From Pseudomonadota bacterium (GTDB lineage Bacteria > Pseudomonadota > Gammaproteobacteria > Burkholderiales > Thiobacillaceae), in NCBI GenBank assembly GCA_030653935.1, contig JAURYL010000054.1, positions 1 through 56,991 on the forward strand: a stretch of DNA of 56,991 nucleotides, given 5' to 3'. The position numbers and the translations under genes are program-made. Shown piece by piece: positions 1 to 56,991 of the stretch. The notes under the pieces were generated by a model. That model was not told the DNA's origin, ran no database searches, and worked only from the letters and a program-made list of their open reading frames with translations. The number at the start of each line of letters is the position of its first letter. Within the stretch, counting starts at the first letter, position 1.

Positions 1-25
1 CCCTTTGGAAAAGGGGGGTTCCCGC
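1..25. repeat. Partial pyrimidine/purine hairpin repeat at window edge
   Basis: A CCCTTT...AAAGGGGGG arrangement at the very start resembles the repeat near 33,510-33,545, where a CCCC-A/T-GGGGGG run is also seen. It is probably the end of a dispersed intergenic repeat cut by the window. The rest of 1-274 shows no gene that I can support. Confidence 0.3.
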
Positions 26-274
26 TTGAACCTTCTGTGGGCGGCCTGCATCCGGGGGCTACCTGGAAACGCTCGTGCTTCGTGCCATTCATGTTTCCTG
101 AAAGCACGGCCATAACCCGGCCGGGATCAGGAAGTCTGAACTTATACCGTAGAAGCCTGGCCGATGCGCGGCGCGTGCGCGCAGCCTTCGTTTCGAATCA
201 ATAGGTTGAAATGTGATTCTTTTGAGCGCGCGGCGGCGCGTCTTTCCTTGAGCCTTCCGCGGGCGATGAAACGG

Positions 275-1402
275 TCAACGGTCGTTTCCAGGATCAGAAT
301 CAACCACTTCCACGCGCATCGAGTTGAGCGCGATCTCAAACACCCGATTATTGACAGCCCATGCTTCGAAGGACGCCGACTCGGTTGGGGTGATAAGCAC
401 GAGTGAAACGGGTATCGAATCGAGCGTAATCCGGGCGCTTGTGACCGTGAAGTTGGCGCTATCACGCGTTGCCATCGCGCTGCGCACCACCACCTCGCTG
501 TCCGGTTTGACCACTTCATAGGCGGGTTGTGTCTGCGCGGAATAACTGTATCCCTGGTTTGCGAGCTTTGTCAGCGTGATCGCTTCGAGTTCAGTTGCCG
601 GCATACCCACAGAACCAAGCACGGCGACCAGCGTGCCAACGACACGCTGATCGAGCAGGTTGTCGAAAATCAGCGACGCACCCTCCGTCGGCGCGTCACC
701 ACCGGGACGGCTTGTCCAAAGCCCCGACGCCAGGAAACTCACACGTGCCGTTCCCTCCAACGTGACGGGCTCGAACCCTTCCGCGAACAGTTGTCGCGTC
801 GGTTCCAACAAGCGGAATCGAATGACCGCCAACAGGAATATTTCCTGAATGGACGGGCTGCGAACGCAATGCTCATAACTGGCGCGCCCGTCCAGGAGAA
901 AGATCAGATCGGCGTCCTTGAACGTTGTCAGTCGATGCAGTTTGCGGATGCCATCCCGTGTCCTGCTGGCGAGCACATCGCCCATGATGCCGAAGGGGGT
1001 CGATGCCTCGCGAGAATCCATGACGCTATAACCTTGAGAATCGACCCAGGCTCGCAACCAGTCCCGTCCGTGCATTTCACGAGGCAGGAAGGCCGCAAGG
1101 ATGACCACCTCGGCGCCTTCCGCCCAGCCCAGCGCGTTTTCGGTGGCGGGAGCAAAACGCGCGAGCTCAACGACGGGACTGCCAGGCCCGGGGATGGTTA
1201 CCGCTTCGCGCCGTCTCAGATGCCAGCCACGCGGCAGCGCGAGAGAAAAAGAAAGACCGGCGGGCATACCTTGAGAGACCACCGAGTCTTGGTAGGTCTG
1301 TTCAATGCTTGTCCGCGAAGAAATGGGGCGGGACATGAGTGCCATGGTTGCAACATTCATAACGCGGGTTACCTGCCTGTCATGGTTGAGTCTGTCGTTC
1401 AC
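275..1402 (-). CDS. Hypothetical protein, two PsbP/DcrB-like segments
   Basis: A 375-residue protein that I cannot assign firmly. Two stretches look alike in pattern: an N-terminal one around residues 50-190 (FSLALPRGW, then a hydrophobic pattern) and a C-terminal one around 210-370 (VSFLASGLW to the end). Each resembles the small alpha/beta DUF1795/DcrB fold used by chaperones of type VI effectors, but this is a weak visual match. It is the last gene of a four-gene minus-strand operon and overlaps the LysM gene by 23 bases. The start is uncertain: a GTG at 1402 gives the longest form, and ATG codons at 1357 and 1342 are alternatives. There is no clear signal peptide. Confidence 0.6.
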   Translation of the reverse strand: MNDRLNHDRQVTRVMNVATMALMSRPISSRTSIEQTYQDSVVSQGMPAGLSFSLALPRGWHLRRREAVTIPGPGSPVVELARFAPATENALGWAEGAEVVILAAFLPREMHGRDWLRAWVDSQGYSVMDSREASTPFGIMGDVLASRTRDGIRKLHRLTTFKDADLIFLLDGRASYEHCVRSPSIQEIFLLAVIRFRLLEPTRQLFAEGFEPVTLEGTARVSFLASGLWTSRPGGDAPTEGASLIFDNLLDQRVVGTLVAVLGSVGMPATELEAITLTKLANQGYSYSAQTQPAYEVVKPDSEVVVRSAMATRDSANFTVTSARITLDSIPVSLVLITPTESASFEAWAVNNRVFEIALNSMRVEVVDSDPGNDR

Positions 1403-2330
1403 GATTGTCGTATCTGGGGCCGATGCTCAGATCAAGGTCCGCATTCAGCCCCACAAAAGCCGCGGCTTCTCCCCAAACGCCGCCATGGTAGCGGCCTGAC
1501 TGGAGGTCTTTGTAGGCATGGGCACCCCCTCCCGCACCTGCTGAACCGATCGTGCCGCCACCTTTCCCCCGAGCCGAAATCGTCCAGTTGGTGAACGGTA
1601 TCGGAATATTGATTTCCCCTTTGGCATCCGCGCTCGCGGTGGCGGCGACGGCTTTGCCTCCTAACGCCAGCCCGGCGCGCCGGCCATCGGAGCCGAGCAG
1701 GAAATCCCCCTTGGCCTCCGCCTGCAACAGGCTGTATTCGCCACCGGCCTCCAACCAGGGATTATTCGCGTCCTTGCCCACAAACACGGAGGCCTCCTGC
1801 GCCTTGAACGCGGCTTTGGCGGATGCAGTGCCACCAACCCCCTTAACGAGTCCTCCGGAAATCTTGGCATCAGCGGCCAACACATCCAACTTGTGGGAGC
1901 CGCCAAAATAGCTGGAGCCGCCAAAGTGGCCGGCGTGGGACATTTTCAGCAAACCGCCGCTCACTTCGCCTGAGGCATGACCGAGAACGCCTTCCCTGGA
2001 TGCCTTGCCATCGGTTGCCAGATAGAAGACGTCCACGTTGCCATCACCGCCGGCGCGTACCTTGAAGGGCGTGGGCGCGGCTTTCGGGCAGCCGGCCACG
2101 GGGGTTCCTGGTGGCCGGCTGCCTGCGGACTTCGCGGATTTGCCTGTGGCCGCCACCGCTTTTTTCGCGGCGGCCGGCGCCTTCGGGGGCGAGAACAGCA
2201 ATGCCTGGCCTACTACGATGCGATTCGGGTCCCGTATCCCGTTGAGTTTCTTGAGTGCCGCGACGGTGGTTCCATTTGCACGGGCGATGCCGGAGAGGGT
2301 TTCCCCGCGTCGCACGGTGTGCGTGGTCAT
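1380..2330 (-). CDS. LysM-domain protein with Gly/Ala-rich body
   Basis: This 316-residue protein begins with one LysM domain (residues 3-48; HTVRRGETLSGIA, LNGI, VVGQALLF), a fold that binds N-acetylglucosamine polymers such as peptidoglycan. A basic Ala/Pro/Lys linker follows (about 50-90). The long glycine/alanine-rich body has repeating 'AEAKGDFLLGSDG'-like strands, as seen in surface, effector or polymorphic-toxin proteins. No signal peptide precedes the LysM domain, which suggests export by a non-Sec route or a cytosolic partner of an effector. It overlaps the upstream gene by four bases (ATGA), so the genes are probably translationally coupled. LysM is secure; the role of the remainder is not known. 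Confidence 0.75.
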   Translation of the reverse strand: MTTHTVRRGETLSGIARANGTTVAALKKLNGIRDPNRIVVGQALLFSPPKAPAAAKKAVAATGKSAKSAGSRPPGTPVAGCPKAAPTPFKVRAGGDGNVDVFYLATDGKASREGVLGHASGEVSGGLLKMSHAGHFGGSSYFGGSHKLDVLAADAKISGGLVKGVGGTASAKAAFKAQEASVFVGKDANNPWLEAGGEYSLLQAEAKGDFLLGSDGRRAGLALGGKAVAATASADAKGEINIPIPFTNWTISARGKGGGTIGSAGAGGGAHAYKDLQSGRYHGGVWGEAAAFVGLNADLDLSIGPRYDNRERQTQP

Positions 2331-2680
2331 AACGACTGCCCGTTCATAATGGCCGCCGAGATGCTGTCGAGCCGGCTATCCGCCGATGCGGGGGACTCGA
2401 GTAGCGCGGTGAGCCAGGCGTATTCCGGGAGCGTCGCGAAGTCCGCCGGGAACGCCGCGACAACATAGGCATAGCGAACAATCTGCAGTTCGCTTCGCAT
2501 ACCCAGACGATCAGCCTGTGAAAACGCGCCGTCAATCCGCGCACCCACCTCGGCGACCCCGACTTCCGGCGCGACGCGCAACATGAATTGCGCTACGTCG
2601 GACCGCAATTCGCGGAAGAACTCCGCCCGCCTGGCCTGCTCGATTTGTTCCATCTGTGCCTGGGAAATGGTCAGCATCAC
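2327..2680 (-). CDS. Small helical protein, T6SS-island type
   Basis: This 117-residue, mostly helical protein opens with MLTISQAQMEQIEQARR. Small proteins with this opening and a middle 'G..SE..I.RY' helix are common next to vgrG/effector genes of type VI secretion systems, where they are thought to be adaptor-like. That link is recall from family appearance, not proof. The gene has four-base overlaps with both neighbours, so the set is one transcription unit. No catalytic motif and no membrane segment are visible. Confidence 0.6.
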   Translation of the reverse strand: MMLTISQAQMEQIEQARRAEFFRELRSDVAQFMLRVAPEVGVAEVGARIDGAFSQADRLGMRSELQIVRYAYVVAAFPADFATLPEYAWLTALLESPASADSRLDSISAAIMNGQSL

Positions 2681-3063
2681 GCCCCCTTGAACCAGATGAC
2701 GACCGCGACTACAAGCCCGAAAGCGATGAAAACAGCCAGCAACAGGAAACCGACCCTCTCGGCGATTCGGGGCACATCATCACGCATGAGCAGTTGCGCG
2801 ATGGCGTGGTCTCCACCCGAAGCGGCAAAAAGGGAACGCACCTTGTTCACGAAGCCGATCACGACGAAAGGAGCGAGCAAACCCGCCACACCCCCCAGCA
2901 GCACCGCGAAAGTGGACTTGTAGACCCGAGCCGCCAATTCACGGTCGCCGCCAAACAAGGGGAGGGTTTTCTCGCCAAGCGCGGCCAGTACGATAGCCAG
3001 GCCAAACAACAGCGCCGCGAAGAGGGCCAGGCGTGCTTCCTTGCTCAAGTGCATTTCAATCAT
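2677..3063 (-). CDS. Small integral membrane protein
   Basis: First gene of the minus-strand set, 128 residues. Three hydrophobic segments are clear: about residues 12-28 (LALFAALLFGLAIVLAAL), 52-72 (FAVLLGGVAGLLAPFVVIGF) and 103-125 (VGFLLLAVFIAFGLVVAVVIW). It is not recognised as a named family. A small membrane protein encoded with a LysM/effector-like protein could be an immunity protein or a membrane anchor, but that is inference from context only. Its start lies about 420 bases from mutS in divergent orientation. Confidence 0.6.
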   Translation of the reverse strand: MIEMHLSKEARLALFAALLFGLAIVLAALGEKTLPLFGGDRELAARVYKSTFAVLLGGVAGLLAPFVVIGFVNKVRSLFAASGGDHAIAQLLMRDDVPRIAERVGFLLLAVFIAFGLVVAVVIWFKGA

Positions 3064-3483
3064 GAGAAGAGCTCATTCGTATTGAACCATTCCGGGTATC
3101 AACCGGGCGTAAAGTCAGGGGAGCCGGCCACCGCCACAGCAATAAGCGCCGAGGTACAAAGTGGGCTAGCCAAGCCGAATCTTCCACCATCAGCGCCAGA
3201 AAAGCTCACCCCCAACCAGCGTGCCCTCCCTATTCCGGGCGACGCCGGAAAGCATTTTGACGCAAATGCCACGCCACGGCACGCGTTGACCCGGCCACAT
3301 AGGATGGCCATGACGGCTCGGCATGGCATGAATTCCTGAAACCACGCTGAGCGCCATGATCCCCGTATGAACACGAACGAAAGACATCCGGCGTTTTTTA
3401 CTGTCGCGGGCGCGGCACTGGGATAATCGCGCGACTTTCCAACCGCGTGATGGGCGCGCATGCGCTCCGCAATCCCCGACCCC
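3064..3483. other. Divergent intergenic region upstream of mutS
   Basis: There is no credible gene here. Open frames in this stretch are extensions of antisense frames over mutS. It should hold the promoters for mutS (rightward) and the small membrane-protein operon (leftward). Confidence 0.5.
3397..3427 (+). promoter_or_regulatory. Weak candidate sigma-70 promoter for mutS
   Basis: GATAAT at 3422-3427 matches five of six positions of a -10 box. A poor -35 (TTTACT at 3397-3402) sits 19 bases upstream. The -10 lies 57 bases before the chosen mutS ATG. The spacing is long, so this is only a candidate. Confidence 0.25.
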
Positions 3484-6093
3484 ATGGCAAATACGAACAA
3501 ACCGGACCCCATCGACAATCTGGAAACCCACACGCCGATGATGCAGCAGTACTTCCGCATCAAGGCCGACCACCCCGACATGCTGCTGTTCTATCGCATG
3601 GGGGATTTCTACGAGTTGTTCCATGACGACGCCGAGCGCGCCGCGCGCCTGCTCGACATCACCCTGACCACGCGTGGCGCCTCGGCGGGGCAGCCGATCC
3701 GGATGGCGGGAGTGCCGTATCACGCGGCGGAGCAGTACCTGGCAAAGCTGTCGCGGCTGGGTGAGTCGGTGGCGATCTGCGAACAGGTCGGCGACCCGAA
3801 GACCTCGAAGGGCCCGGTGGAGCGGCGCGTGGTGCGCATCGTCACACCGGGCACGGTGACCGACGAAGCGCTGCTGGACGACCGGCGCGACGCGGTGATG
3901 CTGGCGGTGGTGCCGACCAGACAACATCTCGCCCTGGCCTGGCTGACGCTGTCCAGCGGCCGATTCGCCGCCAAGACCCTTCCGAGCGACCGTCTCGGCG
4001 CCGAGCTGATTCGCCTCAATCCCTCGGAAATCCTGCTGCCGGAAAACTACGCGCATCCCGATCTGGCCAACCTGAAAGTGGCGTTCAGCCGCCGCCCGGA
4101 TTGGCAATTCGACGCCGAGCGCGGCCGCCGGCTGTTGCTGGAGCAATTCGGTGTCAATGACCTCACCGCCTACGGCATCGAGGACCATCCTGCCTTGCAG
4201 GCCGCCGCCGGGATGTTGCTGGATTACGCCCGCCACACCCAGCAGGCCGCCCTGCCCCACATCGTCGGCCTCAATCTGGAACAGGACAGCGCCTACGTGC
4301 TGCTCGACGCCGCCGCCCGCCGCACCCTGGAAATCAGCGAGACCCTGCGCGGCGAGCCGACCCCCACCCTGCTTTCGGAACTGGACCGCTGCCTCACCGC
4401 CCTGGGCGGCCGTTTGTTGCGTCACTGGCTGCACCACCCGCTGCGCGACCGTGATGTTTTGAACCAGCGTCTGGCCGCCATCGCGGCGTTGATGGACGCG
4501 CCCGGCGCCGTCCGCGAGACCCGCGCGCCGCTGAAGGGCATGGCCGACCTGGAGCGTATCGCCGCCCGCATCGCCTTGCGCAGCGCCCGCCCGCGCGATC
4601 TCGCCGGCCTGCGCGACAGCCTGCTGCGCCTGCCCGCGCTGCAAGCGGCGCTCACCAACGCCGGCCCGGCGCTGGCGCCGCTGTGCGAACGCCTGGTTTT
4701 TCCCGAGGCGCCACTCGACACCTTGAACCGCGCGCTGAAGCCGGAACCCGGCGTGGTGCTGCGCGAGGGCGGCGTCATCGCCGACGGCTACGACGCCGAA
4801 CTCGATGAATTGCGCGTGCTGCAATCCGACTGCGGCGCCTTCCTCATGGACATGGAAGCACGCGAGCGCGAGCGCACCGGCATCAATACCCTGCGGGTGG
4901 AATACAACCGGGTGAGCGGTTTCTACATCGAGGTCGGCCGCGCCCAGGCGGATAAAGTGCCGGCCGACTATCACCGCCGCCAGACCCTGAAGAACGTCGA
5001 ACGCTACCTGACGCCGGAATTGAAGGCGTTCGAGGACAAGTTTCTGTCCGCCGCCGAACGTTCGCTGGCGCGCGAGAAACTGCTCTACGAAGCCCTGCTG
5101 GAGGAACTCGCCGCCGTCATCGCGCCCTTGCAGCAAGTCGCCACCGCCGTCGCCGAGACCGATGTCCTGGCCGGACACGCCGAACTGGCGGCGGAGCGCC
5201 GTTATTGCGCGCCGGAATTCAGCGACACCTGGGGCATACACATCGAGGCCGGTCGTCACCCGGTGGTGGAAACGCGGGTGGATGCCTTCATCCCCAACGA
5301 CCTGCGGCTCGACCCGAGCCGCCGCATGCTGCTGATCACCGGCCCCAACATGGGCGGCAAATCCACCTACATGCGCCAGATCGCCCACATCGTTCTGCTC
5401 GCCTGCTGCGGCCTCTATGTGCCGGCGACGAGCGCGGCAATCGGGCCGGTGGACCAGATATTCACCCGCGTCGGCTCCTCGGACGACCTCGCCGGCGGCC
5501 GCTCTACCTTCATGGTGGAAATGACCGAGACCGCCGGCATTTTGCATGGCGCCACGGAACAGAGCCTGATCCTGATGGACGAGATCGGCCGCGGCACCTC
5601 CACCTTCGACGGCATCAGCATCGCCTGGGCGGTGGCGCGGCACATGGCCGAGAAAACCCGCGCCTACACGCTGTTCGCCACTCATTATTTCGAGTTGACC
5701 CAGCTCAGCCAGGAATTCCGCGCGCTCGCCAACGTCCATCTGGACGCCGTAGAGAGTGTCGGCAAAAGCGGGGCCACCGACCTCACCTTCCTGCACGCCG
5801 TGGCGGACGGCCCCGCCTCGCAGAGCTACGGCTTGCAGGTGGCGCGCCTGGCCGGGGTGCCGGCGACGGTAATCAACGCCGCCCGGCGCAAGCTGGTAAC
5901 CCTGGAAAACCAGCAGATCGCGCCCTCCAGCCAGGGCGACCTGTTCGCCCAGATGGCGCCCGCCCCGGAACCGCCCGTCAACCCCGCGCTCGAGCGTCTG
6001 GAAGCCATCGACCCGGACGAACTAAGCCCGAAACAAGCGCTGGAGGCACTGTATGAGTTGCGTGGATTGCGGCACCGCCCCGCGTCACACTGA
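3484..6093 (+). CDS. mutS: DNA mismatch repair protein MutS
   Basis: MutS recognises mismatches and small loops and starts repair with MutL. The protein has about 869 residues, close to the usual 850. Visible features are the mismatch-reading motif GDFYELF (Phe42, Glu44), the core and clamp domains, the ATPase Walker [10 protein letters not shown] near residue 620, and Walker [14 protein letters not shown] (Asp699, Glu700). A C-terminal tail ([14 protein letters not shown]) of the kind that makes tetramers is also present. I chose ATG 3484 because it leaves about the same short lead before HTPMMQQY as in known MutS. ATG 3460 is eight codons earlier, and neither has a good Shine-Dalgarno. It stands alone between two intergenic repeat regions. 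Confidence 0.97.
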
Positions 6094-6125
6094 AGCGCGA
6101 CCCATACGAAACCGCCCTTTCGGGT

Positions 6126-6345
6126 GCGATTCAAACTGATGTGGCCGTACGCCAAGGGCGGCTGCCCCCTCTGTAGGGGCGGGTTTGAAACCCGCCCCTA
6201 CATGGGTTTTAAACCCGCCCCTACATGGGTTTGAAACCCGCCCCTACGGCGATATTCCACGGCGGTGCATACAAAGCGTTGCCAATCGCGGTAGGGGCGG
6301 GTTTCAAACCCGCCCCCTACAACGGACCACGTCAGTTTGAATCGC
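6126..6345. repeat. Nested hairpin repeat, MITE-like, between mutS and lepA
   Basis: Outer 19-base inverted repeats (GCGATTCAAACTGAYGTGG, 6126-6144 and 6327-6345) match at 18 of 19 positions. Between them lie a 29-base palindrome (6173-6201, halves GTAGGGGCGGGTTT/AAACCCGCCCCTAC), two half copies (6202-6224 and 6225-6247) and another full copy (6291-6320). The whole looks like a small non-autonomous element or a nest of REP-type hairpins. The inner palindrome recurs at 41,583-41,608. Confidence 0.8.
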
Positions 6346-6386
6346 CCCCCCCTTCAAGCAACCGGCGTATTCGCCCTGGCTTCGGT

Positions 6387-6440
6387 TAAAATCCGCCCCC
6401 ACTCTTCGTCGGGAGGCACCTTGCGTGCCTCGAATTTTTT
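6387..6440 (+). promoter_or_regulatory. lepA leader: -10-like box and hairpin over the RBS
   Basis: TAAAAT at 6387-6392 could be a -10 box, but no good -35 is seen. A perfect 7-bp stem (GAGGCAC 6413-6419, GTGCCTC 6425-6431, loop of five) is followed by CGAATTTTTT directly against the lepA ATG. The only Shine-Dalgarno-like run, GGGAGG (6411-6416), is partly inside the stem. It could be a mutS terminator, a translational control hairpin, or both. Confidence 0.45.
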
Positions 6441-8234
6441 ATGCGCAACATCCGCAACTTCTCCATCATCGCCCACATCGACCACGGCAAGTCCACGCTG
6501 GCTGATCGCATCATCCATGCTTGCGGCGGCCTGGCCGACCGCGAGATGGAGGCGCAGGTGCTCGATTCGATGGCGCTGGAGCGGGAGCGCGGCATCACCA
6601 TCAAGGCACAGACCGCCGCCTTGTTGTACACGGCGAAGGATGGCCAGGATTACCAACTCAACCTGATCGACACCCCCGGCCACGTCGACTTCTCCTATGA
6701 AGTCTCCCGCTCGCTCTCCGCCTGCGAGGGTGCGCTGCTGGTGGTGGACGCTTCCCAGGGCGTCGAGGCGCAGACCGTGGCGAACTGCTATACCGCCGTC
6801 GAACTGGGCGTGGAAGTCTTCCCGGTGCTGAACAAGATCGACCTGCCTTCCGCCGACCCGGAACGGGTGATCCAGGAAATCGAGGACATCGTCGGCATTC
6901 CCGCCGACCACGCGGTGCACTGCTCGGCCAAGAGCGGCCTCGGCATCATCGACGTGCTGGAAGCCGTCATCAAATACATCCCGCCGCCCGCCGGCGACGA
7001 GGAGGCGCCGCTGAAGGCGCTGATCATCGACTCCTGGTTCGACAACTACGTCGGCGTCGTAATGCTGGTGCGGGTGGTGGACGGCGTGGTGAAGCAGAAG
7101 GACAAGATTCGCCTGATGGCCGGCGCCTTTGATTACCAGGTGGAAACCCTCGGCGTATTCACCCCAAAATCAATTCCGCGAAGCGAACTGCGCGCCGGTC
7201 AGGTCGGCTTCGTCATCGCCGGCATCAAGGATCTGAAGCACGCCAAGGTGGGCGACACCATTACCCTCGCCAACCGCCCGGCCAGCGCCGCCCTGCCCGG
7301 CTTCAAGGAAATCCAGCCGCAGGTGTTCGCCGGCCTCTACCCGGTGGAATCGCATGAATACGACAGCCTGCGCGACGCCCTGACCAAGTTGCAACTGAAC
7401 GACGCGGCACTGCGTTTCGAGCCGGAAACCTCGCAAGCACTGGGCTTCGGTTTCCGTTGCGGCTTCCTCGGCCTGCTGCACATGGACGTGGTGCAGGAGC
7501 GGCTGGAACGGGAATACGACCAAAGCCTGATCACCACCGCGCCTTCGGTGGAATACCAGGTGATCATGAAGGACGGCACCCGGATCGAGGTGGAAAACCC
7601 CTCGCGTCTGCCCGACCTGTCCAAGATCGAGGAAATCCGCGAACCCATCATCACCGCCACCATCCTGGTGCCCGAGGAGTACCTCGGCAACGTCATGACG
7701 CTGTGCAACCTGAAGCGCGGCGCCCAGGTGGACATGAAATACCTGGGCCGCCAGGTGATGATCAAGTACGACATCCCGCTCAACGAAGTGGTGCTCGACT
7801 TCTTCGACCGCCTGAAATCGACCTCGCGCGGCTACGCCTCGCTGGATTACGAATTCAAGGAATTCCGCGTCGACGACCTGATCAAGCTGGATGTGCTGGT
7901 CAATGGCGAAAAGGTCGACGCCCTGGCCCTGATCGTGCACCGTGGCACCTCGCAATACCGAGGCCGTGAACTGGTCTCGAAAATGCGTGAATTGATCCCG
8001 CGCCAGATGTTCGACGTCGCCATCCAGGCCGCCATCGGCGCCCACATCATCGCCCGTGAAACCGTGAAGGCCTTGCGCAAGAACGTGCTGGCCAAGTGCT
8101 ACGGCGGCGACATCTCGCGCAAGAAGAAACTGCTGGAGAAGCAGAAGGAAGGCAAGAAGCGGATGAAACAGGTGGGCAACGTCGAGATCCCTCAAGAGGC
8201 CTTCCTGGCCATCCTGCAAGTTGGAGATAAATAA
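6441..8234 (+). CDS. lepA: Elongation factor 4 (LepA) GTPase
   Basis: LepA/EF4 is a ribosome-bound translational GTPase linked to initiation and back-translocation. The 597 residues match the usual size. G motifs are AHIDHGKST (about residues 10-18), ERGITI, DTPGH, NKID and SAKSG. The C-terminal LepA-specific basic domain ends with [25 protein letters not shown], diagnostic for the family (quoted in part as [16 protein letters not shown]). The start [19 protein letters not shown] fits the family exactly. The stop is directly followed by the GTG of lepB, so the two are an operon, as in many proteobacteria. Confidence 0.98.
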
Positions 8235-9071
8235 GTGAATTTCGCCCTGATCCTGTTCATCGCCCTGTCCATCACCGGCGGCATCTGGCTGCTCGACCGC
8301 CTGTTTCTGTCCAAACATCGCGCGGACCAGGCCAAGCTGCCGCTCCTGGTGGATTATTCGAAGAGTTTCTTCCCGGTCATTCTGGTTGTTTTCGTGCTGC
8401 GCTCCTTCCTGGTGGAACCCTTCAAGATTCCTTCCGGCTCGATGTTGCCGACATTGCTGATCGGCGATTTCATCCTGGTGAACAAATTCGAGTACGGCAT
8501 TCGCCTGCCGGTGATCAACAAGAAGGTCGTGCAACTGGGTGATCCGAAAGCGGGCGATGTGATGGTGTTCCGCTACCCCAGCGATCCCTCGCTGGATTAC
8601 ATCAAGCGCGTGGTGGGCGTGCCCGGCGATGTGGTCGAATACCGCGGCAAACGTCTGGTCATCAACGGCAAACCCTCGGAAATGACCCCGAACGGCAAAT
8701 ACGAATACACCGCCAGCGGTTTCAACATCGTCCAGGGCGACACCTGGCGCGAACAACTGGGCGAGCACAACCATGTCGCGATGACCCAGTCCGACATGCC
8801 GCCGGTGGTGGTGCATCAGGTCACGGGCGACTTCCCCTTCCGCGACAACTGCAGCTACCACGAGAATGGCTTCAAGTGCGTGGTGCCGGAGGGGCATTAC
8901 TTCATGATGGGCGATAACCGCGACGCCTCCAACGATTCCCGCTACTGGGGCTTCGTGCCGGACGCCAACATCGTCGGCCGCGCCTTCTTCATCTGGTGGA
9001 ACTTCGACGACTTCCTGAATACCCTGAAGTCTTTCTCCGCGCCGCAACGTATCGGCTCCAACATTGAGTGA
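8235..9071 (+). CDS. lepB: Signal peptidase I
   Basis: LepB removes signal peptides from Sec and Tat substrates at the inner membrane. It has 278 residues and a GTG start right after the lepA stop (GGAGAT lies upstream inside lepA). There is a first membrane segment at about 3-20 and a second near 46-62. The catalytic Ser69 lies in PSGSMLPTL and the general base Lys124 in DYIKRVVG; their spacing of 55 equals that in E. coli. Box E is MGDNRDASNDSRYWG. The insert around 150-200 is typical of the larger proteobacterial enzymes. Confidence 0.97.
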   Translation: MNFALILFIALSITGGIWLLDRLFLSKHRADQAKLPLLVDYSKSFFPVILVVFVLRSFLVEPFKIPSGSMLPTLLIGDFILVNKFEYGIRLPVINKKVVQLGDPKAGDVMVFRYPSDPSLDYIKRVVGVPGDVVEYRGKRLVINGKPSEMTPNGKYEYTASGFNIVQGDTWREQLGEHNHVAMTQSDMPPVVVHQVTGDFPFRDNCSYHENGFKCVVPEGHYFMMGDNRDASNDSRYWGFVPDANIVGRAFFIWWNFDDFLNTLKSFSAPQRIGSNIE

Positions 9072-9072
9072 C

Positions 9073-9441
9073 ATGAAGATGAAACGGCAAATCGGCGCCA
9101 CCTTGGGCGGCATGATTTTCTTCCTGCTGTTGCTGAGCCTAGCGGCCTATACCGCCTCCCGCGTCATCCCCGCCTATATGGACTACTGGCTGGTACAGCG
9201 GGCGCTGGTCAAGTTGGTGGCGCAAGCGAATCCTCAAGGTCAGGACGACGAACAGCTACGAGAACAGTTCACCAAACAACTCAGCCTCAACAACATCACC
9301 CTGGCCAAACGCTCCGATCTCTACATCGAGCGCATCCCCACCGGGGTGCGGCTGACCGTCACCTTCTCCGCCAAACGGCCCTTCCTGGGACCCGTGCATT
9401 TGTGCATGGACTTCCAGGCTGAGGCCCAATCCGGCGACTGA
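9073..9441 (+). CDS. DUF4845 membrane-anchored protein
   Basis: A small protein of about 122 residues with one N-terminal membrane segment (MIFFLLLLSLAAYTASRVIPAYMDYW) and a short periplasmic domain. The segment is quoted only in part as GGMIFFLLLLSLAAY. Proteins of this type (DUF4845) sit between lepB and rnc in many beta- and gammaproteobacteria, and their role is unknown. ATG 9073 follows the lepB stop by one base. A TTG at 9064 would overlap lepB but is less likely. Confidence 0.85.
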   Translation: MKMKRQIGATLGGMIFFLLLLSLAAYTASRVIPAYMDYWLVQRALVKLVAQANPQGQDDEQLREQFTKQLSLNNITLAKRSDLYIERIPTGVRLTVTFSAKRPFLGPVHLCMDFQAEAQSGD

Positions 9442-9468
9442 CTTTCCCCCACCGCAATCGCCCCCGTT

Positions 9469-10203
9469 ATGCCCGCCTGCAAACCCCTGGAGACATGCCT
9501 CGGCCACACCTGGCGCGACCGGAATCTGCTGGCGCAGGCTTTGACCCATCGCAGCCATGGCGCCAATAACAACGAGCGCCTGGAATATCTCGGTGACGGC
9601 GTGCTCAATTGCGTGGTCGGCTTGATGCTTTATCAACGCTTTCCCGATCTGCCGGAAGGCCGCCTGTCGCGCCTGCGCGCCAACCTGGTCAATCAGGATT
9701 CATTGCACGAAATCGCGCGCGACCTCGACCTCGGCCATTTTCTTCGCCTGGGTGAGGGTGAGTTGAAAAGCGGCGGCGCCAGCCGTCCCTCCATCCTCGC
9801 CGATGCCCTTGAGTCGCTGTTCGGCGCGGCTTTTCTCGATGGCGGATTCGACATCGCCAGTACGATGATCGAGCGCTTGTTCAACGAACGCATCAACGCG
9901 ATCAACCCCACGGTACAAGGCAAGGACGCGAAAACGCGCTTGCAGGAATGGTTGCAATCGCGGCATCACGGTCTGCCGTGCTATACGCTGGTCGACACCA
10001 GCGGCCAGGCGCACGCTCAGACCTTCCATGTGGAATGCAACATCGCGGCGCTGAAAATCGTCACCCTGGGCCAGGGCTGCAACCGCAAGACGGCGGAACA
10101 GGTGGCCGCCAAGGCGGCGCTGGCACAGGTCGAAGGTCAAGGGGCAAGGGGCAAGGGGCAAGGGACAAGGGAAAAGCAACTCGGCGCCACCGAGGCCCCT
10201 TGA
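9469..10203 (+). CDS. rnc: Ribonuclease III, repeat-derived C-terminal tail
   Basis: RNase III cuts double-stranded RNA, including the 30S rRNA precursor. It has 244 residues. The catalytic signature NERLEYLGDGVL lies at about 35-46 and the second acidic motif DALESLFGAAFLDGG near 115. The dsRNA-binding domain covers about 150-224 (KTRLQEWLQ, then NRKTAEQVAAKAALAQVE). After the normal end, the last roughly 20 residues (GQGARGKGQGTREKQLGATEAP, here from GQGARGKGQG on) are encoded by the GGGGCAA repeat. The repeat has therefore replaced the original stop or tail. Era follows, as in the classic rnc-era pair. Confidence 0.97.
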   Translation: MPACKPLETCLGHTWRDRNLLAQALTHRSHGANNNERLEYLGDGVLNCVVGLMLYQRFPDLPEGRLSRLRANLVNQDSLHEIARDLDLGHFLRLGEGELKSGGASRPSILADALESLFGAAFLDGGFDIASTMIERLFNERINAINPTVQGKDAKTRLQEWLQSRHHGLPCYTLVDTSGQAHAQTFHVECNIAALKIVTLGQGCNRKTAEQVAAKAALAQVEGQGARGKGQGTREKQLGATEAP

Positions 10204-10310
10204 ACCTTGCTCCTTGCCCCTTGAGCCTTGCCCCTTGAGCCTTGCCCCCTGGGCCTTGCCCCTTGCCCCTTGAACCTTGCCCCTTGAACCTTGAACCCTG
10301 AGTCTCGCCC
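10138..10310. repeat. GGGGCAA / TTGCCCC inverted repeat cluster
   Basis: About four GGGGCAA units run forward (10,138-10,172). About ten complementary CCTTGCCCCTTGA-type units lie at 10,196-10,310, so the two parts could pair into a long hairpin. The cluster covers the end of rnc, the whole rnc-era gap and the possible era start. A second forward tract of the same unit is at 12,690-12,719. Confidence 0.85.
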
Positions 10311-11196
10311 CTTGCATCCCTTTAGAACCGGCGTCATCGCCATCATCGGCCGTCCCAATGTCGGCAAGTCCACCCTGGTCAACGCCCTGGTCGGCGCCAA
10401 GGTCAGCATCGTCTCCAACAAACCGCAGACCACTCGCCATCGCATCCTTGGCGTGCGCACCGAGGCGGACGCCCAGTTCATCTTCGCCGACACCCCCGGC
10501 TTCCAGACCCAGTACAAGAGCGCCCTCAACACCGCGATGAACCGCTCGGTGACCCAGGCCCTGGCGGAAGTGGACGTGGTGCTCTGGCTGGTGGAAGCGC
10601 GCAAGTTCATGCCCGCCGACCAGCGCATCCTGCCGCTGTTGCCACGCGACAAGCCGGTGATTCTGGTGGTCAACAAAATCGACACGGTGGCGGACAAGGC
10701 CGTGCTGTTTCCCTATCTGGCCATGCTGTCACAGCAGTACAAGTTCGCCGAAATCGTGCCGCTGAGTGCAGAGAAGACCAAGGATGCCGAACGTCTGCCG
10801 GCCATCGTCCAGCCCTACCTGCCGGAGGGCGAGCCATGGTTCGCCGAGGACGACATCACCGACCGCAGTTCCCGCTTCCTCGCCGCCGAAATCGTGCGCG
10901 AGAAAGTATTTCGCCTGACCGGCGACGAAATCCCCTACGCGGTCGCGGTAACCATTGAGGAATTCACGGAAGAACCCAATCTGTTCCGCATTGGCGCCGT
11001 GATCTGGGTGGACCGCGACGCGCACAAGCCGATCCTGCTCGGGCGCGGCGGCGAACACATCAAGCGCATCGCCACCGAATCGCGCCAGGACATGGAAAAG
11101 CTGTTCGACCGCAAGGTCTTCCTCAACGTCTGGGTGAAGGTCAAAGGCGGCTGGGCCGACGACGCGAGGCTGATCAAACAATTCGGGTATGAGTGA
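10291..11196 (+). CDS. era: GTPase Era
   Basis: Era is a small GTPase that binds 16S rRNA and helps 30S assembly. G motifs are GRPNVGKST (about 19-27), DTPG, NKID and a SAEK-type G5. The C-terminal KH domain ends VKVKGGWADDARL. The ORF has 301 residues if it starts at TTG 10,291. A TTG at 10,312 gives a lead (MHPFRTGVIAIIG) closer to known Era proteins. No ATG or Shine-Dalgarno is available because the repeat cluster occupies the start region. Translation may depend on coupling to rnc. Confidence 0.95.
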   Translation: MNPESRPLHPFRTGVIAIIGRPNVGKSTLVNALVGAKVSIVSNKPQTTRHRILGVRTEADAQFIFADTPGFQTQYKSALNTAMNRSVTQALAEVDVVLWLVEARKFMPADQRILPLLPRDKPVILVVNKIDTVADKAVLFPYLAMLSQQYKFAEIVPLSAEKTKDAERLPAIVQPYLPEGEPWFAEDDITDRSSRFLAAEIVREKVFRLTGDEIPYAVAVTIEEFTEEPNLFRIGAVIWVDRDAHKPILLGRGGEHIKRIATESRQDMEKLFDRKVFLNVWVKVKGGWADDARLIKQFGYE

Positions 11197-11203
11197 GCAC
11201 ACG

Positions 11204-11260
11204 GTAGGAGGCCCGCTTGCGGGCCGATCCTTTGACGTAGGAGGCCCGCTTGCGGGCCGA
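11204..11260. repeat. Two direct copies of a 24-base hairpin repeat
   Basis: The unit GTAGGAGGCCCGCTTGCGGG (plus CCGA) occurs at 11,204-11,227 and 11,237-11,260, exactly 33 bases apart. Each copy contains a GGCCCGC/GCGGGCC stem. The pair fills the era-recO gap. Confidence 0.9.
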
Positions 11261-11265
11261 AGCTC

Positions 11266-11970
11266 TTGAGTGAACGTGTCGACGGCGACCCGGCCTTCGT
11301 CCTGCACACCCGCCCCTGGCGCGAAACCAGCCTGATCGTCGACATCTTTTCCCGCCATCACGGCCGCCTCGGCCTGGTGGCGCGCGGCGCACGGCGCGCC
11401 ACTTCGGCGGTCAAGGCGCGCCTGATCCCGTTCCAGCCGCTCACCCTGTCCTGGTTCGGCCGCGCCCAGTTGCGCACCCTGCACGCGGCGGAATGGCAGG
11501 GTGGCAGCCTGATGCTGCGCGGTCATGCCCTGATGTGCGGCTTCTACCTCAACGAACTGTTGCTACGCCTGCTGCCGGAAGGCGACGCCCACGAGGCCCT
11601 GTTCGACCACTATGCCCTGGCCCTGACCGACCTCAACGCCCGGCCCGAAATGGAGCCGGTGTTGCGCCGTTTCGAACTCGATCTGCTCTCCGAGCTGGGC
11701 TACGCGCAATCGCTCGGCCACCTCGCCGGCGGTGGCGCGCTCGACCCCAACGCCGACTACGGCTACGAGATTGGCGCTGGAGTGATCCCGCCCGCCGCGC
11801 GCGCCACGACCTACACTGGCCGCTCGCTCCTGGCCCTGGCGGCGGGCGACTTCAGCCAGCCGACCACCCTGGCCGAAGGTAAACTGCTGATGCGTACCCT
11901 CCTCGCCCATTACCTGGGCGATAAACCGCTCGCCACCCGGCAACTTCTCATCGACCTGCAAAAACTATGA
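11266..11970 (+). CDS. recO: DNA repair protein RecO
   Basis: RecO loads RecA with RecF/RecR and anneals SSB-coated strands. It has 234 residues, the normal size. The N-terminal OB-fold is [20 protein letters not shown], and the middle holds the helical zinc-finger-like region (here without clear cysteine pairs, as in many proteobacteria). The only in-frame starts are non-ATG; TTG 11,266 ([11 protein letters not shown]) sits at the very edge of the repeat pair. The recO end overlaps the pdxJ ATG by four bases. Confidence 0.93.
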
Positions 11971-12689
11971 TTCGTCTCGGCGTCAACATCGACCACGTCG
12001 CCACCCTGCGCCAGCAGCGCGGCACCCGTTATCCCAGCCCGGTTCAAGCCGCCCTGCTGGCGGAATCCGCCGGCGCCGACCTGATCACCCTGCACCTGCG
12101 CGAGGATCGCCGCCACATCCAGGACGCCGATGTGCACATCCTGCGCGGCCTTCTGCAAACCCGCATGAACCTGGAAATGGCGATCACCGACGAGATGCTC
12201 GGCATCGCCTGCCAAGTGCGTCCGCAAGACGCCTGCCTGGTGCCGGAGCGACGCCAGGAACTGACCACCGAAGGCGGCCTCGACGTCGCCGGCCATTTCG
12301 AGCAGGTCAAACATGCCTGCCACACCCTGCGCGACGCCGGTGTGCGCGTCTCCCTGTTCATCGACGCCGATGACCGACAACTGCAAGCGGCGGTCGAAGC
12401 CGGCGCCCCGGTGGTGGAAATCCACACCGGCCGCTTCGCCGACGCCGAAACCGAAGCCGAAGCCGCTCATGAACTGGAACGCATCCGCGCGGCGGTGCAA
12501 ACCGGCAATGCGCTCGGCCTGCGCATGAACGCCGGCCACGGCCTGCACTACCACAACGTCCAGACCATCGCCGCCATTCCCGGTATCGAGGAACTCAACA
12601 TCGGCCACGCCATCGTCGCCCAGGCCCTGTTCGTCGGCTGGGAAAACGCGGTGCGGGAAATCAAGCGGCTGATGCTGGAAGCCCGATAA
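11967..12689 (+). CDS. pdxJ: Pyridoxine 5'-phosphate synthase
   Basis: PdxJ condenses 1-deoxy-D-xylulose 5-phosphate with 3-amino-2-oxopropyl phosphate to pyridoxine phosphate, the last ring-forming step of the DXP-dependent vitamin B6 pathway. It is a 240-residue TIM barrel. Motifs are [20 protein letters not shown] at the N-terminus, [17 protein letters not shown] and the phosphate-binding end [10 protein letters not shown]...ELNIGHAIV. It follows recO with an ATGA overlap, a common proteobacterial arrangement. acpS, often next, is absent. Confidence 0.98.
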
Positions 12690-12900
12690 GGGGCAAGGGG
12701 CAAGGGGCAAGGGGCAAGCAAAGTTGGTCTCGTTCCCACGCTCCAGCGTGGGAATGCCGTTTCGACGCTCCAGCGTCGTGGGGGTCTTTTGGACGCTGGA
12801 GCGTCCAAGAACTGCTCCCACGCTGGAGCGAGGGAAGCGTGGGAGCGAGGGAGCGAGGGAAAATCCGAAATCCGAAATCCGAAATCCGAAATCCGAAATC
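12690..12900. repeat. Composite repeat block: GGGGCAA, CGCTCCAGCG hairpins, 7-mer array
   Basis: Three repeat types follow one another. (a) GGGGCAA units at 12,690-12,719. (b) Hairpins around the core CGCTCCAGCG or CGCTGGAGCG: 12,734-12,755 (perfect 10-bp stem), 12,765-12,778, 12,789-12,808 and 12,814-12,846. (c) A tandem AAATCCG array of nearly six copies at 12,861-12,900, which runs into the stop codon of the histidine kinase on the other strand. Confidence 0.88.
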
Positions 12901-14635
12901 ATCCCTCCCCCTTCACCAGGCGAAAGCACACATCGCCCTCCTCGCCGCTGACCAGTTCCAGCTGGAATCCCATGCTCGCCGCCTGCTTGGTGGCTTGATA
13001 GAGGCCGATGCCGAGGCCGTCGTAGGTCGTCACCGGCGCATGGAACAATTTATCCATCACCGCCTCCGGCACCCCCTCACCACTGTCGCACACGGTCAGG
13101 CTGAGTTGCCGCCGTGTATCCAGGGTGACACTCAGCCGCACATCGGGTTGCCCGACGCGCTTGCGTAGCGCGTTCTGCACCAGGTTGTCGGCGACGCTGT
13201 CGAACAACTCCTGCGGCAGCCAGGTGGTGGCGGCGGGGTCGTCGATGACGAAACGTAATTCCTCGCGCGCGTATCGCGCCTTCAGCACCCGCCACCATTC
13301 GCGCGCCTGAATCTGATTGGTGTCGAGCGCCCTCTCCGGCGCCTTCAGCTTGTCCAGGGTAATTTCCAGGCGTTTGGCCATCTGCGGCAATTGTCGCTGC
13401 ATCAGGGATTGCAACGACATGGCCTGCTCGGGACGGCTGTGCTCGGCGGCGGAACACAGCGTCTTCAGCGATTGCAGCAGGTTCTTCACGTCATGGGTCA
13501 GGCGCGAGCCGGTTTCGAAAATCGCCTGAGAATAGGCATTGGCGCGCATCGCGCGTTCGCGTGTCTTGGCCGCGTAAAAATAGCCGATGATCTCGGTCAA
13601 CAAGCGCAGATGCAGAGCAAACGCCGGATTGACCGTGGCATTGGTATAGAACGTCACTTCCACCTCCAGGTGGGTGAACGAAGTCGCGTGCCGGCTCTTG
13701 TCACCCAGTGAGCCGCTGGTTACCGGAGTGCGCCAGGTGACGCCGGTGGACCAGGGCAAATGGGTGAACCCCGCCATCGCGCTGCGCAGGAACACATCCG
13801 GCTCGGGTTGCTGCTCGGCGGCATCGGAGAGTTGCTTCAGCCACTCTTCCAGCGGCAAGCCCAACGACAGCACATAGCGGGAAAACAGGTCGCGCAGGCC
13901 GGAAGACCCGCCACGCGGTTCCCACAACCAGGCGAAGACGAGCAAGGTGGCCACCAGCGTGCTCATGCTGAGTGCCAGGCTGCTAGCGTAGTCGCTGTGC
14001 CGCAGGTGCATGGCGACATAGCTGCCCAGGGCCAGCACGCCGATGATCAGCACGAACATCAGGGCGTAGAGCAAATCCACCGCCGAGCCGCCACGGCTGA
14101 TCCGGGGAGAAGGAAACAGGAACAGCAACAGGGGCAGCAGCAACAGGCTGTCACGCCAGATCGCGACCTGGCCGATCTGCCGGACCGGCAAGCCATAGCC
14201 CTGCGGCAACAACCAGACGAACAGCAGCAGCAGCAGGTAGAGCACCGCCACCCACAAGCCCAGGCGCTCGCGTATCGACGGCAGGGTCACCGCGACCGCG
14301 CCGAGCAAGCCCGCCAGGATCACGCACCAAAGCGAGGCCACCCAGACGTTGTTCAGCCCCGCCAAGGAGGCGCCCACCAGAACCACACCCAGGGCGCGAT
14401 GCCAGGGCAGACGTTGCTGGCCACTGAAAAACGGTTGCCAGAGCAAAAACGCCCCGTAATGCGCCAACACCACGGCCTGTCCCCACAACTCGCCCTGCCC
14501 CCAGACGAAAGCGGCATGCAGCAGCAGCAGCATCAAGGCCAGGATGCGGTTGCCGTAGTGCTGCAAGCGCAATGGCCCCAATTCCATGGCTGCTTCAGTG
14601 GTATCCGGGGAAGTAGAAACGAGTGCTCTGAACAT
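12899..14635 (-). CDS. Membrane sensor histidine kinase (orphan)
   Basis: This 578-residue protein has about seven membrane spans in residues 25-235 and then a soluble region of about 100 residues. Next come the phospho-acceptor segment TGSRLTHDVKNLLQSLKT (His in THDVKNLL) and an ATPase domain with an N-box (VADNLVQNALRKR), a G1 box (DSGEGVPE) and a G2 box (GLGIGLYQA). The His region with DVKNLL resembles kinases of exopolysaccharide/PEP-CTERM clusters, but no exosortase gene is near. No response regulator is adjacent, so its partner lies elsewhere. ATG 14,587 (MELGPLRLQHYG) is a plausible shorter start. The stop codon falls at the edge of the AAATCCG array. Confidence 0.85.
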   Translation of the reverse strand: MFRALVSTSPDTTEAAMELGPLRLQHYGNRILALMLLLLHAAFVWGQGELWGQAVVLAHYGAFLLWQPFFSGQQRLPWHRALGVVLVGASLAGLNNVWVASLWCVILAGLLGAVAVTLPSIRERLGLWVAVLYLLLLLFVWLLPQGYGLPVRQIGQVAIWRDSLLLLPLLLFLFPSPRISRGGSAVDLLYALMFVLIIGVLALGSYVAMHLRHSDYASSLALSMSTLVATLLVFAWLWEPRGGSSGLRDLFSRYVLSLGLPLEEWLKQLSDAAEQQPEPDVFLRSAMAGFTHLPWSTGVTWRTPVTSGSLGDKSRHATSFTHLEVEVTFYTNATVNPAFALHLRLLTEIIGYFYAAKTRERAMRANAYSQAIFETGSRLTHDVKNLLQSLKTLCSAAEHSRPEQAMSLQSLMQRQLPQMAKRLEITLDKLKAPERALDTNQIQAREWWRVLKARYAREELRFVIDDPAATTWLPQELFDSVADNLVQNALRKRVGQPDVRLSVTLDTRRQLSLTVCDSGEGVPEAVMDKLFHAPVTTYDGLGIGLYQATKQAASMGFQLELVSGEEGDVCFRLVKGEG

Positions 14636-14901
14636 GGCTCATGATATCGGCCTATTTCAAACAAAGTTGAGCCGTGATGAATGCGATAAACTGCTGACCG
14701 TTCCGGTCTGGCGTGCGCTGCTCGAATCGACATGTCTGTCGATGCATCGCCACTTCCGCCTGACCAAACAATTTCAACTTGTTGATTCAAATAAAATAAA
14801 TGATCGGCCCGTTTATTGCGTGCAACCAAACCGGCATGAAAACACTCCCCTATATAGCCGGCCCCCCGGCTGCCCAGGCAACCAGTCAGTGACCGTCACT
14901 C
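14636..14901. promoter_or_regulatory. Divergent promoter region, with operator-like palindrome
   Basis: This gap is much richer in A+T than its surroundings (about 14,760-14,830, TTGATTCAAATAAAATAAAT). It separates the leftward kinase from the rightward pilin-like gene, so promoters for both are expected, though no box pair stands out. A 13-base palindrome AGTGACCGTCACT (14,888-14,900) ends one base before the pilin ATG. It could be an operator or an RBS hairpin. Confidence 0.4.
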
Positions 14902-15585
14902 ATGATGCGTGAACCGCGCGGCTTCACCCTGATCGAACTGGCCATCGTGCTGGTGGTCATCGGCTTGCTGCTGGGCGGCGTATTGAAAGGCCAGGAACTG
15001 ATCGAAAGCGCGCGCGCGCGCAACATCATTTCCCAACTCGACAGCATCAAGGCCGCCTATTACGCCTTTCAGGACAAATACCGCGCCGCGCCCGGCGACT
15101 ACCCCGGCAGCCTGGCCCACGCCAATCTTTCCGGCATCGTTTCGCCCCAGGTCGGCGGCAACGGCGACGGTGTGGTGCGAGATACGCCGCAGGCGCGGGA
15201 AAGCCTGCTGCTTTGGGTTCATCTCACCCACGCCAACCTGATCGCCGGCAACTACCGCGCCGTCGGCAGTCTGCCGGACCGCAACGGCGAATGGCCACGC
15301 AACCCCTACAACGCCTATCTTCAGCTCCAGTACGACACCAATTTCGCCAATGCCGGCGCCTCCCCCCGCCTCAACCTGAAAACCGGTAACCAGATACCGG
15401 CAAAAGTACTGGCGGATATCGACCGCAAGACCGATGACGGTCGCGCCGACAGCGGCCAGTTCCGCTTCAGCAATTTCGACGGCGGCGGTGGCGCGCCCTC
15501 GGCGCAACGCTGCTACGACACCAGCACCGGCCTCTGGCGCGCCGCCGACAACGAACCCAATTGCGGCGCCACCGCCCTGTTCTGA
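14902..15585 (+). CDS. Type IV pilin/pseudopilin-like protein (orphan)
   Basis: The class III prepilin leader is MMREPRG, followed by FTLIELAIVLVVIGLLLGG. The cut by prepilin peptidase falls after Gly7 and the mature protein has the conserved Glu5. The protein is 227 residues long. The helix continues to about residue 60, and a globular domain ends with two cysteines (RCYDTS...PNCGATAL) that could form a disulfide. No other pilus or type II secretion gene is nearby, so it is an isolated minor-pilin-type subunit. Either ATG of the ATGATG pair could start it, and no strong Shine-Dalgarno is present. Confidence 0.88.
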   Translation: MMREPRGFTLIELAIVLVVIGLLLGGVLKGQELIESARARNIISQLDSIKAAYYAFQDKYRAAPGDYPGSLAHANLSGIVSPQVGGNGDGVVRDTPQARESLLLWVHLTHANLIAGNYRAVGSLPDRNGEWPRNPYNAYLQLQYDTNFANAGASPRLNLKTGNQIPAKVLADIDRKTDDGRADSGQFRFSNFDGGGGAPSAQRCYDTSTGLWRAADNEPNCGATALF

Positions 15586-15662
15586 AACCTGTCACGGGGC
15601 CGCACGGTAGCCGTATCGCCCCGAGTGGTCAGTGACCCACGGCACAGCCCAAGGAATTCCGC

Positions 15663-16502
15663 ATGAACCTCCGCACGATTCGGCAGCGCGTCGTCCCCCT
15701 GGCCGTGACCGAAGGCGCCGGCGTGACCGTGCATCGCGGCATCGGGACGCCGGCGCTGCGCAATCTCGACCCGTTTCTCATGCTCGATCACTTCGGCAGC
15801 GATGATCCGGACGAATACATCGCCGGCTTCCCGGAGCATCCGCACCGCGGCTTCATCACCTTTACCTACATGCTCGATGGCCACATGGAACATCGCGACA
15901 GCATGGGCAACCGGGGTGACCTGAGGCCCGGCGGCGCCCAGTGGATGAAGGCGGCCAGCGGCGTGATCCATTCTGAGATGCCGCGCCAGAGCGAAGGCCG
16001 CATGCGCGGCTTCCAACTCTGGATCAACCTACCGGCGGTGGAAAAAATGTCGCCGCCCGCCTATCAGGAGTTCGCGGCTGCGGCGATTCCGGAAGTGACC
16101 GACGCCAACGCCCATGTGCGCGTGCTGGTCGGTGAACATGCCGGCCAGACGGGCGCCATCCGCGACCCGCATACCGACGTGCTCTATCTGGACGTCCAGC
16201 TTGCCCCCGGCGCGAATTTCGCGCGCGCCCTGCCAGACGCGCACAGCGCCTTCGTCTACCTGTTCGAGGGGGAAGCGCGTCTGGCCGACGACACCCTGGC
16301 GACACATACCCTGACGGTGCTCGGCGACGGCGACGCGGTCGCCATCCAGGCCGGGAGCGAGGGCGCCCGTTTCATCCTGGTGGCCGGCAAGCCGCTACGC
16401 GAACCCATCGTGCAATACGGGCCCTTCGTGATGAACACGCGCGAGGAAGCCGAACAGGCCATGGCCGATTACCGGGCGGGCACGCTGGTTCGCGCCGGGT
16501 AA
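15663..16502 (+). CDS. Pirin family protein
   Basis: Pirins are two-domain cupins that hold one metal ion; some act as quercetin dioxygenases or redox-sensitive co-regulators. The protein has 279 residues. The metal ligands are visible in the N-terminal cupin: His59 and His61 (EHPHRGFITFTYML), His103 and Glu105 (SGVIHSEM), at positions close to those of human pirin. The C-terminal cupin covers about 170-270. It stands alone between the pilin-like gene and the convergent ispD, and no substrate can be read from context. Confidence 0.95.
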   Translation: MNLRTIRQRVVPLAVTEGAGVTVHRGIGTPALRNLDPFLMLDHFGSDDPDEYIAGFPEHPHRGFITFTYMLDGHMEHRDSMGNRGDLRPGGAQWMKAASGVIHSEMPRQSEGRMRGFQLWINLPAVEKMSPPAYQEFAAAAIPEVTDANAHVRVLVGEHAGQTGAIRDPHTDVLYLDVQLAPGANFARALPDAHSAFVYLFEGEARLADDTLATHTLTVLGDGDAVAIQAGSEGARFILVAGKPLREPIVQYGPFVMNTREEAEQAMADYRAGTLVRAG

Positions 16503-16545
16503 AGCGGGGTAACAGCCGGCCGCGAGGATTCATGAAATATCCGGG

Positions 16546-17241
16546 CTAGATTCGCCCCAGCAGCCACGCCGCGACTTCCAGATCGCGCGGGTAGGTGACC
16601 TTCAGGTTGGTCAGATCGCTTTCCACCAGACGCGGTGACAGGCCGATGAACTCCAGCGCGGAAGCCTCGTCGGTCACCGCGGTACCCGCCTGTTCCAGGG
16701 CATGCAGCAACAGGGCATGGCGGAACATCTGCGGCGTTTGCGCGCCCCAGAGTTTTTCCCGCGCCACGGTTTCCCGTATCCGCAGGCCCTCGCCTTCGCG
16801 CTTCAGGGTATCGGCCACCGGCGCGGCGAGGATGCCGCCGACCTCATCTCCGGCCAACTCCTCAAGAAGCTTGTCGAGCAGCGCGCGCGACAAACAGGGC
16901 CGGGCGGCATCGTGTACCAGCACCCAATCCTCGGCGCCGACTTCGCCCGCCATCGCGCGCAAGCCGTTGGCCACACTCTCGGCCCGCGTCGCGCCGCCAC
17001 AGCGCAGCACACTCAATTTGCCGAACGCAGACCAATCGTAATCCGCCCACCAGCCGTCTTCGGCCGAAAGCACCACATGGATCCGCTCGATTTCAGGATG
17101 CCGCTCGAAGGCGCGAATGGCGTGCCAGATCATCGGCCGACCGTGAATATCCAGATATTGCTTGGGATGGCCGGCCCCCATGCGGGCGCCGACACCGGCT
17201 GCGGGCAATAGCGCGAAATAACGAAGCGGTGGACGAGGCAT
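16546..17241 (-). CDS. ispD: 2-C-methyl-D-erythritol 4-phosphate cytidylyltransferase
   Basis: IspD transfers CMP from CTP to MEP in the non-mevalonate isoprenoid pathway. The 231 residues match the family. The CTP-binding loop is LLPAAGVGARMGAGHPKQYL near the N-terminus, with VLVHDAARPCLS in the centre, and the end has SDLTNLKVTYPRDL, where the conserved Lys sits. ispF, often next to ispD, is not here. It is divergent from amrB, with 68 bases between their starts. Confidence 0.97.
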   Translation of the reverse strand: MPRPPLRYFALLPAAGVGARMGAGHPKQYLDIHGRPMIWHAIRAFERHPEIERIHVVLSAEDGWWADYDWSAFGKLSVLRCGGATRAESVANGLRAMAGEVGAEDWVLVHDAARPCLSRALLDKLLEELAGDEVGGILAAPVADTLKREGEGLRIRETVAREKLWGAQTPQMFRHALLLHALEQAGTAVTDEASALEFIGLSPRLVESDLTNLKVTYPRDLEVAAWLLGRI

Positions 17242-17309
17242 TTGTCTTGTATGCGTGCGGGGGTGCCCTAAATTCTAAGTGGAAGCCAACCATTAGTTTG
17301 GAGATTGCC

Positions 17310-18122
17310 GTGCAATCCATTCGTCCCCCCGCCGTCGCCGGCATGTTCTACCCCGACAACCCGGCCAAGCTTACCGCCATGCTGCAAGGGTTGCTCGCCG
17401 AAGCGCGGGGCGTGACGTTGCGGGTGAAAGCGTTGATCGTGCCGCATGCCGGTTATATCTATTCCGGCCCCATCGCCGCCAGCGCCTATGCGTTGCTGCA
17501 ACCGGTCAGGGCGAGCATCAAACGCGTCGTCCTGCTCGGACCGGTGCATCGAGTGTGGACCCCCGGCCTGGCGCTTCCCGGTGTGGACGCGTTCGAGACG
17601 CCTTTGGGCAACGTAACGCTGGATCAGGAGGCCATCGCGCTCATCGATGGCCTGCCGCAGGTGCAAACGCATCCCGCCGCGCACGCCCAGGAGCACTCCC
17701 TGGAAGTGCAACTGCCCTTCCTGCAGAACACGCTGGACGATTTTTCCCTGGTTCCCCTGGCGGTGGGCGGCGCCACCCCGGAACAGGTGGCCGAGGTGCT
17801 GGAGCGGCTCTGGGGCGGCGCCGAAACATTGATCGTGGTGAGCTCCGATCTCTCGCATTTCCTCGGCCACGAAGAAGCCCAGCAAGTGGATCGCGCCACC
17901 GTCCATGAAATCCTCATGTTCAACAACCATCTGGTGGGCGAGCAGGCCTGCGGTTGCCACCCCATCAATGGCCTGCTGCTGGCGGCGCGGCGGCACGAGC
18001 TGATCCCGCATCTGCTGGATTTACGCAACTCCGGCGATACCGCCGGCGACCGCAATCGGGTGGTCGGCTATGCCGCGATCGCCTTCAGCGAAGCCTCCAC
18101 GGAGGCGAAACATGTTCACTGA
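17310..18122 (+). CDS. amrB: AmmeMemoRadiSam system protein B (MEMO1 family)
   Basis: A Memo-family protein of 270 residues, related to extradiol-dioxygenase folds. Conserved pieces are IRPPAVAGMFYPDNP at the start, LIVPHAGYIYSGPIA, the hypothetical active-site block GPVHRV, and SSDLSHF near residue 180. I chose GTG 17,310 because GGAG lies seven bases upstream and the protein then starts as family members do; the frame is open back to 17,229. It overlaps amrA. The three-gene set B-A-S is the AmmeMemoRadiSam system, conserved in archaea and bacteria. Its molecular product is, to my knowledge, not settled. Confidence 0.95.
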   Translation: MQSIRPPAVAGMFYPDNPAKLTAMLQGLLAEARGVTLRVKALIVPHAGYIYSGPIAASAYALLQPVRASIKRVVLLGPVHRVWTPGLALPGVDAFETPLGNVTLDQEAIALIDGLPQVQTHPAAHAQEHSLEVQLPFLQNTLDDFSLVPLAVGGATPEQVAEVLERLWGGAETLIVVSSDLSHFLGHEEAQQVDRATVHEILMFNNHLVGEQACGCHPINGLLLAARRHELIPHLLDLRNSGDTAGDRNRVVGYAAIAFSEASTEAKHVH

Positions 18123-18666
18123 GGAACAAGGTCGCCTGATGCTTACCCTGGCGCGCGCCGCGATTGCACGTGAGCTCGACGTTCACGCCGCTCCCCCGCC
18201 CCACCCGACTTGGCTGGACGAAACCGGCGCGGTGTTCGTCACCCTCACCGAGGCGGGACGTCTACGTGGCTGCATCGGATCGTTGACGGCGCACCGATCA
18301 CTGGGCGCGGACCTGGAGCACAACGCCCGCGCTGCCGCCTTCCGCGACCCGCGCTTCCCGGCCCTCAGCCAGGCCGAACTGGCCCGGGTGCGCGTGGAAG
18401 TTTCCGTGCTCACCCCGGCCACGACCATGACCTTCATGGACGAAGCGGACGCGCTGGCGCAACTGCGCCCCGGCGTCGATGGCGTGATTCTGGAATACGG
18501 CCACCACCGTTCCACCTTCCTGCCGCAAGTCTGGGAACAACTGCCGGACCCGCGCTTGTTCATGTCCCAGCTCAAGCAGAAAGCCGGTTTGAGCGGTGAT
18601 TTCTGGGACAAAGACGTGAGGTTGTCCCGTTATGGCGTGGAGAAATTCAAGGAGGATCTGGCATGA
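18112..18666 (+). CDS. amrA: AmmeMemoRadiSam system protein A (AMMECR1 domain)
   Basis: The 184-residue AMMECR1-domain protein shows the invariant family core LRGCIGSL (with GRLRGCIGS at about 43-51). It also has RDPRFPAL, DGVILEYGHHRSTFLPQVW and the late LKQKAGL. The start ATG 18,112 has a strong GGAGG six bases upstream inside the end of amrB and overlaps the amrB stop by 11 bases. The cysteine in RGCIGS is a likely catalytic or modified residue. It acts with Memo and the radical SAM partner. Confidence 0.95.
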   Translation: MFTEEQGRLMLTLARAAIARELDVHAAPPPHPTWLDETGAVFVTLTEAGRLRGCIGSLTAHRSLGADLEHNARAAAFRDPRFPALSQAELARVRVEVSVLTPATTMTFMDEADALAQLRPGVDGVILEYGHHRSTFLPQVWEQLPDPRLFMSQLKQKAGLSGDFWDKDVRLSRYGVEKFKEDLA

Positions 18667-18712
18667 ACAGCCCCCACGCTCACATTCGTTCGCTGCCCCC
18701 CGAGGAGGCGAC

Positions 18713-19798
18713 ATGACCCCCCCCGAAACCAGCCACCCCGCGCGCTGGTGGCACCCACTCGATGACGGTCGCATCCAGTGCGACCTCTGCCCGCGTGACT
18801 GCAAGTTGCACGAAGGCCAACGCGGCGCCTGCTTCGTGCGCAAGATGGAAGCCGGCACGATGGTGCTCACCAGCTATGGCCGCAGTTCCGGCTTCTGCGT
18901 CGACCCGATCGAGAAAAAGCCGCTCAACCACTTCTACCCCGGTACCTCGGTGCTTTCCTTCGGCACCGCCGGCTGCAACCTGGCGTGCAAGTTCTGCCAG
19001 AACTGGGACATTTCCAAATCACGCGACATGGACCGCCTGATGGACGCCGCCAGCCCCGACAAGATTGCCCAAGTGGCGCAACGCATGGGCTGCAAGAGCG
19101 TGGCCTACACCTACAACGACCCGGTGATCTTCGCCGAATACGCGCTCGACACGGCGGACGCCTGCCACGCGCTCGGTATCCAGAGCGTGGCGGTTACCGC
19201 CGGCTATATCCACCTTGAAGCGGCGGTCGCGTTCTACGCCAAGATGGACGCCGCCAATGTCGATCTGAAGGCCTTCAGCGACGCCTTCTACGTCAAGCAA
19301 TGCGGTGGCCACCTGCAACCGGTGCTGGACGGGTTGATCTACTTGAAACGCGAAACCGGGGTCTGGTTCGAGATCACCACCCTGCTCATCCCCGGCCTCA
19401 ACGACTCCGACGAAGAACTCCAACAGCTTGCCGAATGGGTCGGCAAGGAACTCGGCCCCGACGTGCCCTTGCACTTCACCGCCTTCCACCCTGACTGGAA
19501 GCTCGACAGCCTGCCGCCCACCCCCGCCGCGACACTCAGCCGCGCCCGGAATGTCGCGCGTCAAGTCGGCCTGCATTATGTCTACACCGGCAACGTCCAC
19601 GACGCGGACGGCGGCACCACCTGGTGTCCGGGCTGCCATGCCCCCCTGATCGCGCGCGACTGGTACGAATTCAACGACTACCGCCTCACCGCCGATGGCC
19701 GCTGCCCGCATTGCGGCACCGCCATCGCCGGCCGCTTCCAGGCTTTCAAACAACCGTTCGGGGCGCGGCGCGTGCCGGTAAACATGCGGCTGGCCTGA
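18713..19798 (+). CDS. amrS: AmmeMemoRadiSam system radical SAM enzyme
   Basis: The radical SAM signature Cys88-x3-Cys92-x2-Cys95 (CNLACKFCQNWD) binds the SAM-cleaving [4Fe-4S] cluster. An N-terminal cysteine group (CDLCPRDC at 23-30 and Cys40) and C-terminal CPGC and CPHC pairs could bind further metal. The protein has 361 residues. It resembles pyruvate-formate-lyase-activating enzymes, but no glycyl-radical substrate gene is nearby. ATG 18,713 has a good GAGGAGG upstream; an earlier in-frame ATG at 18,632 lies inside amrA. It is the third gene of the B-A-S operon. Confidence 0.96.
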   Translation: MTPPETSHPARWWHPLDDGRIQCDLCPRDCKLHEGQRGACFVRKMEAGTMVLTSYGRSSGFCVDPIEKKPLNHFYPGTSVLSFGTAGCNLACKFCQNWDISKSRDMDRLMDAASPDKIAQVAQRMGCKSVAYTYNDPVIFAEYALDTADACHALGIQSVAVTAGYIHLEAAVAFYAKMDAANVDLKAFSDAFYVKQCGGHLQPVLDGLIYLKRETGVWFEITTLLIPGLNDSDEELQQLAEWVGKELGPDVPLHFTAFHPDWKLDSLPPTPAATLSRARNVARQVGLHYVYTGNVHDADGGTTWCPGCHAPLIARDWYEFNDYRLTADGRCPHCGTAIAGRFQAFKQPFGARRVPVNMRLA

Positions 19799-19872
19799 CA
19801 CCGCGCGAAAGATCGCGACGATAAACAACCTGCTAGAGTGCACGCTTTACAACGAACCCACCCTCTTTCCGC

Positions 19873-21807
19873 GTGCGCCTACCGATCACCCTGTCGTTGC
19901 TCCTGCTCGCCCTGCCCGCCCTGGCCTCTGTCGATTCCGACTTCCAATCCGCGCGCGCGGCTTACCAGAAGGGCAATTACGCGCAATTCCAGAAATTCGC
20001 CGGCAAAATTCCCGAACGTCATCCACTGGCGCCCTATCTTCGCTTCTGGCGCCTGAAAATCAACGCTCCGGGCAATGCCGCGCTCCAGCAGTTCATTGAC
20101 GAAAACCCCGACACGCCCCTGTCTGATCGCCTGCGCAACGACTTGGCGCGGCAATTCGGCCGCCTTGAGAACTGGGCGGCATTCCAGGCGCAATACCAGG
20201 CCATCGCGCGTCCGGATCAGGAACTGCAATGCTTCAACCTGCGCCGCCGTCTGGCGGCGGGCGAGAAAGTGGAAGCGGAAGGGGTGGCCCTCTGGCGCAC
20301 GCCGCGCGACCTGCCTTCCAGTTGCGACCCGCTGTTCACCGCCCTCGCCGAAAGCGGCGCGCTGACCCCGGCTGACCGCCTGGCCCGTTTGCGCCTGGCT
20401 TTGGACACCGGCAACCTGCGCCTGGCGCGCGAGGTCAACGCGCGCCTGGGCAGCGACCTGGCGATGGAAGACGACGCCCTCGCTCGCGCCCAGCGCGAAC
20501 CCGAGAAATTCCTGAACACGCCCCCGAACACAGCGGCGCAGCACGAAGTCGCGCTCTACGCGCTCACCCAGATCGCGAAGACCGACCCGGAAGCCGCCGT
20601 CCGCGTCTGGGAGGCGCGGCGCGGCGGCTACCCCGAGGCCGAGCAAGCCTACGGTTGGGGCCAGATCGCCCTGCACGCGGCGCGCCGCCATGATCCGCGC
20701 GCCCTGAACTGGTTCGCCCTCGCCGGCGAGAACAACAGCGAGGCGCAGTTGCTGTGGAAAACCCGCGCCAACCTGCGCGCCGGCCGCTGGCTCGATGTCC
20801 ACGACACGATCCAGGCGATGCCGAACGCGATGCGCGAGGAGGCGGTCTGGCGCTACTGGAAGGCGCGCGCGCTGAAAGCGCTGAACGCGCAATACCCCGC
20901 CAACCTGCTGTTCGCGAAACTCTCTCAGGAGCTCAATTACTACGGCCTGCTCGCGGAGGAGGAATTGCCCGCCCGCCTGGAAGCGCGGCCGGCGGAATAC
21001 AAGGTCACCGGCGACGACTTGAACGCCGCCGAGGCGCACCCCGGCCTCGCCCGCTCGATCCTGCTGCGCCGCCTGGGCGACATGGGCAACGCCGTCGCGG
21101 AATGGGATTGGGCGCTGCGCGGCATGAATGATCGCCAGCTTCTGGCGGCGGCAGAACTGGCGCGTCGCGCCAGCTGGTACGACCGCGCCATCATCACCGC
21201 CGACAGGACGCGCGGCGAACACGATTTCGACCTCCGCTACCTCGCCCCTTATCGTGACCTGGCCACCGCCTACGCTCACGACAACGGCCTCGACGAGGCC
21301 TGGGTATTCGGCTTGATGCGCCAGGAATCACGCTTCGTCGACTATGCCCGTTCCACCGTCGGCGCCAGCGGCCTGATGCAGATCATGCCCGCCACCGCGA
21401 AATGGATCGCCAATCAGCTTGGGCTCGGCCGCAAGGCGCACGCCGGCATGAATCACCCGGAGACCAATATCCGCTTCGGCACCTACTACCTGAAACACGT
21501 CTACGACTCGCTGGAAAAATCTCCGGTTCTGGCCACCGCCGGCTACAACGCCGGCCCTGGCCGCGCCCGCAGATGGCAGGCGGAAACGCCGCTGGAAGGC
21601 GCCATCTACGTGGAAAGCATCCCTTTCAGCGAGACCCGCGAGTACGTCAAGAAAGTTCTGACCAACGCCATGTTCTACCGCAACCGCTTCGGCGGCGAGA
21701 CGCGCCCCCTGAAGGATCGCCTCGGCACCATCCCGGCGCGCGCGCGCGCGCCGGCGGTGAACGAGGACAAGGACGAAAACCGCGCCGTAGGAGGCTCTGA
21801 ATCATGA
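19873..21807 (+). CDS. slt: Soluble lytic murein transglycosylase (Slt70-type)
   Basis: The enzyme cleaves the MurNAc-GlcNAc bond with formation of 1,6-anhydro-muropeptides in the periplasm. It has 644 residues. The signal peptide is MRLPITLSLLLLALPALAS, followed by a long alpha-helical superhelix (U and L domains) and the catalytic SLT domain from about residue 470. The catalytic Glu485 is in RQESRF, followed by GASGLMQIMP and AGYNAGPGRARRW. The GTG start is chosen because it begins the signal peptide. It overlaps the next gene by four bases. Confidence 0.95.
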   Translation: MRLPITLSLLLLALPALASVDSDFQSARAAYQKGNYAQFQKFAGKIPERHPLAPYLRFWRLKINAPGNAALQQFIDENPDTPLSDRLRNDLARQFGRLENWAAFQAQYQAIARPDQELQCFNLRRRLAAGEKVEAEGVALWRTPRDLPSSCDPLFTALAESGALTPADRLARLRLALDTGNLRLAREVNARLGSDLAMEDDALARAQREPEKFLNTPPNTAAQHEVALYALTQIAKTDPEAAVRVWEARRGGYPEAEQAYGWGQIALHAARRHDPRALNWFALAGENNSEAQLLWKTRANLRAGRWLDVHDTIQAMPNAMREEAVWRYWKARALKALNAQYPANLLFAKLSQELNYYGLLAEEELPARLEARPAEYKVTGDDLNAAEAHPGLARSILLRRLGDMGNAVAEWDWALRGMNDRQLLAAAELARRASWYDRAIITADRTRGEHDFDLRYLAPYRDLATAYAHDNGLDEAWVFGLMRQESRFVDYARSTVGASGLMQIMPATAKWIANQLGLGRKAHAGMNHPETNIRFGTYYLKHVYDSLEKSPVLATAGYNAGPGRARRWQAETPLEGAIYVESIPFSETREYVKKVLTNAMFYRNRFGGETRPLKDRLGTIPARARAPAVNEDKDENRAVGGSES

Positions 21808-22751
21808 CTGGACGCAACATCTGTGTACTCGGCGGCGGCGGTTTTGTCGGCTCGCACCTGGTTCCCCTCCTGGCCGCGCGCGGCCATTGCGTGCGTGTAC
21901 CGACGCGACGGCGCGAACGCTGCAAACATCTGTGGCCGCTGCCCGGCATCGAGGTGCTGGAATGCGATATCCACGACCCCGCCCGGCTGGGCGAGGTGTT
22001 GACCGGCATGGACGCGGTGATCAACCTGGTCGGCATCCTGCACGAACGCAAGCCTGGCGATTTCCAACGCGCCCATGTGGAGTTACCGGCAAAACTCATC
22101 GAAGCCTGCGCCGCGAAGAACGTCTCCCGTCTCCTGCACATGAGCGCGTTGGGCGCCGAAGCCGGCTCGCAAAGCCGCTACCAACAATCGAAGAGTGCCG
22201 GCGAAGCGCTGTTCCGCGACCAGCCGAACGCCACGGTGTTCCGGCCCTCGGTGATCTTCGGCCCGGGCGACAGTTTTCTCTCGCTGTTCGCCGACCTGCT
22301 GCGCCTGGCGCCGGTCGTGCCACTGGCTGACGCCGGCGCCCGCTTCCAGCCCGTCTTCGTGGGCGACGTGGCGCGCGCCTTCGCCGATGCCCTGGCGCGC
22401 CGCGACACCTTAGGCCAGCGCTACGACCTGTGCGGCCCCGGCCTCTATACCCTGGCGGAACTGGTGCAACTCACCGCCGCCAACCTGGAACTGCGCCGCC
22501 GCATCCTGCCACTCGGGAAAACCGCGTCGTACTGGTTCGCGCGCCTGATGGAGTTGAAACCGGGCGCCAAGATCATGACCCGCGACAATCACTACGCCAT
22601 GCAAACCGACAACATCTGCGCCAGTGGACAACCCGGCGGCCACGCCCAGCCCTTCGGCGCGCCGACGGCGCTGGAAAGCGTCATCGGCTACCTCACCGAA
22701 GCCGGACCGCGTCGCAACTACACCGGCTTTCGCGCCCATGCCGGTCGCTAA
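21804..22751 (+). CDS. NDUFA9-like NAD(P)-binding epimerase/dehydratase
   Basis: An extended/atypical short-chain dehydrogenase of 315 residues. The Rossmann motif GGGGFVGSHLVPLL is at about 9-22. INLVGIL follows strand 4, and LHMSALGAE, the active-site-like Tyr-x3-Lys (YQQSKSAGE) and FRPSVIFGPGD come later. These features fit the complex I NDUFA9-subunit-like branch, which is common in betaproteobacteria as a stand-alone gene. The substrate is not known; roles in ubiquinone synthesis or complex I have been proposed for relatives. It is translationally coupled to slt (ATGA). Confidence 0.88.
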   Translation: MTGRNICVLGGGGFVGSHLVPLLAARGHCVRVPTRRRERCKHLWPLPGIEVLECDIHDPARLGEVLTGMDAVINLVGILHERKPGDFQRAHVELPAKLIEACAAKNVSRLLHMSALGAEAGSQSRYQQSKSAGEALFRDQPNATVFRPSVIFGPGDSFLSLFADLLRLAPVVPLADAGARFQPVFVGDVARAFADALARRDTLGQRYDLCGPGLYTLAELVQLTAANLELRRRILPLGKTASYWFARLMELKPGAKIMTRDNHYAMQTDNICASGQPGGHAQPFGAPTALESVIGYLTEAGPRRNYTGFRAHAGR

Positions 22752-22779
22752 GGCATCCATGCCGGCGTCCATACAAACA

Positions 22780-22802
22780 GCCGGCTGGAAGCCGGCGCTA
22801 CA
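22780..22802. repeat. Half copy of the TGTAGCGCCGGC hairpin repeat
   Basis: AGCCGGCTGGAAGCCGGCGC, ending in TACA, is the complement of the unit seen at 33,766-33,850; the unit at 42,182-42,250 shares the TGTAGCGCCGGC core. It lies in the short gap before cca. Confidence 0.75.
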
Positions 22803-22835
22803 GATCTCGCTCGGCCGGCGCGCGGCCTCTAACCC

Positions 22836-24053
22836 GTGCCCCTGACCAGCTACATCGTCGGCGGCGCCGTGCGTGACGGCCTGCTCGGCCTGCCGATCAA
22901 GGACCACGACCATGTCGTGGTGGGCGCCACGCCCGAGGAAATGGTCAGCCTCGGCTTCCGCCCGGTGGGCAAGGATTTCCCCGTCTTCCTGCATCCGGAA
23001 ACCCATGAGGAATACGCCCTCGCCCGCACCGAGCGGAAAACCGCGCGCGGCTACAAGGGCTTCGCGGTCCACGCCACGCCGGACGTCACCCTGGAACAGG
23101 ACCTGCTGCGCCGCGACCTCACCATCAACGCCATGGCGCGGGCCGAGGATGGCACGCTGATCGACCCCCACGGCGGCCGCGCCGACCTCGATGCGCGCCT
23201 GTTCCGCCACGTTTCCGCAGCCTTCGCGGAAGACCCCGTGCGCATCCTGCGCGTGGCCCGTTTCGCGGCGCGCTTCCCGGAGTTCACGCTGGCGCCGGAG
23301 ACCCTGGTATTGATGCGGGAAATGGTGGCGGCCGGCGAGGTGGACGCCCTGGTCGCCGAGCGGGTCTGGCAGGAACTTTCACGCGGGCTGCTGGAAGCCA
23401 CGCCCTCGCGGATGATCCAGGTTCTACGCGCGTGCGGCGCCCTCGCCCGTCTGCTGCCGGAGGTTGACGCCCTGTTTGGGGTGCCGCAACCGCCGTTGCA
23501 TCACCCGGAGATCGACACCGGCGAGCATGTCATGCGGGTCATCGACGAAGCCGCGAGCCAGGCGCTCGGCTTGCCGGCGCGGCTGGCGGCGCTGCTGCAC
23601 GACCTCGGCAAGGGCACCACGCCGCCGGAATTCTGGCCGAAGCATCATGGCCACGAAGGTCGCGGCGTCGCCCTGGTCAAGGCCGTCTGCGAGCGCCTGC
23701 GCGCGCCGCTCGAGTGCCGCGACCTGGCGGTTCTGGTGGCTCGCGACCATGGCAATGTGCATCGCGCCCTGGAATTGCGCCCCGCCACCATTCTCGAACT
23801 GCTGGAACGACTGGATGCCCTGCGCCGGCCGGAGCGCTTCGAGGACTGCCTCGCCGCCTGCGCCGCCGATTTCCATGGACGCCTTGGATATAAGGAAAGA
23901 CCCTACCCGCAAGCTGACCATCTGCGGGATGCCCTGAGTGCGGCGCGACAGGTGGACGCCGGCGAGATCGCCCGCAACACGCCGCCGCCGCGCATCCCCG
24001 AGGCGATCCGCATGGCACGGATCGCCGCCATCAGCGGCGCGCAAAAAACATGA
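22836..24053 (+). CDS. cca: CCA tRNA nucleotidyltransferase / HD phosphohydrolase
   Basis: Adds or repairs the 3' CCA end of tRNAs. The class II nucleotidyltransferase head has YIVGGAVRD and the metal-binding Asp23/Asp25 (KDHDHVVVG). [20 protein letters not shown] and [10 protein letters not shown] follow. The C-terminal HD domain ([14 protein letters not shown]) gives phosphatase and 2',3'-cyclic phosphodiesterase activity in the E. coli type. It has 405 residues. The GTG start fits the E. coli N-terminus (MKIYLVGGAVRD) to within a few residues. The stop overlaps the next ATG by four bases. Confidence 0.97.
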
Positions 24054-24706
24054 TCCCGGCATCGGCGATCAACCGCTTCCCCGTTCTCGCGGAATTGCCC
24101 GAGCCGCTGCGGCGCGAGCTTGAACGGCAGGCGGTGAGCCTGGAAGCGCCGGCAGGCACCCTGTTATTCGATGCCGGCTCGGCCTGCCAGGTACTGCCGC
24201 TGGTTCTGGAGGGACGCATCAAGGTCAGCAAACGCGCGGAAAACGGGCGCGAAATCCGCCTCTACAGCGTGCGCCCGGGCGAGTTGTGCATCGTCACGGT
24301 GAGTTGTCTGCTCGGCGGCGAGCCCTATCCAGCCACTGGCGTCGCGGAAACGCCGCTCTCGGCCCTGGCCCTGCCGCGACCGTTGATCCTGCGCCTGGTG
24401 ACGGAACACCCGCCGTTTCGGGAAATGGCGTTCAAGCTGTTCGCCGAGCGCATGACCAGCCTCATGCACCTGGTCGAGGAAGTTGCCTTCCACAAGCTGG
24501 ATCAGCGGCTCGCGGCCTGGCTGCTGGCGCGCGGCCCGCTGATCACGGTTTCACATCAGGCCGCGGCGGACGAGCTCGGCAGTGTGCGCGAGATCGTCTC
24601 GCGCCTGCTCAAGCAGTTCGAGGAGGAAGGCAGCGTGCGGCTGGGCCGCGAGCGCATCGAGGTACTGACGCCGGCCAGCCTCCAGAAGCGGGCGGCCGGC
24701 GGCTGA
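24050..24706 (+). CDS. Crp/Fnr family transcriptional regulator
   Basis: This 218-residue regulator has a cyclic-nucleotide-type beta-roll sensor domain (about 10-120, [24 protein letters not shown]), a dimer helix and a winged helix-turn-helix (about 165-200, [20 protein letters not shown]). It lacks the N-terminal cysteine cluster of true Fnr and the usual cAMP-binding pocket is not evident. Three cysteines in and beside the roll ([14 protein letters not shown]) could sense thiol or redox state. It is coupled to cca by an ATGA overlap, which is unusual for a regulator. The targets are not known. Confidence 0.92.
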
Positions 24707-24717
24707 TCAGCCGGGGT

Positions 24718-25431
24718 TCAACCGTCGGATGCGACCAGGCCGGTGCGGATGGCGTAGCGGGTCAGGCCGGCGACATCGTGGATGTTGAGACGCTGCATGA
24801 GCTGGGCACGGTGGCTTTCCACCGTTTTCACGCTGACGTGCAGTTGCGTCGCGATCTCTCGCGTGGCGGAACCGCGTGCGATCAAATGCAGGATTTCGCG
24901 CTGACGCGGGGTGAGACGGTCGTCCTGATGTGTCTTCGCGCTGACGTCGTCGGTATGCAGAAAATCCTCGACGGTGGTGACCGCCTCGCGCAGGTTGCCC
25001 AGGAGGGAACGGTGCTTCTGCTTGGCTTGGTGCAGCGATTCCAGCGCCTGTTTCTGGGTGCTGACATCGACGCAATGGCCGACGTAGCCGACACATTGGC
25101 CCTGCTCCGACATTAACGGCACGCGGCTTTTCAGCAGCCAGCGATAACGCCCATCACGCCGCCGCAAACGACACTCCAGGGAAAACGGTTTGATGTCGCC
25201 GTTCATCTCCGACATCTGGGTGTTCCAGATCGCACCGTCTTCCGGATGCATCGCGGACAGCCAACCTTCCCCCAACGCATCTTCCAGCTTGCGTCCGGTG
25301 AACTCCAGCCAAGCACGATTGACGTGGCGACAATTCCCGTTCAGATCGGACAGCCAGATCATCGTCGGCACCCAATCCAGGGCTTTCTTCATTTCGGGAG
25401 TAACTTCCTCACCAAATACATCCATTTCCAT
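24718..25431 (-). CDS. PAS domain-LuxR HTH regulator
   Basis: A one-component sensor of 237 residues. The PAS/PAC domain covers about 10-130 (VPTMIWLSDLNGNCRHVNRA, then WLLKSRVPLMSE), followed by a short coiled linker and a LuxR/GerE helix-turn-helix (LTPRQREILHLIARG, VSVKTVESHRAQLMQRLNI). The start ATG 25,431 has a strong GGAGG six bases upstream, so the frame extension to 25,458 is rejected. There is no receiver domain. It converges on the Crp-type gene with only 11 bases between the stops. Confidence 0.92.
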   Translation of the reverse strand: MEMDVFGEEVTPEMKKALDWVPTMIWLSDLNGNCRHVNRAWLEFTGRKLEDALGEGWLSAMHPEDGAIWNTQMSEMNGDIKPFSLECRLRRRDGRYRWLLKSRVPLMSEQGQCVGYVGHCVDVSTQKQALESLHQAKQKHRSLLGNLREAVTTVEDFLHTDDVSAKTHQDDRLTPRQREILHLIARGSATREIATQLHVSVKTVESHRAQLMQRLNIHDVAGLTRYAIRTGLVASDG

Positions 25432-25780
25432 GACTAGCCTCCAGGAAAAAACCACCACTCAATATCGAGATTCCCCTACAACTTAAGCAGTATACATAAA
25501 TACATAGTGCATCGCACCAATGCGGCCAATTCCGCGCGACACACCGATCAGGTGTGTGTGCTTGATGCGCTTCGCCCCTCACCACACTCCGCGCATTACC
25601 GACAGATCATGAATGGCGAGCACGGGATTGCCACCAAAAAGCCGGCCATGGGTTTTCACATCTTGAAGGGTTGTAGAGGCATTTCTTCTATGTAACCAAA
25701 GTCACTGAGCCGAGTCCGGCTCGCGCCTATTCTGATGCCACTCCCGAACGGAGCCTTTTTACCTTGATTGGAGGTTTGTC
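25432..25780. other. Divergent intergenic region
   Basis: No credible gene. The stretch is A+T-rich near 25,480-25,510 (TTAAGCAGTATACATAAATA), a likely promoter zone for the PAS-LuxR gene. A strong GGAGG (25,770-25,774) serves the DUF2892 gene. No repeat of the window's families is seen here. Confidence 0.5.
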
Positions 25781-25969
25781 ATGAAAGTAAATGTTGGCGG
25801 TATCGACCGTATTCTTCGTATCGTCGTCGGCCTGGCGCTGATCGCCTGGGCCCTTCTGGGCGGGCCGATCTGGGCCTGGGTCGGCGTGGTTCCCCTGGTC
25901 ACCGGCCTGTTCAAGTTCTGCCCGTTCTACCCCCTGCTCGGCATGAGCACCTGCCCCATGGACAAGTAA
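25781..25969 (+). CDS. DUF2892 small membrane protein
   Basis: This 62-residue protein opens with MKVNVGGIDRILRIVVGLAL and carries two hydrophobic helices and the ending CPFYPLLGMSTCPMDK. It matches the DUF2892 family (the membrane part of YgaP-like rhodanese proteins) in size, opening and the two cysteines. The function is unknown; relatives are often near sulfur-transfer or stress genes. GGAGG sits seven bases upstream and an intrinsic terminator follows, so it is a monocistronic unit. Confidence 0.92.
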   Translation: MKVNVGGIDRILRIVVGLALIAWALLGGPIWAWVGVVPLVTGLFKFCPFYPLLGMSTCPMDK

Positions 25970-25989
25970 CGCCACCACGGCAATGAACG

Positions 25990-26016
25990 ACGCCCCTGAC
26001 GAGGGGCGTTTTTTCT
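25990..26016 (+). terminator. Rho-independent terminator after DUF2892 gene
   Basis: An 8-bp stem ACGCCCCT / AGGGGCGT (25,990-25,997 and 26,002-26,009) with a four-base loop is followed by a run of T. It lies 20 bases after the stop codon. Confidence 0.92.
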
Positions 26017-26087
26017 TTCAGGTATGGAAGGTATGGAGAAGGCAAGGACATCTCGATATCCACGCCATCCGCCTAAAACCCCGCACC

Positions 26088-27371
26088 TCAGAATGGCCAC
26101 CCCCAGCCGCTACTCTTCTCTTCTTTTTTCTCTTCCTTCTTCACCGGCGCTTTGCCGGCCGCTTTAGGCGCCACTTCCGGCTTGGCCGGCGTGACCGCTT
26201 GCGTCGCGACAGGCTTGTCAGCCGGTGCTGATGCCGGCACGGCGGTTTGCTCCACCTTTGACAGATTGCCCCAGCGCGACTGGGTCAGGGCGTTGGCCCC
26301 ACCCAGGCCGACGTGGGTCACCGCTGCGGCGTGACGCAGCAATATCAACGCGGAAGGACGATCTCCCTTGGCGTGCAATAAAACACCGAGGTTGCTGGCG
26401 GCCTCCGCCGTGACCAGGTGATTCAAACCCAACACCTTTTCCCGAATCGCCAGCGCCCGCCGTAGCGCCTGTTCGGCGACATCCAACTGGTTCAACTGCA
26501 TGGCATTGACACCCAATTCATTGAGTACCATAGCCACGGAGGCATGTTCCGGGCCTAACGCCCGTTCCCGCAGTACCAATGCGCGCCGCCAAAAGGCGTC
26601 CGCCTCACGCGGGTTCTTGCGGGCACTGGCCACCCTGGCCAAGCCCTCGACAATTTCCACCAACGCGGGATCATCCTTGCCCAGGGCCGCTTCCATGGCG
26701 ATCAACGCTTTTTCGTAATGCGGCGCGGCGGCCTCTAGGCCTCGGCTCGATTGAACCGCAACCGCGAGATTCTGGTAGGCGCGGCCGACATCGGCGCTGC
26801 GCATGCCGAACAGCTTTTCCCTGATCTGCGCGCAGCGCTGGAAATAACCTTCCGCCTTGGCCGGGTTGCCGGCGATCACCGCCGCGAGACCCAGCACATT
26901 GAGAGAGTCCGCCGCCTCGCGGCTTTGCTCACCGAAGACTTTCTCGCGGTTCTCCAGTGCACGGGCAAGGAGGATTTCCGCATCCGGGTACTTCTTCTGC
27001 TTCAATAACGCGTTGCCGATTTTTTCGTAGGAAACCGCCGTCTCGGCGCTGAACTTCCCGAAAGCGCGCTCGCGCAGGGAAATACCACGTCGGTAGGACT
27101 CTTCCGCCTCGGCCAGTTTGGTCTGAGCGAGCAGGAGATCGCCCAGGTTGTCATAAGCCTGTGCCCGCGGCTCGGGGTCGTTCCGCCGCCGGCTGCCAGC
27201 CTCTTCCACGGCGGCCTGGCATTCCCGCTCGGCCACCGCCACATCCGTTCCTTTCAATGCCGTCTGGCAAATCGTATTGAGCGTGACCAATTCCGAGCCT
27301 TGCGCGTTACCGACGATCACCAGCGTAGTGAGCACTGAACCCAGCGCCACGATTGACTTCATGCGAGACAT
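26088..27371 (-). CDS. Secreted tetratricopeptide-repeat protein
   Basis: About 427 residues. After the start (MSRMKSIVALGSVLTTLVIVGNAQGSE) comes a Sec signal peptide, of which the core is SIVALGSVLTTLVIVG. At least six TPR units follow, of the kinesin-light-chain type (YDNLGDLLLAQTKLAEAEES; ALEIREKVLG-like). A low-complexity Lys/Ala/Pro/Glu tail ends in WGWPF. TPR arrays bind partner proteins; no enzyme motif is present. ATG 27,371 is preceded by GGAGAGG, so the longer frame to 27,410 is not needed. The protein is likely periplasmic. Confidence 0.85.
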   Translation of the reverse strand: MSRMKSIVALGSVLTTLVIVGNAQGSELVTLNTICQTALKGTDVAVAERECQAAVEEAGSRRRNDPEPRAQAYDNLGDLLLAQTKLAEAEESYRRGISLRERAFGKFSAETAVSYEKIGNALLKQKKYPDAEILLARALENREKVFGEQSREAADSLNVLGLAAVIAGNPAKAEGYFQRCAQIREKLFGMRSADVGRAYQNLAVAVQSSRGLEAAAPHYEKALIAMEAALGKDDPALVEIVEGLARVASARKNPREADAFWRRALVLRERALGPEHASVAMVLNELGVNAMQLNQLDVAEQALRRALAIREKVLGLNHLVTAEAASNLGVLLHAKGDRPSALILLRHAAAVTHVGLGGANALTQSRWGNLSKVEQTAVPASAPADKPVATQAVTPAKPEVAPKAAGKAPVKKEEKKEEKSSGWGWPF

Positions 27372-27776
27372 AACCTCTCCAGTCGATGCGGCCGTCCGAT
27401 CAACGGCCATTTGAGAAATTCAACCTAGAAACCTCAGTTGAACGCGCCCGAGTGTGCGGTTTTCGAGTCGGCTGGCAAGGCGCGACGACGCTGCGGGCCG
27501 AGGCCCGCAAGGAGGAGCAACGCAGCCAGGCGGCTCGAAAACCGTGCACTCGGGCGCGTAGCGGCGTCACCCAACCGGTGAACGTCATCGAAGGCGCTGA
27601 ACGTAGAGCACATGCGGACTCTCAGAGGATGAGGAGCGGTCAACTGAGGTTTCTAGGTTCAAGTTTGCCACAAACACCTTCCGGCATCGGATGGCGGAAC
27701 GCGAATACGATTGCGCGAACACCATGAAGTTCAACGCGCAACGCACGAAATCGCGACCTTTGGGGTAAATACCCGA
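27372..27776. other. Intergenic region filled mainly by a MITE-like element
   Basis: This gap lies between the TPR gene and the end of the 1406-residue regulator. Most of it is the inverted-repeat element at 27,419-27,662. The remainder shows no gene. Confidence 0.6.
27419..27662. mobile_element. MITE-like element, 244 bp, 24-bp terminal inverted repeats
   Basis: Terminal inverted repeats at 27,419-27,442 and 27,639-27,662 share the core ACCTAGAAACCTCAGTTGA, with about 22 of 24 positions paired. A second inverted pair lies inside (27,443-27,474 and 27,527-27,558, core CGGTTTTCGAG), and a TGCGGGCC/GGCCCGCA hairpin (27,492-27,509) is at its centre. No transposase frame is inside. The form is that of a non-autonomous transposable element or a large structured repeat. 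Confidence 0.75.
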
Positions 27777-30700
27777 TCAGAGCAGGTAATTTGGCGGCGT
27801 GCGCAGCAGTTGCGTGAACTCCCCGGCGGCGAGCGGCTGGCTGACCAGAAAGCCCTGCACCTGATCGCAGCCCCACTCCTTGAAGGGTCGCAATTGCGCG
27901 GAAGTCTCGATGCCTTCGACGGTGCAACGCAGCCCCAGGCTCTTGGCCAGGGTGACGATGGTTCGGGCGATGGACAGGTTGTGGCGGTCTTCCGGATGCT
28001 GCGGGATGAACTCCCTGGCCACCTTGAGATGATCCAGCGGCAGGCGTTGCAGGAAGCTGAGCGAGGAAAAACCGGTGCCGAAATCGTCGATGGACAGATG
28101 CACGCCCAGCCGCTTGAGGGCCACCATGCCGGACACGATCACGTTCACGTCCTTCAGCAGGATACGTTCGGTCAGTTCCAGTTCCAGTAAATGCGGCGGC
28201 ACGCCGGTATCCGCCAGGGCTTTTTCCACCATGGCGATGAAGTTCCCATCCTGATACTGGGTGGCGGAGACATTCACCGCGATCTGGACCGGCGCCAGCC
28301 CCTCCTCGCGCCAGGCGGCGATTTGCCGGCAGGCGGCACGCACCGCCCATTCCCCGAGCGGCACGATGAGGCCGGAGTCTTCCGCCACCTGGATGAACTC
28401 GTCCGGAGACACCCGGCCCAGATCCGGGCTGGTCCAGCGGGCCAGCGCCTCGGTGCCGAGGATGCGGCCGGTTTCAAGGCTCACCTGCGGTTGCAGATAC
28501 ATTTGCAGTTCACCCTGCTTGATGGCGCGGCGCAGACCGGTCTCGACCGCGAGAAAGCGGCTGGCACGCTGGTGCAGTTCGTGGGTAAAGAACTGGTAGC
28601 CGGCGCGTCCCCTTTCCTTGGCCAGGAACATCGCCGCGTCGGCGTTCTTGAGCAGATCCTCCATCTTCGTGCTGTCGTCGGGGAAGATGCTGATGCCGAC
28701 GCTGACGCTGACCACCAGTTCATGTTCGTCGACTCTGACCGGCGGCTTCACCGCCTCGATCATGTCCAGCGCCAGTTTCGAGGCGTGGGTGATGTCCTCC
28801 ATGCCCTCGCTGAGCACGGCGAATTCATCGCCGCCGGTACGCGCCAGGGTTTCGCCGCGACCCAGACACTTGCCAAGGCGCGCGGCCAGAGCCTGCAACA
28901 AACGGTCTCCGACGTCGTGGCCGAGACTGTCGTTGATGGTCTTGAAACGATCCACGTCCAGGAACAACAGCGCCAGCCGGGTGCCGCTCACCTGCGCCAG
29001 GCTCATGGCATGTTGCAGGCGATCACGGAACAGCACCCGGTTGGGCAGATGGGTGAGCGCGTCGTGGTGGGCTTGGTAATCGAGATCGCTCTGGCTCGCC
29101 AACAGCCGGCTCTCGAACTGCTTGCTCTCGGTGATGTCGTTGTTGACCTCGACGATACCGGCCGGCTCGCCGCGCTCGTCGCGATACAGCTCCCAGTGGC
29201 TGGCGACCACGCGCTTCTGCCCGTCCCGGGTCTGATGCACCAATTCGCCATCCCAGACGCCGTCGCGCATGAGTTGCGCCTTGATGTCCTCGAAAGGCTC
29301 GGGGAAACGGGTATGCAACAACTCCCGCGCCACCTTGCCCAGCGCCTCTTTCTGGGTCCAGCCATAAAGCATTTCGGCGCCCCGGTTCCAGAACATGACG
29401 CGGCCATCCATGCCCCGCGCCAGCACATGCGCGTGTTGCAACAGACGCGCCTGTTTCTGCAATTCCTCCGCCTTGTGCGCGATGTCCTGCTGCGCCCGTT
29501 TCATGGAGGTCACATCGGTGAAGGTCACCACCACGCCGGCGACGCGCCCATCCAGAGTGCGATAAGGCAGTAGCCGGCGCAGATACCAGTTGTTCTCGGC
29601 ATCCGCCACCTCGCGGATGATGGAAGCCTGCCCGGCCAGCACACCCTGGCCGTCTTCCAGCAGATATTGGTCGTCGAGACGGTGCGCGATATCGGAGAGG
29701 GGACGGCCGACATCGCTGGGAATGAGGTGCATCAGACGGGTGCAGGCGGGCGTGAAGCGCTTGATCCTGAACTCCCGGTCGAGGAACAGAGTGGCCGTTT
29801 CCGTGCTGACCAGGAGGTTGTTCAGGTCGGTATTGCTGACCTCCAGTTCGGACACCTTGGCGTCCAGCATGGCGTTGGCGGTCCCCAGTTCCTCGTTCAG
29901 GGATTGCAGTTCCTCCTTGGAGCTTTCCAGTTCCTCGTTGGCCGATTGCAACTCCTCGTTCATGGCCATGGCCTCCTCGTTGGAGGCCTTCAGTTCCTCG
30001 TTGCCGGCGCGCATCTTCTCCATGCCGCGGTTCAGTTCCTCGCGGGTGGCGTTCAATTCCTGTTCCAGTTGCTGCAACACCCAGTCGTCGCCGCCGGGCC
30101 GGGACAGCGGCAGCGAGGCGCTGGACGCGGCCTCGGCCTCGAAGGCGAGCAGCAGCAGCTTGCGGCGGTCGGTGCCGGCAACCGAGGTGACGGTAATCCG
30201 CACACTCTCCTCCGCCGCGCCGGGACTGCCCCGCACCGCCACGGTCGCGGTCTTGCCGCCCGTGCGCCGCGCCCGATTGATCGCGGAGCGCAAGGCCAGG
30301 CGCAACGCCGGCTTCACCACCTGGAACAGCGCCTGGGTCGGCTCGCCCGTGGGGAAGTCCAGGTAAGGCCTGGTGGCGCCGCTGATATAGAGAATTTCAT
30401 TGCCGCGATTGATCACCAACAGGGTGGGGCCGTGGGCCTCTACAACCTGCCGAAACACCCGCTCATGCCCCGCCTCCACGCCCGCTTCCATCCCCAGCTC
30501 CGGCGCCAACATCGCCGACCGTGTGCCGGTCGCGGAAATCAGCGGCAACTCGGGCCGCTTCGCGCGCGGGGCGCTCAGACTGCGGTAGAGGCGCCACTGC
30601 TTGGAGACGACCTCGAACTGCCTGCGCGTCTGGCCGGCGGTTTCCGAACTGCCGAGGAACAGATAGCCCCCCTTGTTCAGCACGAAGCGAAACAGGGTGA

Positions 30701-31997
30701 TGAGGCGCTTCTGGGTATCCGGCGCCAGATAGATCAGGACGTTGCGGCAGACCAGCAGATCCAGCTTGGAAAACGGCGGATCGCTGATGAGATTGTGGAC
30801 GGCGAAGACGATGGACTCGCGCACCGGCTTGCTGATCTTGTAACCGTCGCCGTTGCGGGTGAAATAACGCTTCAGGCGCTCGGGCGAGAGATGGCTGAGC
30901 GCGGCGGCGGGATATCGGCCCGCGCGTGCGACTTCCAGCGCGGCCTCGTCGATATCGGTGGCGAATACCTGCACCCTCGACGGCAGACCCGCCTCGGCGA
31001 ACCACTCGAACAACTGGATGGCGACGGAATACGCCTCCTCGCCGGTGGAACAGCCCGCGACCCAGGCGCGTACCGGCGTCGCATCCGGCTTCGCCACGCA
31101 GATGGCCGGCAGCACATTTTTCGCCAACAGCGCGAACGCCTCGGGATCGCGGAAAAAGGCGGTGACGCCGATCAACAGGTCCTTGGCGAGCCGGTCCAGT
31201 TCCGCCTCATGGCGTTCCAGGTAAACCCGGTAAGCGCCCATGTCGGTGAGATGCAGCAGATGCATGCGCCGCTCGACGCAGCGTTGCAGCGTCGCCTTCT
31301 TGTAACCGCGCAAGTCGCGGTGGGCATGGACGCGCACCAGGGACAACACCGCCTCCAGCGCCTCGACCGGTTGCCGCGCCGCCTCCCCGTCCAGCGGCAA
31401 ACACCCGCTCCCGGCCCATTCGCACAGCGCGCGGGCCAGTTCGGCCGGAGGCAACACGCGGTCGACCTGGCCGGTCTTGATGGCATTTTTCGGCATACCG
31501 TCGAATTCGGCGCTGGCCGGGTCCTGCGCCAGCGTCACCGCGCCGGCATGCTTCAACGCGATCAGGCCGAGACTGCCGTCATCGATGGTGCCCGACAACA
31601 CCACGCCCGCCGCCCGCGTGGGTTGGGCCAGCGCCAGGGACTGGAAGAAGACATCGATGGGCTTGTGCCGCTGTGCGGGAAACTCGGGTGCTCGGAGATA
31701 AAGCTGGCCGCCACTGATCGCCATCACCTGGCCGGGCGGCAACACATAGACATGGTTGGCGAGCACCACCATGCCTTCACTCGCCAACTGCACCGGCATG
31801 CGGGTACAGGACGCCAGCAGCTTGTCCAGCAACGTCTCCCGTTCCGGCCCGAGATGCGGCAACACCACATAGGCCGCGCCGCAATCCTCGGGAATGGCGC
31901 CGAAAAACACCTGCAGCGCCGACAAGGCGCCCGCCGAACCGCCAATGGCCACCACGCTGACGATCGAGGAGGATGCGTCGGACAGCTCAGGATTCAT
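27777..31997 (-). CDS. CheB-CheR-PAS-GGDEF-EAL fusion protein
   Basis: One chain of 1406 residues. The CheB methylesterase domain (about 12-195) has the catalytic set Ser21 (GGSAGAL), His48 (LPHLGPE) and Asp140. The CheR methyltransferase (about 215-480) has SAM motif WVAGCSTGEEAYS and CRNVLIYL. A PAS-like segment precedes a strong coiled coil (about 640-735, EELQSANEELESSKEELQSL), then come two PAS domains, GGDEF (about residue 1055, intact) and EAL (about 1182, DDFGTG intact). In the EAL domain the usual KIDRSF-type loop reads LKVAREF, so Asp is replaced by Ala. The protein is probably cytosolic, linking methylation-type sensing to c-di-GMP turnover. No chemoreceptor gene is adjacent. It is divergent from the REC-kinase gene. 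Confidence 0.95.
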   Translation of the reverse strand: MNPELSDASSSIVSVVAIGGSAGALSALQVFFGAIPEDCGAAYVVLPHLGPERETLLDKLLASCTRMPVQLASEGMVVLANHVYVLPPGQVMAISGGQLYLRAPEFPAQRHKPIDVFFQSLALAQPTRAAGVVLSGTIDDGSLGLIALKHAGAVTLAQDPASAEFDGMPKNAIKTGQVDRVLPPAELARALCEWAGSGCLPLDGEAARQPVEALEAVLSLVRVHAHRDLRGYKKATLQRCVERRMHLLHLTDMGAYRVYLERHEAELDRLAKDLLIGVTAFFRDPEAFALLAKNVLPAICVAKPDATPVRAWVAGCSTGEEAYSVAIQLFEWFAEAGLPSRVQVFATDIDEAALEVARAGRYPAAALSHLSPERLKRYFTRNGDGYKISKPVRESIVFAVHNLISDPPFSKLDLLVCRNVLIYLAPDTQKRLITLFRFVLNKGGYLFLGSSETAGQTRRQFEVVSKQWRLYRSLSAPRAKRPELPLISATGTRSAMLAPELGMEAGVEAGHERVFRQVVEAHGPTLLVINRGNEILYISGATRPYLDFPTGEPTQALFQVVKPALRLALRSAINRARRTGGKTATVAVRGSPGAAEESVRITVTSVAGTDRRKLLLLAFEAEAASSASLPLSRPGGDDWVLQQLEQELNATREELNRGMEKMRAGNEELKASNEEAMAMNEELQSANEELESSKEELQSLNEELGTANAMLDAKVSELEVSNTDLNNLLVSTETATLFLDREFRIKRFTPACTRLMHLIPSDVGRPLSDIAHRLDDQYLLEDGQGVLAGQASIIREVADAENNWYLRRLLPYRTLDGRVAGVVVTFTDVTSMKRAQQDIAHKAEELQKQARLLQHAHVLARGMDGRVMFWNRGAEMLYGWTQKEALGKVARELLHTRFPEPFEDIKAQLMRDGVWDGELVHQTRDGQKRVVASHWELYRDERGEPAGIVEVNNDITESKQFESRLLASQSDLDYQAHHDALTHLPNRVLFRDRLQHAMSLAQVSGTRLALLFLDVDRFKTINDSLGHDVGDRLLQALAARLGKCLGRGETLARTGGDEFAVLSEGMEDITHASKLALDMIEAVKPPVRVDEHELVVSVSVGISIFPDDSTKMEDLLKNADAAMFLAKERGRAGYQFFTHELHQRASRFLAVETGLRRAIKQGELQMYLQPQVSLETGRILGTEALARWTSPDLGRVSPDEFIQVAEDSGLIVPLGEWAVRAACRQIAAWREEGLAPVQIAVNVSATQYQDGNFIAMVEKALADTGVPPHLLELELTERILLKDVNVIVSGMVALKRLGVHLSIDDFGTGFSSLSFLQRLPLDHLKVAREFIPQHPEDRHNLSIARTIVTLAKSLGLRCTVEGIETSAQLRPFKEWGCDQVQGFLVSQPLAAGEFTQLLRTPPNYLL

Positions 31998-32213
31998 CTC
32001 GTGCTTCTCCAGACAACAGCCCCGGCGAACCGGGCGCGGCGAATATCCACATGGAAAATAAGGGTTGGAAACCGAAGCCTCAGTTTAGTCAATAATCGGC
32101 GCCGGCACCGCGCCTCGGATTGATGGAATAATCAGGCGCTTCGCGTTGTCAGGCAGCGCAAACCGGTCGTTTCAGCGACCAGACCGCCACCCGCAAACTG
32201 GAATCCGCCACTC

Positions 32214-33455
32214 ATGAAAATCCTGCTGGTTGAAGACTCCCGCGCCGTCGCCATGGTCATGGGCGCCCGCCTGGCCTCCCTGGGCAATGAAGTCGTGCTC
32301 GCGGAAAACGGCCAGATCGCGGTCGACAAGTTCAAGGAATCGGCGCCCGATCTGGTGCTGATGGACATCGAAATGCCGGTCATGGACGGTTTCGAGGCGA
32401 CCAATCTCATCCGCCAGTTCGAGGCGGAAACCTCGTCGTGGACGCCCATCATCTTTCTCACCGCGTCGAACACCCACGAAAACCTGATTACCGCCATCGA
32501 GGCCGGAGGGGACGACTTCCTCGCCAAGAACTGGCCGGAGACGATCCTCCAAGCCAAGATGAAGGCGATGACCCGGATCAATACCCTGCGTCAGCGCCTG
32601 GCCGCCAACCTCGAACAACTCACCGAGACCAACCGGAATCTCGCCGATACCCAGAACCAGCTGCTCCAGTCGCAGACCATGGCTTCCGTCGGCCAACTGG
32701 CGGCGGGGGTCGCGCACGAAATCAACAACCCCATCGGTTTCGTCAATTCCAACCTCGGCAGCCTCCAGGGCCAGGTCGAGGGCCTGTTTCAGGTCATCGC
32801 CGCCTATGAAGCCGCCGACGCCGCCCTCGCCGCCCATCCCGAACTCCAGGCCAGGATCAGCGCCGCGAAAAAAGCCGCCGACCTCGATTTTCTGCGCGAG
32901 GACATCGTCCCGCTGATGCACGACTCGCGCGCCGGCCTGGCGCGGGTGGCCAAAATCGTGAGCAACCTGAAAGACTTCTCCAAGGTCGACAACGCCGACT
33001 GGCAATTCGTCAAACTCGAAGCGGGGCTGGACAGTGCGCTCGGCGTCGTCGCCAGCGAGATCAACGCCAAGGCGGACATCAAAAAAGAGTATGCCGGCCT
33101 GCCGGATGTCGAGTGCATGCCGGCGCAGATCAACCAGGTGTTCGCCAAGCTGCTGCTCAACGCCACCCAGGCGATCACGGGACGCGGCAACATCACGCTG
33201 CGCAGCGGTTTCGACGACAAGGAAGCCTGGATCGAGATCGAGGACACCGGCAAGGGCATTCCGCCGGAAAACCTGAAACGGATTTTCGACCCGTTTTTCA
33301 CCACCCTGCCAATCGGCCAGGGCACCGGCATGGGGCTTTCCGTCGCCTATAGCATCGTTCGCGGCCACCACGGCCGCATCGACGTGAACAGCGTGGTCGG
33401 GCAAGGCAGCATCTTCAGAGTGACGCTGCCACTGCGGCGCCCCTCCGCCACCTGA
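32214..33455 (+). CDS. Receiver-histidine kinase (REC-HisKA-HATPase)
   Basis: A soluble 413-residue kinase that begins with a receiver domain (phospho-acceptor Asp51 in LVLMDIEMP, Lys104 in FLAKNW). A coiled linker follows (about 120-158), then the histidine box GQLAAGVAHEINNPIG (His167) and an ATPase domain (N-box LLLNATQAI, G1 EDTGKGIP, G2 GTGMGLSV). This REC-first order is typical of kinases that receive phosphate from another kinase and pass it on. There are no membrane segments. It is transcribed away from the CheB-CheR fusion, with 216 bases between their starts, so the two may be co-regulated. Confidence 0.93.
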   Translation: MKILLVEDSRAVAMVMGARLASLGNEVVLAENGQIAVDKFKESAPDLVLMDIEMPVMDGFEATNLIRQFEAETSSWTPIIFLTASNTHENLITAIEAGGDDFLAKNWPETILQAKMKAMTRINTLRQRLAANLEQLTETNRNLADTQNQLLQSQTMASVGQLAAGVAHEINNPIGFVNSNLGSLQGQVEGLFQVIAAYEAADAALAAHPELQARISAAKKAADLDFLREDIVPLMHDSRAGLARVAKIVSNLKDFSKVDNADWQFVKLEAGLDSALGVVASEINAKADIKKEYAGLPDVECMPAQINQVFAKLLLNATQAITGRGNITLRSGFDDKEAWIEIEDTGKGIPPENLKRIFDPFFTTLPIGQGTGMGLSVAYSIVRGHHGRIDVNSVVGQGSIFRVTLPLRRPSAT

Positions 33456-33885
33456 GATGCCGGGAAAAAGGCTCTTTTCGCGTTGGCTCGGGGCGCGGAC
33501 ACGCAAGATTCCCCACTTTTGCAAAGGGGGGTTAGGGGGGATTTTCGGACGATTGAACTGGCACAACACTTGGGGAAACCCCCCTCAGTCCCGAATGGCA
33601 GTTACCGAAGGAAAAGCTGATTTGATCCCCATCCGTCGTTCCCGCCCCCGATTACCCTGTTCGAGGGCAGGCTGCGGCGGGAACCCAGTTAAATCAACAA
33701 TCTGGATGCCCGCCTTCGCGGGCATGACGGAATAAATCAGCGCTTCCCTCAACTATTTCGCGCGCATGTAGCGCCGGCTTCCCGCCGGCGGCTTGGCAGT
33801 ACCGGTAGCCGCCAGTTTTAAAACACGCCGGCTGGAAGCCGGCGCTACATGGGGTGTGGCGGCGGGCCACGCTTGCGCGAACTTG
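33456..33885. repeat. Intergenic repeat mosaic
   Basis: No gene here. It holds: a CCCCAC...GGGGGGTTAGGGGGG tract (33,514-33,541); a perfect 8-bp hairpin ATGCCCGC/GCGGGCAT (33,706-33,725) of the widespread 'GGCGGGCAT' type; and a pair of facing TGTAGCGCCGGCTTCC units (33,766-33,790 and 33,825-33,850) that form one long hairpin. Such mosaics are typical between convergent genes. Confidence 0.8.
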
Positions 33886-36015
33886 CTATCTACCCGCGCC
33901 GAGGTCGAGAGATCCCTCCAGACACCAGTGCCGCGCCAGCAAGGCGGGTATTGCCTCGGCGACCACGGGCTCGCTGATATAGAAGCCTTGCAGCCGCTCG
34001 CAGTCGAGGTCGCACAGGAGCCGCGCCTGCTCCAGGGTTTCGATGCCCTCGGCGGTCACCGAAAAACCCAGGTTATTGGCGAGGGCGACGATGGCGCGAA
34101 CGATGGCCATATTTTCCCGGTCCGCCGGCAAGCCCTGGATGAAACTCTGGTCGATTTTCAGGCTGTGCAACGGCAGTCGTTTCAAATAACTGAGGGAGGA
34201 GTAGCCGGTACCGAAATCGTCCAGCGCCAAGCGCAAACCCATTGCGCGCAGGGCGGCGAGGGTGTCGCGCGTGGTATCGCTATCGTCCATCAGGACGCCC
34301 TCGGTCACTTCCAGCTCCAGCAATTCGGCGGGCAGCCCGGTCTCCCGCAGGATTCCACCCATGTTGTCGACCAGTCGCCGATTCCTGAACTGCACCGCCG
34401 AGATGTTCACCGCCACCCGCAACGGCTGACCGATGGATTGCCAGTGAACGGCCTCGGCGCAGGCTGTACGCAGCACCCATTCACCGAGCGGCACGATCAG
34501 GCCGTTTTCCTCCGCCACATGGATGAACGCCGGCGGCGCGATCACCCCCCACTCAGGATGATTCCAGCGGAGCAGCGCTTCCAGCGACAGAATGCGGCCG
34601 CTGGCCAGATCCAGTTGCGGCTGATAGACCAGAAAAAACTCCTCCCGCTCCAGCGCCCGGCGTAGCGCGCTTTCCAGATCGAGGCGGCGCATCACCTCCC
34701 GGGTCAGCGATGCGCTGTAGAACTGGCAGTTGTCGCGCCCCTGTTTTTTCGCGTGATACATGGCGGTATCCGCGTGTTTGAGCAGGGTGGCGGCATCCTC
34801 GCCGTCGTCGGGATAAATCGCGATGCCGATGCTGGTGCTCAGCGCCACCTCGCGGCCTTCGAGCGAGAATGGCCGGCGCATCTGTTCATGAATGCGCTGC
34901 GCCACGCCCAGTGCATGTTCCGGATGGCGCAGATCGGGGAGGAGCAGCGTGAACTCGTCGCCCCCCAGCCGCGCCACATCGATTTCGCTTTCCGTGCAAT
35001 CGACGCGCGCCATCACATCGGCCGGGCGCCGGCTTTGTTCGAGTCGATCCGCCACCCATTGCAGCAGGATATCCCCGGCCCCGTGCCCGAGGGTGTCGTT
35101 GACATTCTTGAAGCCGTCCAGATCCAGGAACAGCACCGCCAGCTTGCCGCCATGATGGCTGGCCCGCTGAATTTCCCGGTGCAGCCGCTCGGAAAAGGAA
35201 ATACGGTTGGGCAGGCCGGTCAGGCTGTCGAAATAGGCCAGTTTGAAAATCCGCCCTTCCGCCTCCTTGCGTTCCGTGATGTCACGCGAAAGCACGATGA
35301 ATGTGGATTTTCCGCCCGCATCGGCCTCCTTTCTGGAAACGGACAGTTCAAACCAGACATTCCCCTGTGGGAGTGCCAGCGCATACTGCCTGCCGCTGGA
35401 CATACCTTTCTCATCGGCCTCGTGGAGCGCTTCCAGGCAGACCTGTGTGGCATCCGGCGGCAGGCTCTCCGCCACGGTTCGCCCCAGGAAATGCTCGGGC
35501 GGCGTCCGCTGCGGCGCCTGACGCGGTGAGTGGTAATTCAGAAAACGGCCATCCAGGTCCACCTCGAACAGGAGATCGGGAATGGCATTCAGTATGGCCG
35601 TGTTGCGCGCGTTGGCCTGGTGCAGGTCGCGCAGCACCTGATAGGCGCGTAACAGATATCGCGCCCGATGGCCGATGAGCGCCCAGTTGATGGGTTTGGC
35701 GATGAAATCCGTGGCGCCCACCTCATAGGCGCGCTCGATCGAGGCGAGATCGTCCATGCCGGTCACCATGACGATGGGCAACTCTTCGCCGGCGTACCGG
35801 CGCAGTTGGGCGCAAACCTGAAAACCATCCATCCCGGGCATTTCCACATCCAGCATGACCAGGGCACAGGGTTGTGCCTGGAATGCGCGTAGCGCTTCCT
35901 CGCCATCCTCGGCCAGACAGACCTCGAAGCCGGATTTTTCCAGTGCCGCCCGCATCAACAAGCGGGCGGTGAGTTCGTCGTCGGCGATGAGCACGCGCGG
36001 GCGCGGTTGACTCAT
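33886..36015 (-). CDS. Response regulator REC-PAS-GGDEF-EAL
   Basis: A 709-residue c-di-GMP regulator. The receiver domain (about 7-120) has Asp in [11 protein letters not shown] and Lys in IAKPIN. A PAS domain covers about 140-255. The GGDEF domain ([12 protein letters not shown], about residue 351) is intact and so could make c-di-GMP. The EAL domain (SLEALLRW, about 478; [21 protein letters not shown]) has all usual motifs. It overlaps the upstream hybrid kinase gene by four bases (ATGA) and is the natural output of that kinase. Last gene of the YfiR/TonB-receptor operon. Confidence 0.95.
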
Positions 36016-38762
36016 GGCCCGTCCACAAGCAGCGCCTGGAGCTCGCCAACCGCCCGCGCATATTCCTGTCTGGCCGCGTCGAAGGTTGCGCGCGCAGCTT
36101 CAGGATCGACCACCGTCCTCCGCGATTCCATCTGTTTGAACAGCTCGGAGAGCGCCACCGCGCCGACATTGGCGGAACTCGATTTGAGGGTGTGCGCGGC
36201 GCGGCGCAGCCCCTCGTCATCAGCGTCATCGATGGCCTGATCCAGCCGCGCCATGATCTCGACCGAAGTATTCAGATACACCCGCGCGATTTTCCGCGCC
36301 AGGTCCAGGCCACCGGCGGGGTCCAGTTCACGCAAACGTTCCAGGTGCCGGCCATCGATGGCCGCGCGCGTGTCCGCTTTCGCCGCCGCCGGCAGCCAGC
36401 GGCTCAGGACCTGGTGCAGCTGCGCCATGGTATAGGGCTTGGCCAGGTAGTCATCCATCCCCGCCGTCAGGCACTGCATACGATCACCTTCCATGGCGTT
36501 GGCGGTCAGGGCGATGATCGGCATCCGCGCGCCGCCGTCCCCCTCCCGCGCGCGAATTCCGGCGGTGGCCTGAAAACCATCCATCACCGGCATCTGGCAG
36601 TCCATCAGGATCAGGTCGTATTGACCTCGCGCGCGCATCGCCAGCGCCTCCTGGCCATTGCCGGCGATGTCCGCCGTCAGGCCGAGGCCTTCCAGCATGG
36701 CCATGGCCACTTCCTGATTGACCGGGTTGTCCTCGGCGAGCAGAACATGACCATGCAACTGCGACTCGGCTTCGACGTAACCCGCGGCCGGCGACTCCAC
36801 CGGCGAGGCCGCGGACGCGTCCGTCGCCAGGGCGGCGCGGACCACTTCATTCAATTCGGCCCGGCGTATGGGCTTGGCGACACAACGCGCGATACCGGCC
36901 CGCCGTTGTGCCTGGATGCCGCCGTCATCCTGCGTGGAGGTGAGCAGCAACAGGCGCGTCGCCGCCAGTTCGGGCCGAGCCCGGATCGCGCGAGCCAGTT
37001 CCAGGCCGTCCATGCCGGGCATCCGCATATCCAGGATGGCGAGCGCGTAAGGGTCGCCGGACTCGGCCGCCTGGCCCATTTCCCGCAGGGCCGACGCGCC
37101 CCCTTCCACGCAGACCACCCGCATCCGCCAGGCGGCCAGTTGCAGCCGCAGTATTTCCAGATTCGTGGCGTTGTCATCCACCACCAGCACCCGTACCGCC
37201 TCCAGCTCCGCGACGACGGGCACGACGGGCGCGGCGGCCTGCCCTCTGGGCAGAACGAGATCGACCCAGAACTTCGAGCCCCGCCCCTCGCCGCTGTCCA
37301 CGCCGATGCCGCCGCCCATCAATTCGACCAGTTGCCGGGTGATGGCCAGGCCCAGCCCGGTGCCGCCAAACTGGCGGGTGGTGGAACTGTCCGCCTGGGT
37401 GAAATGCGAGAAGATCTTCTCCCGCGCCGCGACGGGGATGCCGATGCCGGTGTCCTCCACGCTCAGGTACACGCGCAATGCGTCCCCTTCCCCGGAAAAC
37501 AACTGGGCACGGACGACCACCTCACCCCGATTCGTGAACTTGATGGCGTTATTGATCAGATTGACCAGCACCTGGCGCAAGCGGAATGGATCACAGCGCA
37601 CCCGCATGGGCTGGTGGGGGGGTGAAAGCTGACAGGCCAGTTCCAGCCCTTTCTCCGCCGCCGGCTGCGCGAACATGGCGACCGCGTCCTCCACCAGCTC
37701 GCCCAGGTCGCAGTCCACGATATCCAGTTCCATGTGGCCGGATTCGATCTTGGAGAAGTCCAGGATGTCGTTGATGATGCCCAGCAGATGCTGGCCGGAG
37801 CGCTTCACCGCCTCGGCGTAGCGGTGCTGGGTGGGGTCCAGTTTGGTATCCAGCAACAGCTCGTTCATGCCCAGAACGCCATTCATGGGTGTGCGAATCT
37901 CATGGCTCATGGTCGCCAAAAATTCGCTCTTCGAGCGGCTGGCGGCCTCGGCCTGCTCCTTGGCGGCGCGCAATTCGGCGGTACGCGCCTCCACCATGTC
38001 TTCCAGATGCTCCTTGTGTTGCCGCAGACGGACATCGCGCGACTGGATCTCGCTCATCATCTCGTTGAAGCTGTCCACCAGCATGCCGATCTCGTCCTGG
38101 CCGCGCTTGCCGATGCGAAGATCGTAACGCTGGGTCTGGGCAACGCGACGGGCGGTGTCCGCCAGGCTCAGGATGGGCTCGCTGATGCGACGCTGCAGGC
38201 GTAGCGCCAGCAACACGGCCAGCAGGAACACGATCAGGCTCAGCCCCAGGGTGAGCAGGACGTCCCGCCAGATCTCGGCCCACATGCCGGAAAGATCGAT
38301 GACCATGGACAAGGTACCCAGTTTTTCCCGGCCACCTTGACCCCGCTCGCTCTCCAGCATGTCCTGGTCGAAGCGCAGGCGTGTGGCGGTAAACGGCATG
38401 CGCGCCGTGAAATTCTGTGGCGCGAGGTCGGTGAACGTGGTGGCGGGACTATTTACCGGATACACCGCGAACAACTTGCCCTCGGGTGACACGATGCGCG
38501 CGGCCAATACCTCTCGCCGTTCGCGCAGGCTGGACAGGCTGAGCAGCGCCGCCTTAGGGTCGCCGAACACCACCGCCGATTCGGCGTTGGCGGTGAGCAC
38601 CTGGGCGAGACCGCGCAATTGCGTCAGCATGCCGGCCTGTTGCCGCAGCACCCCGGTCACGGTGGATATCAGCAGGGCCAGGATCAACACCAACAAGGCC
38701 ATGCCGGCAAGCATGAGGATCAGGCGCCGCTTCAGGGTGGATCGGGTCAGGATCGAGCGCAT
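36012..38762 (-). CDS. Hybrid sensor kinase CHASE8-HAMP-HK-REC-REC-HPt
   Basis: An inner-membrane kinase of 916 residues. The first membrane helix is at about 13-37 and the periplasmic CHASE8-type domain at 38-165 ([17 protein letters not shown]). The second helix (about 168-190) is followed by a HAMP domain, HisKA with His287 ([11 protein letters not shown]) and HATPase_c ([27 protein letters not shown]). Two receivers ([13 protein letters not shown] and [13 protein letters not shown]) and a C-terminal HPt ([14 protein letters not shown]) complete it. The phosphorelay should end at the receiver of the next gene. CHASE8 kinases commonly sit beside YfiR and TonB receptor genes, as here. Confidence 0.95.
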
Positions 38763-38846
38763 GGCCGCCTCATCGCGCCGCCGTCCGAGTGGCTATCGAG
38801 ATCGACGACCCAAGTCCTGCAGGCGGCTGGAATACTTTTGTCCATA

Positions 38847-40871
38847 TCAGAAGCGGTGGGTCATTTTAAGCCGCCAGCTACGGCCATCCTGCACCAGGCT
38901 TTCGCGGGGGATCCCGCTGTACAGGCTGTCATCCGGGTAGCTGTGGGCATAGTTTTTGTCGAACGCGTTGTAGACACCCAGCGCCCATTCGGTCCTGTCG
39001 CCGCCGTTGGGCCGCCATCTCAGATTGGCGTTGGCGATGGCGTACGCCGAGGTGTGGCCGCTGGGAATGGATTGGCCGCTGGCATACCGGGCTTCCAGCC
39101 CCAGATGCCAGTTCGCGAAGGGCAGCGGGGTGGCGAAATTGGCCTTGAGCAGATGCCGCGACGGACTGTTGATGACGCCATTCGGCAGTTCCGGCGTGAA
39201 CTGGCCACTGTAACTGGCGCGCAGCGAAGCGCCATGGGCGAAGCTTTTTTCCAGCTCCAGTTCGATGCCGTGGCTGCGGATTTCGGGCTGGTTCTGGTAC
39301 TGCAGGGAGGTCCCGGTATCCACCTGCACGATCCAGTTCTCCACCTGATTGACATTGACGCCGGCGGTCATGCGCAGATCCGCGCCGAGATAGCGCTCCC
39401 AGACCGCCTCGAAGGTCTGGATGGTCTCCGCCTTCAGGCCCAGGTTGCCGATCTGCGCGCCGGTACCGGGATAACTGTAATAGCGCTCATAGGCGTTGGC
39501 TGAACGGAAAGCGCCGCCGTAAAGCAGTTTCACCGTGTTGTTCTGGTTGGGCCGCCAGATCAGGCCCAGGCGCGGACTCCATTGGCCGTCGGCGGCGGTG
39601 GCTTGATCGTGACGCAGCCCCAGGCTGAGCAGGAGGCCGTCGCTCAGACTGAGGTTGTCCTGCACATAGAGCCCCAGTCGTTCGCTGTCGCGTCGATCCT
39701 CCAGGCAAGGATCGACGGCGCTGTCGGTCGCGGTGCAACGCAATGACGGCGGCGCATCCTCGGCGAACTGGTCCTGCCGCGTGTTGTTCTGATAATCCAG
39801 ACCCAGCAGCAACCTGTGTCCAGCGAAGCCGTTGTAGTGGAGTTGACCATCCAGGCCCCACCAGCGGCCGATGGCTTTTTCCCTGTCCAGATCGAAGGGC
39901 GCGCCGCTGTAGTCATTGACATACTGGCCGCGCCATTCCGACTGGCCATAGAACAGGCGGGTGCTGATCTTGGCCTCCCTGGTCAAGAGGCTCTGGTAGC
40001 GCGCATCGAGCAGCAGCGTCTCATCCCAATCCCGGTTGCGCGGATCGTCGAAGACGCTTCCGAAAGCCCCGGAGGGGCGGCCGTGCTCACGCTGGCCCCA
40101 AAGGGCGGTGAACTGAAGCTCACCTTTGCGATAGCGGGCGAACAAACGGCGCGTGTTCGCGTCATCGGTACCGGGGCTGGCCTGGCCGAGTTCGGGGAAG
40201 TAAAGCGCCTGGCCGGCGCTGTTCATGCCGGAGGCCGACAGCAGCAGGTCGGCGCCGTTTTCCAGTTGCCTGCCATAACTGGCGCGGGCCGTGTGAGTGG
40301 CGTAACTGCCCGTGGAGGCGGCGATCTCGACGCCGTCGAACGCCTTGCCCGCCTTGGTGACGACATTGATGGCGCCAAAGAAGGCGTTGCCGCCATAAAC
40401 CATGGAAGCCGGTCCGCGCACGATCTCGATGCGCTCGATCAGGTCGAGGTCGAGGGGAAACTCCTCGCCCACATAGGCCTGATCGTAGATGCTGCCATTG
40501 CTGCGGATGCCGTCGATCAGCAACAGCAAGCGGCTGTTGTAGTCGCCCGGGGTGGAGAAACCGCGCACCGCCACATAATCGTATTCACGGCCATTGGTGG
40601 TTTGGAAGCCGCGCACGCTGGCCAGGGCCTCGGCCAGCGTGCGCCAGCCGTAGGCGCGAATCTCCTCACTGCTCAGCACGGTGATGGCCGACGGCGCCTC
40701 GCTGGCCCGCTGAGTAATGCGGGAGGCGCCGACCACTTGCTGCGGCACCGCCTCGAAATCGAGCAGTTGTTCGAGACTGAGGTCGTTCATATCCGCCGCG
40801 GCCGATGCCGACACCATCCAGGCGAGCAGAAGCAGGCATCGTGAGAGGGAATAAGGCTCGAACGAGATCAT
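38847..40871 (-). CDS. TonB-dependent outer-membrane receptor
   Basis: The 674-residue protein has a signal peptide (CLLLLAWMVSASAAA at about 12-26), a plug domain (about 50-165; SAITVLSSEEIRAYGWRTLA, RGPASMVYGGNAFFGAINVV) and a 22-strand-type barrel ending in aromatic RSWRLKMTHRF. A TonB-box-like stretch is near NDLSLEQLLDFE. The substrate is unknown; the setting (YfiR, CHASE8 kinase, GGDEF-EAL) suggests a signal-transducing receptor rather than only an importer. It overlaps the yfiR-like gene by four bases and ends 84 bases before the kinase start. Confidence 0.95.
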   Translation of the reverse strand: MISFEPYSLSRCLLLLAWMVSASAAADMNDLSLEQLLDFEAVPQQVVGASRITQRASEAPSAITVLSSEEIRAYGWRTLAEALASVRGFQTTNGREYDYVAVRGFSTPGDYNSRLLLLIDGIRSNGSIYDQAYVGEEFPLDLDLIERIEIVRGPASMVYGGNAFFGAINVVTKAGKAFDGVEIAASTGSYATHTARASYGRQLENGADLLLSASGMNSAGQALYFPELGQASPGTDDANTRRLFARYRKGELQFTALWGQREHGRPSGAFGSVFDDPRNRDWDETLLLDARYQSLLTREAKISTRLFYGQSEWRGQYVNDYSGAPFDLDREKAIGRWWGLDGQLHYNGFAGHRLLLGLDYQNNTRQDQFAEDAPPSLRCTATDSAVDPCLEDRRDSERLGLYVQDNLSLSDGLLLSLGLRHDQATAADGQWSPRLGLIWRPNQNNTVKLLYGGAFRSANAYERYYSYPGTGAQIGNLGLKAETIQTFEAVWERYLGADLRMTAGVNVNQVENWIVQVDTGTSLQYQNQPEIRSHGIELELEKSFAHGASLRASYSGQFTPELPNGVINSPSRHLLKANFATPLPFANWHLGLEARYASGQSIPSGHTSAYAIANANLRWRPNGGDRTEWALGVYNAFDKNYAHSYPDDSLYSGIPRESLVQDGRSWRLKMTHRF

Positions 40872-41377
40872 GGCAGCACCTCGTCGGCCAGTTTCAACAG
40901 CTGGCTGCTCAACTTCAGTCCCGCCTGGCGGGCTGCGCCCTGGTTGATATCGAAACGGATGCGCCCGGCGCGCAGTTTCAAGCCGATGATGCCGCCGACC
41001 TGGGCGAAACCGGGTATGTCGCTGATGGTCAGCACCGGGCGCTGCGCGGTATTGCGCAGTACCGCCTCAACCCGCCGCGCCTCGTCGGCCTTGATGAACA
41101 GCACCTCGCAGTCGCGCCATTCACCCGGGAGGGTCGCGCCGCGCACGCGGATCTCACGGCCATGTACCAGACGACCTTGCAGCGACTCCAGCTTGCCCGA
41201 CAGCACATCGGCGCCGAGACCGCAAACCAGCAACTCGGCATCGACCTCCGGCCACTCCGTGTATTTGGTGAAATTGAAGATGAAGCCGGCCTTGGCGCCG
41301 TCTTCCGAGAGACTTTCAGCCTGCGCGCTGGCGCCCGACGGCGAGAGGGCCACCAGCGCCACCACCAGCCAGAGCAT
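40868..41377 (-). CDS. YfiR family periplasmic protein (DUF4154)
   Basis: About 169 residues: a signal peptide (MLWLVVALVALSPSGASAQA) followed by the family opening AGFIFNFTKYTEWP, the centre DCEVLFIKADEARR, and the end ISDIPGFAQVGGIIGLKL...RFDIN, which marks YfiR. In Pseudomonas YfiR is a periplasmic repressor of the diguanylate cyclase YfiN; here the partner may be the CHASE8 kinase. The frame is open far upstream to 41,920, but that part translates repeats, so the start at 41,377 is chosen. It is coupled to the TonB receptor by an ATGA overlap. Confidence 0.9.
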   Translation of the reverse strand: MLWLVVALVALSPSGASAQAESLSEDGAKAGFIFNFTKYTEWPEVDAELLVCGLGADVLSGKLESLQGRLVHGREIRVRGATLPGEWRDCEVLFIKADEARRVEAVLRNTAQRPVLTISDIPGFAQVGGIIGLKLRAGRIRFDINQGAARQAGLKLSSQLLKLADEVLP

Positions 41378-41403
41378 TGAGGAGCGGAAGGGCGGAGACA
41401 CCG

Positions 41404-41583
41404 TCAGAAGGCCCAATCCATCTTCAGGTAAACACCGCGCTCGATTTTCACCGGGGCGGAAAGAATGTTCGTCATGACGATTTCCTGATGGCCCGCGTCC
41501 AGCAGATTCTGGCCCACCGGGGAGATTTCCAGAGCCCGGACCGACTTCCAGATCAGGCCCAACCGATTTTGAAAAGCAGCCGG
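41404..41583 (-). pseudogene. C-terminal remnant of a second TonB-dependent receptor
   Basis: About 57 codons end in VGQNLLDAGHQEIV, IERGVYLKMDWAF and a stop. This is the typical closing hairpin of a TonB-dependent receptor barrel, with the final aromatic residue. No barrel or plug sequence precedes it: the frame runs straight into a GGGCGGGTTT palindrome and then the 161-bp tandem repeats. The remnant lies 26 bases before the yfiR-like start. The operon therefore once began with another receptor, or the original receptor was rearranged. Confidence 0.75.
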
Positions 41584-41608
41584 TAGGGCGGGTTTCAAAC
41601 CCGCCCCC
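41583..41608. repeat. GTAGGGCGGGTTTcAAACCCGCC palindrome
   Basis: A single copy of the palindrome family found four times at 6173-6320 (core GGGCGGGTTT / AAACCCGCCC). It marks the point where the receptor remnant loses homology. Confidence 0.85.
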
Positions 41609-41631
41609 GCGAATCGGCCTGAAGCGCCATA

Positions 41632-41953
41632 AAGGACCTGTCCATGAATAACTTGAACATTCTGGCTGCACTGGCGGGCGCCCTGCGGCGTTGCCGTCCG
41701 CTTGCAGGGAATAGCCATGCAGCGCGTCCGGCGCCTTGCATCGCATCCCGCCAGCACACCCATAATTGTCCAGGTTATTCATGGACAGGCCCAAGGACCT
41801 GTCCATGAATAACTTGAACATTCTGGCTGCACTGGCGGGCGCCCTGCGGCGTTGCCGTCCGCTTGCAGGGAATGGCCATGCAGCGCGTCCGGCGCCTTGC
41901 ATCGCATCCCGCCAGCACACCCATAATTGTCCAGGTTATTCATGGACAGGCCC
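41632..41953. mobile_element. Two tandem copies of a 161-bp hairpin element
   Basis: Two head-to-tail units (41,632-41,792 and 41,793-41,953) differ at one base (A at 41,713, G at 41,874). Each unit has imperfect inverted ends (CCTGTCCATGAATAAC at the left, its complement at the right). The arms also pair further in (CTGGCGGG / CCCGCCAG), so each copy is close to one long hairpin. There is no open frame of its own. It behaves like a MITE or a large structured repeat. Confidence 0.88.
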
Positions 41954-42181
41954 AAAGACGGATTTTTTTCCATAATGGTTGAGCGCGATTACTTACAAGT
42001 TGAAGGACTTGCCGGTGTCGGCCTTGAATCTGTGAGGGCCGCCATAAGCCCGATCATCGCCGCCGGCACGATAGCACAGGCCCCAGACGAGGTCGTGCGT
42101 CTCCGTGCCGACCCCAGGGCAAATTCGCTCTAACAATCATGGAAAAGAGCCCCCCCCCCGAATGATGAAACCGGACGCACT

Positions 42182-42250
42182 TGTAGCGCCGGCGTCTCGC
42201 CGGCGTCTTTTTGATCAGGCCCACGAAGCCGGCGGGACGCCGGCGCTACA
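42182..42250. repeat. 69-base hairpin, perfect 15-bp ends
   Basis: TGTAGCGCCGGCGTC (42,182-42,196) and its exact complement (42,236-42,250) flank a 39-base centre. It shares the TGTAGCGCCGGC core with the repeats at 22,780 and 33,766. Confidence 0.88.
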
Positions 42251-42578
42251 GCCCGCGCAGGGCGGATGAGCCAACGGCTTTTTGCCGGCGTTATCCGCCG
42301 AATGCCAACATACTACGCGGGCTGAAATCATTGTTGCTCGACGCCTTGGGGCCGACACCCATCGGCGGGCCGCTTGCATAGCCTGTTATCATGAATTGCT
42401 AATACAGCTTTCATCACCCGGTAACCCCCGCGCAACATCATCACAAACTCATGACGAGGCATTGGCACGAACCGTGCTTATCCATGCCCACAAGCCAAAC
42501 CTTTTCCCATTACCCAAACACCATGATGTATTCCGCTTTTCCTCCCGTCGCCACGTCAGCCAGCGCCCGCGTGCCTGG

Positions 42579-42739
42579 CAGCCTGTCGGACTTTGGAATC
42601 GTCGGCTGCAAATCGACCGCGACGGTCCATTTTTCGCCGGATTCTTGCCCCATAGCCGGGCTATGCGGCGGCGAATCCGGCAAAAACTGGCCTCGGCGGG
42701 GTCGATTTTCGCTATCGACGACCAAAGTCCGACAGGCTG
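42579..42739. mobile_element. 161-bp MITE-like hairpin, 18-bp perfect ends
   Basis: CAGCCTGTCGGACTTTGG (42,579-42,596) is exactly complementary to 42,722-42,739. Inner arms pair too (GCCGGATTCTT with GAATCCGGC; AATCGACC with GGTCGATT). The centre is the palindrome CATAGCCGGGCTATG. The element is therefore one near-continuous hairpin. A fragment of its end (CAGCCTGTCGGC) appears at 54,119-54,130 after the last gene of the operon. Confidence 0.85.
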
Positions 42740-42848
42740 CTGGGCTTGTCGCCCGCCCGCCGCGAGCTGACGCACGGTTATCGGCCGGCCACGCACCCTT
42801 GTTGGGCGTTTCCCGCCTGGTCGCGTTGTTTACGCCAGGGAAGGCGGC

Positions 42849-43349
42849 ATGATGGCCAAGGCACGCGCTTCGGTACTGTTGTTCGCGACCCTGCTGGGAT
42901 TCTGGCTACTGCTGAACGGCTCGCTGGCCACGGATGTGCTGGTGATCGGTGTGATCGCGGCGTTGGTCATCACCCTGCTGTTTCGTGACAGCCTCGCGGT
43001 GGTCTCGGAATTTCGCGCCACCCCGCACGCCCTGATCACGGCGCCGTCTTATGTCTTCTATTTCCTCAAGGAACTGGTCAGGTCGAACTTGCGGCTGGCG
43101 AGCATCGTGCTCTCGCCGGCGCTGCCGCTGCGACCGGGCATCGTCAAGGTGCGCACCAGGTTGAAGAGCCGGATGGGGCGGTTGCTGCTGGCCAATTCCA
43201 TCACCCTCACCCCCGGCACCCTGACCGTCGAACTGGACGGTGAATGGCTCTATGTCCACTGGGTGACGGTGGAATCGGAAGACGTCGACGCGGCCACGGC
43301 CGACATCGTCAACGGTTTCGAGCGCTATCTGGAGGTCATGTATGGTTGA
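42849..43349 (+). CDS. MrpE/MnhE-like antiporter subunit (MbxA-like)
   Basis: A 166-residue membrane protein of the Na+/H+ antiporter MrpE family (PF01899 type). Two or three N-terminal membrane helices (LLFATLLGFWLLLNGSLA, VLVIGVIAALVITLLF, SYVFYFLKELV) are followed by the family core TLTPGTLTVELDGEWLYVHW near residue 120. In Mrp and MBH/MBS complexes this subunit is part of the ion-translocating module. It is the first gene of the operon, with a GGGAAGG ribosome site, and overlaps mrpF by eight bases. Confidence 0.93.
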   Translation: MMAKARASVLLFATLLGFWLLLNGSLATDVLVIGVIAALVITLLFRDSLAVVSEFRATPHALITAPSYVFYFLKELVRSNLRLASIVLSPALPLRPGIVKVRTRLKSRMGRLLLANSITLTPGTLTVELDGEWLYVHWVTVESEDVDAATADIVNGFERYLEVMYG

Positions 43350-43602
43350 AATCCTGGTTTATCTGGCGGCGACGCTGGTCGGCCTGGCACTGCTGCTGGC
43401 CCTCTATCGCTTCGTCAAGGGGCCGTCGGCCGCCGACCGCGTGGTCGCCTTCGATGTCCTCACCATCGTCGGCATCACCGGCATCGTCCTGGTGGCGCTG
43501 GCCGAAGGGCGCGGCATCTATCTCGACGTGGCGCTGGTCTATGCGCTGCTGTCCTTCCTCGGGGTGATCGTCATCGCCCGCTATCTGGAGCGCGGCCTGT
43601 GA
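43342..43602 (+). CDS. MrpF/MnhF-like antiporter subunit (MbxB-like)
   Basis: An 86-residue protein with three membrane helices. The family motif KGPSAADRVVAFDVLT (Asp in ADRV) is at about 29-44, and a later YLDVALVYALLSFLG is typical of MrpF. It overlaps mrpE by eight bases and mrpG by four. It belongs to the small-subunit trio E-F-G at the head of Mrp, MBH and MBS operons. Confidence 0.95.
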   Translation: MVEILVYLAATLVGLALLLALYRFVKGPSAADRVVAFDVLTIVGITGIVLVALAEGRGIYLDVALVYALLSFLGVIVIARYLERGL

Positions 43603-43940
43603 TCGACACGCCACTCAACCTGCTCGGCGCCCTGCTGCTGGTCGCCGGCGCCGCCTTCCTGCTGCTCGGCGGGCTGGGTCTGGTGCGTATGCCCGACCTG
43701 TTCAACCGCATCCAGGCCGGCACCAAGGCCACCACCCTGGGCACCCTGCTATCCCTGGCCGGGGTTGCCTGCCTGCAACCCGATTGGGGCCTGAAACTGT
43801 TGCTGATCGGTCTGTTCATCCTGTTCACCAATCCGATCTCGTCGCAGGTGCTGGCCCGCGCGGCGCACCGTAGCGGCGTGGAAAAGTCTTCGCTGACGTC
43901 CATCGACCGCCTCGCCGAAGACCAGGGAGCACAGCCATGA
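43599..43940 (+). CDS. MrpG/MnhG-like antiporter subunit (MbxC-like)
   Basis: A 113-residue protein with three hydrophobic helices (LLGALLLVAGAAFLLLGGLG; TTLGTLLSLAGVACL; LLLIGLFILFTNPISSQVLA). The MrpG signature LVRMPDLFNRIQAGTKATTLG and FTNPISSQVLARAAHR are both present. The C-terminal 20 residues are polar. The gene has four-base overlaps on both sides, so it is translated with its neighbours. Confidence 0.95.
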   Translation: MIDTPLNLLGALLLVAGAAFLLLGGLGLVRMPDLFNRIQAGTKATTLGTLLSLAGVACLQPDWGLKLLLIGLFILFTNPISSQVLARAAHRSGVEKSSLTSIDRLAEDQGAQP

Positions 43941-44236
43941 GCCCCCTGCTGACCGGTATGACCCTGGTGCTGTGCGTCGCGATGATCGTCGCGGCCCTGC
44001 TGGCCATACGCGACCCCTCCCCCGAAGTGGCGAAAACAGACACTGGCGGCCTGCCCATCGCCATCCTCGCCGCCGGCCTGGTCAGTCTGATCGCCTCGAT
44101 CCTGTTCCTAATTCTCGCCGCGCCCGATGTGGCGATGACCGAGGCGGCCATCGGCAGCGGCCTCACCACCTTCCTGTTTTTCTTCGTGCTGGGCCGAATC
44201 AGAAGGCATGAAACAAGCGGGGACAACCATGATTAA
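43937..44236 (+). CDS. DUF4040 / MbhD-like membrane subunit
   Basis: A 99-residue protein with three membrane helices. Its core LILAAPDVAMTEAAIGSG near residues 60-77 is the signature of DUF4040, which in Mrp antiporters is the C-terminal part of MrpA and in MBH/MBS is the separate MbhD subunit. Its presence as a free gene after MrpG agrees with the MBH/MBS plan and not with a standard Mrp operon, where MrpA leads. It overlaps the next start by eight bases. Confidence 0.9.
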   Translation: MSPLLTGMTLVLCVAMIVAALLAIRDPSPEVAKTDTGGLPIAILAAGLVSLIASILFLILAAPDVAMTEAAIGSGLTTFLFFFVLGRIRRHETSGDNHD

Positions 44237-44927
44237 ACGCTTCATCGCCCTCACGCTGCTGCTGGCCATCGGCGGCCTGTTCGCCAGCCTGCTGCTGGGC
44301 TACACGCCCGACAGTGAACTGAACCAGACCGCCCGCTACTACGCCGAGCGCACCTCCCCGGACATCGGCGCGGCCAACATCGTCACCGCCATCATCGTCA
44401 CCTATCGCGGCCTCGATACCCTGGGCGAAGTCACGGTGCTGTTCCTCTCCGCAGCCATCGTCGGCCTGGTCCTGGCCCTGGGCGGAAAATCCGGCAAGAC
44501 GGGGCGCGGCACGGTCCCGGTGGGCGAACTGCTGACCACCGGCACCCGCTATCTCGCGCCGCTGATCATGCTGCTGGGCGTCTATGTCTTCGTGAACGGC
44601 CACCTGACGCCGGGCGGCGGTTTCCAGGGCGGCGCCATTCTCGCCTCGGGCGTGTTGCTGCTGCTGCTGGCCGACCCGCTGAAACGCTTCAGCCACGTCT
44701 TGATCGCCACCATCGAATCCTTCGCCGGACTCCTTTACGTCCTCATCGGCCTGTTTGGCCTGGTCCTCGCCGGCGGTTTTCTCGACAACCGCTTCCTGCC
44801 CACCGGCGAACTGGGCGCGCTGTTCTCGGCCGGAGCGATCCCGCTGATCTATTCCCTGATCGGCCTCAAGGTCGGCGCCGAGTTCGCCTCGATGCTGGCC
44901 AGCCTGTCGGAATCGGAGACTTCATGA
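44229..44927 (+). CDS. MbhE-MbhF (MrpB) fused membrane subunit
   Basis: A 232-residue protein. The N-terminal half (about 1-95) carries the MbhE-type core VTYRGLDTLGEVTVLFLSA. The C-terminal half is MrpB (TTGTRYLAPLIMLLGVYVFV, NGHLTPGGGFQGGAILASG). In Mrp systems the first part belongs to the MrpA C-terminus, so this is a two-in-one subunit. ATG 44,229 is preferred over 44,208 because GGGGACA lies just upstream; both are in the tail of the DUF4040 gene. Confidence 0.9.
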   Translation: MIKRFIALTLLLAIGGLFASLLLGYTPDSELNQTARYYAERTSPDIGAANIVTAIIVTYRGLDTLGEVTVLFLSAAIVGLVLALGGKSGKTGRGTVPVGELLTTGTRYLAPLIMLLGVYVFVNGHLTPGGGFQGGAILASGVLLLLLADPLKRFSHVLIATIESFAGLLYVLIGLFGLVLAGGFLDNRFLPTGELGALFSAGAIPLIYSLIGLKVGAEFASMLASLSESETS

Positions 44928-45292
44928 TGCCCAGCATTGCCCAACTGGCCATGGCCACCGGCTTCATCCTGATCCTGATCGGCTTCTATGGCGCTCTGAC
45001 CCAGCGCAACCTGCTGCGCATGATCGTCGCCTTCACCCTCTCCGGCACCGGGGTCAACATCGTCATCGTCGCCATCGGCTACATGCACGGCCGCACCGCG
45101 CCCATCCTCGATGCCACCGTAAACGCCGCCGATGCCGTCAGCCGCGTCATCGACCCGGTGCCGCAAGCACTGGTGCTCACCGCCATCGTCATCGGCCTCG
45201 GTGTGACCGCCTTGATGCTGGCCTACGCCCTCAAGCTGCATGAGCAGCGGCGCAGCCTCGATATCGCCAAGTTCACGGAACTCAAATGGTAA
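44924..45292 (+). CDS. MrpC/NuoK-like subunit (MbxG-like)
   Basis: A 122-residue protein with three membrane helices, homologous to NuoK of complex I and MrpC of antiporters. Visible are GFILILIGFYGALTQRNLLRM near the start, a helix with NIVIVAIGY, and DPVPQALVLTAIVIGLGVTA, the MrpC-type third helix (in NuoK the Glu-rich helices differ). It overlaps the previous gene by four bases and the next by seven. Confidence 0.93.
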   Translation: MMPSIAQLAMATGFILILIGFYGALTQRNLLRMIVAFTLSGTGVNIVIVAIGYMHGRTAPILDATVNAADAVSRVIDPVPQALVLTAIVIGLGVTALMLAYALKLHEQRRSLDIAKFTELKW

Positions 45293-48200
45293 GCCCCCTC
45301 TATCTCATCGTGCTGGCGCTGGCCGCCGCTTTCCTGCTCGGGCTGCTGAATCCGGAACGGCGCGGCAGAGCCTACGCGGTCACGCTCGTGGCGCTCGCCG
45401 GCATGACCTTGATCTCGGCCGACTGGCTCTGGGCCTTCACCATGGAAGGCATCGACCCGGTGGACGTCTACACCGCCGGCGCCGAGCCGCCGTTCGCCAT
45501 CAACCTGCGCATGGGGCTGGCGGAAGCCGCGCTGACCCTGCTGGTGAACCTGACCGGCCTGCTCTCGGCGCTCTATCTGAAGGACGTCCTGCTGGCCGGA
45601 GGGCGGCGCACCATGGCCGTGCTGCTGATCTCCGTGATGGCGCTGGTCGGCATCATCCTCACCCGCGACCTGTTCAACCTGTTCGTGTTCTTCGAACTCG
45701 TGGTCATTTCCAGCGCCGGCCTGGTGCTGCTTGCCAACGACAAGGACGGCGGGCCGGCGAGTGGGTTATCACTCAGCGCCGGCTTCAAATACCTGATCGT
45801 CTCGCAATTCATTTCCGCGTTCCTGCTGCTCGGCATCATCTTCGCCTACCACGCCACCGGCACCCTCAACATCGACGGCATGGCCAATGCCTCGCTGGGG
45901 CTGGCGACCGGCGGCACGATTGCCTTCTTCCTGATGTTCATGGCCATCGTCGCCGAGTTGAAGCCCTTCCCGGCCAACGGCTGGGCGCTCGACATCTACG
46001 AATCGGCGCATCCCGCCTTCTCCGCCATTTTCTCCGCCGCCACCGGCGCCGCCGCGCTCTATGCGGTGGACAAGCTGCTGCTGATCGGCGGCGCCGAATG
46101 GTTGCCCATAGCGACCGGCATCGGCATCGTCACCTTCATCGCCGCCAACCTGTTCGCCCTGCCGCAGACCCATGACCGCCGCCTGCTCGGCTATTCCTCC
46201 ATCGCCCAGACCGGGCTGGTGCTGGTGGTCCTGGGCCAGCGCGATCTCCTCGGCGACAGCACCCCCTTCATCGCCTTCGGCCTGTTGATCTCCCACGCCG
46301 TCGCCAAGGCCGGGCTGTTCTGGCTCTCCGGCCTGCTGAAAAACCGGCAACTGGCGGACTGGGCCGCCCTGCGCCAGCGCCCACTGCTGGTCTTCGCCTT
46401 CGTCACCTTCACCGCCATGCTCACCGGCCTGCCGCCCTTCCCCGGCTTCTACGCCAAGTGGGAACTGGTGCATCAACTGGCCGGCGCGGGCCAATTCACG
46501 CTGCTGGGCTTGATTTTGCTTGGCGCGCTGATCGAGGCCGGCTACCTGTTCCGCTGGTTCGGCTACCTCATGAAGCGGGAAGCGCCCGTCGAGACCGTCC
46601 CCTGCACGGGCCACAAGGTCGGCCCCGTGCTCGTCGCCGTCGCCGCCGGCTGGGCGCTGGCTTATCTCTGGGGTGATCTCGCCGGCGGCCTGTTCGGCCG
46701 CGACAACCTGCTCCTGGCCCTGCCGCTGCTGTTCGCGCTGAGCTTCCTGCTGCTCGACTGGCTGCCCGCCTGGATCAAGAACAGCCTGGCCATCGCCGGC
46801 ATGGTGGCCTTCTTCCTGCTCACCTGGGGCGAATACGACCCGCTGCGGCTGATCTTCGCCATCATCTTCCTCATCGGCGGCGCCCTGACCCTGCTCGCCA
46901 GTTATTCCGTCCACGGCCGGCGCATCGGCTTCTACCCGGCGGCGATGCTGATGTACGCCGGGATGGTGATGCTGATCCGCGCCACCACCTCGTTCGACTT
47001 CTTCGCCGCCTGGGAACTGCTCACCGTCGGTTCCTATTTCCTGATCCTGCGCGGCAAGCATTCCGAACCCCATGCCCTGTCCTACATCCTGTTCTCGCTC
47101 GGTGGCGCTTTCCTGATCCTGGCCGGTTTCGCACTCGCGGCGGCTGGCGCGCCTCAGTTCGACCTTGCGTCCCTGGCGCAGGTGGCGGCACCGGCCGCGC
47201 CCTGGGTGTTCGTGCTGCTGGCGGTCGGTTTCATGACCAAGACCGCCGCCATCGGCCTGCACATCTGGCTGCCCGGCGCCCACGCCGAGGCGGAAACCGA
47301 CGTCTCGCCGATGGTCTCGGGCATCCTGCTCAAGGCCGGGCTGTACGGGATGATGGTGCTGCTGCTGGCGATGGGCAAACAACAACTGTATGGCGTCGAA
47401 CTGACCCATGTCCTGCTCTGGATCGCCGCCCTGACCGCGCTGATCGGCAACCTGATGGCTGTGTTCCAGGAAGACGCCAAGCGCCTGCTGGCCTACTCCT
47501 CCATCGGCCAGATGGGCTATGCCCTGTTCGGCCTGGCGCTGATGAACCATCTGGGCTGGCTGATGGCGCTGGTGTTCGTCATCAACCACTACATCTACAA
47601 ATCGATGCTGTTCCTGGCCGTGGGCGGTGTCGCCAAACGCACCGGCACCCGCGAGATGTACAAGATGGGCGGCCTGATCCGGCTGATGCCGCTATCCTTC
47701 ATCGCGGTGCTGATCGGCATCATCGCCGTCTCGGGCGTGCCGCCGCTGTCCGGCTTCGGTGGTCGCTGGGTGTTCTACAACGCCATCATGTCGGCCGAAT
47801 ACCGTCTGCCCATGGTGGTGTTGTTCATGGCCGGCCCCATCGCCTTCCTCTATCTGTTCCGGCTGATCTACACCATCTTCCTCGGCCAGTTGAAGGATGA
47901 ACTGCGGCGGGTGAAGGAAGCGCCGTTCTGGATCGTCCTGCCGCAGATGATCTATGTCGCCCTGCTGCTGGTGTTCGCCGTGGTCCCCGGCCTGGCCCTG
48001 CGCCACGTCGACGCCTATCTCAACCAGTTCTTCCCGGAAGGCGGCCTGCACTGGGGTGGCGGCACGATCATCAGCGATTACGGCTACTGGAACCCGGTCG
48101 CCATCATGATCATCGTCGGCGTGATCTTCACCACCGTGTTCGCCCTGCTGCTGATCGTGAACCGCAAGGCCCAGATGGTGAAGCAGTTCAACATCGTGTT

Positions 48201-48441
48201 TTCCGCCGAACGTCCGTTCCGCCCGGAGACCACCCATTACGCCTGGAATTTCTACGCCCCCTACCGCAAGGCGATGGGCTTCCTGACCCAGCCCTTCGTC
48301 ACCCGTTTCTGGGACACCCTGGCTGACCTGCTGCACACCGCCGGCGACCTCGGGCGGCGGCTCTATGACGGCAACGGCCAGAGTTACGGCTTCCACTTCC
48401 TGGCTTTCGTCGTCATCGTTTTCTTCGTGGGAGGGATCTGA
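45286..48441 (+). CDS. Fused double antiporter-like subunit (MrpD/NuoL + MrpD/NuoM type)
   Basis: A 1051-residue chain with two complete antiporter-like modules, about 1-500 and 520-1000, then a C-terminal extension. Module 1 has Glu137 (FVFFELVVIS) and Lys226 in AELKPFPANGWALDIYESAH, an unusual variant of the Lys-helix. Module 2 has the standard Glu577 (FAAWELLTVGSY), Lys652 (MTKTAAIGLHIWLPGAHAEA) and Lys683 (ILLKAGLYGM). Such Glu/Lys pairs carry ions in complex I and Mrp. MBS/Mbx has two separate MrpD-like subunits (H' and H) at this place; here they are joined. The last roughly 60 residues (from KQFNIVFSAERPFRPETTHY) are soluble and may bridge to the next subunits. Confidence 0.93.
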   Translation: MVSPLYLIVLALAAAFLLGLLNPERRGRAYAVTLVALAGMTLISADWLWAFTMEGIDPVDVYTAGAEPPFAINLRMGLAEAALTLLVNLTGLLSALYLKDVLLAGGRRTMAVLLISVMALVGIILTRDLFNLFVFFELVVISSAGLVLLANDKDGGPASGLSLSAGFKYLIVSQFISAFLLLGIIFAYHATGTLNIDGMANASLGLATGGTIAFFLMFMAIVAELKPFPANGWALDIYESAHPAFSAIFSAATGAAALYAVDKLLLIGGAEWLPIATGIGIVTFIAANLFALPQTHDRRLLGYSSIAQTGLVLVVLGQRDLLGDSTPFIAFGLLISHAVAKAGLFWLSGLLKNRQLADWAALRQRPLLVFAFVTFTAMLTGLPPFPGFYAKWELVHQLAGAGQFTLLGLILLGALIEAGYLFRWFGYLMKREAPVETVPCTGHKVGPVLVAVAAGWALAYLWGDLAGGLFGRDNLLLALPLLFALSFLLLDWLPAWIKNSLAIAGMVAFFLLTWGEYDPLRLIFAIIFLIGGALTLLASYSVHGRRIGFYPAAMLMYAGMVMLIRATTSFDFFAAWELLTVGSYFLILRGKHSEPHALSYILFSLGGAFLILAGFALAAAGAPQFDLASLAQVAAPAAPWVFVLLAVGFMTKTAAIGLHIWLPGAHAEAETDVSPMVSGILLKAGLYGMMVLLLAMGKQQLYGVELTHVLLWIAALTALIGNLMAVFQEDAKRLLAYSSIGQMGYALFGLALMNHLGWLMALVFVINHYIYKSMLFLAVGGVAKRTGTREMYKMGGLIRLMPLSFIAVLIGIIAVSGVPPLSGFGGRWVFYNAIMSAEYRLPMVVLFMAGPIAFLYLFRLIYTIFLGQLKDELRRVKEAPFWIVLPQMIYVALLLVFAVVPGLALRHVDAYLNQFFPEGGLHWGGGTIISDYGYWNPVAIMIIVGVIFTTVFALLLIVNRKAQMVKQFNIVFSAERPFRPETTHYAWNFYAPYRKAMGFLTQPFVTRFWDTLADLLHTAGDLGRRLYDGNGQSYGFHFLAFVVIVFFVGGI

Positions 48442-48443
48442 GC

Positions 48444-49349
48444 ATGGATTTCGAGTGGATCAAGATTCCCTATGCCCTGCTCACGCTGTTCATCGTCGTC
48501 AACTTCGGCATGCTGCTGGGCGCCTTCATCCAGAAGATCGGCGCCCGGGTGGGCCGCCGCCACGGCATTCCGATCTGGCAGAACTATGCCGACCTGATCA
48601 AGAACTTCGGTCTGCGCACCTCCATCACCCACGGCGTGATGTTCTACCTGGGCCCGGTGTTCCGCCTCACCGGCGGTATTGGCCTGTTGCTGTTCGTGCC
48701 GACCATCTACGGCTCGGAGATGTTCTCCAACCTGTCGTTCTCGGGCGATCTGATCCTGGCGCTGTACTTCGTGTTCTTCGGCACCCTGGGCATGGCGCTC
48801 GGCGCCGGCGAGAGCGGCCACCCGCACGCGGCCATCGGCATCAGCCGCGGTCTGTCGCAGGTGAGCATGGCCGAACTACCCTTCGCTCTGGCCGTGTTCG
48901 CGGTGGCCTTGCAGTACCAGACCCTTTCCGTGACCGACATCGTCGCCGCGCAACAGGGTGGCATCGCAAATTGGACGCTGTTCACCAACCCGGTGGCGGT
49001 GGCGGCGGCGATGCTCGGCTTCCTCGGCTCGATGATGCGCCCACCCTTCGACGTGGTGATCGCGCCGCAGGAGATCCCCATCGGCCCGCCCACCGAGTAC
49101 CACTCCTCCTACCTGGCCCTGATGCAGACCAACCGTGCGATCTTCCCCATCGCCAAGATCGTCATCTACATGAATCTGTTCTTCGGTGGCGCCGCGAGTT
49201 GGCCGGTGTTCTTCCTCAAGGTGTTCCTGATCTACATGGTCTCGGTGATCGTCGGCGTGGTCTTCCCGCGCTTCCGCGTCGAGCAGTCGATCCGCTGGTT
49301 CCTGGTCTGGGCGGTACCGCTGGGCGTTCTTTCCATCGTGTTGGTGTGA
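48444..49349 (+). CDS. NuoH/MbhM-like membrane anchor subunit
   Basis: A 301-residue protein with about eight membrane helices, homologous to complex I NuoH and hydrogenase MbhM/HycD. The loop AFIQKIGARVGRRHGIPIWQ matches the NuoH loop that meets the quinone cavity but lacks its exact consensus. Later motifs are GGIG, ESGHPHAAIGISRGLSQVSM, AELPFALAVF and RPPFDVVIAPQEIPIGPPTE. It begins three bases after the antiporter stop. It joins the ion-pumping arm to the redox subunits. Confidence 0.93.
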   Translation: MDFEWIKIPYALLTLFIVVNFGMLLGAFIQKIGARVGRRHGIPIWQNYADLIKNFGLRTSITHGVMFYLGPVFRLTGGIGLLLFVPTIYGSEMFSNLSFSGDLILALYFVFFGTLGMALGAGESGHPHAAIGISRGLSQVSMAELPFALAVFAVALQYQTLSVTDIVAAQQGGIANWTLFTNPVAVAAAMLGFLGSMMRPPFDVVIAPQEIPIGPPTEYHSSYLALMQTNRAIFPIAKIVIYMNLFFGGAASWPVFFLKVFLIYMVSVIVGVVFPRFRVEQSIRWFLVWAVPLGVLSIVLV

Positions 49350-49365
49350 GTGTTGGCAAATCAAG

Positions 49366-50007
49366 ATGAAACCTGAACTTCTGAAACGCATGGTCAAGGG
49401 CCCCGACGGCGTCGAGTTCGAGGTCGAGCCGATGCGCGACTATTACTGCGACGCCCCGCCCACGGTGCAGCACGGCGCTTACATCAAGATCGTCGAGGAC
49501 TTCTTCAACTGGGCGCGAGCCGAATCGTTGTGGATACTCGGCTTCGGCACCGGCTGCGGCGCCATCGAGATGCGGCCGCTGATGACGCCGCGCTTCGATG
49601 CCTACCGCTACGGCATCCAGTGGCGCCCCACCCCGCGCCAGGCCAACCTGCTGGTGATCTCCGGTTATTTGTCCACCAAGACCCTGAAGCGTGCCATTCG
49701 CGCCTACGAGCAGATGCAGAGCCCGAAATACGTGGTGGGCCTCGGCTCCTGCACCATCAACGGCGGCATGTACTGGGATTCCTACAACACCATCAAATGC
49801 CTGGACCAGTACATGCCGGTGGACCTCTACATCACCGGCTGCATGCCCCGCCCCGAAGCCCTGCTGGCCGGCTTCGAGGACCTGAAGAAACTGATCCGGG
49901 CCGGCAAGGCCGAGGGCGCCAACCAGTACGCGGAACGCTTCGATTGGTACAAGGCCAACCAGAAGCAGGTCATCCACGACTGGGACATGCCGGACTACAA
50001 CTGGTGA
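49366..50007 (+). CDS. NuoB/MbhJ-like [4Fe-4S] subunit, N2 ligand missing
   Basis: This 213-residue homologue of NuoB carries the cluster next to the active site in complex I-type enzymes. Three ligands are visible: Cys64 (GTGCGAIE), Cys129 (GLGSCTINGGMY) and Cys159 (ITGCMPRPEA). The partner of Cys64 is Gly65; in NuoB this is CCAIE and in hydrogenases CNGCDIE, so the cysteine directly before xIE is absent. The codons are TGC GGC. A further Cys28 (DYYCDAPP) is near the N-terminus. Spacing to the following gene is large (91 bases) because of an inverted repeat. Confidence 0.92.
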   Translation: MKPELLKRMVKGPDGVEFEVEPMRDYYCDAPPTVQHGAYIKIVEDFFNWARAESLWILGFGTGCGAIEMRPLMTPRFDAYRYGIQWRPTPRQANLLVISGYLSTKTLKRAIRAYEQMQSPKYVVGLGSCTINGGMYWDSYNTIKCLDQYMPVDLYITGCMPRPEALLAGFEDLKKLIRAGKAEGANQYAERFDWYKANQKQVIHDWDMPDYNW

Positions 50008-50025
50008 TTGCCATGGCAACGATCC

Positions 50026-50092
50026 GTAGGGTGCGCCGTGCGCACCATTCCAAACCAGCAACCGAGGCATTGGTGCGCACGGCGCACCCTAC
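50026..50092. repeat. Inverted repeat, perfect 22-bp arms
   Basis: GTAGGGTGCGCCGTGCGCAC plus CA (50,026-50,047) is exactly complementary to 50,071-50,092, around a 23-base loop. It fills the gap between the nuoB-like and nuoC-like genes in an operon whose other genes overlap or nearly touch. This GTAGGGTGCGCCGTGCGCAC motif is a familiar intergenic repeat in proteobacteria. Confidence 0.92.
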
Positions 50093-50098
50093 AAAGCA

Positions 50099-50647
50099 AT
50101 GACCATGCATGCGCTTTATGACCGGCTAAAAGCCCTCTTCCCCCTCGGCGAACTGACCGAGCAGCGAGCCAATCTGGCTTTCGCCACGCTGCCGGTGGAA
50201 TACCTGCGGCCCGCCCTGCTGCATCTACGCGACCAGGAGGGCTATACCCATCTGGTACTGCTGACGGCGGTGGACTGGCTGGAGGATGGCCAGGAAAACT
50301 GCCAATTCCAGCTCACCTACCTGCTCAACAACCGCGCCGAGAATCTGGACATTGGCCTGCGCGTCATGCTGCCCCGGGAGGGCACCACCATGGCCAGCAT
50401 CCACGACCTCTGGCCGACGGCGGCCACGTATCAACGCGAGCTGCGGGAGATGTTCGGCATCGACTTCCCCGACAGCCCCGGCGTCTACGAGGAATTCATC
50501 CTCGAAGGCTGGAACGACATCCCGCCCTACCGGCGCGACTTCGACACCCTGAAATACGCCAACGACAGCTACGCCCAGCGCGCCGGGCGGGAAACCCGCG
50601 ACCCGGAGACGCACATGAAAGAACAACTCTATCCGGGCAAATCCTGA
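50099..50647 (+). CDS. NuoC/MbhK-like subunit
   Basis: A 182-residue soluble protein of the 30-kDa complex I subunit family. It shows LLTAVDWLED (the TxxDW-type strand), RVMLPREG, LWPTAATYQRELREMFGI (family signature ERExxDmfGI) and the end NDIPPYRRDF. It has no cofactor. It holds the large subunit in place. Start ATG 50,099 or ATG 50,105; both lie just after the hairpin. One base separates it from the next gene. Confidence 0.93.
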   Translation: MTMHALYDRLKALFPLGELTEQRANLAFATLPVEYLRPALLHLRDQEGYTHLVLLTAVDWLEDGQENCQFQLTYLLNNRAENLDIGLRVMLPREGTTMASIHDLWPTAATYQRELREMFGIDFPDSPGVYEEFILEGWNDIPPYRRDFDTLKYANDSYAQRAGRETRDPETHMKEQLYPGKS

Positions 50648-50648
50648 C

Positions 50649-51824
50649 ATGGCGTATACCCCCGACCGTTCCCAATACCCGGCCAGGAAGGCCGACGGCA
50701 GCCTGGACATCGACCTGACTTCGGGCAAGTTCCTGAAGCTCTGGCAAGGCCCCAATCACCCCGGCATCACCGGCAACATGTCGGTGGAACTCACCGTCTG
50801 CGGCGATGAAGTGGTGGAAGGCAAGGTTCACGTCGGCTACCTGCATCGCGGCTTCGAGAAGCTGATGGAGCGACGCACCTTCATCCAGTGCTTCCCCATC
50901 GTCTGCCGCATCTGCGTGCCGGAACCGGATTTCAACGAATACTGCTACGCGGCGGCCGTGGAAGAACTGGCCGGCATCGAGGCGCCGGAGCGGGCCAACT
51001 GGATTCGCGCCCTGATCCTGGAAATGGGCCGCATCAACAGCTATCTGATGTACCTGGGCGGCCAGTCCGGCGCCCTTGGCCAGGGTGTCATCGGCCAGTG
51101 GACCACTTATGCCCGCGACCTGATGCTGGACCGCTTCGAGGAGATGACCGGCGCCCGCATTTACCACATGTTCATCATGCCCGGCGGCGTCCGCGATACC
51201 CTCCCGGACGGTTTCGAGGGGCGCATGGAAGAAACCCTGAAGGAAATCGAGCGCACCCTGAAGGACGTGTGGGACGTGATGTTCTGCAACGCCGTGTTCA
51301 AGAAGCGCACCGTCGGCATGGGCGTCATCGACCCCGCCTGGCTGGATGCCTACGGCGTCACCGGCCCCAGCGCCCGCGCCGCCGGGGTGGCCAAGGATGT
51401 GCGCCGCGACGCGCCCTATCTGGTCTATCCCGAGCTCGATTTCGAGCCGGTGATCGGCCATGACTCCGACATCTACACCCGCGCCGACGTGCGCCGCCGC
51501 GACCTGCTGATGTCCGTCGACCTGATCCGCCAGATCCTCGCCAAAATGCCGAAGGACGGCCCGATCATGGCCCCGATGCCGAGCATGCTGCACTGGAAGA
51601 TTCCGCGCGGCGAAACCTATATCCGCGGCGAATGTTCGCGCGGCGAATACGGCTACTACCTGGTCACCGACGGCTCTGGCTACCCGCGCCGGGTCAACGT
51701 GCGCGGCCCCTCCTACACCCACGCCATGGCCCTGCTGGAACGAATGATCGTCAACATCAACATTTCCGACGTGGCCTCGCTGATGGTGTCGCTACACACC
51801 TATCCGCCGGAGATTGAAAGATGA
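50649..51824 (+). CDS. NuoD/MbxL-like large subunit without NiFe site
   Basis: This 391-residue protein aligns to NuoD: GPNHPG, HVGYLHRGFEKLMERRTFIQ, AVEELAGIEAPERANWIR, RGECSRGEYGYYLVTDGSG. It keeps one CxxC (Cys86-Cys89, VCRIC) where hydrogenases have their first pair and NuoD has DRLD. At the C-terminus, where hydrogenases have DPCxxC, it reads SDVASLMVSLHTYPPE, so no nickel can be held. The second His of the NuoD HPxxHG (Thr41) and the quinone-site Tyr after DRLD (Val90) are also absent. This pattern fits MBS/Mbx large subunits. It overlaps the next gene by four bases. Confidence 0.93.
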   Translation: MAYTPDRSQYPARKADGSLDIDLTSGKFLKLWQGPNHPGITGNMSVELTVCGDEVVEGKVHVGYLHRGFEKLMERRTFIQCFPIVCRICVPEPDFNEYCYAAAVEELAGIEAPERANWIRALILEMGRINSYLMYLGGQSGALGQGVIGQWTTYARDLMLDRFEEMTGARIYHMFIMPGGVRDTLPDGFEGRMEETLKEIERTLKDVWDVMFCNAVFKKRTVGMGVIDPAWLDAYGVTGPSARAAGVAKDVRRDAPYLVYPELDFEPVIGHDSDIYTRADVRRRDLLMSVDLIRQILAKMPKDGPIMAPMPSMLHWKIPRGETYIRGECSRGEYGYYLVTDGSGYPRRVNVRGPSYTHAMALLERMIVNINISDVASLMVSLHTYPPEIER

Positions 51825-53620
51825 GCGTGCGAGACATCCTCTCCCCCTTCACCGCCTGGAAGCACCTATTCCGCGACCCGGTCAGCATCGAAGACCCGCT
51901 CAACCGGCAGGCGGCGCCGCGCTATCGCGGCTTCCACCAGAACGACATGGAAAAGTGCATCGGTTGCGGCACGTGCGAAACCATCTGCCAGAACGGCGCC
52001 ATCGACATGCTGCCGGTGGCGGGCATCGAAACCAAGCAGGGTGATTCCGGCCTGCGCCCGCGCATCGACTACGGCCGCTGCTGCTGGTGCGCCCTGTGCG
52101 TCGATGTCTGCATGACCCAATCGCTCACCATGTCCAACGCCTACACCTGGGTGGAGAGCGATCCCGACGCCTTCCGCTTCACCCCGGGCGTGGACAAGAA
52201 AGCCTGGGACCAGACCGAACTGGGCTACCAGCGGCCGGACAACCACCGCCTGACCGGCGCCATCCGCGCCGACATGGGCGAAATGGCGCCCGAGGTGCGC
52301 ATCGACAACTTCCAGGAAATCGTCAACGGCTACACGATCGAGCAGGCCATCCTGGAGGCGGATCGTTGTGTGGCCTGCGGCCTGTGCGTCGCCACCTGCC
52401 CCACCCACATGGCGATCCCGCAGTACATCGCCGCGGTGCGCGACGGCGACTACGAGCGCGGCCTGAAGCTGCTCTACGAGACCAACCCCTTCTCCCAGGT
52501 GTGCGGCCGCGTCTGCACCCACAAGTGCGAGGATGCCTGCGCCGCGCGGCACGAGGGCGACCCGATTGCAATTCGTTGGCTCAAGCGCCACATCACCGAT
52601 CAGGTGCCGTTCGAGCGCTACCGCGACATCGTCGGCGACCCCGCCCCGGCCACCGGCAAGAAAGTCGCCATCATCGGCGCCGGCCCGGCGGGCCTGACCG
52701 CCGCCTTCGACCTGGCACGCATGGGCCACGCGGTCACGGTGTTCGAGGCCAAAGCCGCCGCCGGCGGCATGACCCGCTACGGCATCCCGGAATACCGCCT
52801 GCCCTACGAAGCACTGGACCGCGATGTCGCGCTGATCGTCTCCATGGGGGTCGAGGTCCACTACAACACCTGCATCGGCCTCGACCATTCCATGGACGAC
52901 CTGCGCCAGCAATATGACGCGGTACTGCTGGCCATCGGCCTGCAACAGGGCCGGCAAACCCGCATCCCCCACTCCGACCACGAAAAGGTCTACCGCGCCA
53001 TCGACCTGCTGCACAAGATCACCGCCGGCGAGCCGTTCGAGTTGCCGCATTGCGCCGTGGTGATCGGCGGCGGCAACGTCGCCATGGACATCGCCCGCTC
53101 CCTCGCCCGCATGCAGAAACAGCAATACGGCCAGGTGGATGTGGTGGTCACCGCCCTGGAAGAGCAACAACACTTCATGGCCGACCCGGACGAGATCAAG
53201 GAAGCCCTGGAAGAGGGCATCGTCATCCGCGACAACTGTGGCCCGCAAGGCTGCGAGATCGACGCCAGCGGCAAACTGGTCGGCCTGAAAACCTGGAAGG
53301 TGCTCTCCATCTTCGACCAGAACCGCCGTTTCGCCCCGGTCTATGACCCGGCGGGCGAGACCATCCACGCCTGCGACACGGTGATCGAGGCCATCGGCCA
53401 GTACGCCGATACCTCGCTGCTGGGCGATGCGCTGACGGAAATGCTCGAGTGGGATCGCGGCCGCATCAAGATCGACATCGACGGCAGCACTTCCGAGCCG
53501 TGGCTCTGGTCGGCGGGCGATTGCGTCGCCGGCCCCGACGTCGTGCATGCCGTGGCCGACGGCCACCGCGTCGCCGCCAGCATCCACGCGACGTTGACCC
53601 ATCAGGAGAAGACGACATGA
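51821..53620 (+). CDS. 8Fe ferredoxin-NAD(P)H flavoprotein fusion (NuoI + GltD/NfnL-like)
   Basis: A 599-residue fusion. The N-terminal NuoI/MbxN-like part has two [4Fe-4S] sites: Cys46-49-52-56 with Cys97, and Cys87-90-93-97 with Cys56. A third group, Cys183-186-189-193 (CVACGLCVATCP), leads into the DPYD_II/GltD-type cysteines 228, 232, 236 and 240 (QVCGRVCTHKCEDAC). The flavoprotein follows: FAD loop GAGPAG (286-291), NAD(P)H loop GGGNVAMDIARSLARM (416-431) and C-terminal FAD site SAGDCVAGPDVVHAVADG. The enzyme would pass electrons between NAD(P)H or ferredoxin and the membrane complex. The presence of a pyridine-nucleotide module joined to the NuoI-type subunit is the feature that departs from archaeal MBS. 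Confidence 0.93.
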   Translation: MSVRDILSPFTAWKHLFRDPVSIEDPLNRQAAPRYRGFHQNDMEKCIGCGTCETICQNGAIDMLPVAGIETKQGDSGLRPRIDYGRCCWCALCVDVCMTQSLTMSNAYTWVESDPDAFRFTPGVDKKAWDQTELGYQRPDNHRLTGAIRADMGEMAPEVRIDNFQEIVNGYTIEQAILEADRCVACGLCVATCPTHMAIPQYIAAVRDGDYERGLKLLYETNPFSQVCGRVCTHKCEDACAARHEGDPIAIRWLKRHITDQVPFERYRDIVGDPAPATGKKVAIIGAGPAGLTAAFDLARMGHAVTVFEAKAAAGGMTRYGIPEYRLPYEALDRDVALIVSMGVEVHYNTCIGLDHSMDDLRQQYDAVLLAIGLQQGRQTRIPHSDHEKVYRAIDLLHKITAGEPFELPHCAVVIGGGNVAMDIARSLARMQKQQYGQVDVVVTALEEQQHFMADPDEIKEALEEGIVIRDNCGPQGCEIDASGKLVGLKTWKVLSIFDQNRRFAPVYDPAGETIHACDTVIEAIGQYADTSLLGDALTEMLEWDRGRIKIDIDGSTSEPWLWSAGDCVAGPDVVHAVADGHRVAASIHATLTHQEKTT

Positions 53621-54117
53621 GCGAAGGCAGCCACGGTATCGACCGTCTGCGCGGCAAGACCACCCTGCGCGAAATCCTCGAAGTCGCCACCGGCTTCGAG
53701 GCCAGCGCCCGCGACTTCTATACGGCCCTGATCCCCAAGGTCAGCAAACGCATCCGCTACCTGGTGGAAGAACTGGCCGCCGAGGAGCAGTCGCATTACG
53801 ACCTGTTCGGCGCCCTCGCCCAACGCACGGATATCGCGGAACAGGTCAAGGAAGAGATTCAGCGCACCGCCAGCGACAGCAAGTTCTCCGACTGCCTGCA
53901 TCTGCCCGACCTGGGCGACAACCCCGACGACCAGGCCGTGCTGCAATACGCCATGGGCCGCGAACACGCCGCCATGACGCACTACGGTGAGCTGGCCGAA
54001 ACCGCCCCGGCCGGCCCGATCCGCGAGCTGTTCCAGTACCTGGCCAGCGAGGAGACCAAGCACAAGCTGGAGCTGGAAAAGATCTATTACGCGACGGTGC
54101 ATAGCGGCGGGGTCTAG
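53617..54117 (+). CDS. Rubrerythrin-like di-iron protein (no rubredoxin part)
   Basis: A 166-residue four-helix ferritin-like protein. Di-iron ligand patterns are visible: Glu in GFEASARDFY, ExxH in AAEEQSHYDLF, Glu in GREHAAMTHYGE and ExxH in ASEETKHKLELEK. There is no rubredoxin-type cysteine pair. Rubrerythrins reduce peroxide with electrons from NAD(P)H via partner proteins. ATG 53,617 overlaps the stop of the flavoprotein gene by four bases, so it belongs to the operon and may take electrons from it or protect its clusters; that is inference. Confidence 0.92.
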   Translation: MSEGSHGIDRLRGKTTLREILEVATGFEASARDFYTALIPKVSKRIRYLVEELAAEEQSHYDLFGALAQRTDIAEQVKEEIQRTASDSKFSDCLHLPDLGDNPDDQAVLQYAMGREHAAMTHYGELAETAPAGPIRELFQYLASEETKHKLELEKIYYATVHSGGV

Positions 54118-54155
54118 CAGCCTGTCGGCACCAAGGGCGAAACCCTTCGTCCGCG

Positions 54156-54449
54156 CTACCGCCTGCCACCGGCATATCCGGGCCGTCTGTGCTGATGGCG
54201 CACGATCAGAATCCGAATGCCGTTTTCGAGATGTCGATAGATGACCGAGTACGGAAAAAGCCTCATCGGGAAGGTTCTTCGACCTCTCGTAGTCGGTATG
54301 CCGATAGCGGGATGTTCAACCAAGAGCATGGCGACACGCTCGAACTCTTCGAGAAAACGCGCCGCGACCACCCGTCCGGCATGCTCGCTGTAAAAATCCT
54401 GGGCGTCGGCAAGATCGCGCTCCGCGCCAAGATGGAGCGAGTAGATCAT
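54156..54449 (-). CDS. ParE/RelE-superfamily toxin
   Basis: This 97-residue protein has the ParE/RelE fold pattern: two N-terminal helices (LADAQDFYSEHAG, ARFLEEFERVAMLLVEHPAIG), then strands with RTFPMRLFPYSVIYRH and ILIVRHQHRRPGY. The ending RHQHRRPGYW-like is characteristic of ParE-type toxins, with GY and a C-terminal basic tail. It is the second gene of a two-gene unit and overlaps the antitoxin gene by four bases. The target (gyrase or mRNA) cannot be told from sequence alone. Confidence 0.92.
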   Translation of the reverse strand: MIYSLHLGAERDLADAQDFYSEHAGRVVAARFLEEFERVAMLLVEHPAIGIPTTRGRRTFPMRLFPYSVIYRHLENGIRILIVRHQHRRPGYAGGRR

Positions 54450-54667
54450 CGCGAAAGTCTTGCTCGTAGCCGGGCGATGGCATCCTCCCCTGGAACCTCC
54501 GCGACCACACCGGATTCCAGTTCGGCCTCCCGTCGATCCGCTTCACGCTCCCAGGCTTCCTCAACTTCGGGGTCTGAATCGAGGTTGGTGATCAACCGCT
54601 CAAGCAGATGCGAGCGGTCGACGGGAGCCAACCGCAGGATTTCGGCTTCCAGGACTTCCAGGTTCAT
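54446..54667 (-). CDS. Addiction-module antitoxin (TIGR02574-type)
   Basis: A 73-residue acidic helical protein that begins MNLEVLEAEILRLAPVDRSHLLERL and carries SDPEVEEAWEREADRREAEL and GEDAIARLRARL, the pattern of the 'putative addiction module component' antitoxins that pair with ParE. The start at 54,667 matches family members; the frame continues to 54,709. Together with the toxin it forms a type II toxin-antitoxin operon, which usually represses itself. Confidence 0.88.
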   Translation of the reverse strand: MNLEVLEAEILRLAPVDRSHLLERLITNLDSDPEVEEAWEREADRREAELESGVVAEVPGEDAIARLRARLSR

Positions 54668-54748
54668 GCTCACGTTGATCTCCGCTATGTTGGACGCATT
54701 GCCGGTCATAGTTTGCCACGCGGCAAAGCATGATGGGTTCGCTACCGC

Positions 54749-55474
54749 TCACCCCAACCGCGCGCCCCAATCCACCGCCGCCAGCGGCAACTCGTTCAGT
54801 TCCGCGCGCGCTTCCCGCCAGGTCGGGTAGTGCTGCTCCAGCAGCGCCACGAAGCGCTCGCTGTGCGTCGGTTCGATCAGATGCAGCATTTCATGCACCA
54901 CAACGTACTCCAGCAAGTCCTTGGGCTTCTTGACCAACTCGGTGTTCAGACGGATGTTCCCCGCCCGGGGGTTGCAGCCGCCCCATCGGGTCTTCATGCG
55001 CTGGAGGTAGTAGCGCGTGACGGTCACGCCCAGCTTCGCCGCCCATTTCTCGATCAGCACGGGCACGACCTTATGCAGCAGGGCGCGGTGCCATTCCTCC
55101 ATGACGGCCTCGCGCTTCGCCGGCGTGCTACCGGGACGCACGCTGAGGGTGATGCGGCGATGGTCCAACTTCACGGCGGGCTTTGCATCCTTCTCGACTA
55201 CGGACAGCAGATAGTGCCGCCCCCAAAGGGTGTGACTCTCCCGCTCGATAAATTGGCGCGGTGTCTCGCGTGCCTGGGCCAGCAGCCTCGCCCGCTGCTC
55301 ACGAATCCAGCCGAGCTTGGTGATGGCATAGGCGCGAGCCACTTCCAATCGGGTGTCGGTGGGCGCCACCAGCGTGACGTGGCCGGCGGGTGGATGCACC
55401 GAGAGGTGCACGTTTTTCACCGCCTTGCGCGTCACGGCGATCTCGACGTCGCCGAGCCGGATCGTCTCAGTCAC
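54749..55474 (-). CDS. YgjP-type M48 metallopeptidase (DUF45)
   Basis: A 241-residue protein of the YgjP/WLM family. The zinc motif is HExxH in VVVHEMLHLIEPTHSERF (third ligand His in PTHSERF). RMKTRWGGCNPRAGNIRLN is the characteristic centre (SxWGSC-like). The gene overlaps the hsdR stop by four bases (ATGA). Such peptidase-like genes are frequent 3' partners of type I restriction hsdR genes. The substrate is unknown. Confidence 0.92.
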   Translation of the reverse strand: MTETIRLGDVEIAVTRKAVKNVHLSVHPPAGHVTLVAPTDTRLEVARAYAITKLGWIREQRARLLAQARETPRQFIERESHTLWGRHYLLSVVEKDAKPAVKLDHRRITLSVRPGSTPAKREAVMEEWHRALLHKVVPVLIEKWAAKLGVTVTRYYLQRMKTRWGGCNPRAGNIRLNTELVKKPKDLLEYVVVHEMLHLIEPTHSERFVALLEQHYPTWREARAELNELPLAAVDWGARLG

Positions 55475-56856
55475 TGATACCCCGGCTGGTTTTTCACCAG
55501 CTCGAACAAGGCCGTGGTCGCCGCACGGTTTCGGCCAAGCAAGGGGAATAGCGCGTTCAGCACCTGCGCCTCACGGGCTTGATCGCCCTTCCAGCCAGCC
55601 GGCGCGCGTTCGCGCAGGGTGCGATCTATCTCCAGCGCCAGCGTCAGATGCTCGTCGGCGTACTCGGCATGCGGTTCCGCCGCGATCAAGACGCCACCAC
55701 CCGCCGCCGCGAGGATGTCCGGCAGATTGTTGTAGATCACGGTGGCCTCGCTGTTGCCATGCAGCGCCGCCGGAATACCGGCCTCCGGCTGTTTCGCCGC
55801 CAGCCGCTTCACCAGGTCCTCGGCCTTGCGCAGGAATTCCTCATAGGCCGCCGTATCCGCCCGGCTCTGCTTGATCAGGTCGTCGAGCAGCGCCGACATC
55901 TGTGTGTAGAACCTCGGGTCGGTGAGCTGGTCGCGGATGATCGTCTTGCGGACGTTGTTGATGATCCCTTCGGCGATGGCGTTCTTCGACAGCTTGCCCT
56001 GCTCGTTGAGCTTCCTGGCGATGGCGTCGTGGATGCCGGTGTTGATGATCAGCTCAGTCAGCGACATTTCACCCATCTCACCCAGTGCTTCCGCCGGATC
56101 AGCCTGGATGTAGGTGTTGATGAGGTGGCGCATGTCGGCCTCGAAGGGCTTGATGTCCAGTTCCTCGCCGGCGTGTTTTTTGATCGCCGCCCGAATCTCG
56201 GCGTGGAACGTGACCTCCTTTTGCAGCGTCGCCACCTCGGCATCGGAATAGCCGGCCTCGGTCAAATCCTGGGCCAGATCGGCGTAGGCCCGCGTGAATA
56301 GCGCCACCGCCTTGTAGAACGTGATGCGCAGCGCCTCGGTTTCGTTCAGCGCATTCGGGTTGGCCGCCTCACCACAGAAATAGCGCAGAAACTGCTCCAC
56401 CTCACGCGGCAACGGCACCGGCTCGCACAGATAGGCCAGCGCCTGGCGGGCATCGTCGAGCTGCTTCCTGCCCTCTTCCAGCCAGTTCTTCAGGTGCACG
56501 TTGTTGTCGCCGCCGTTGCCCTGGTCGCTATCGTCAATATCCAGTTCGTCCGAGCTATACACCGCGATGGCTTGCTGCACGTCGCCGAACAGCTTCTTGA
56601 AGTCGACGATGTGGCCGTAGTCCTTGTCATCGCCATCCAGCCGGTTGGTGCGGCAGATGGCCTGGAACAGGTTGTGGTCGCGCAGTTCGTTGTCGAGGTA
56701 GATATAGGTGCAGCTTGGCGCGTCGAAGCCGGTCAAGAGCTTGCTCACCACGATCAACAGCTTCAGGTTGGCCGGTTCCTCGATAAAGCGGCGCTTGGCC
56801 TCGTCCTCGTACTGTTTCGTGGTCTGGCCGTTCTTGAGAACGTGCTTCGTGTCACT
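55471..56856 (-). pseudogene. hsdR: Type I restriction subunit HsdR, 3' part, cut by insertion sequence
   Basis: The remaining roughly 460 codons hold the end of the second RecA-like helicase domain (KLLIVVSKLLTGFDAPSCTY; FQAICRTNRL) and the HsdR C-terminal helical domain (EEGRKQLDDARQALAYL, then ALFTRAYADL). The coding frame can be followed back to about 56,856 (DTKHVLKNGQTTKQYEDEAK), where HsdR-like sequence stops and an IS end begins. The nuclease and first helicase domains are not in this window. The gene is broken unless the missing part lies beyond the insertion, and even then it is disrupted. Confidence 0.88.
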
Positions 56857-56991
56857 AGTGTCCGGTTAAATATCGAACAAATTCAATTGGTTGCATGGGT
56901 TAGGTGGCGTGGTTCTGTTGGCATCGGGCCGCAAGGCGCATGAAATCTCGGTTTTCTCGAAAACAGAGACCGACAAAATCTGTAACAAAGT
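56857..56991. mobile_element. End of an IS4-family insertion sequence (partial)
   Basis: The boundary is near TGTCCGGTTAAATATCGAAC (from 56,859), directly against hsdR sequence. The element contains the transposase 3' end and continues past the window. The other end and the target duplication cannot be seen. Confidence 0.8.
56866..56991 (-). CDS. IS4-family transposase, C-terminal fragment
   Basis: The last 41 codons read LLQILSVSVFEKTEISCALR and end NPCNQLNLFDI-stop. LQILSVxxFEK plus NQLNLFD at the extreme C-terminus is the usual tail of one IS4-family transposase group. The catalytic DDE domain lies outside the window. It shares its reading frame by chance with the interrupted hsdR. Confidence 0.8.
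   Translation of the reverse strand, partial: TLLQILSVSVFEKTEISCALRPDANRTTPPNPCNQLNLFDI

Follow-up and report, generated by a model that had tools for sequence, protein, structure and literature searches.

Within the window, by which we mean the whole 56,991-nucleotide stretch of DNA analysed here, from a sulfur-oxidising bacterium, positions 42849..54117 of the plus strand hold thirteen open reading frames, and each of the thirteen proteins passes the Pfam cut-off of a family expected for it. The set opens with MrpE/MbsA-type (42849..43349; 166 amino acids; PF01899, 138 bits), MrpF/MbsB-type (43342..43602; 86 amino acids; PF04066, 66.5 bits), MrpG/MbsC-type (43599..43940; 113 amino acids; PF03334, 87.4 bits) and MbhD (DUF4040)/MbsD-type (43937..44236; 99 amino acids; PF13244, 54.9 bits) subunits, followed by an MbhE-MrpB fusion of the MbsE type (44208..44927; PF20501, 36.3 bits; PF04039, 84.8 bits). 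The real start of this last gene possibly lies several codons 3' of 44208; MbsE itself is described as built of two parts, TMH1-2 and TMH3-6, in the part of PMC7684303 available to us. Next come an MrpC/MbsG-type subunit (44924..45292; 122 amino acids; PF00420, 79.9 bits), a fused antiporter-like protein, MbsH-MbsH' (45286..48441; 1051 amino acids; two PF00361 stretches), the NuoH/MbsM-type membrane anchor (48444..49349; 301 amino acids; PF00146 and structure chain 6u8y_M), and the NuoB/MbsJ-type (49366..50007; 6u8y_J, cysteine pattern C64, C129 and C159), NuoC/MbsK-type (50099..50647; 182 amino acids; PF00329, 80.8 bits) and NuoD/MbsL-type (50649..51824; 391 amino acids; 6u8y_L and residue map) subunits. 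A NuoI/MbsN-type 2[4Fe-4S] domain that continues into an FAD- and NAD-binding flavoprotein of the GltD/NfnL type (51821..53620; 599 amino acids; NF010590, MbsN and GltD/NfnL chains) and a ferritin-like rubrerythrin (53617..54117; 166 amino acids; PF02915, 45.4 bits) complete the set. For the rubrerythrin we prefer the start at 53617; the mechanical ORF list gives 53449. The order, strand and span of the original prediction stand, and its count of twelve genes gives way to thirteen. Its claim of an mbs/mbx gene order also holds: set against the subunit list in the available part of PMC7684303, the 13 genes correspond one for one to MBS A, B, C, D, E, G, H, H', M, J, K, L and N (subunits A, B, C, D, E, G and K being assigned via Pfam family only), with two fusions relative to that list, H with H' and N with the GltD-type flavoprotein.

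A scan of public genomes retained 80 related loci, 75 of which share the core type of the window, here called type A. The full 13-gene set is present in 54 of the 80, and at least 12 of the 13 genes keep their order and strand in 56, figures that rule out chance as the source of the gene set and mark it as a widespread proteobacterial one rather than a single-genome oddity. The search for the same gene order proposed earlier found many carriers, and the "betaproteobacterial background" first singled out is not special, as carriers occur in Alpha-, Beta- and Gammaproteobacteria and in Magnetococcales, some of them cultured strains. Among the flanking ORFs of at least 100 amino acids (upstream span about 1 kb) no family recurred in more than five loci, and 16 selected flanking ORFs compared with Pfam had no shared theme; a [NiFe] hydrogenase was seen among flanking ORFs in Magnetovibrio only. 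Carriage on plasmids was rejected: plasmid records matching NuoD numbered 246, all below 60% identity and, among the 40 matches listed, at 34-37%. In the host's own family the operon is present, by our reading of the search output, in 18 of 117 genomes. Nitrogenase as a requirement was ruled out: nifH occurs in 10/18 family carriers and 23/99 non-carriers (Fisher p 0.009, kinship ignored) and in only 13 of 30 named carriers, and neither the window's own genome nor a second carrier (G021), both rated 100% complete, has it. NrdD, taken as an anaerobe marker, was found in 6/30 at the limit used, with 4 above cut-off, and had no link to the operon.

The best solved matches of the core subunits lie in a single structure, that of the P. 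furiosus MBS (PDB 6U8Y): NuoD scores 309.3 bits against 6u8y_L (next best 210.6), NuoB 213.5 bits against 6u8y_J (next best 135.6) and NuoH 131.5 bits against 6u8y_M (next best 48.9). The same is true of the second MrpD half, as the MbsH-MbsH' fusion has 6u8y_X for its best chain (188.8 bits across residues 478-1048) and scores 143.2 bits against 6u8y_H over its whole sequence (best stretch 6-266). A fused frame of at least 980 amino acids was found in 56 of the 60 ORFs of this cluster. The charged pump residues E577, K652 and K683 align with E128, K217 and K248 of MbsH', and E577 and K683 are invariant in 56/56 fused proteins; H336 and K399 of MbsH' are replaced in the window protein by F764 and R827. 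In NuoB a three-cysteine proximal-cluster pattern, read as a sequence pattern, is found in 75/75 rows, and the operon protein lacks the CC pair carried by the complex I NuoB of the same genome. Since NuoB supplies only three cysteine ligands, one iron of the cluster may be open. Six NuoB rows have a cysteine at the site of MbsJ C25, and these read as the type B motif.

NuoD residues were mapped by alignment to HycE, HyfG, MBH and MBS. The predicted loss of the C-terminal nickel cysteines is borne out, with one of the four nickel cysteines of group 4 [NiFe] hydrogenases retained: C89, the first cysteine of the hydrogenase N-terminal motif and the equivalent of MbsL C85. The first CxxC is not kept as such, the position of its second cysteine being E92, and C86 is new, with no cysteine at that site in hydrogenase, complex I, MBS or type B rows. 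Y385 stands at MbsL C385, so that of MbsL C85 and C385 and MbsJ C25 type A retains only the C85 equivalent; type B retains both C85 and C385 in 7/7 rows. C86 is probably the group that sets type A apart, as a ligand or a catalytic thiol. A conserved arginine beside it, placed by homology with what we take to be its complex I counterpart, presumably lies next to the proximal cluster. A C86-C89 disulfide was considered as the catalyst and dropped, because deep relatives retain C86 but have alanine at position 89.

The NuoI-GltD fusion matches NF010590 over its full length with 851 bits, below the 946-bit cut-off, and also matches the MbsN chain plus GltD/NfnL chains, in agreement with the claim that a GltD/NfnL-like flavoprotein is joined to a NuoI-type subunit. 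Its 17 cluster cysteines are found in 92/92 rows (85 after genomes fetched twice were removed). An arginine pair after the second Rossmann motif binds the 2'-phosphate of NADPH; this pair, present in the GltD of the window's own genome and in two NfnL, was found in 0/85 rows, the window having L446-E447 at its site and 79/85 rows an acidic residue at E447. Of the NAD(P)H module proposed, the NADPH side is weakened: the missing pair leads us to predict NADH for most rows as the likelier cofactor, on the strength of one fingerprint. RK stands there in three rows (L102, L114 and L115), so the cofactor may vary, and one deep relative (L140) has YRR at this site.

We read the complex as a reversible, ion-coupled NADH:polysulfide oxidoreductase of the MBS/MBX branch, and give this reading about an even chance. 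Starting from the genes, their relationships and their residue patterns, it predicts the cofactor, the acceptor, the coupling and the direction, as well as roles for C86 and the rubrerythrin. The NADH-type flavoprotein would take the place of soluble ferredoxin as the point of electron entry, and electrons would pass from NADH to FAD and the two clusters of the GltD part, on through the NuoI part with its two [4Fe-4S] clusters, and to the proximal [4Fe-4S] cluster of NuoB. There, where a hydrophobic chamber would end, the open iron may cleave the S-S bond of polysulfide or another sulfane, as in MBS, and the redox step would drive the pumps of the MrpD type and the Mrp Na+/H+ module. NADH over polysulfide yields little energy at standard state, and with so small a driving force the reaction should be reversible: low sulfide would favour sulfur reduction, and high sulfide ion-driven reduction of NAD+ by sulfide. 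In favour of the reading count the one-for-one match to the MBS subunits, the core clade with MBS, the three-cysteine NuoB, the missing quinone residues, the catalytic role of the open-iron cluster in MBS, the 17 retained cluster cysteines, the absent arginine pair, the matching pump residues and the rise of T. maritima mbxA with S0. Against it, the active site of type A differs from that of MBS in the loss of the C385 and C25 equivalents and the gain of C86, so that type A may act on another substrate or have its cluster closed by C86. Also against it stand the small energy yield with NADH, the single fingerprint behind the NADH preference with its three RK rows, the replacement of H336 and K399 of MbsH', the many carriers that are heterotrophs by name, and the lack of a recurrent neighbour family.

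Unlikely, in our view, but the likeliest of the alternatives is an ion-coupled ferredoxin:NAD+ oxidoreductase substituting for Rnf, in which ferredoxin would bind at the NuoI clusters and NAD(H) would exchange electrons with the flavoprotein, while the potential gap would be coupled to Na+ or H+ by the membrane arm. Peripheral-arm clusters of MBS do accept electrons from ferredoxin, according to the available part of PMC7684303, and P. furiosus Mbx was once proposed to be a ferredoxin:NADP+ oxidoreductase (PMC6349859, available part). Electrons routed in this way through NuoI-GltD would, however, bypass the proximal cluster, the presumed site of coupling; moreover, a family-model PFOR (TIGR02176), above cut-off in 77/117 family genomes, is not essential, no match above cut-off being found in the window's own 100%-complete genome.

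Type A subunits score against NADH-quinone oxidoreductase models, and a quinone-linked reading was also weighed. In a NuoD-only tree (54 rows) types A and B and MBS form a clade with support 100/99, and in a three-gene tree (NuoD, NuoB and NuoH; 20 rows) the same clade, at 100/100, lies apart from complex I and the group-4 hydrogenases. MBS, a single row on a long branch, pairs with type A in the former (89/61) and with type B in the latter (88/85). A union of type A with hydrogenases was rejected (p 0.004). Forcing type A together with complex I was rejected by the three-gene tree (p 2.65e-6), in which complex I has only two rows, one of them without NuoH, and was not rejected by NuoD alone (p 0.085). 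These trees of type A and B, MBS, complex I and hydrogenase rows uphold the grouping with MBS, and separation from complex I is upheld in the three-gene tree but not in NuoD alone. The sites of Nqo4 His38 and Tyr87 are T41 and V90 in 76/76 type A rows, and the quinone histidine and tyrosine, present in 11/11 complex I rows, are missing in 83/83 distinct NuoD rows. Residues and trees together rule out a complex I or hydrogenase identity, save for the non-rejection at p 0.085, and the best solved matches, the core clade, the three-cysteine cluster and the lack of the quinone histidine and tyrosine support an MBS/MBX-type complex. A second NADH:quinone oxidoreductase with a quinone site made of other residues, which could draw on that p value and on the hydrophobic-substrate chamber common to MBS and complex I (PMC7684303, available part), is quite unlikely given T41/V90, the missing CC pair of NuoB, the three-gene result with its two complex I rows, and a complex I already present elsewhere in the genome.

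We regard as improbable a mainly reverse use in lithotrophs, in which sulfide or persulfide would give electrons to the proximal cluster, from which the ion gradient would lift them to NAD+, bypassing the quinone pool. Two dsrA copies in the window's genome and carriers such as Thiothrix, Thiohalocapsa and Sedimenticola suit it, but the carriers also include Celeribacter, Rhodobacter and Tropicimonas, heterotrophs judged from their names. In the host's family dsrA is present in 106/117 genomes and gives no contrast for operon carriage; with dsrA near universal and the operon in 18/117, the latter is no standard part of sulfide oxidation.

The di-iron ligand residues of the rubrerythrin are each conserved in between 80 and 86 of the 86 rows, and under the NADH:polysulfide reading the protein probably clears peroxide or O2 around the open cluster in oxygen-exposed hosts. 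That electrons instead serve the rubrerythrin, the complex being a redox-controlled Na+/H+ antiporter for oxidative stress or pH, is very unlikely: the gene lies directly 3' of the complex genes in 73/80 loci, and flavoprotein and rubrerythrin types each cross between cores, but the entire NuoB/C/D/H arm would be superfluous, and the rubrerythrin match is upstream in L091 and L096 and was not found in L094.

A bolder version of the NADH:polysulfide reading, which we put forward tentatively and consider doubtful as a whole, makes type A a reversible NADH-sulfane ion pump with a new active site and equates it with the enzyme that reduces the internal sulfur globules of purple and colourless sulfur bacteria, an enzyme that to our knowledge is unnamed. 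In darkness or under anoxia, Proteobacteria would then use NADH to respire zero-valent sulfur, either from their own stores or from their surroundings, sulfide-to-NAD+ flow would run off the ion gradient without quinones, and the open-iron cluster would work with the lineage-specific NuoD C86 as a fourth-ligand replacement or catalytic thiol. The characterised MBS-type cases that we found come from anaerobic thermophiles, and type A occurs in Proteobacteria that include cultured strains; if the complex works as proposed, many facultative bacteria would have a further route that joins NADH to the sulfur pool without quinones, and the cultured carriers make its role testable by gene removal.

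Among known systems, NCBIfam NF010590 (PRK13984, "putative oxidoreductase") covers the whole NuoI-GltD fusion, although below cut-off and under a name that gives no function. Complex I (NuoA-N) shares the NuoB, C, D, H and I families and antiporter-like subunits; the operon differs in its Mrp E/F/G module and in lacking the CC pair and the quinone histidine and tyrosine, and NuoE, NuoF and NuoG are not among its 13 genes. With the P. furiosus MBS it shares all 13 subunit types, the three-cysteine proximal cluster, the lack of the quinone histidine and tyrosine, the C85 equivalent (C89) and a threonine at the His38 site, whereas the fusion of H with H', the joining of N to a GltD-type flavoprotein, the added rubrerythrin, the loss of the C385 and C25 equivalents, the gain of C86 and the bacterial host set type A apart. 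The MBX operon of T. maritima presumably has a separate GltD-like gene. In the available part of PMC9431562 this MBX is described as a bacterial 13-subunit MBS homologue, which is the basis of our comparison, and mbxA as up 4.36-fold with S0. For MBS itself, the available part of PMC7684303 shows that the open-iron cluster is the catalyst and that C25, C85 and C385 are dispensable, and it discusses the complex as one that connects hydrogenases with complex I. The closest notice that we found in print is the "putative Mrp-Mbx complex" of Endoriftia, the symbiont of Riftia, which, in the available part of PMC11636981, is grouped with complexes whose function or direction is not known and, like hydrogenases, shares first neighbours with rTCA genes in a co-expression network. 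From the presence of type A in Sedimenticola and symbiont genomes (L053, L042 and L087), it is plausible that the Endoriftia complex is of type A.

The operon comprises 13 plus-strand genes of the window, running from 42849 to 54117 in the order MrpE, MrpF, MrpG, MbhD/DUF4040, MbhE-MrpB, MrpC, MrpD-MrpD, NuoH, NuoB, NuoC, NuoD, NuoI-GltD and rubrerythrin. The genes overlap or lie at most 16 bases apart, with the sole exception of the 91 bases between NuoB and NuoC, and in profile searches all 13 proteins exceeded the Pfam cut-off of the expected family. When the operon was set against the subunit list of MBS, the membrane-bound sulfane reductase of Pyrococcus furiosus (from the available text of PMC7684303), subunits A, B, C, D, E, G, H, H', M, J, K, L and N were all matched.

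The window spans positions 1-56991 of contig C61. The genome to which it belongs has 3.8 Mb, carries a completeness rating of 100%, and also encodes complex I on a separate contig and two copies of dsrA. The host is likely a betaproteobacterial sulfur oxidiser, since the closest rows in the NuoD tree carry Gallionellaceae and Thiobacillaceae labels. Further groups of antiporter-like (PF00361) genes occur on contigs C56, C69 and C72, and the whole genome holds 17 PF00361 stretches, window and complex I included. Immediately downstream of the operon (54156-54709, minus strand) lie paired genes for a ParE-type toxin and an antitoxin of the Unstab_antitox type. The minus strand between 27777 and 41920 carries signalling genes for a 1405-aa CheB-CheR-PAS-GGDEF-EAL protein, a response regulator-PAS-GGDEF-EAL protein, a CHASE8 hybrid kinase, a TonB receptor and a YfiR-like protein.

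Among solved structures, MBS was the best match of NuoD (309 bits, then Thermus complex I at 211), NuoB (214 bits, next 136) and NuoH (131 bits vs 49), and MbsN (81 bits) came ahead of a complex I NuoI (45) for the NuoI part. The MrpD fusion matched chain 6u8y_X of MBS best (188.8 bits, over the second half), followed by MBH 6cfw_H (155.7 bits) and 6u8y_H (143.2 bits, best stretch in the first half). We distinguish type A, the kind of complex found in the window, from type B, a related kind with other active-site residues. In two trees, both of which drew a long-branch warning from the program, A, B and MBS formed one clade, with support of 100/99 for NuoD (54 rows: 32 type A, drawn from the 76 distinct rows counted later, 7 B, 11 complex I, 3 hydrogenase and 1 MBS) and 100/100 for NuoD, NuoB and NuoH together (20 rows: 10 A, 5 B, MBS, 2 complex I and 2 hydrogenase). 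The NuoD tree separated type A from complex I by clade support, but a constrained union of A with complex I was not rejected (p 0.085); the three-subunit tree rejected that union (p 2.65e-6). Union with the hydrogenases was rejected by NuoD alone (p 0.004). Within the clade the branching order shifted between trees: MBS joined A for NuoD (89/61) and B for the three subunits together (88/85).

At the active site, the columns of the window NuoD coincide with the published Thermus Nqo4 H38 and Y87 and MbsL C85 and C385 numbering. All 76 distinct type A rows carry T41 at His38, C86, R87, C89, V90 at Tyr87, E92 and Y385; the same columns read E, P, R, C, V, D and C385 in type B (7/7) and T, L, R, C85, V, E and C385 in MbsL. 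Complex I (11/11) has the quinone-site His and Tyr and a Cys at none of these sites, and the hydrogenases (3/3) have four cysteines. The first CxxC, earlier described as kept, is thus a pair of one new cysteine (C86) and one old (C89). Judged by sequence, C86 is a mark of the type A lineage, deep relatives included, since three of these (loci L136, L137 and L140) keep it despite Ala at 89. In NuoB, ligands C64, C129 and C159 are kept in 75/75 rows; at the site of MbsJ C25, which is no ligand in MBS, 68 rows have Gly, 6 have Cys and 1 has Ala. In the available text of PMC7684303 the three-ligand cluster is the proven catalyst of MBS.

Three residues of the second MrpD half have counterparts of the same kind in MbsH' (E577 at E128, K652 at K217 and K683 at K248); F764 and R827 stand at MbsH' H336 and K399. 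E577, K683 and R827, along with E137 and K226 of the first half, are invariant in 56/56 fused proteins; K652 is not. These charged residues would be consistent with a pump.

Electrons would enter through the 599-aa NuoI-GltD, whose 17 cluster cysteines are kept in 92/92 rows (85 without genomes fetched twice). RR follows the second Rossmann motif in the GltD of the same genome and in both the T. maritima and the P. furiosus NfnL; NuoI-GltD has L/M-E there in 79/85 rows, L/V-Q in 3 and RK in 3. NADH-type relatives of thioredoxin reductase offer an analogue, by which NADH is the predicted cofactor of most members and NADPH possibly that of a few. The RK rows (L102, L114 and L115, type A GltD part) may mark a cofactor switch, and the GltD of L140 has a YRR fingerprint. 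Four type B loci (L110, L111, L113 and L028) carry mosaics: residues 1-270 are 55-85% identical to the B row L027 vs 32-60% to the A rows L049 and L040, and residues 300-540 are 77-98% identical to L049 and L040 vs 42-63% to L027. Such a pattern is module exchange within one gene, located between residues 270 and 300, with a B-like NuoI and an A-like GltD part. Fourteen of 16 rubrerythrins compared fall into two sequence types that both span A and B, those of L054 and L098 belonging to neither. Flavoprotein and rubrerythrin can thus each work with both cores.

In the host family, 18/117 genomes carry a high-scoring NuoI-GltD, complete or partial (9 type A, 7 type B, 2 without NuoD for typing). 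Of 116 genomes of the Thiohalocapsa marina family, taken from a larger group, 19 had a fused MrpD-MrpD with an E-value no higher than 1e-100; identity was 67-80% in 15 of these and 41-45% in the other 4. The public-genome scan yielded 586 or more matches to the pattern, of which 557 were relatives, and the best 80 relatives underlie the locus counts: 75 type A, 3 type B and 2 without NuoD in the stretch, with Proteobacteria in every title bar 'uncultured bacterium' (L112). At least 12 genes share both order and strand in 56/80 loci; the full 13-gene set was present in 54/80 and rubrerythrin directly downstream in 73/80, several incomplete loci ending at contig edges. The fused MrpD-MrpD frame reached at least 980 aa in 56/60 ORFs of its cluster. 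We infer that the operon travels as a self-contained cassette, since no flanking gene family recurred in more than 5 of the related loci. A rubrerythrin match lies upstream of MrpE, not downstream, in L091 (titled Chromatiaceae) and L096 (titled Lamprobacter), and in Magnetovibrio blakemorei (L070, 12368-16265) genes for both subunits, small and large, of a [NiFe] hydrogenase come after the operon in the same orientation. Type A also has deeper relatives, namely L136 and L137 (genomes G402 and G436), L138 and L139 (G457) and L140 (G367), with fused MrpD-MrpD 41-45% identical (second G457 copy, 38%); in L136 and L137 the operon is interrupted by inserted reading frames, among them PIN, DUF2442, DNA methylase and aspartyl protease ORFs and unknowns.

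Our reading of the function, held at roughly even odds, is an ion-coupled NADH:polysulfide oxidoreductase that can run in both directions. The changed active-site cysteines, carriers heterotrophic by name, a weak driving force and the lack of any sulfur gene recurring in the flanks of related loci count against it. It is supported by MBS chemistry, by mbxA being raised by S0 in T. maritima (available text of PMC9431562) and by the putative Mrp-Mbx complex of the Riftia symbiont, whose co-expression neighbours are common with rTCA genes and whose function and direction are unassigned in the available text of PMC11636981. Beyond that mention, the available open-licence texts hold no description of the 13-gene form, and earlier notice in other literature is possible. 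The Mbx-like betaproteobacterial cluster of 'Ca. Symbiobacter mobilis', ruled a non-sulfur system by its authors, is according to the available text of PMC4053972 a six-gene Hyf-like set and therefore a different thing from the 13-gene operon. Two fusions distinguish the operon from MBS, one joining H to H' and the other joining N to a GltD-type flavoprotein; the two-part build of its MbhE-MrpB subunit is also present in MbsE.
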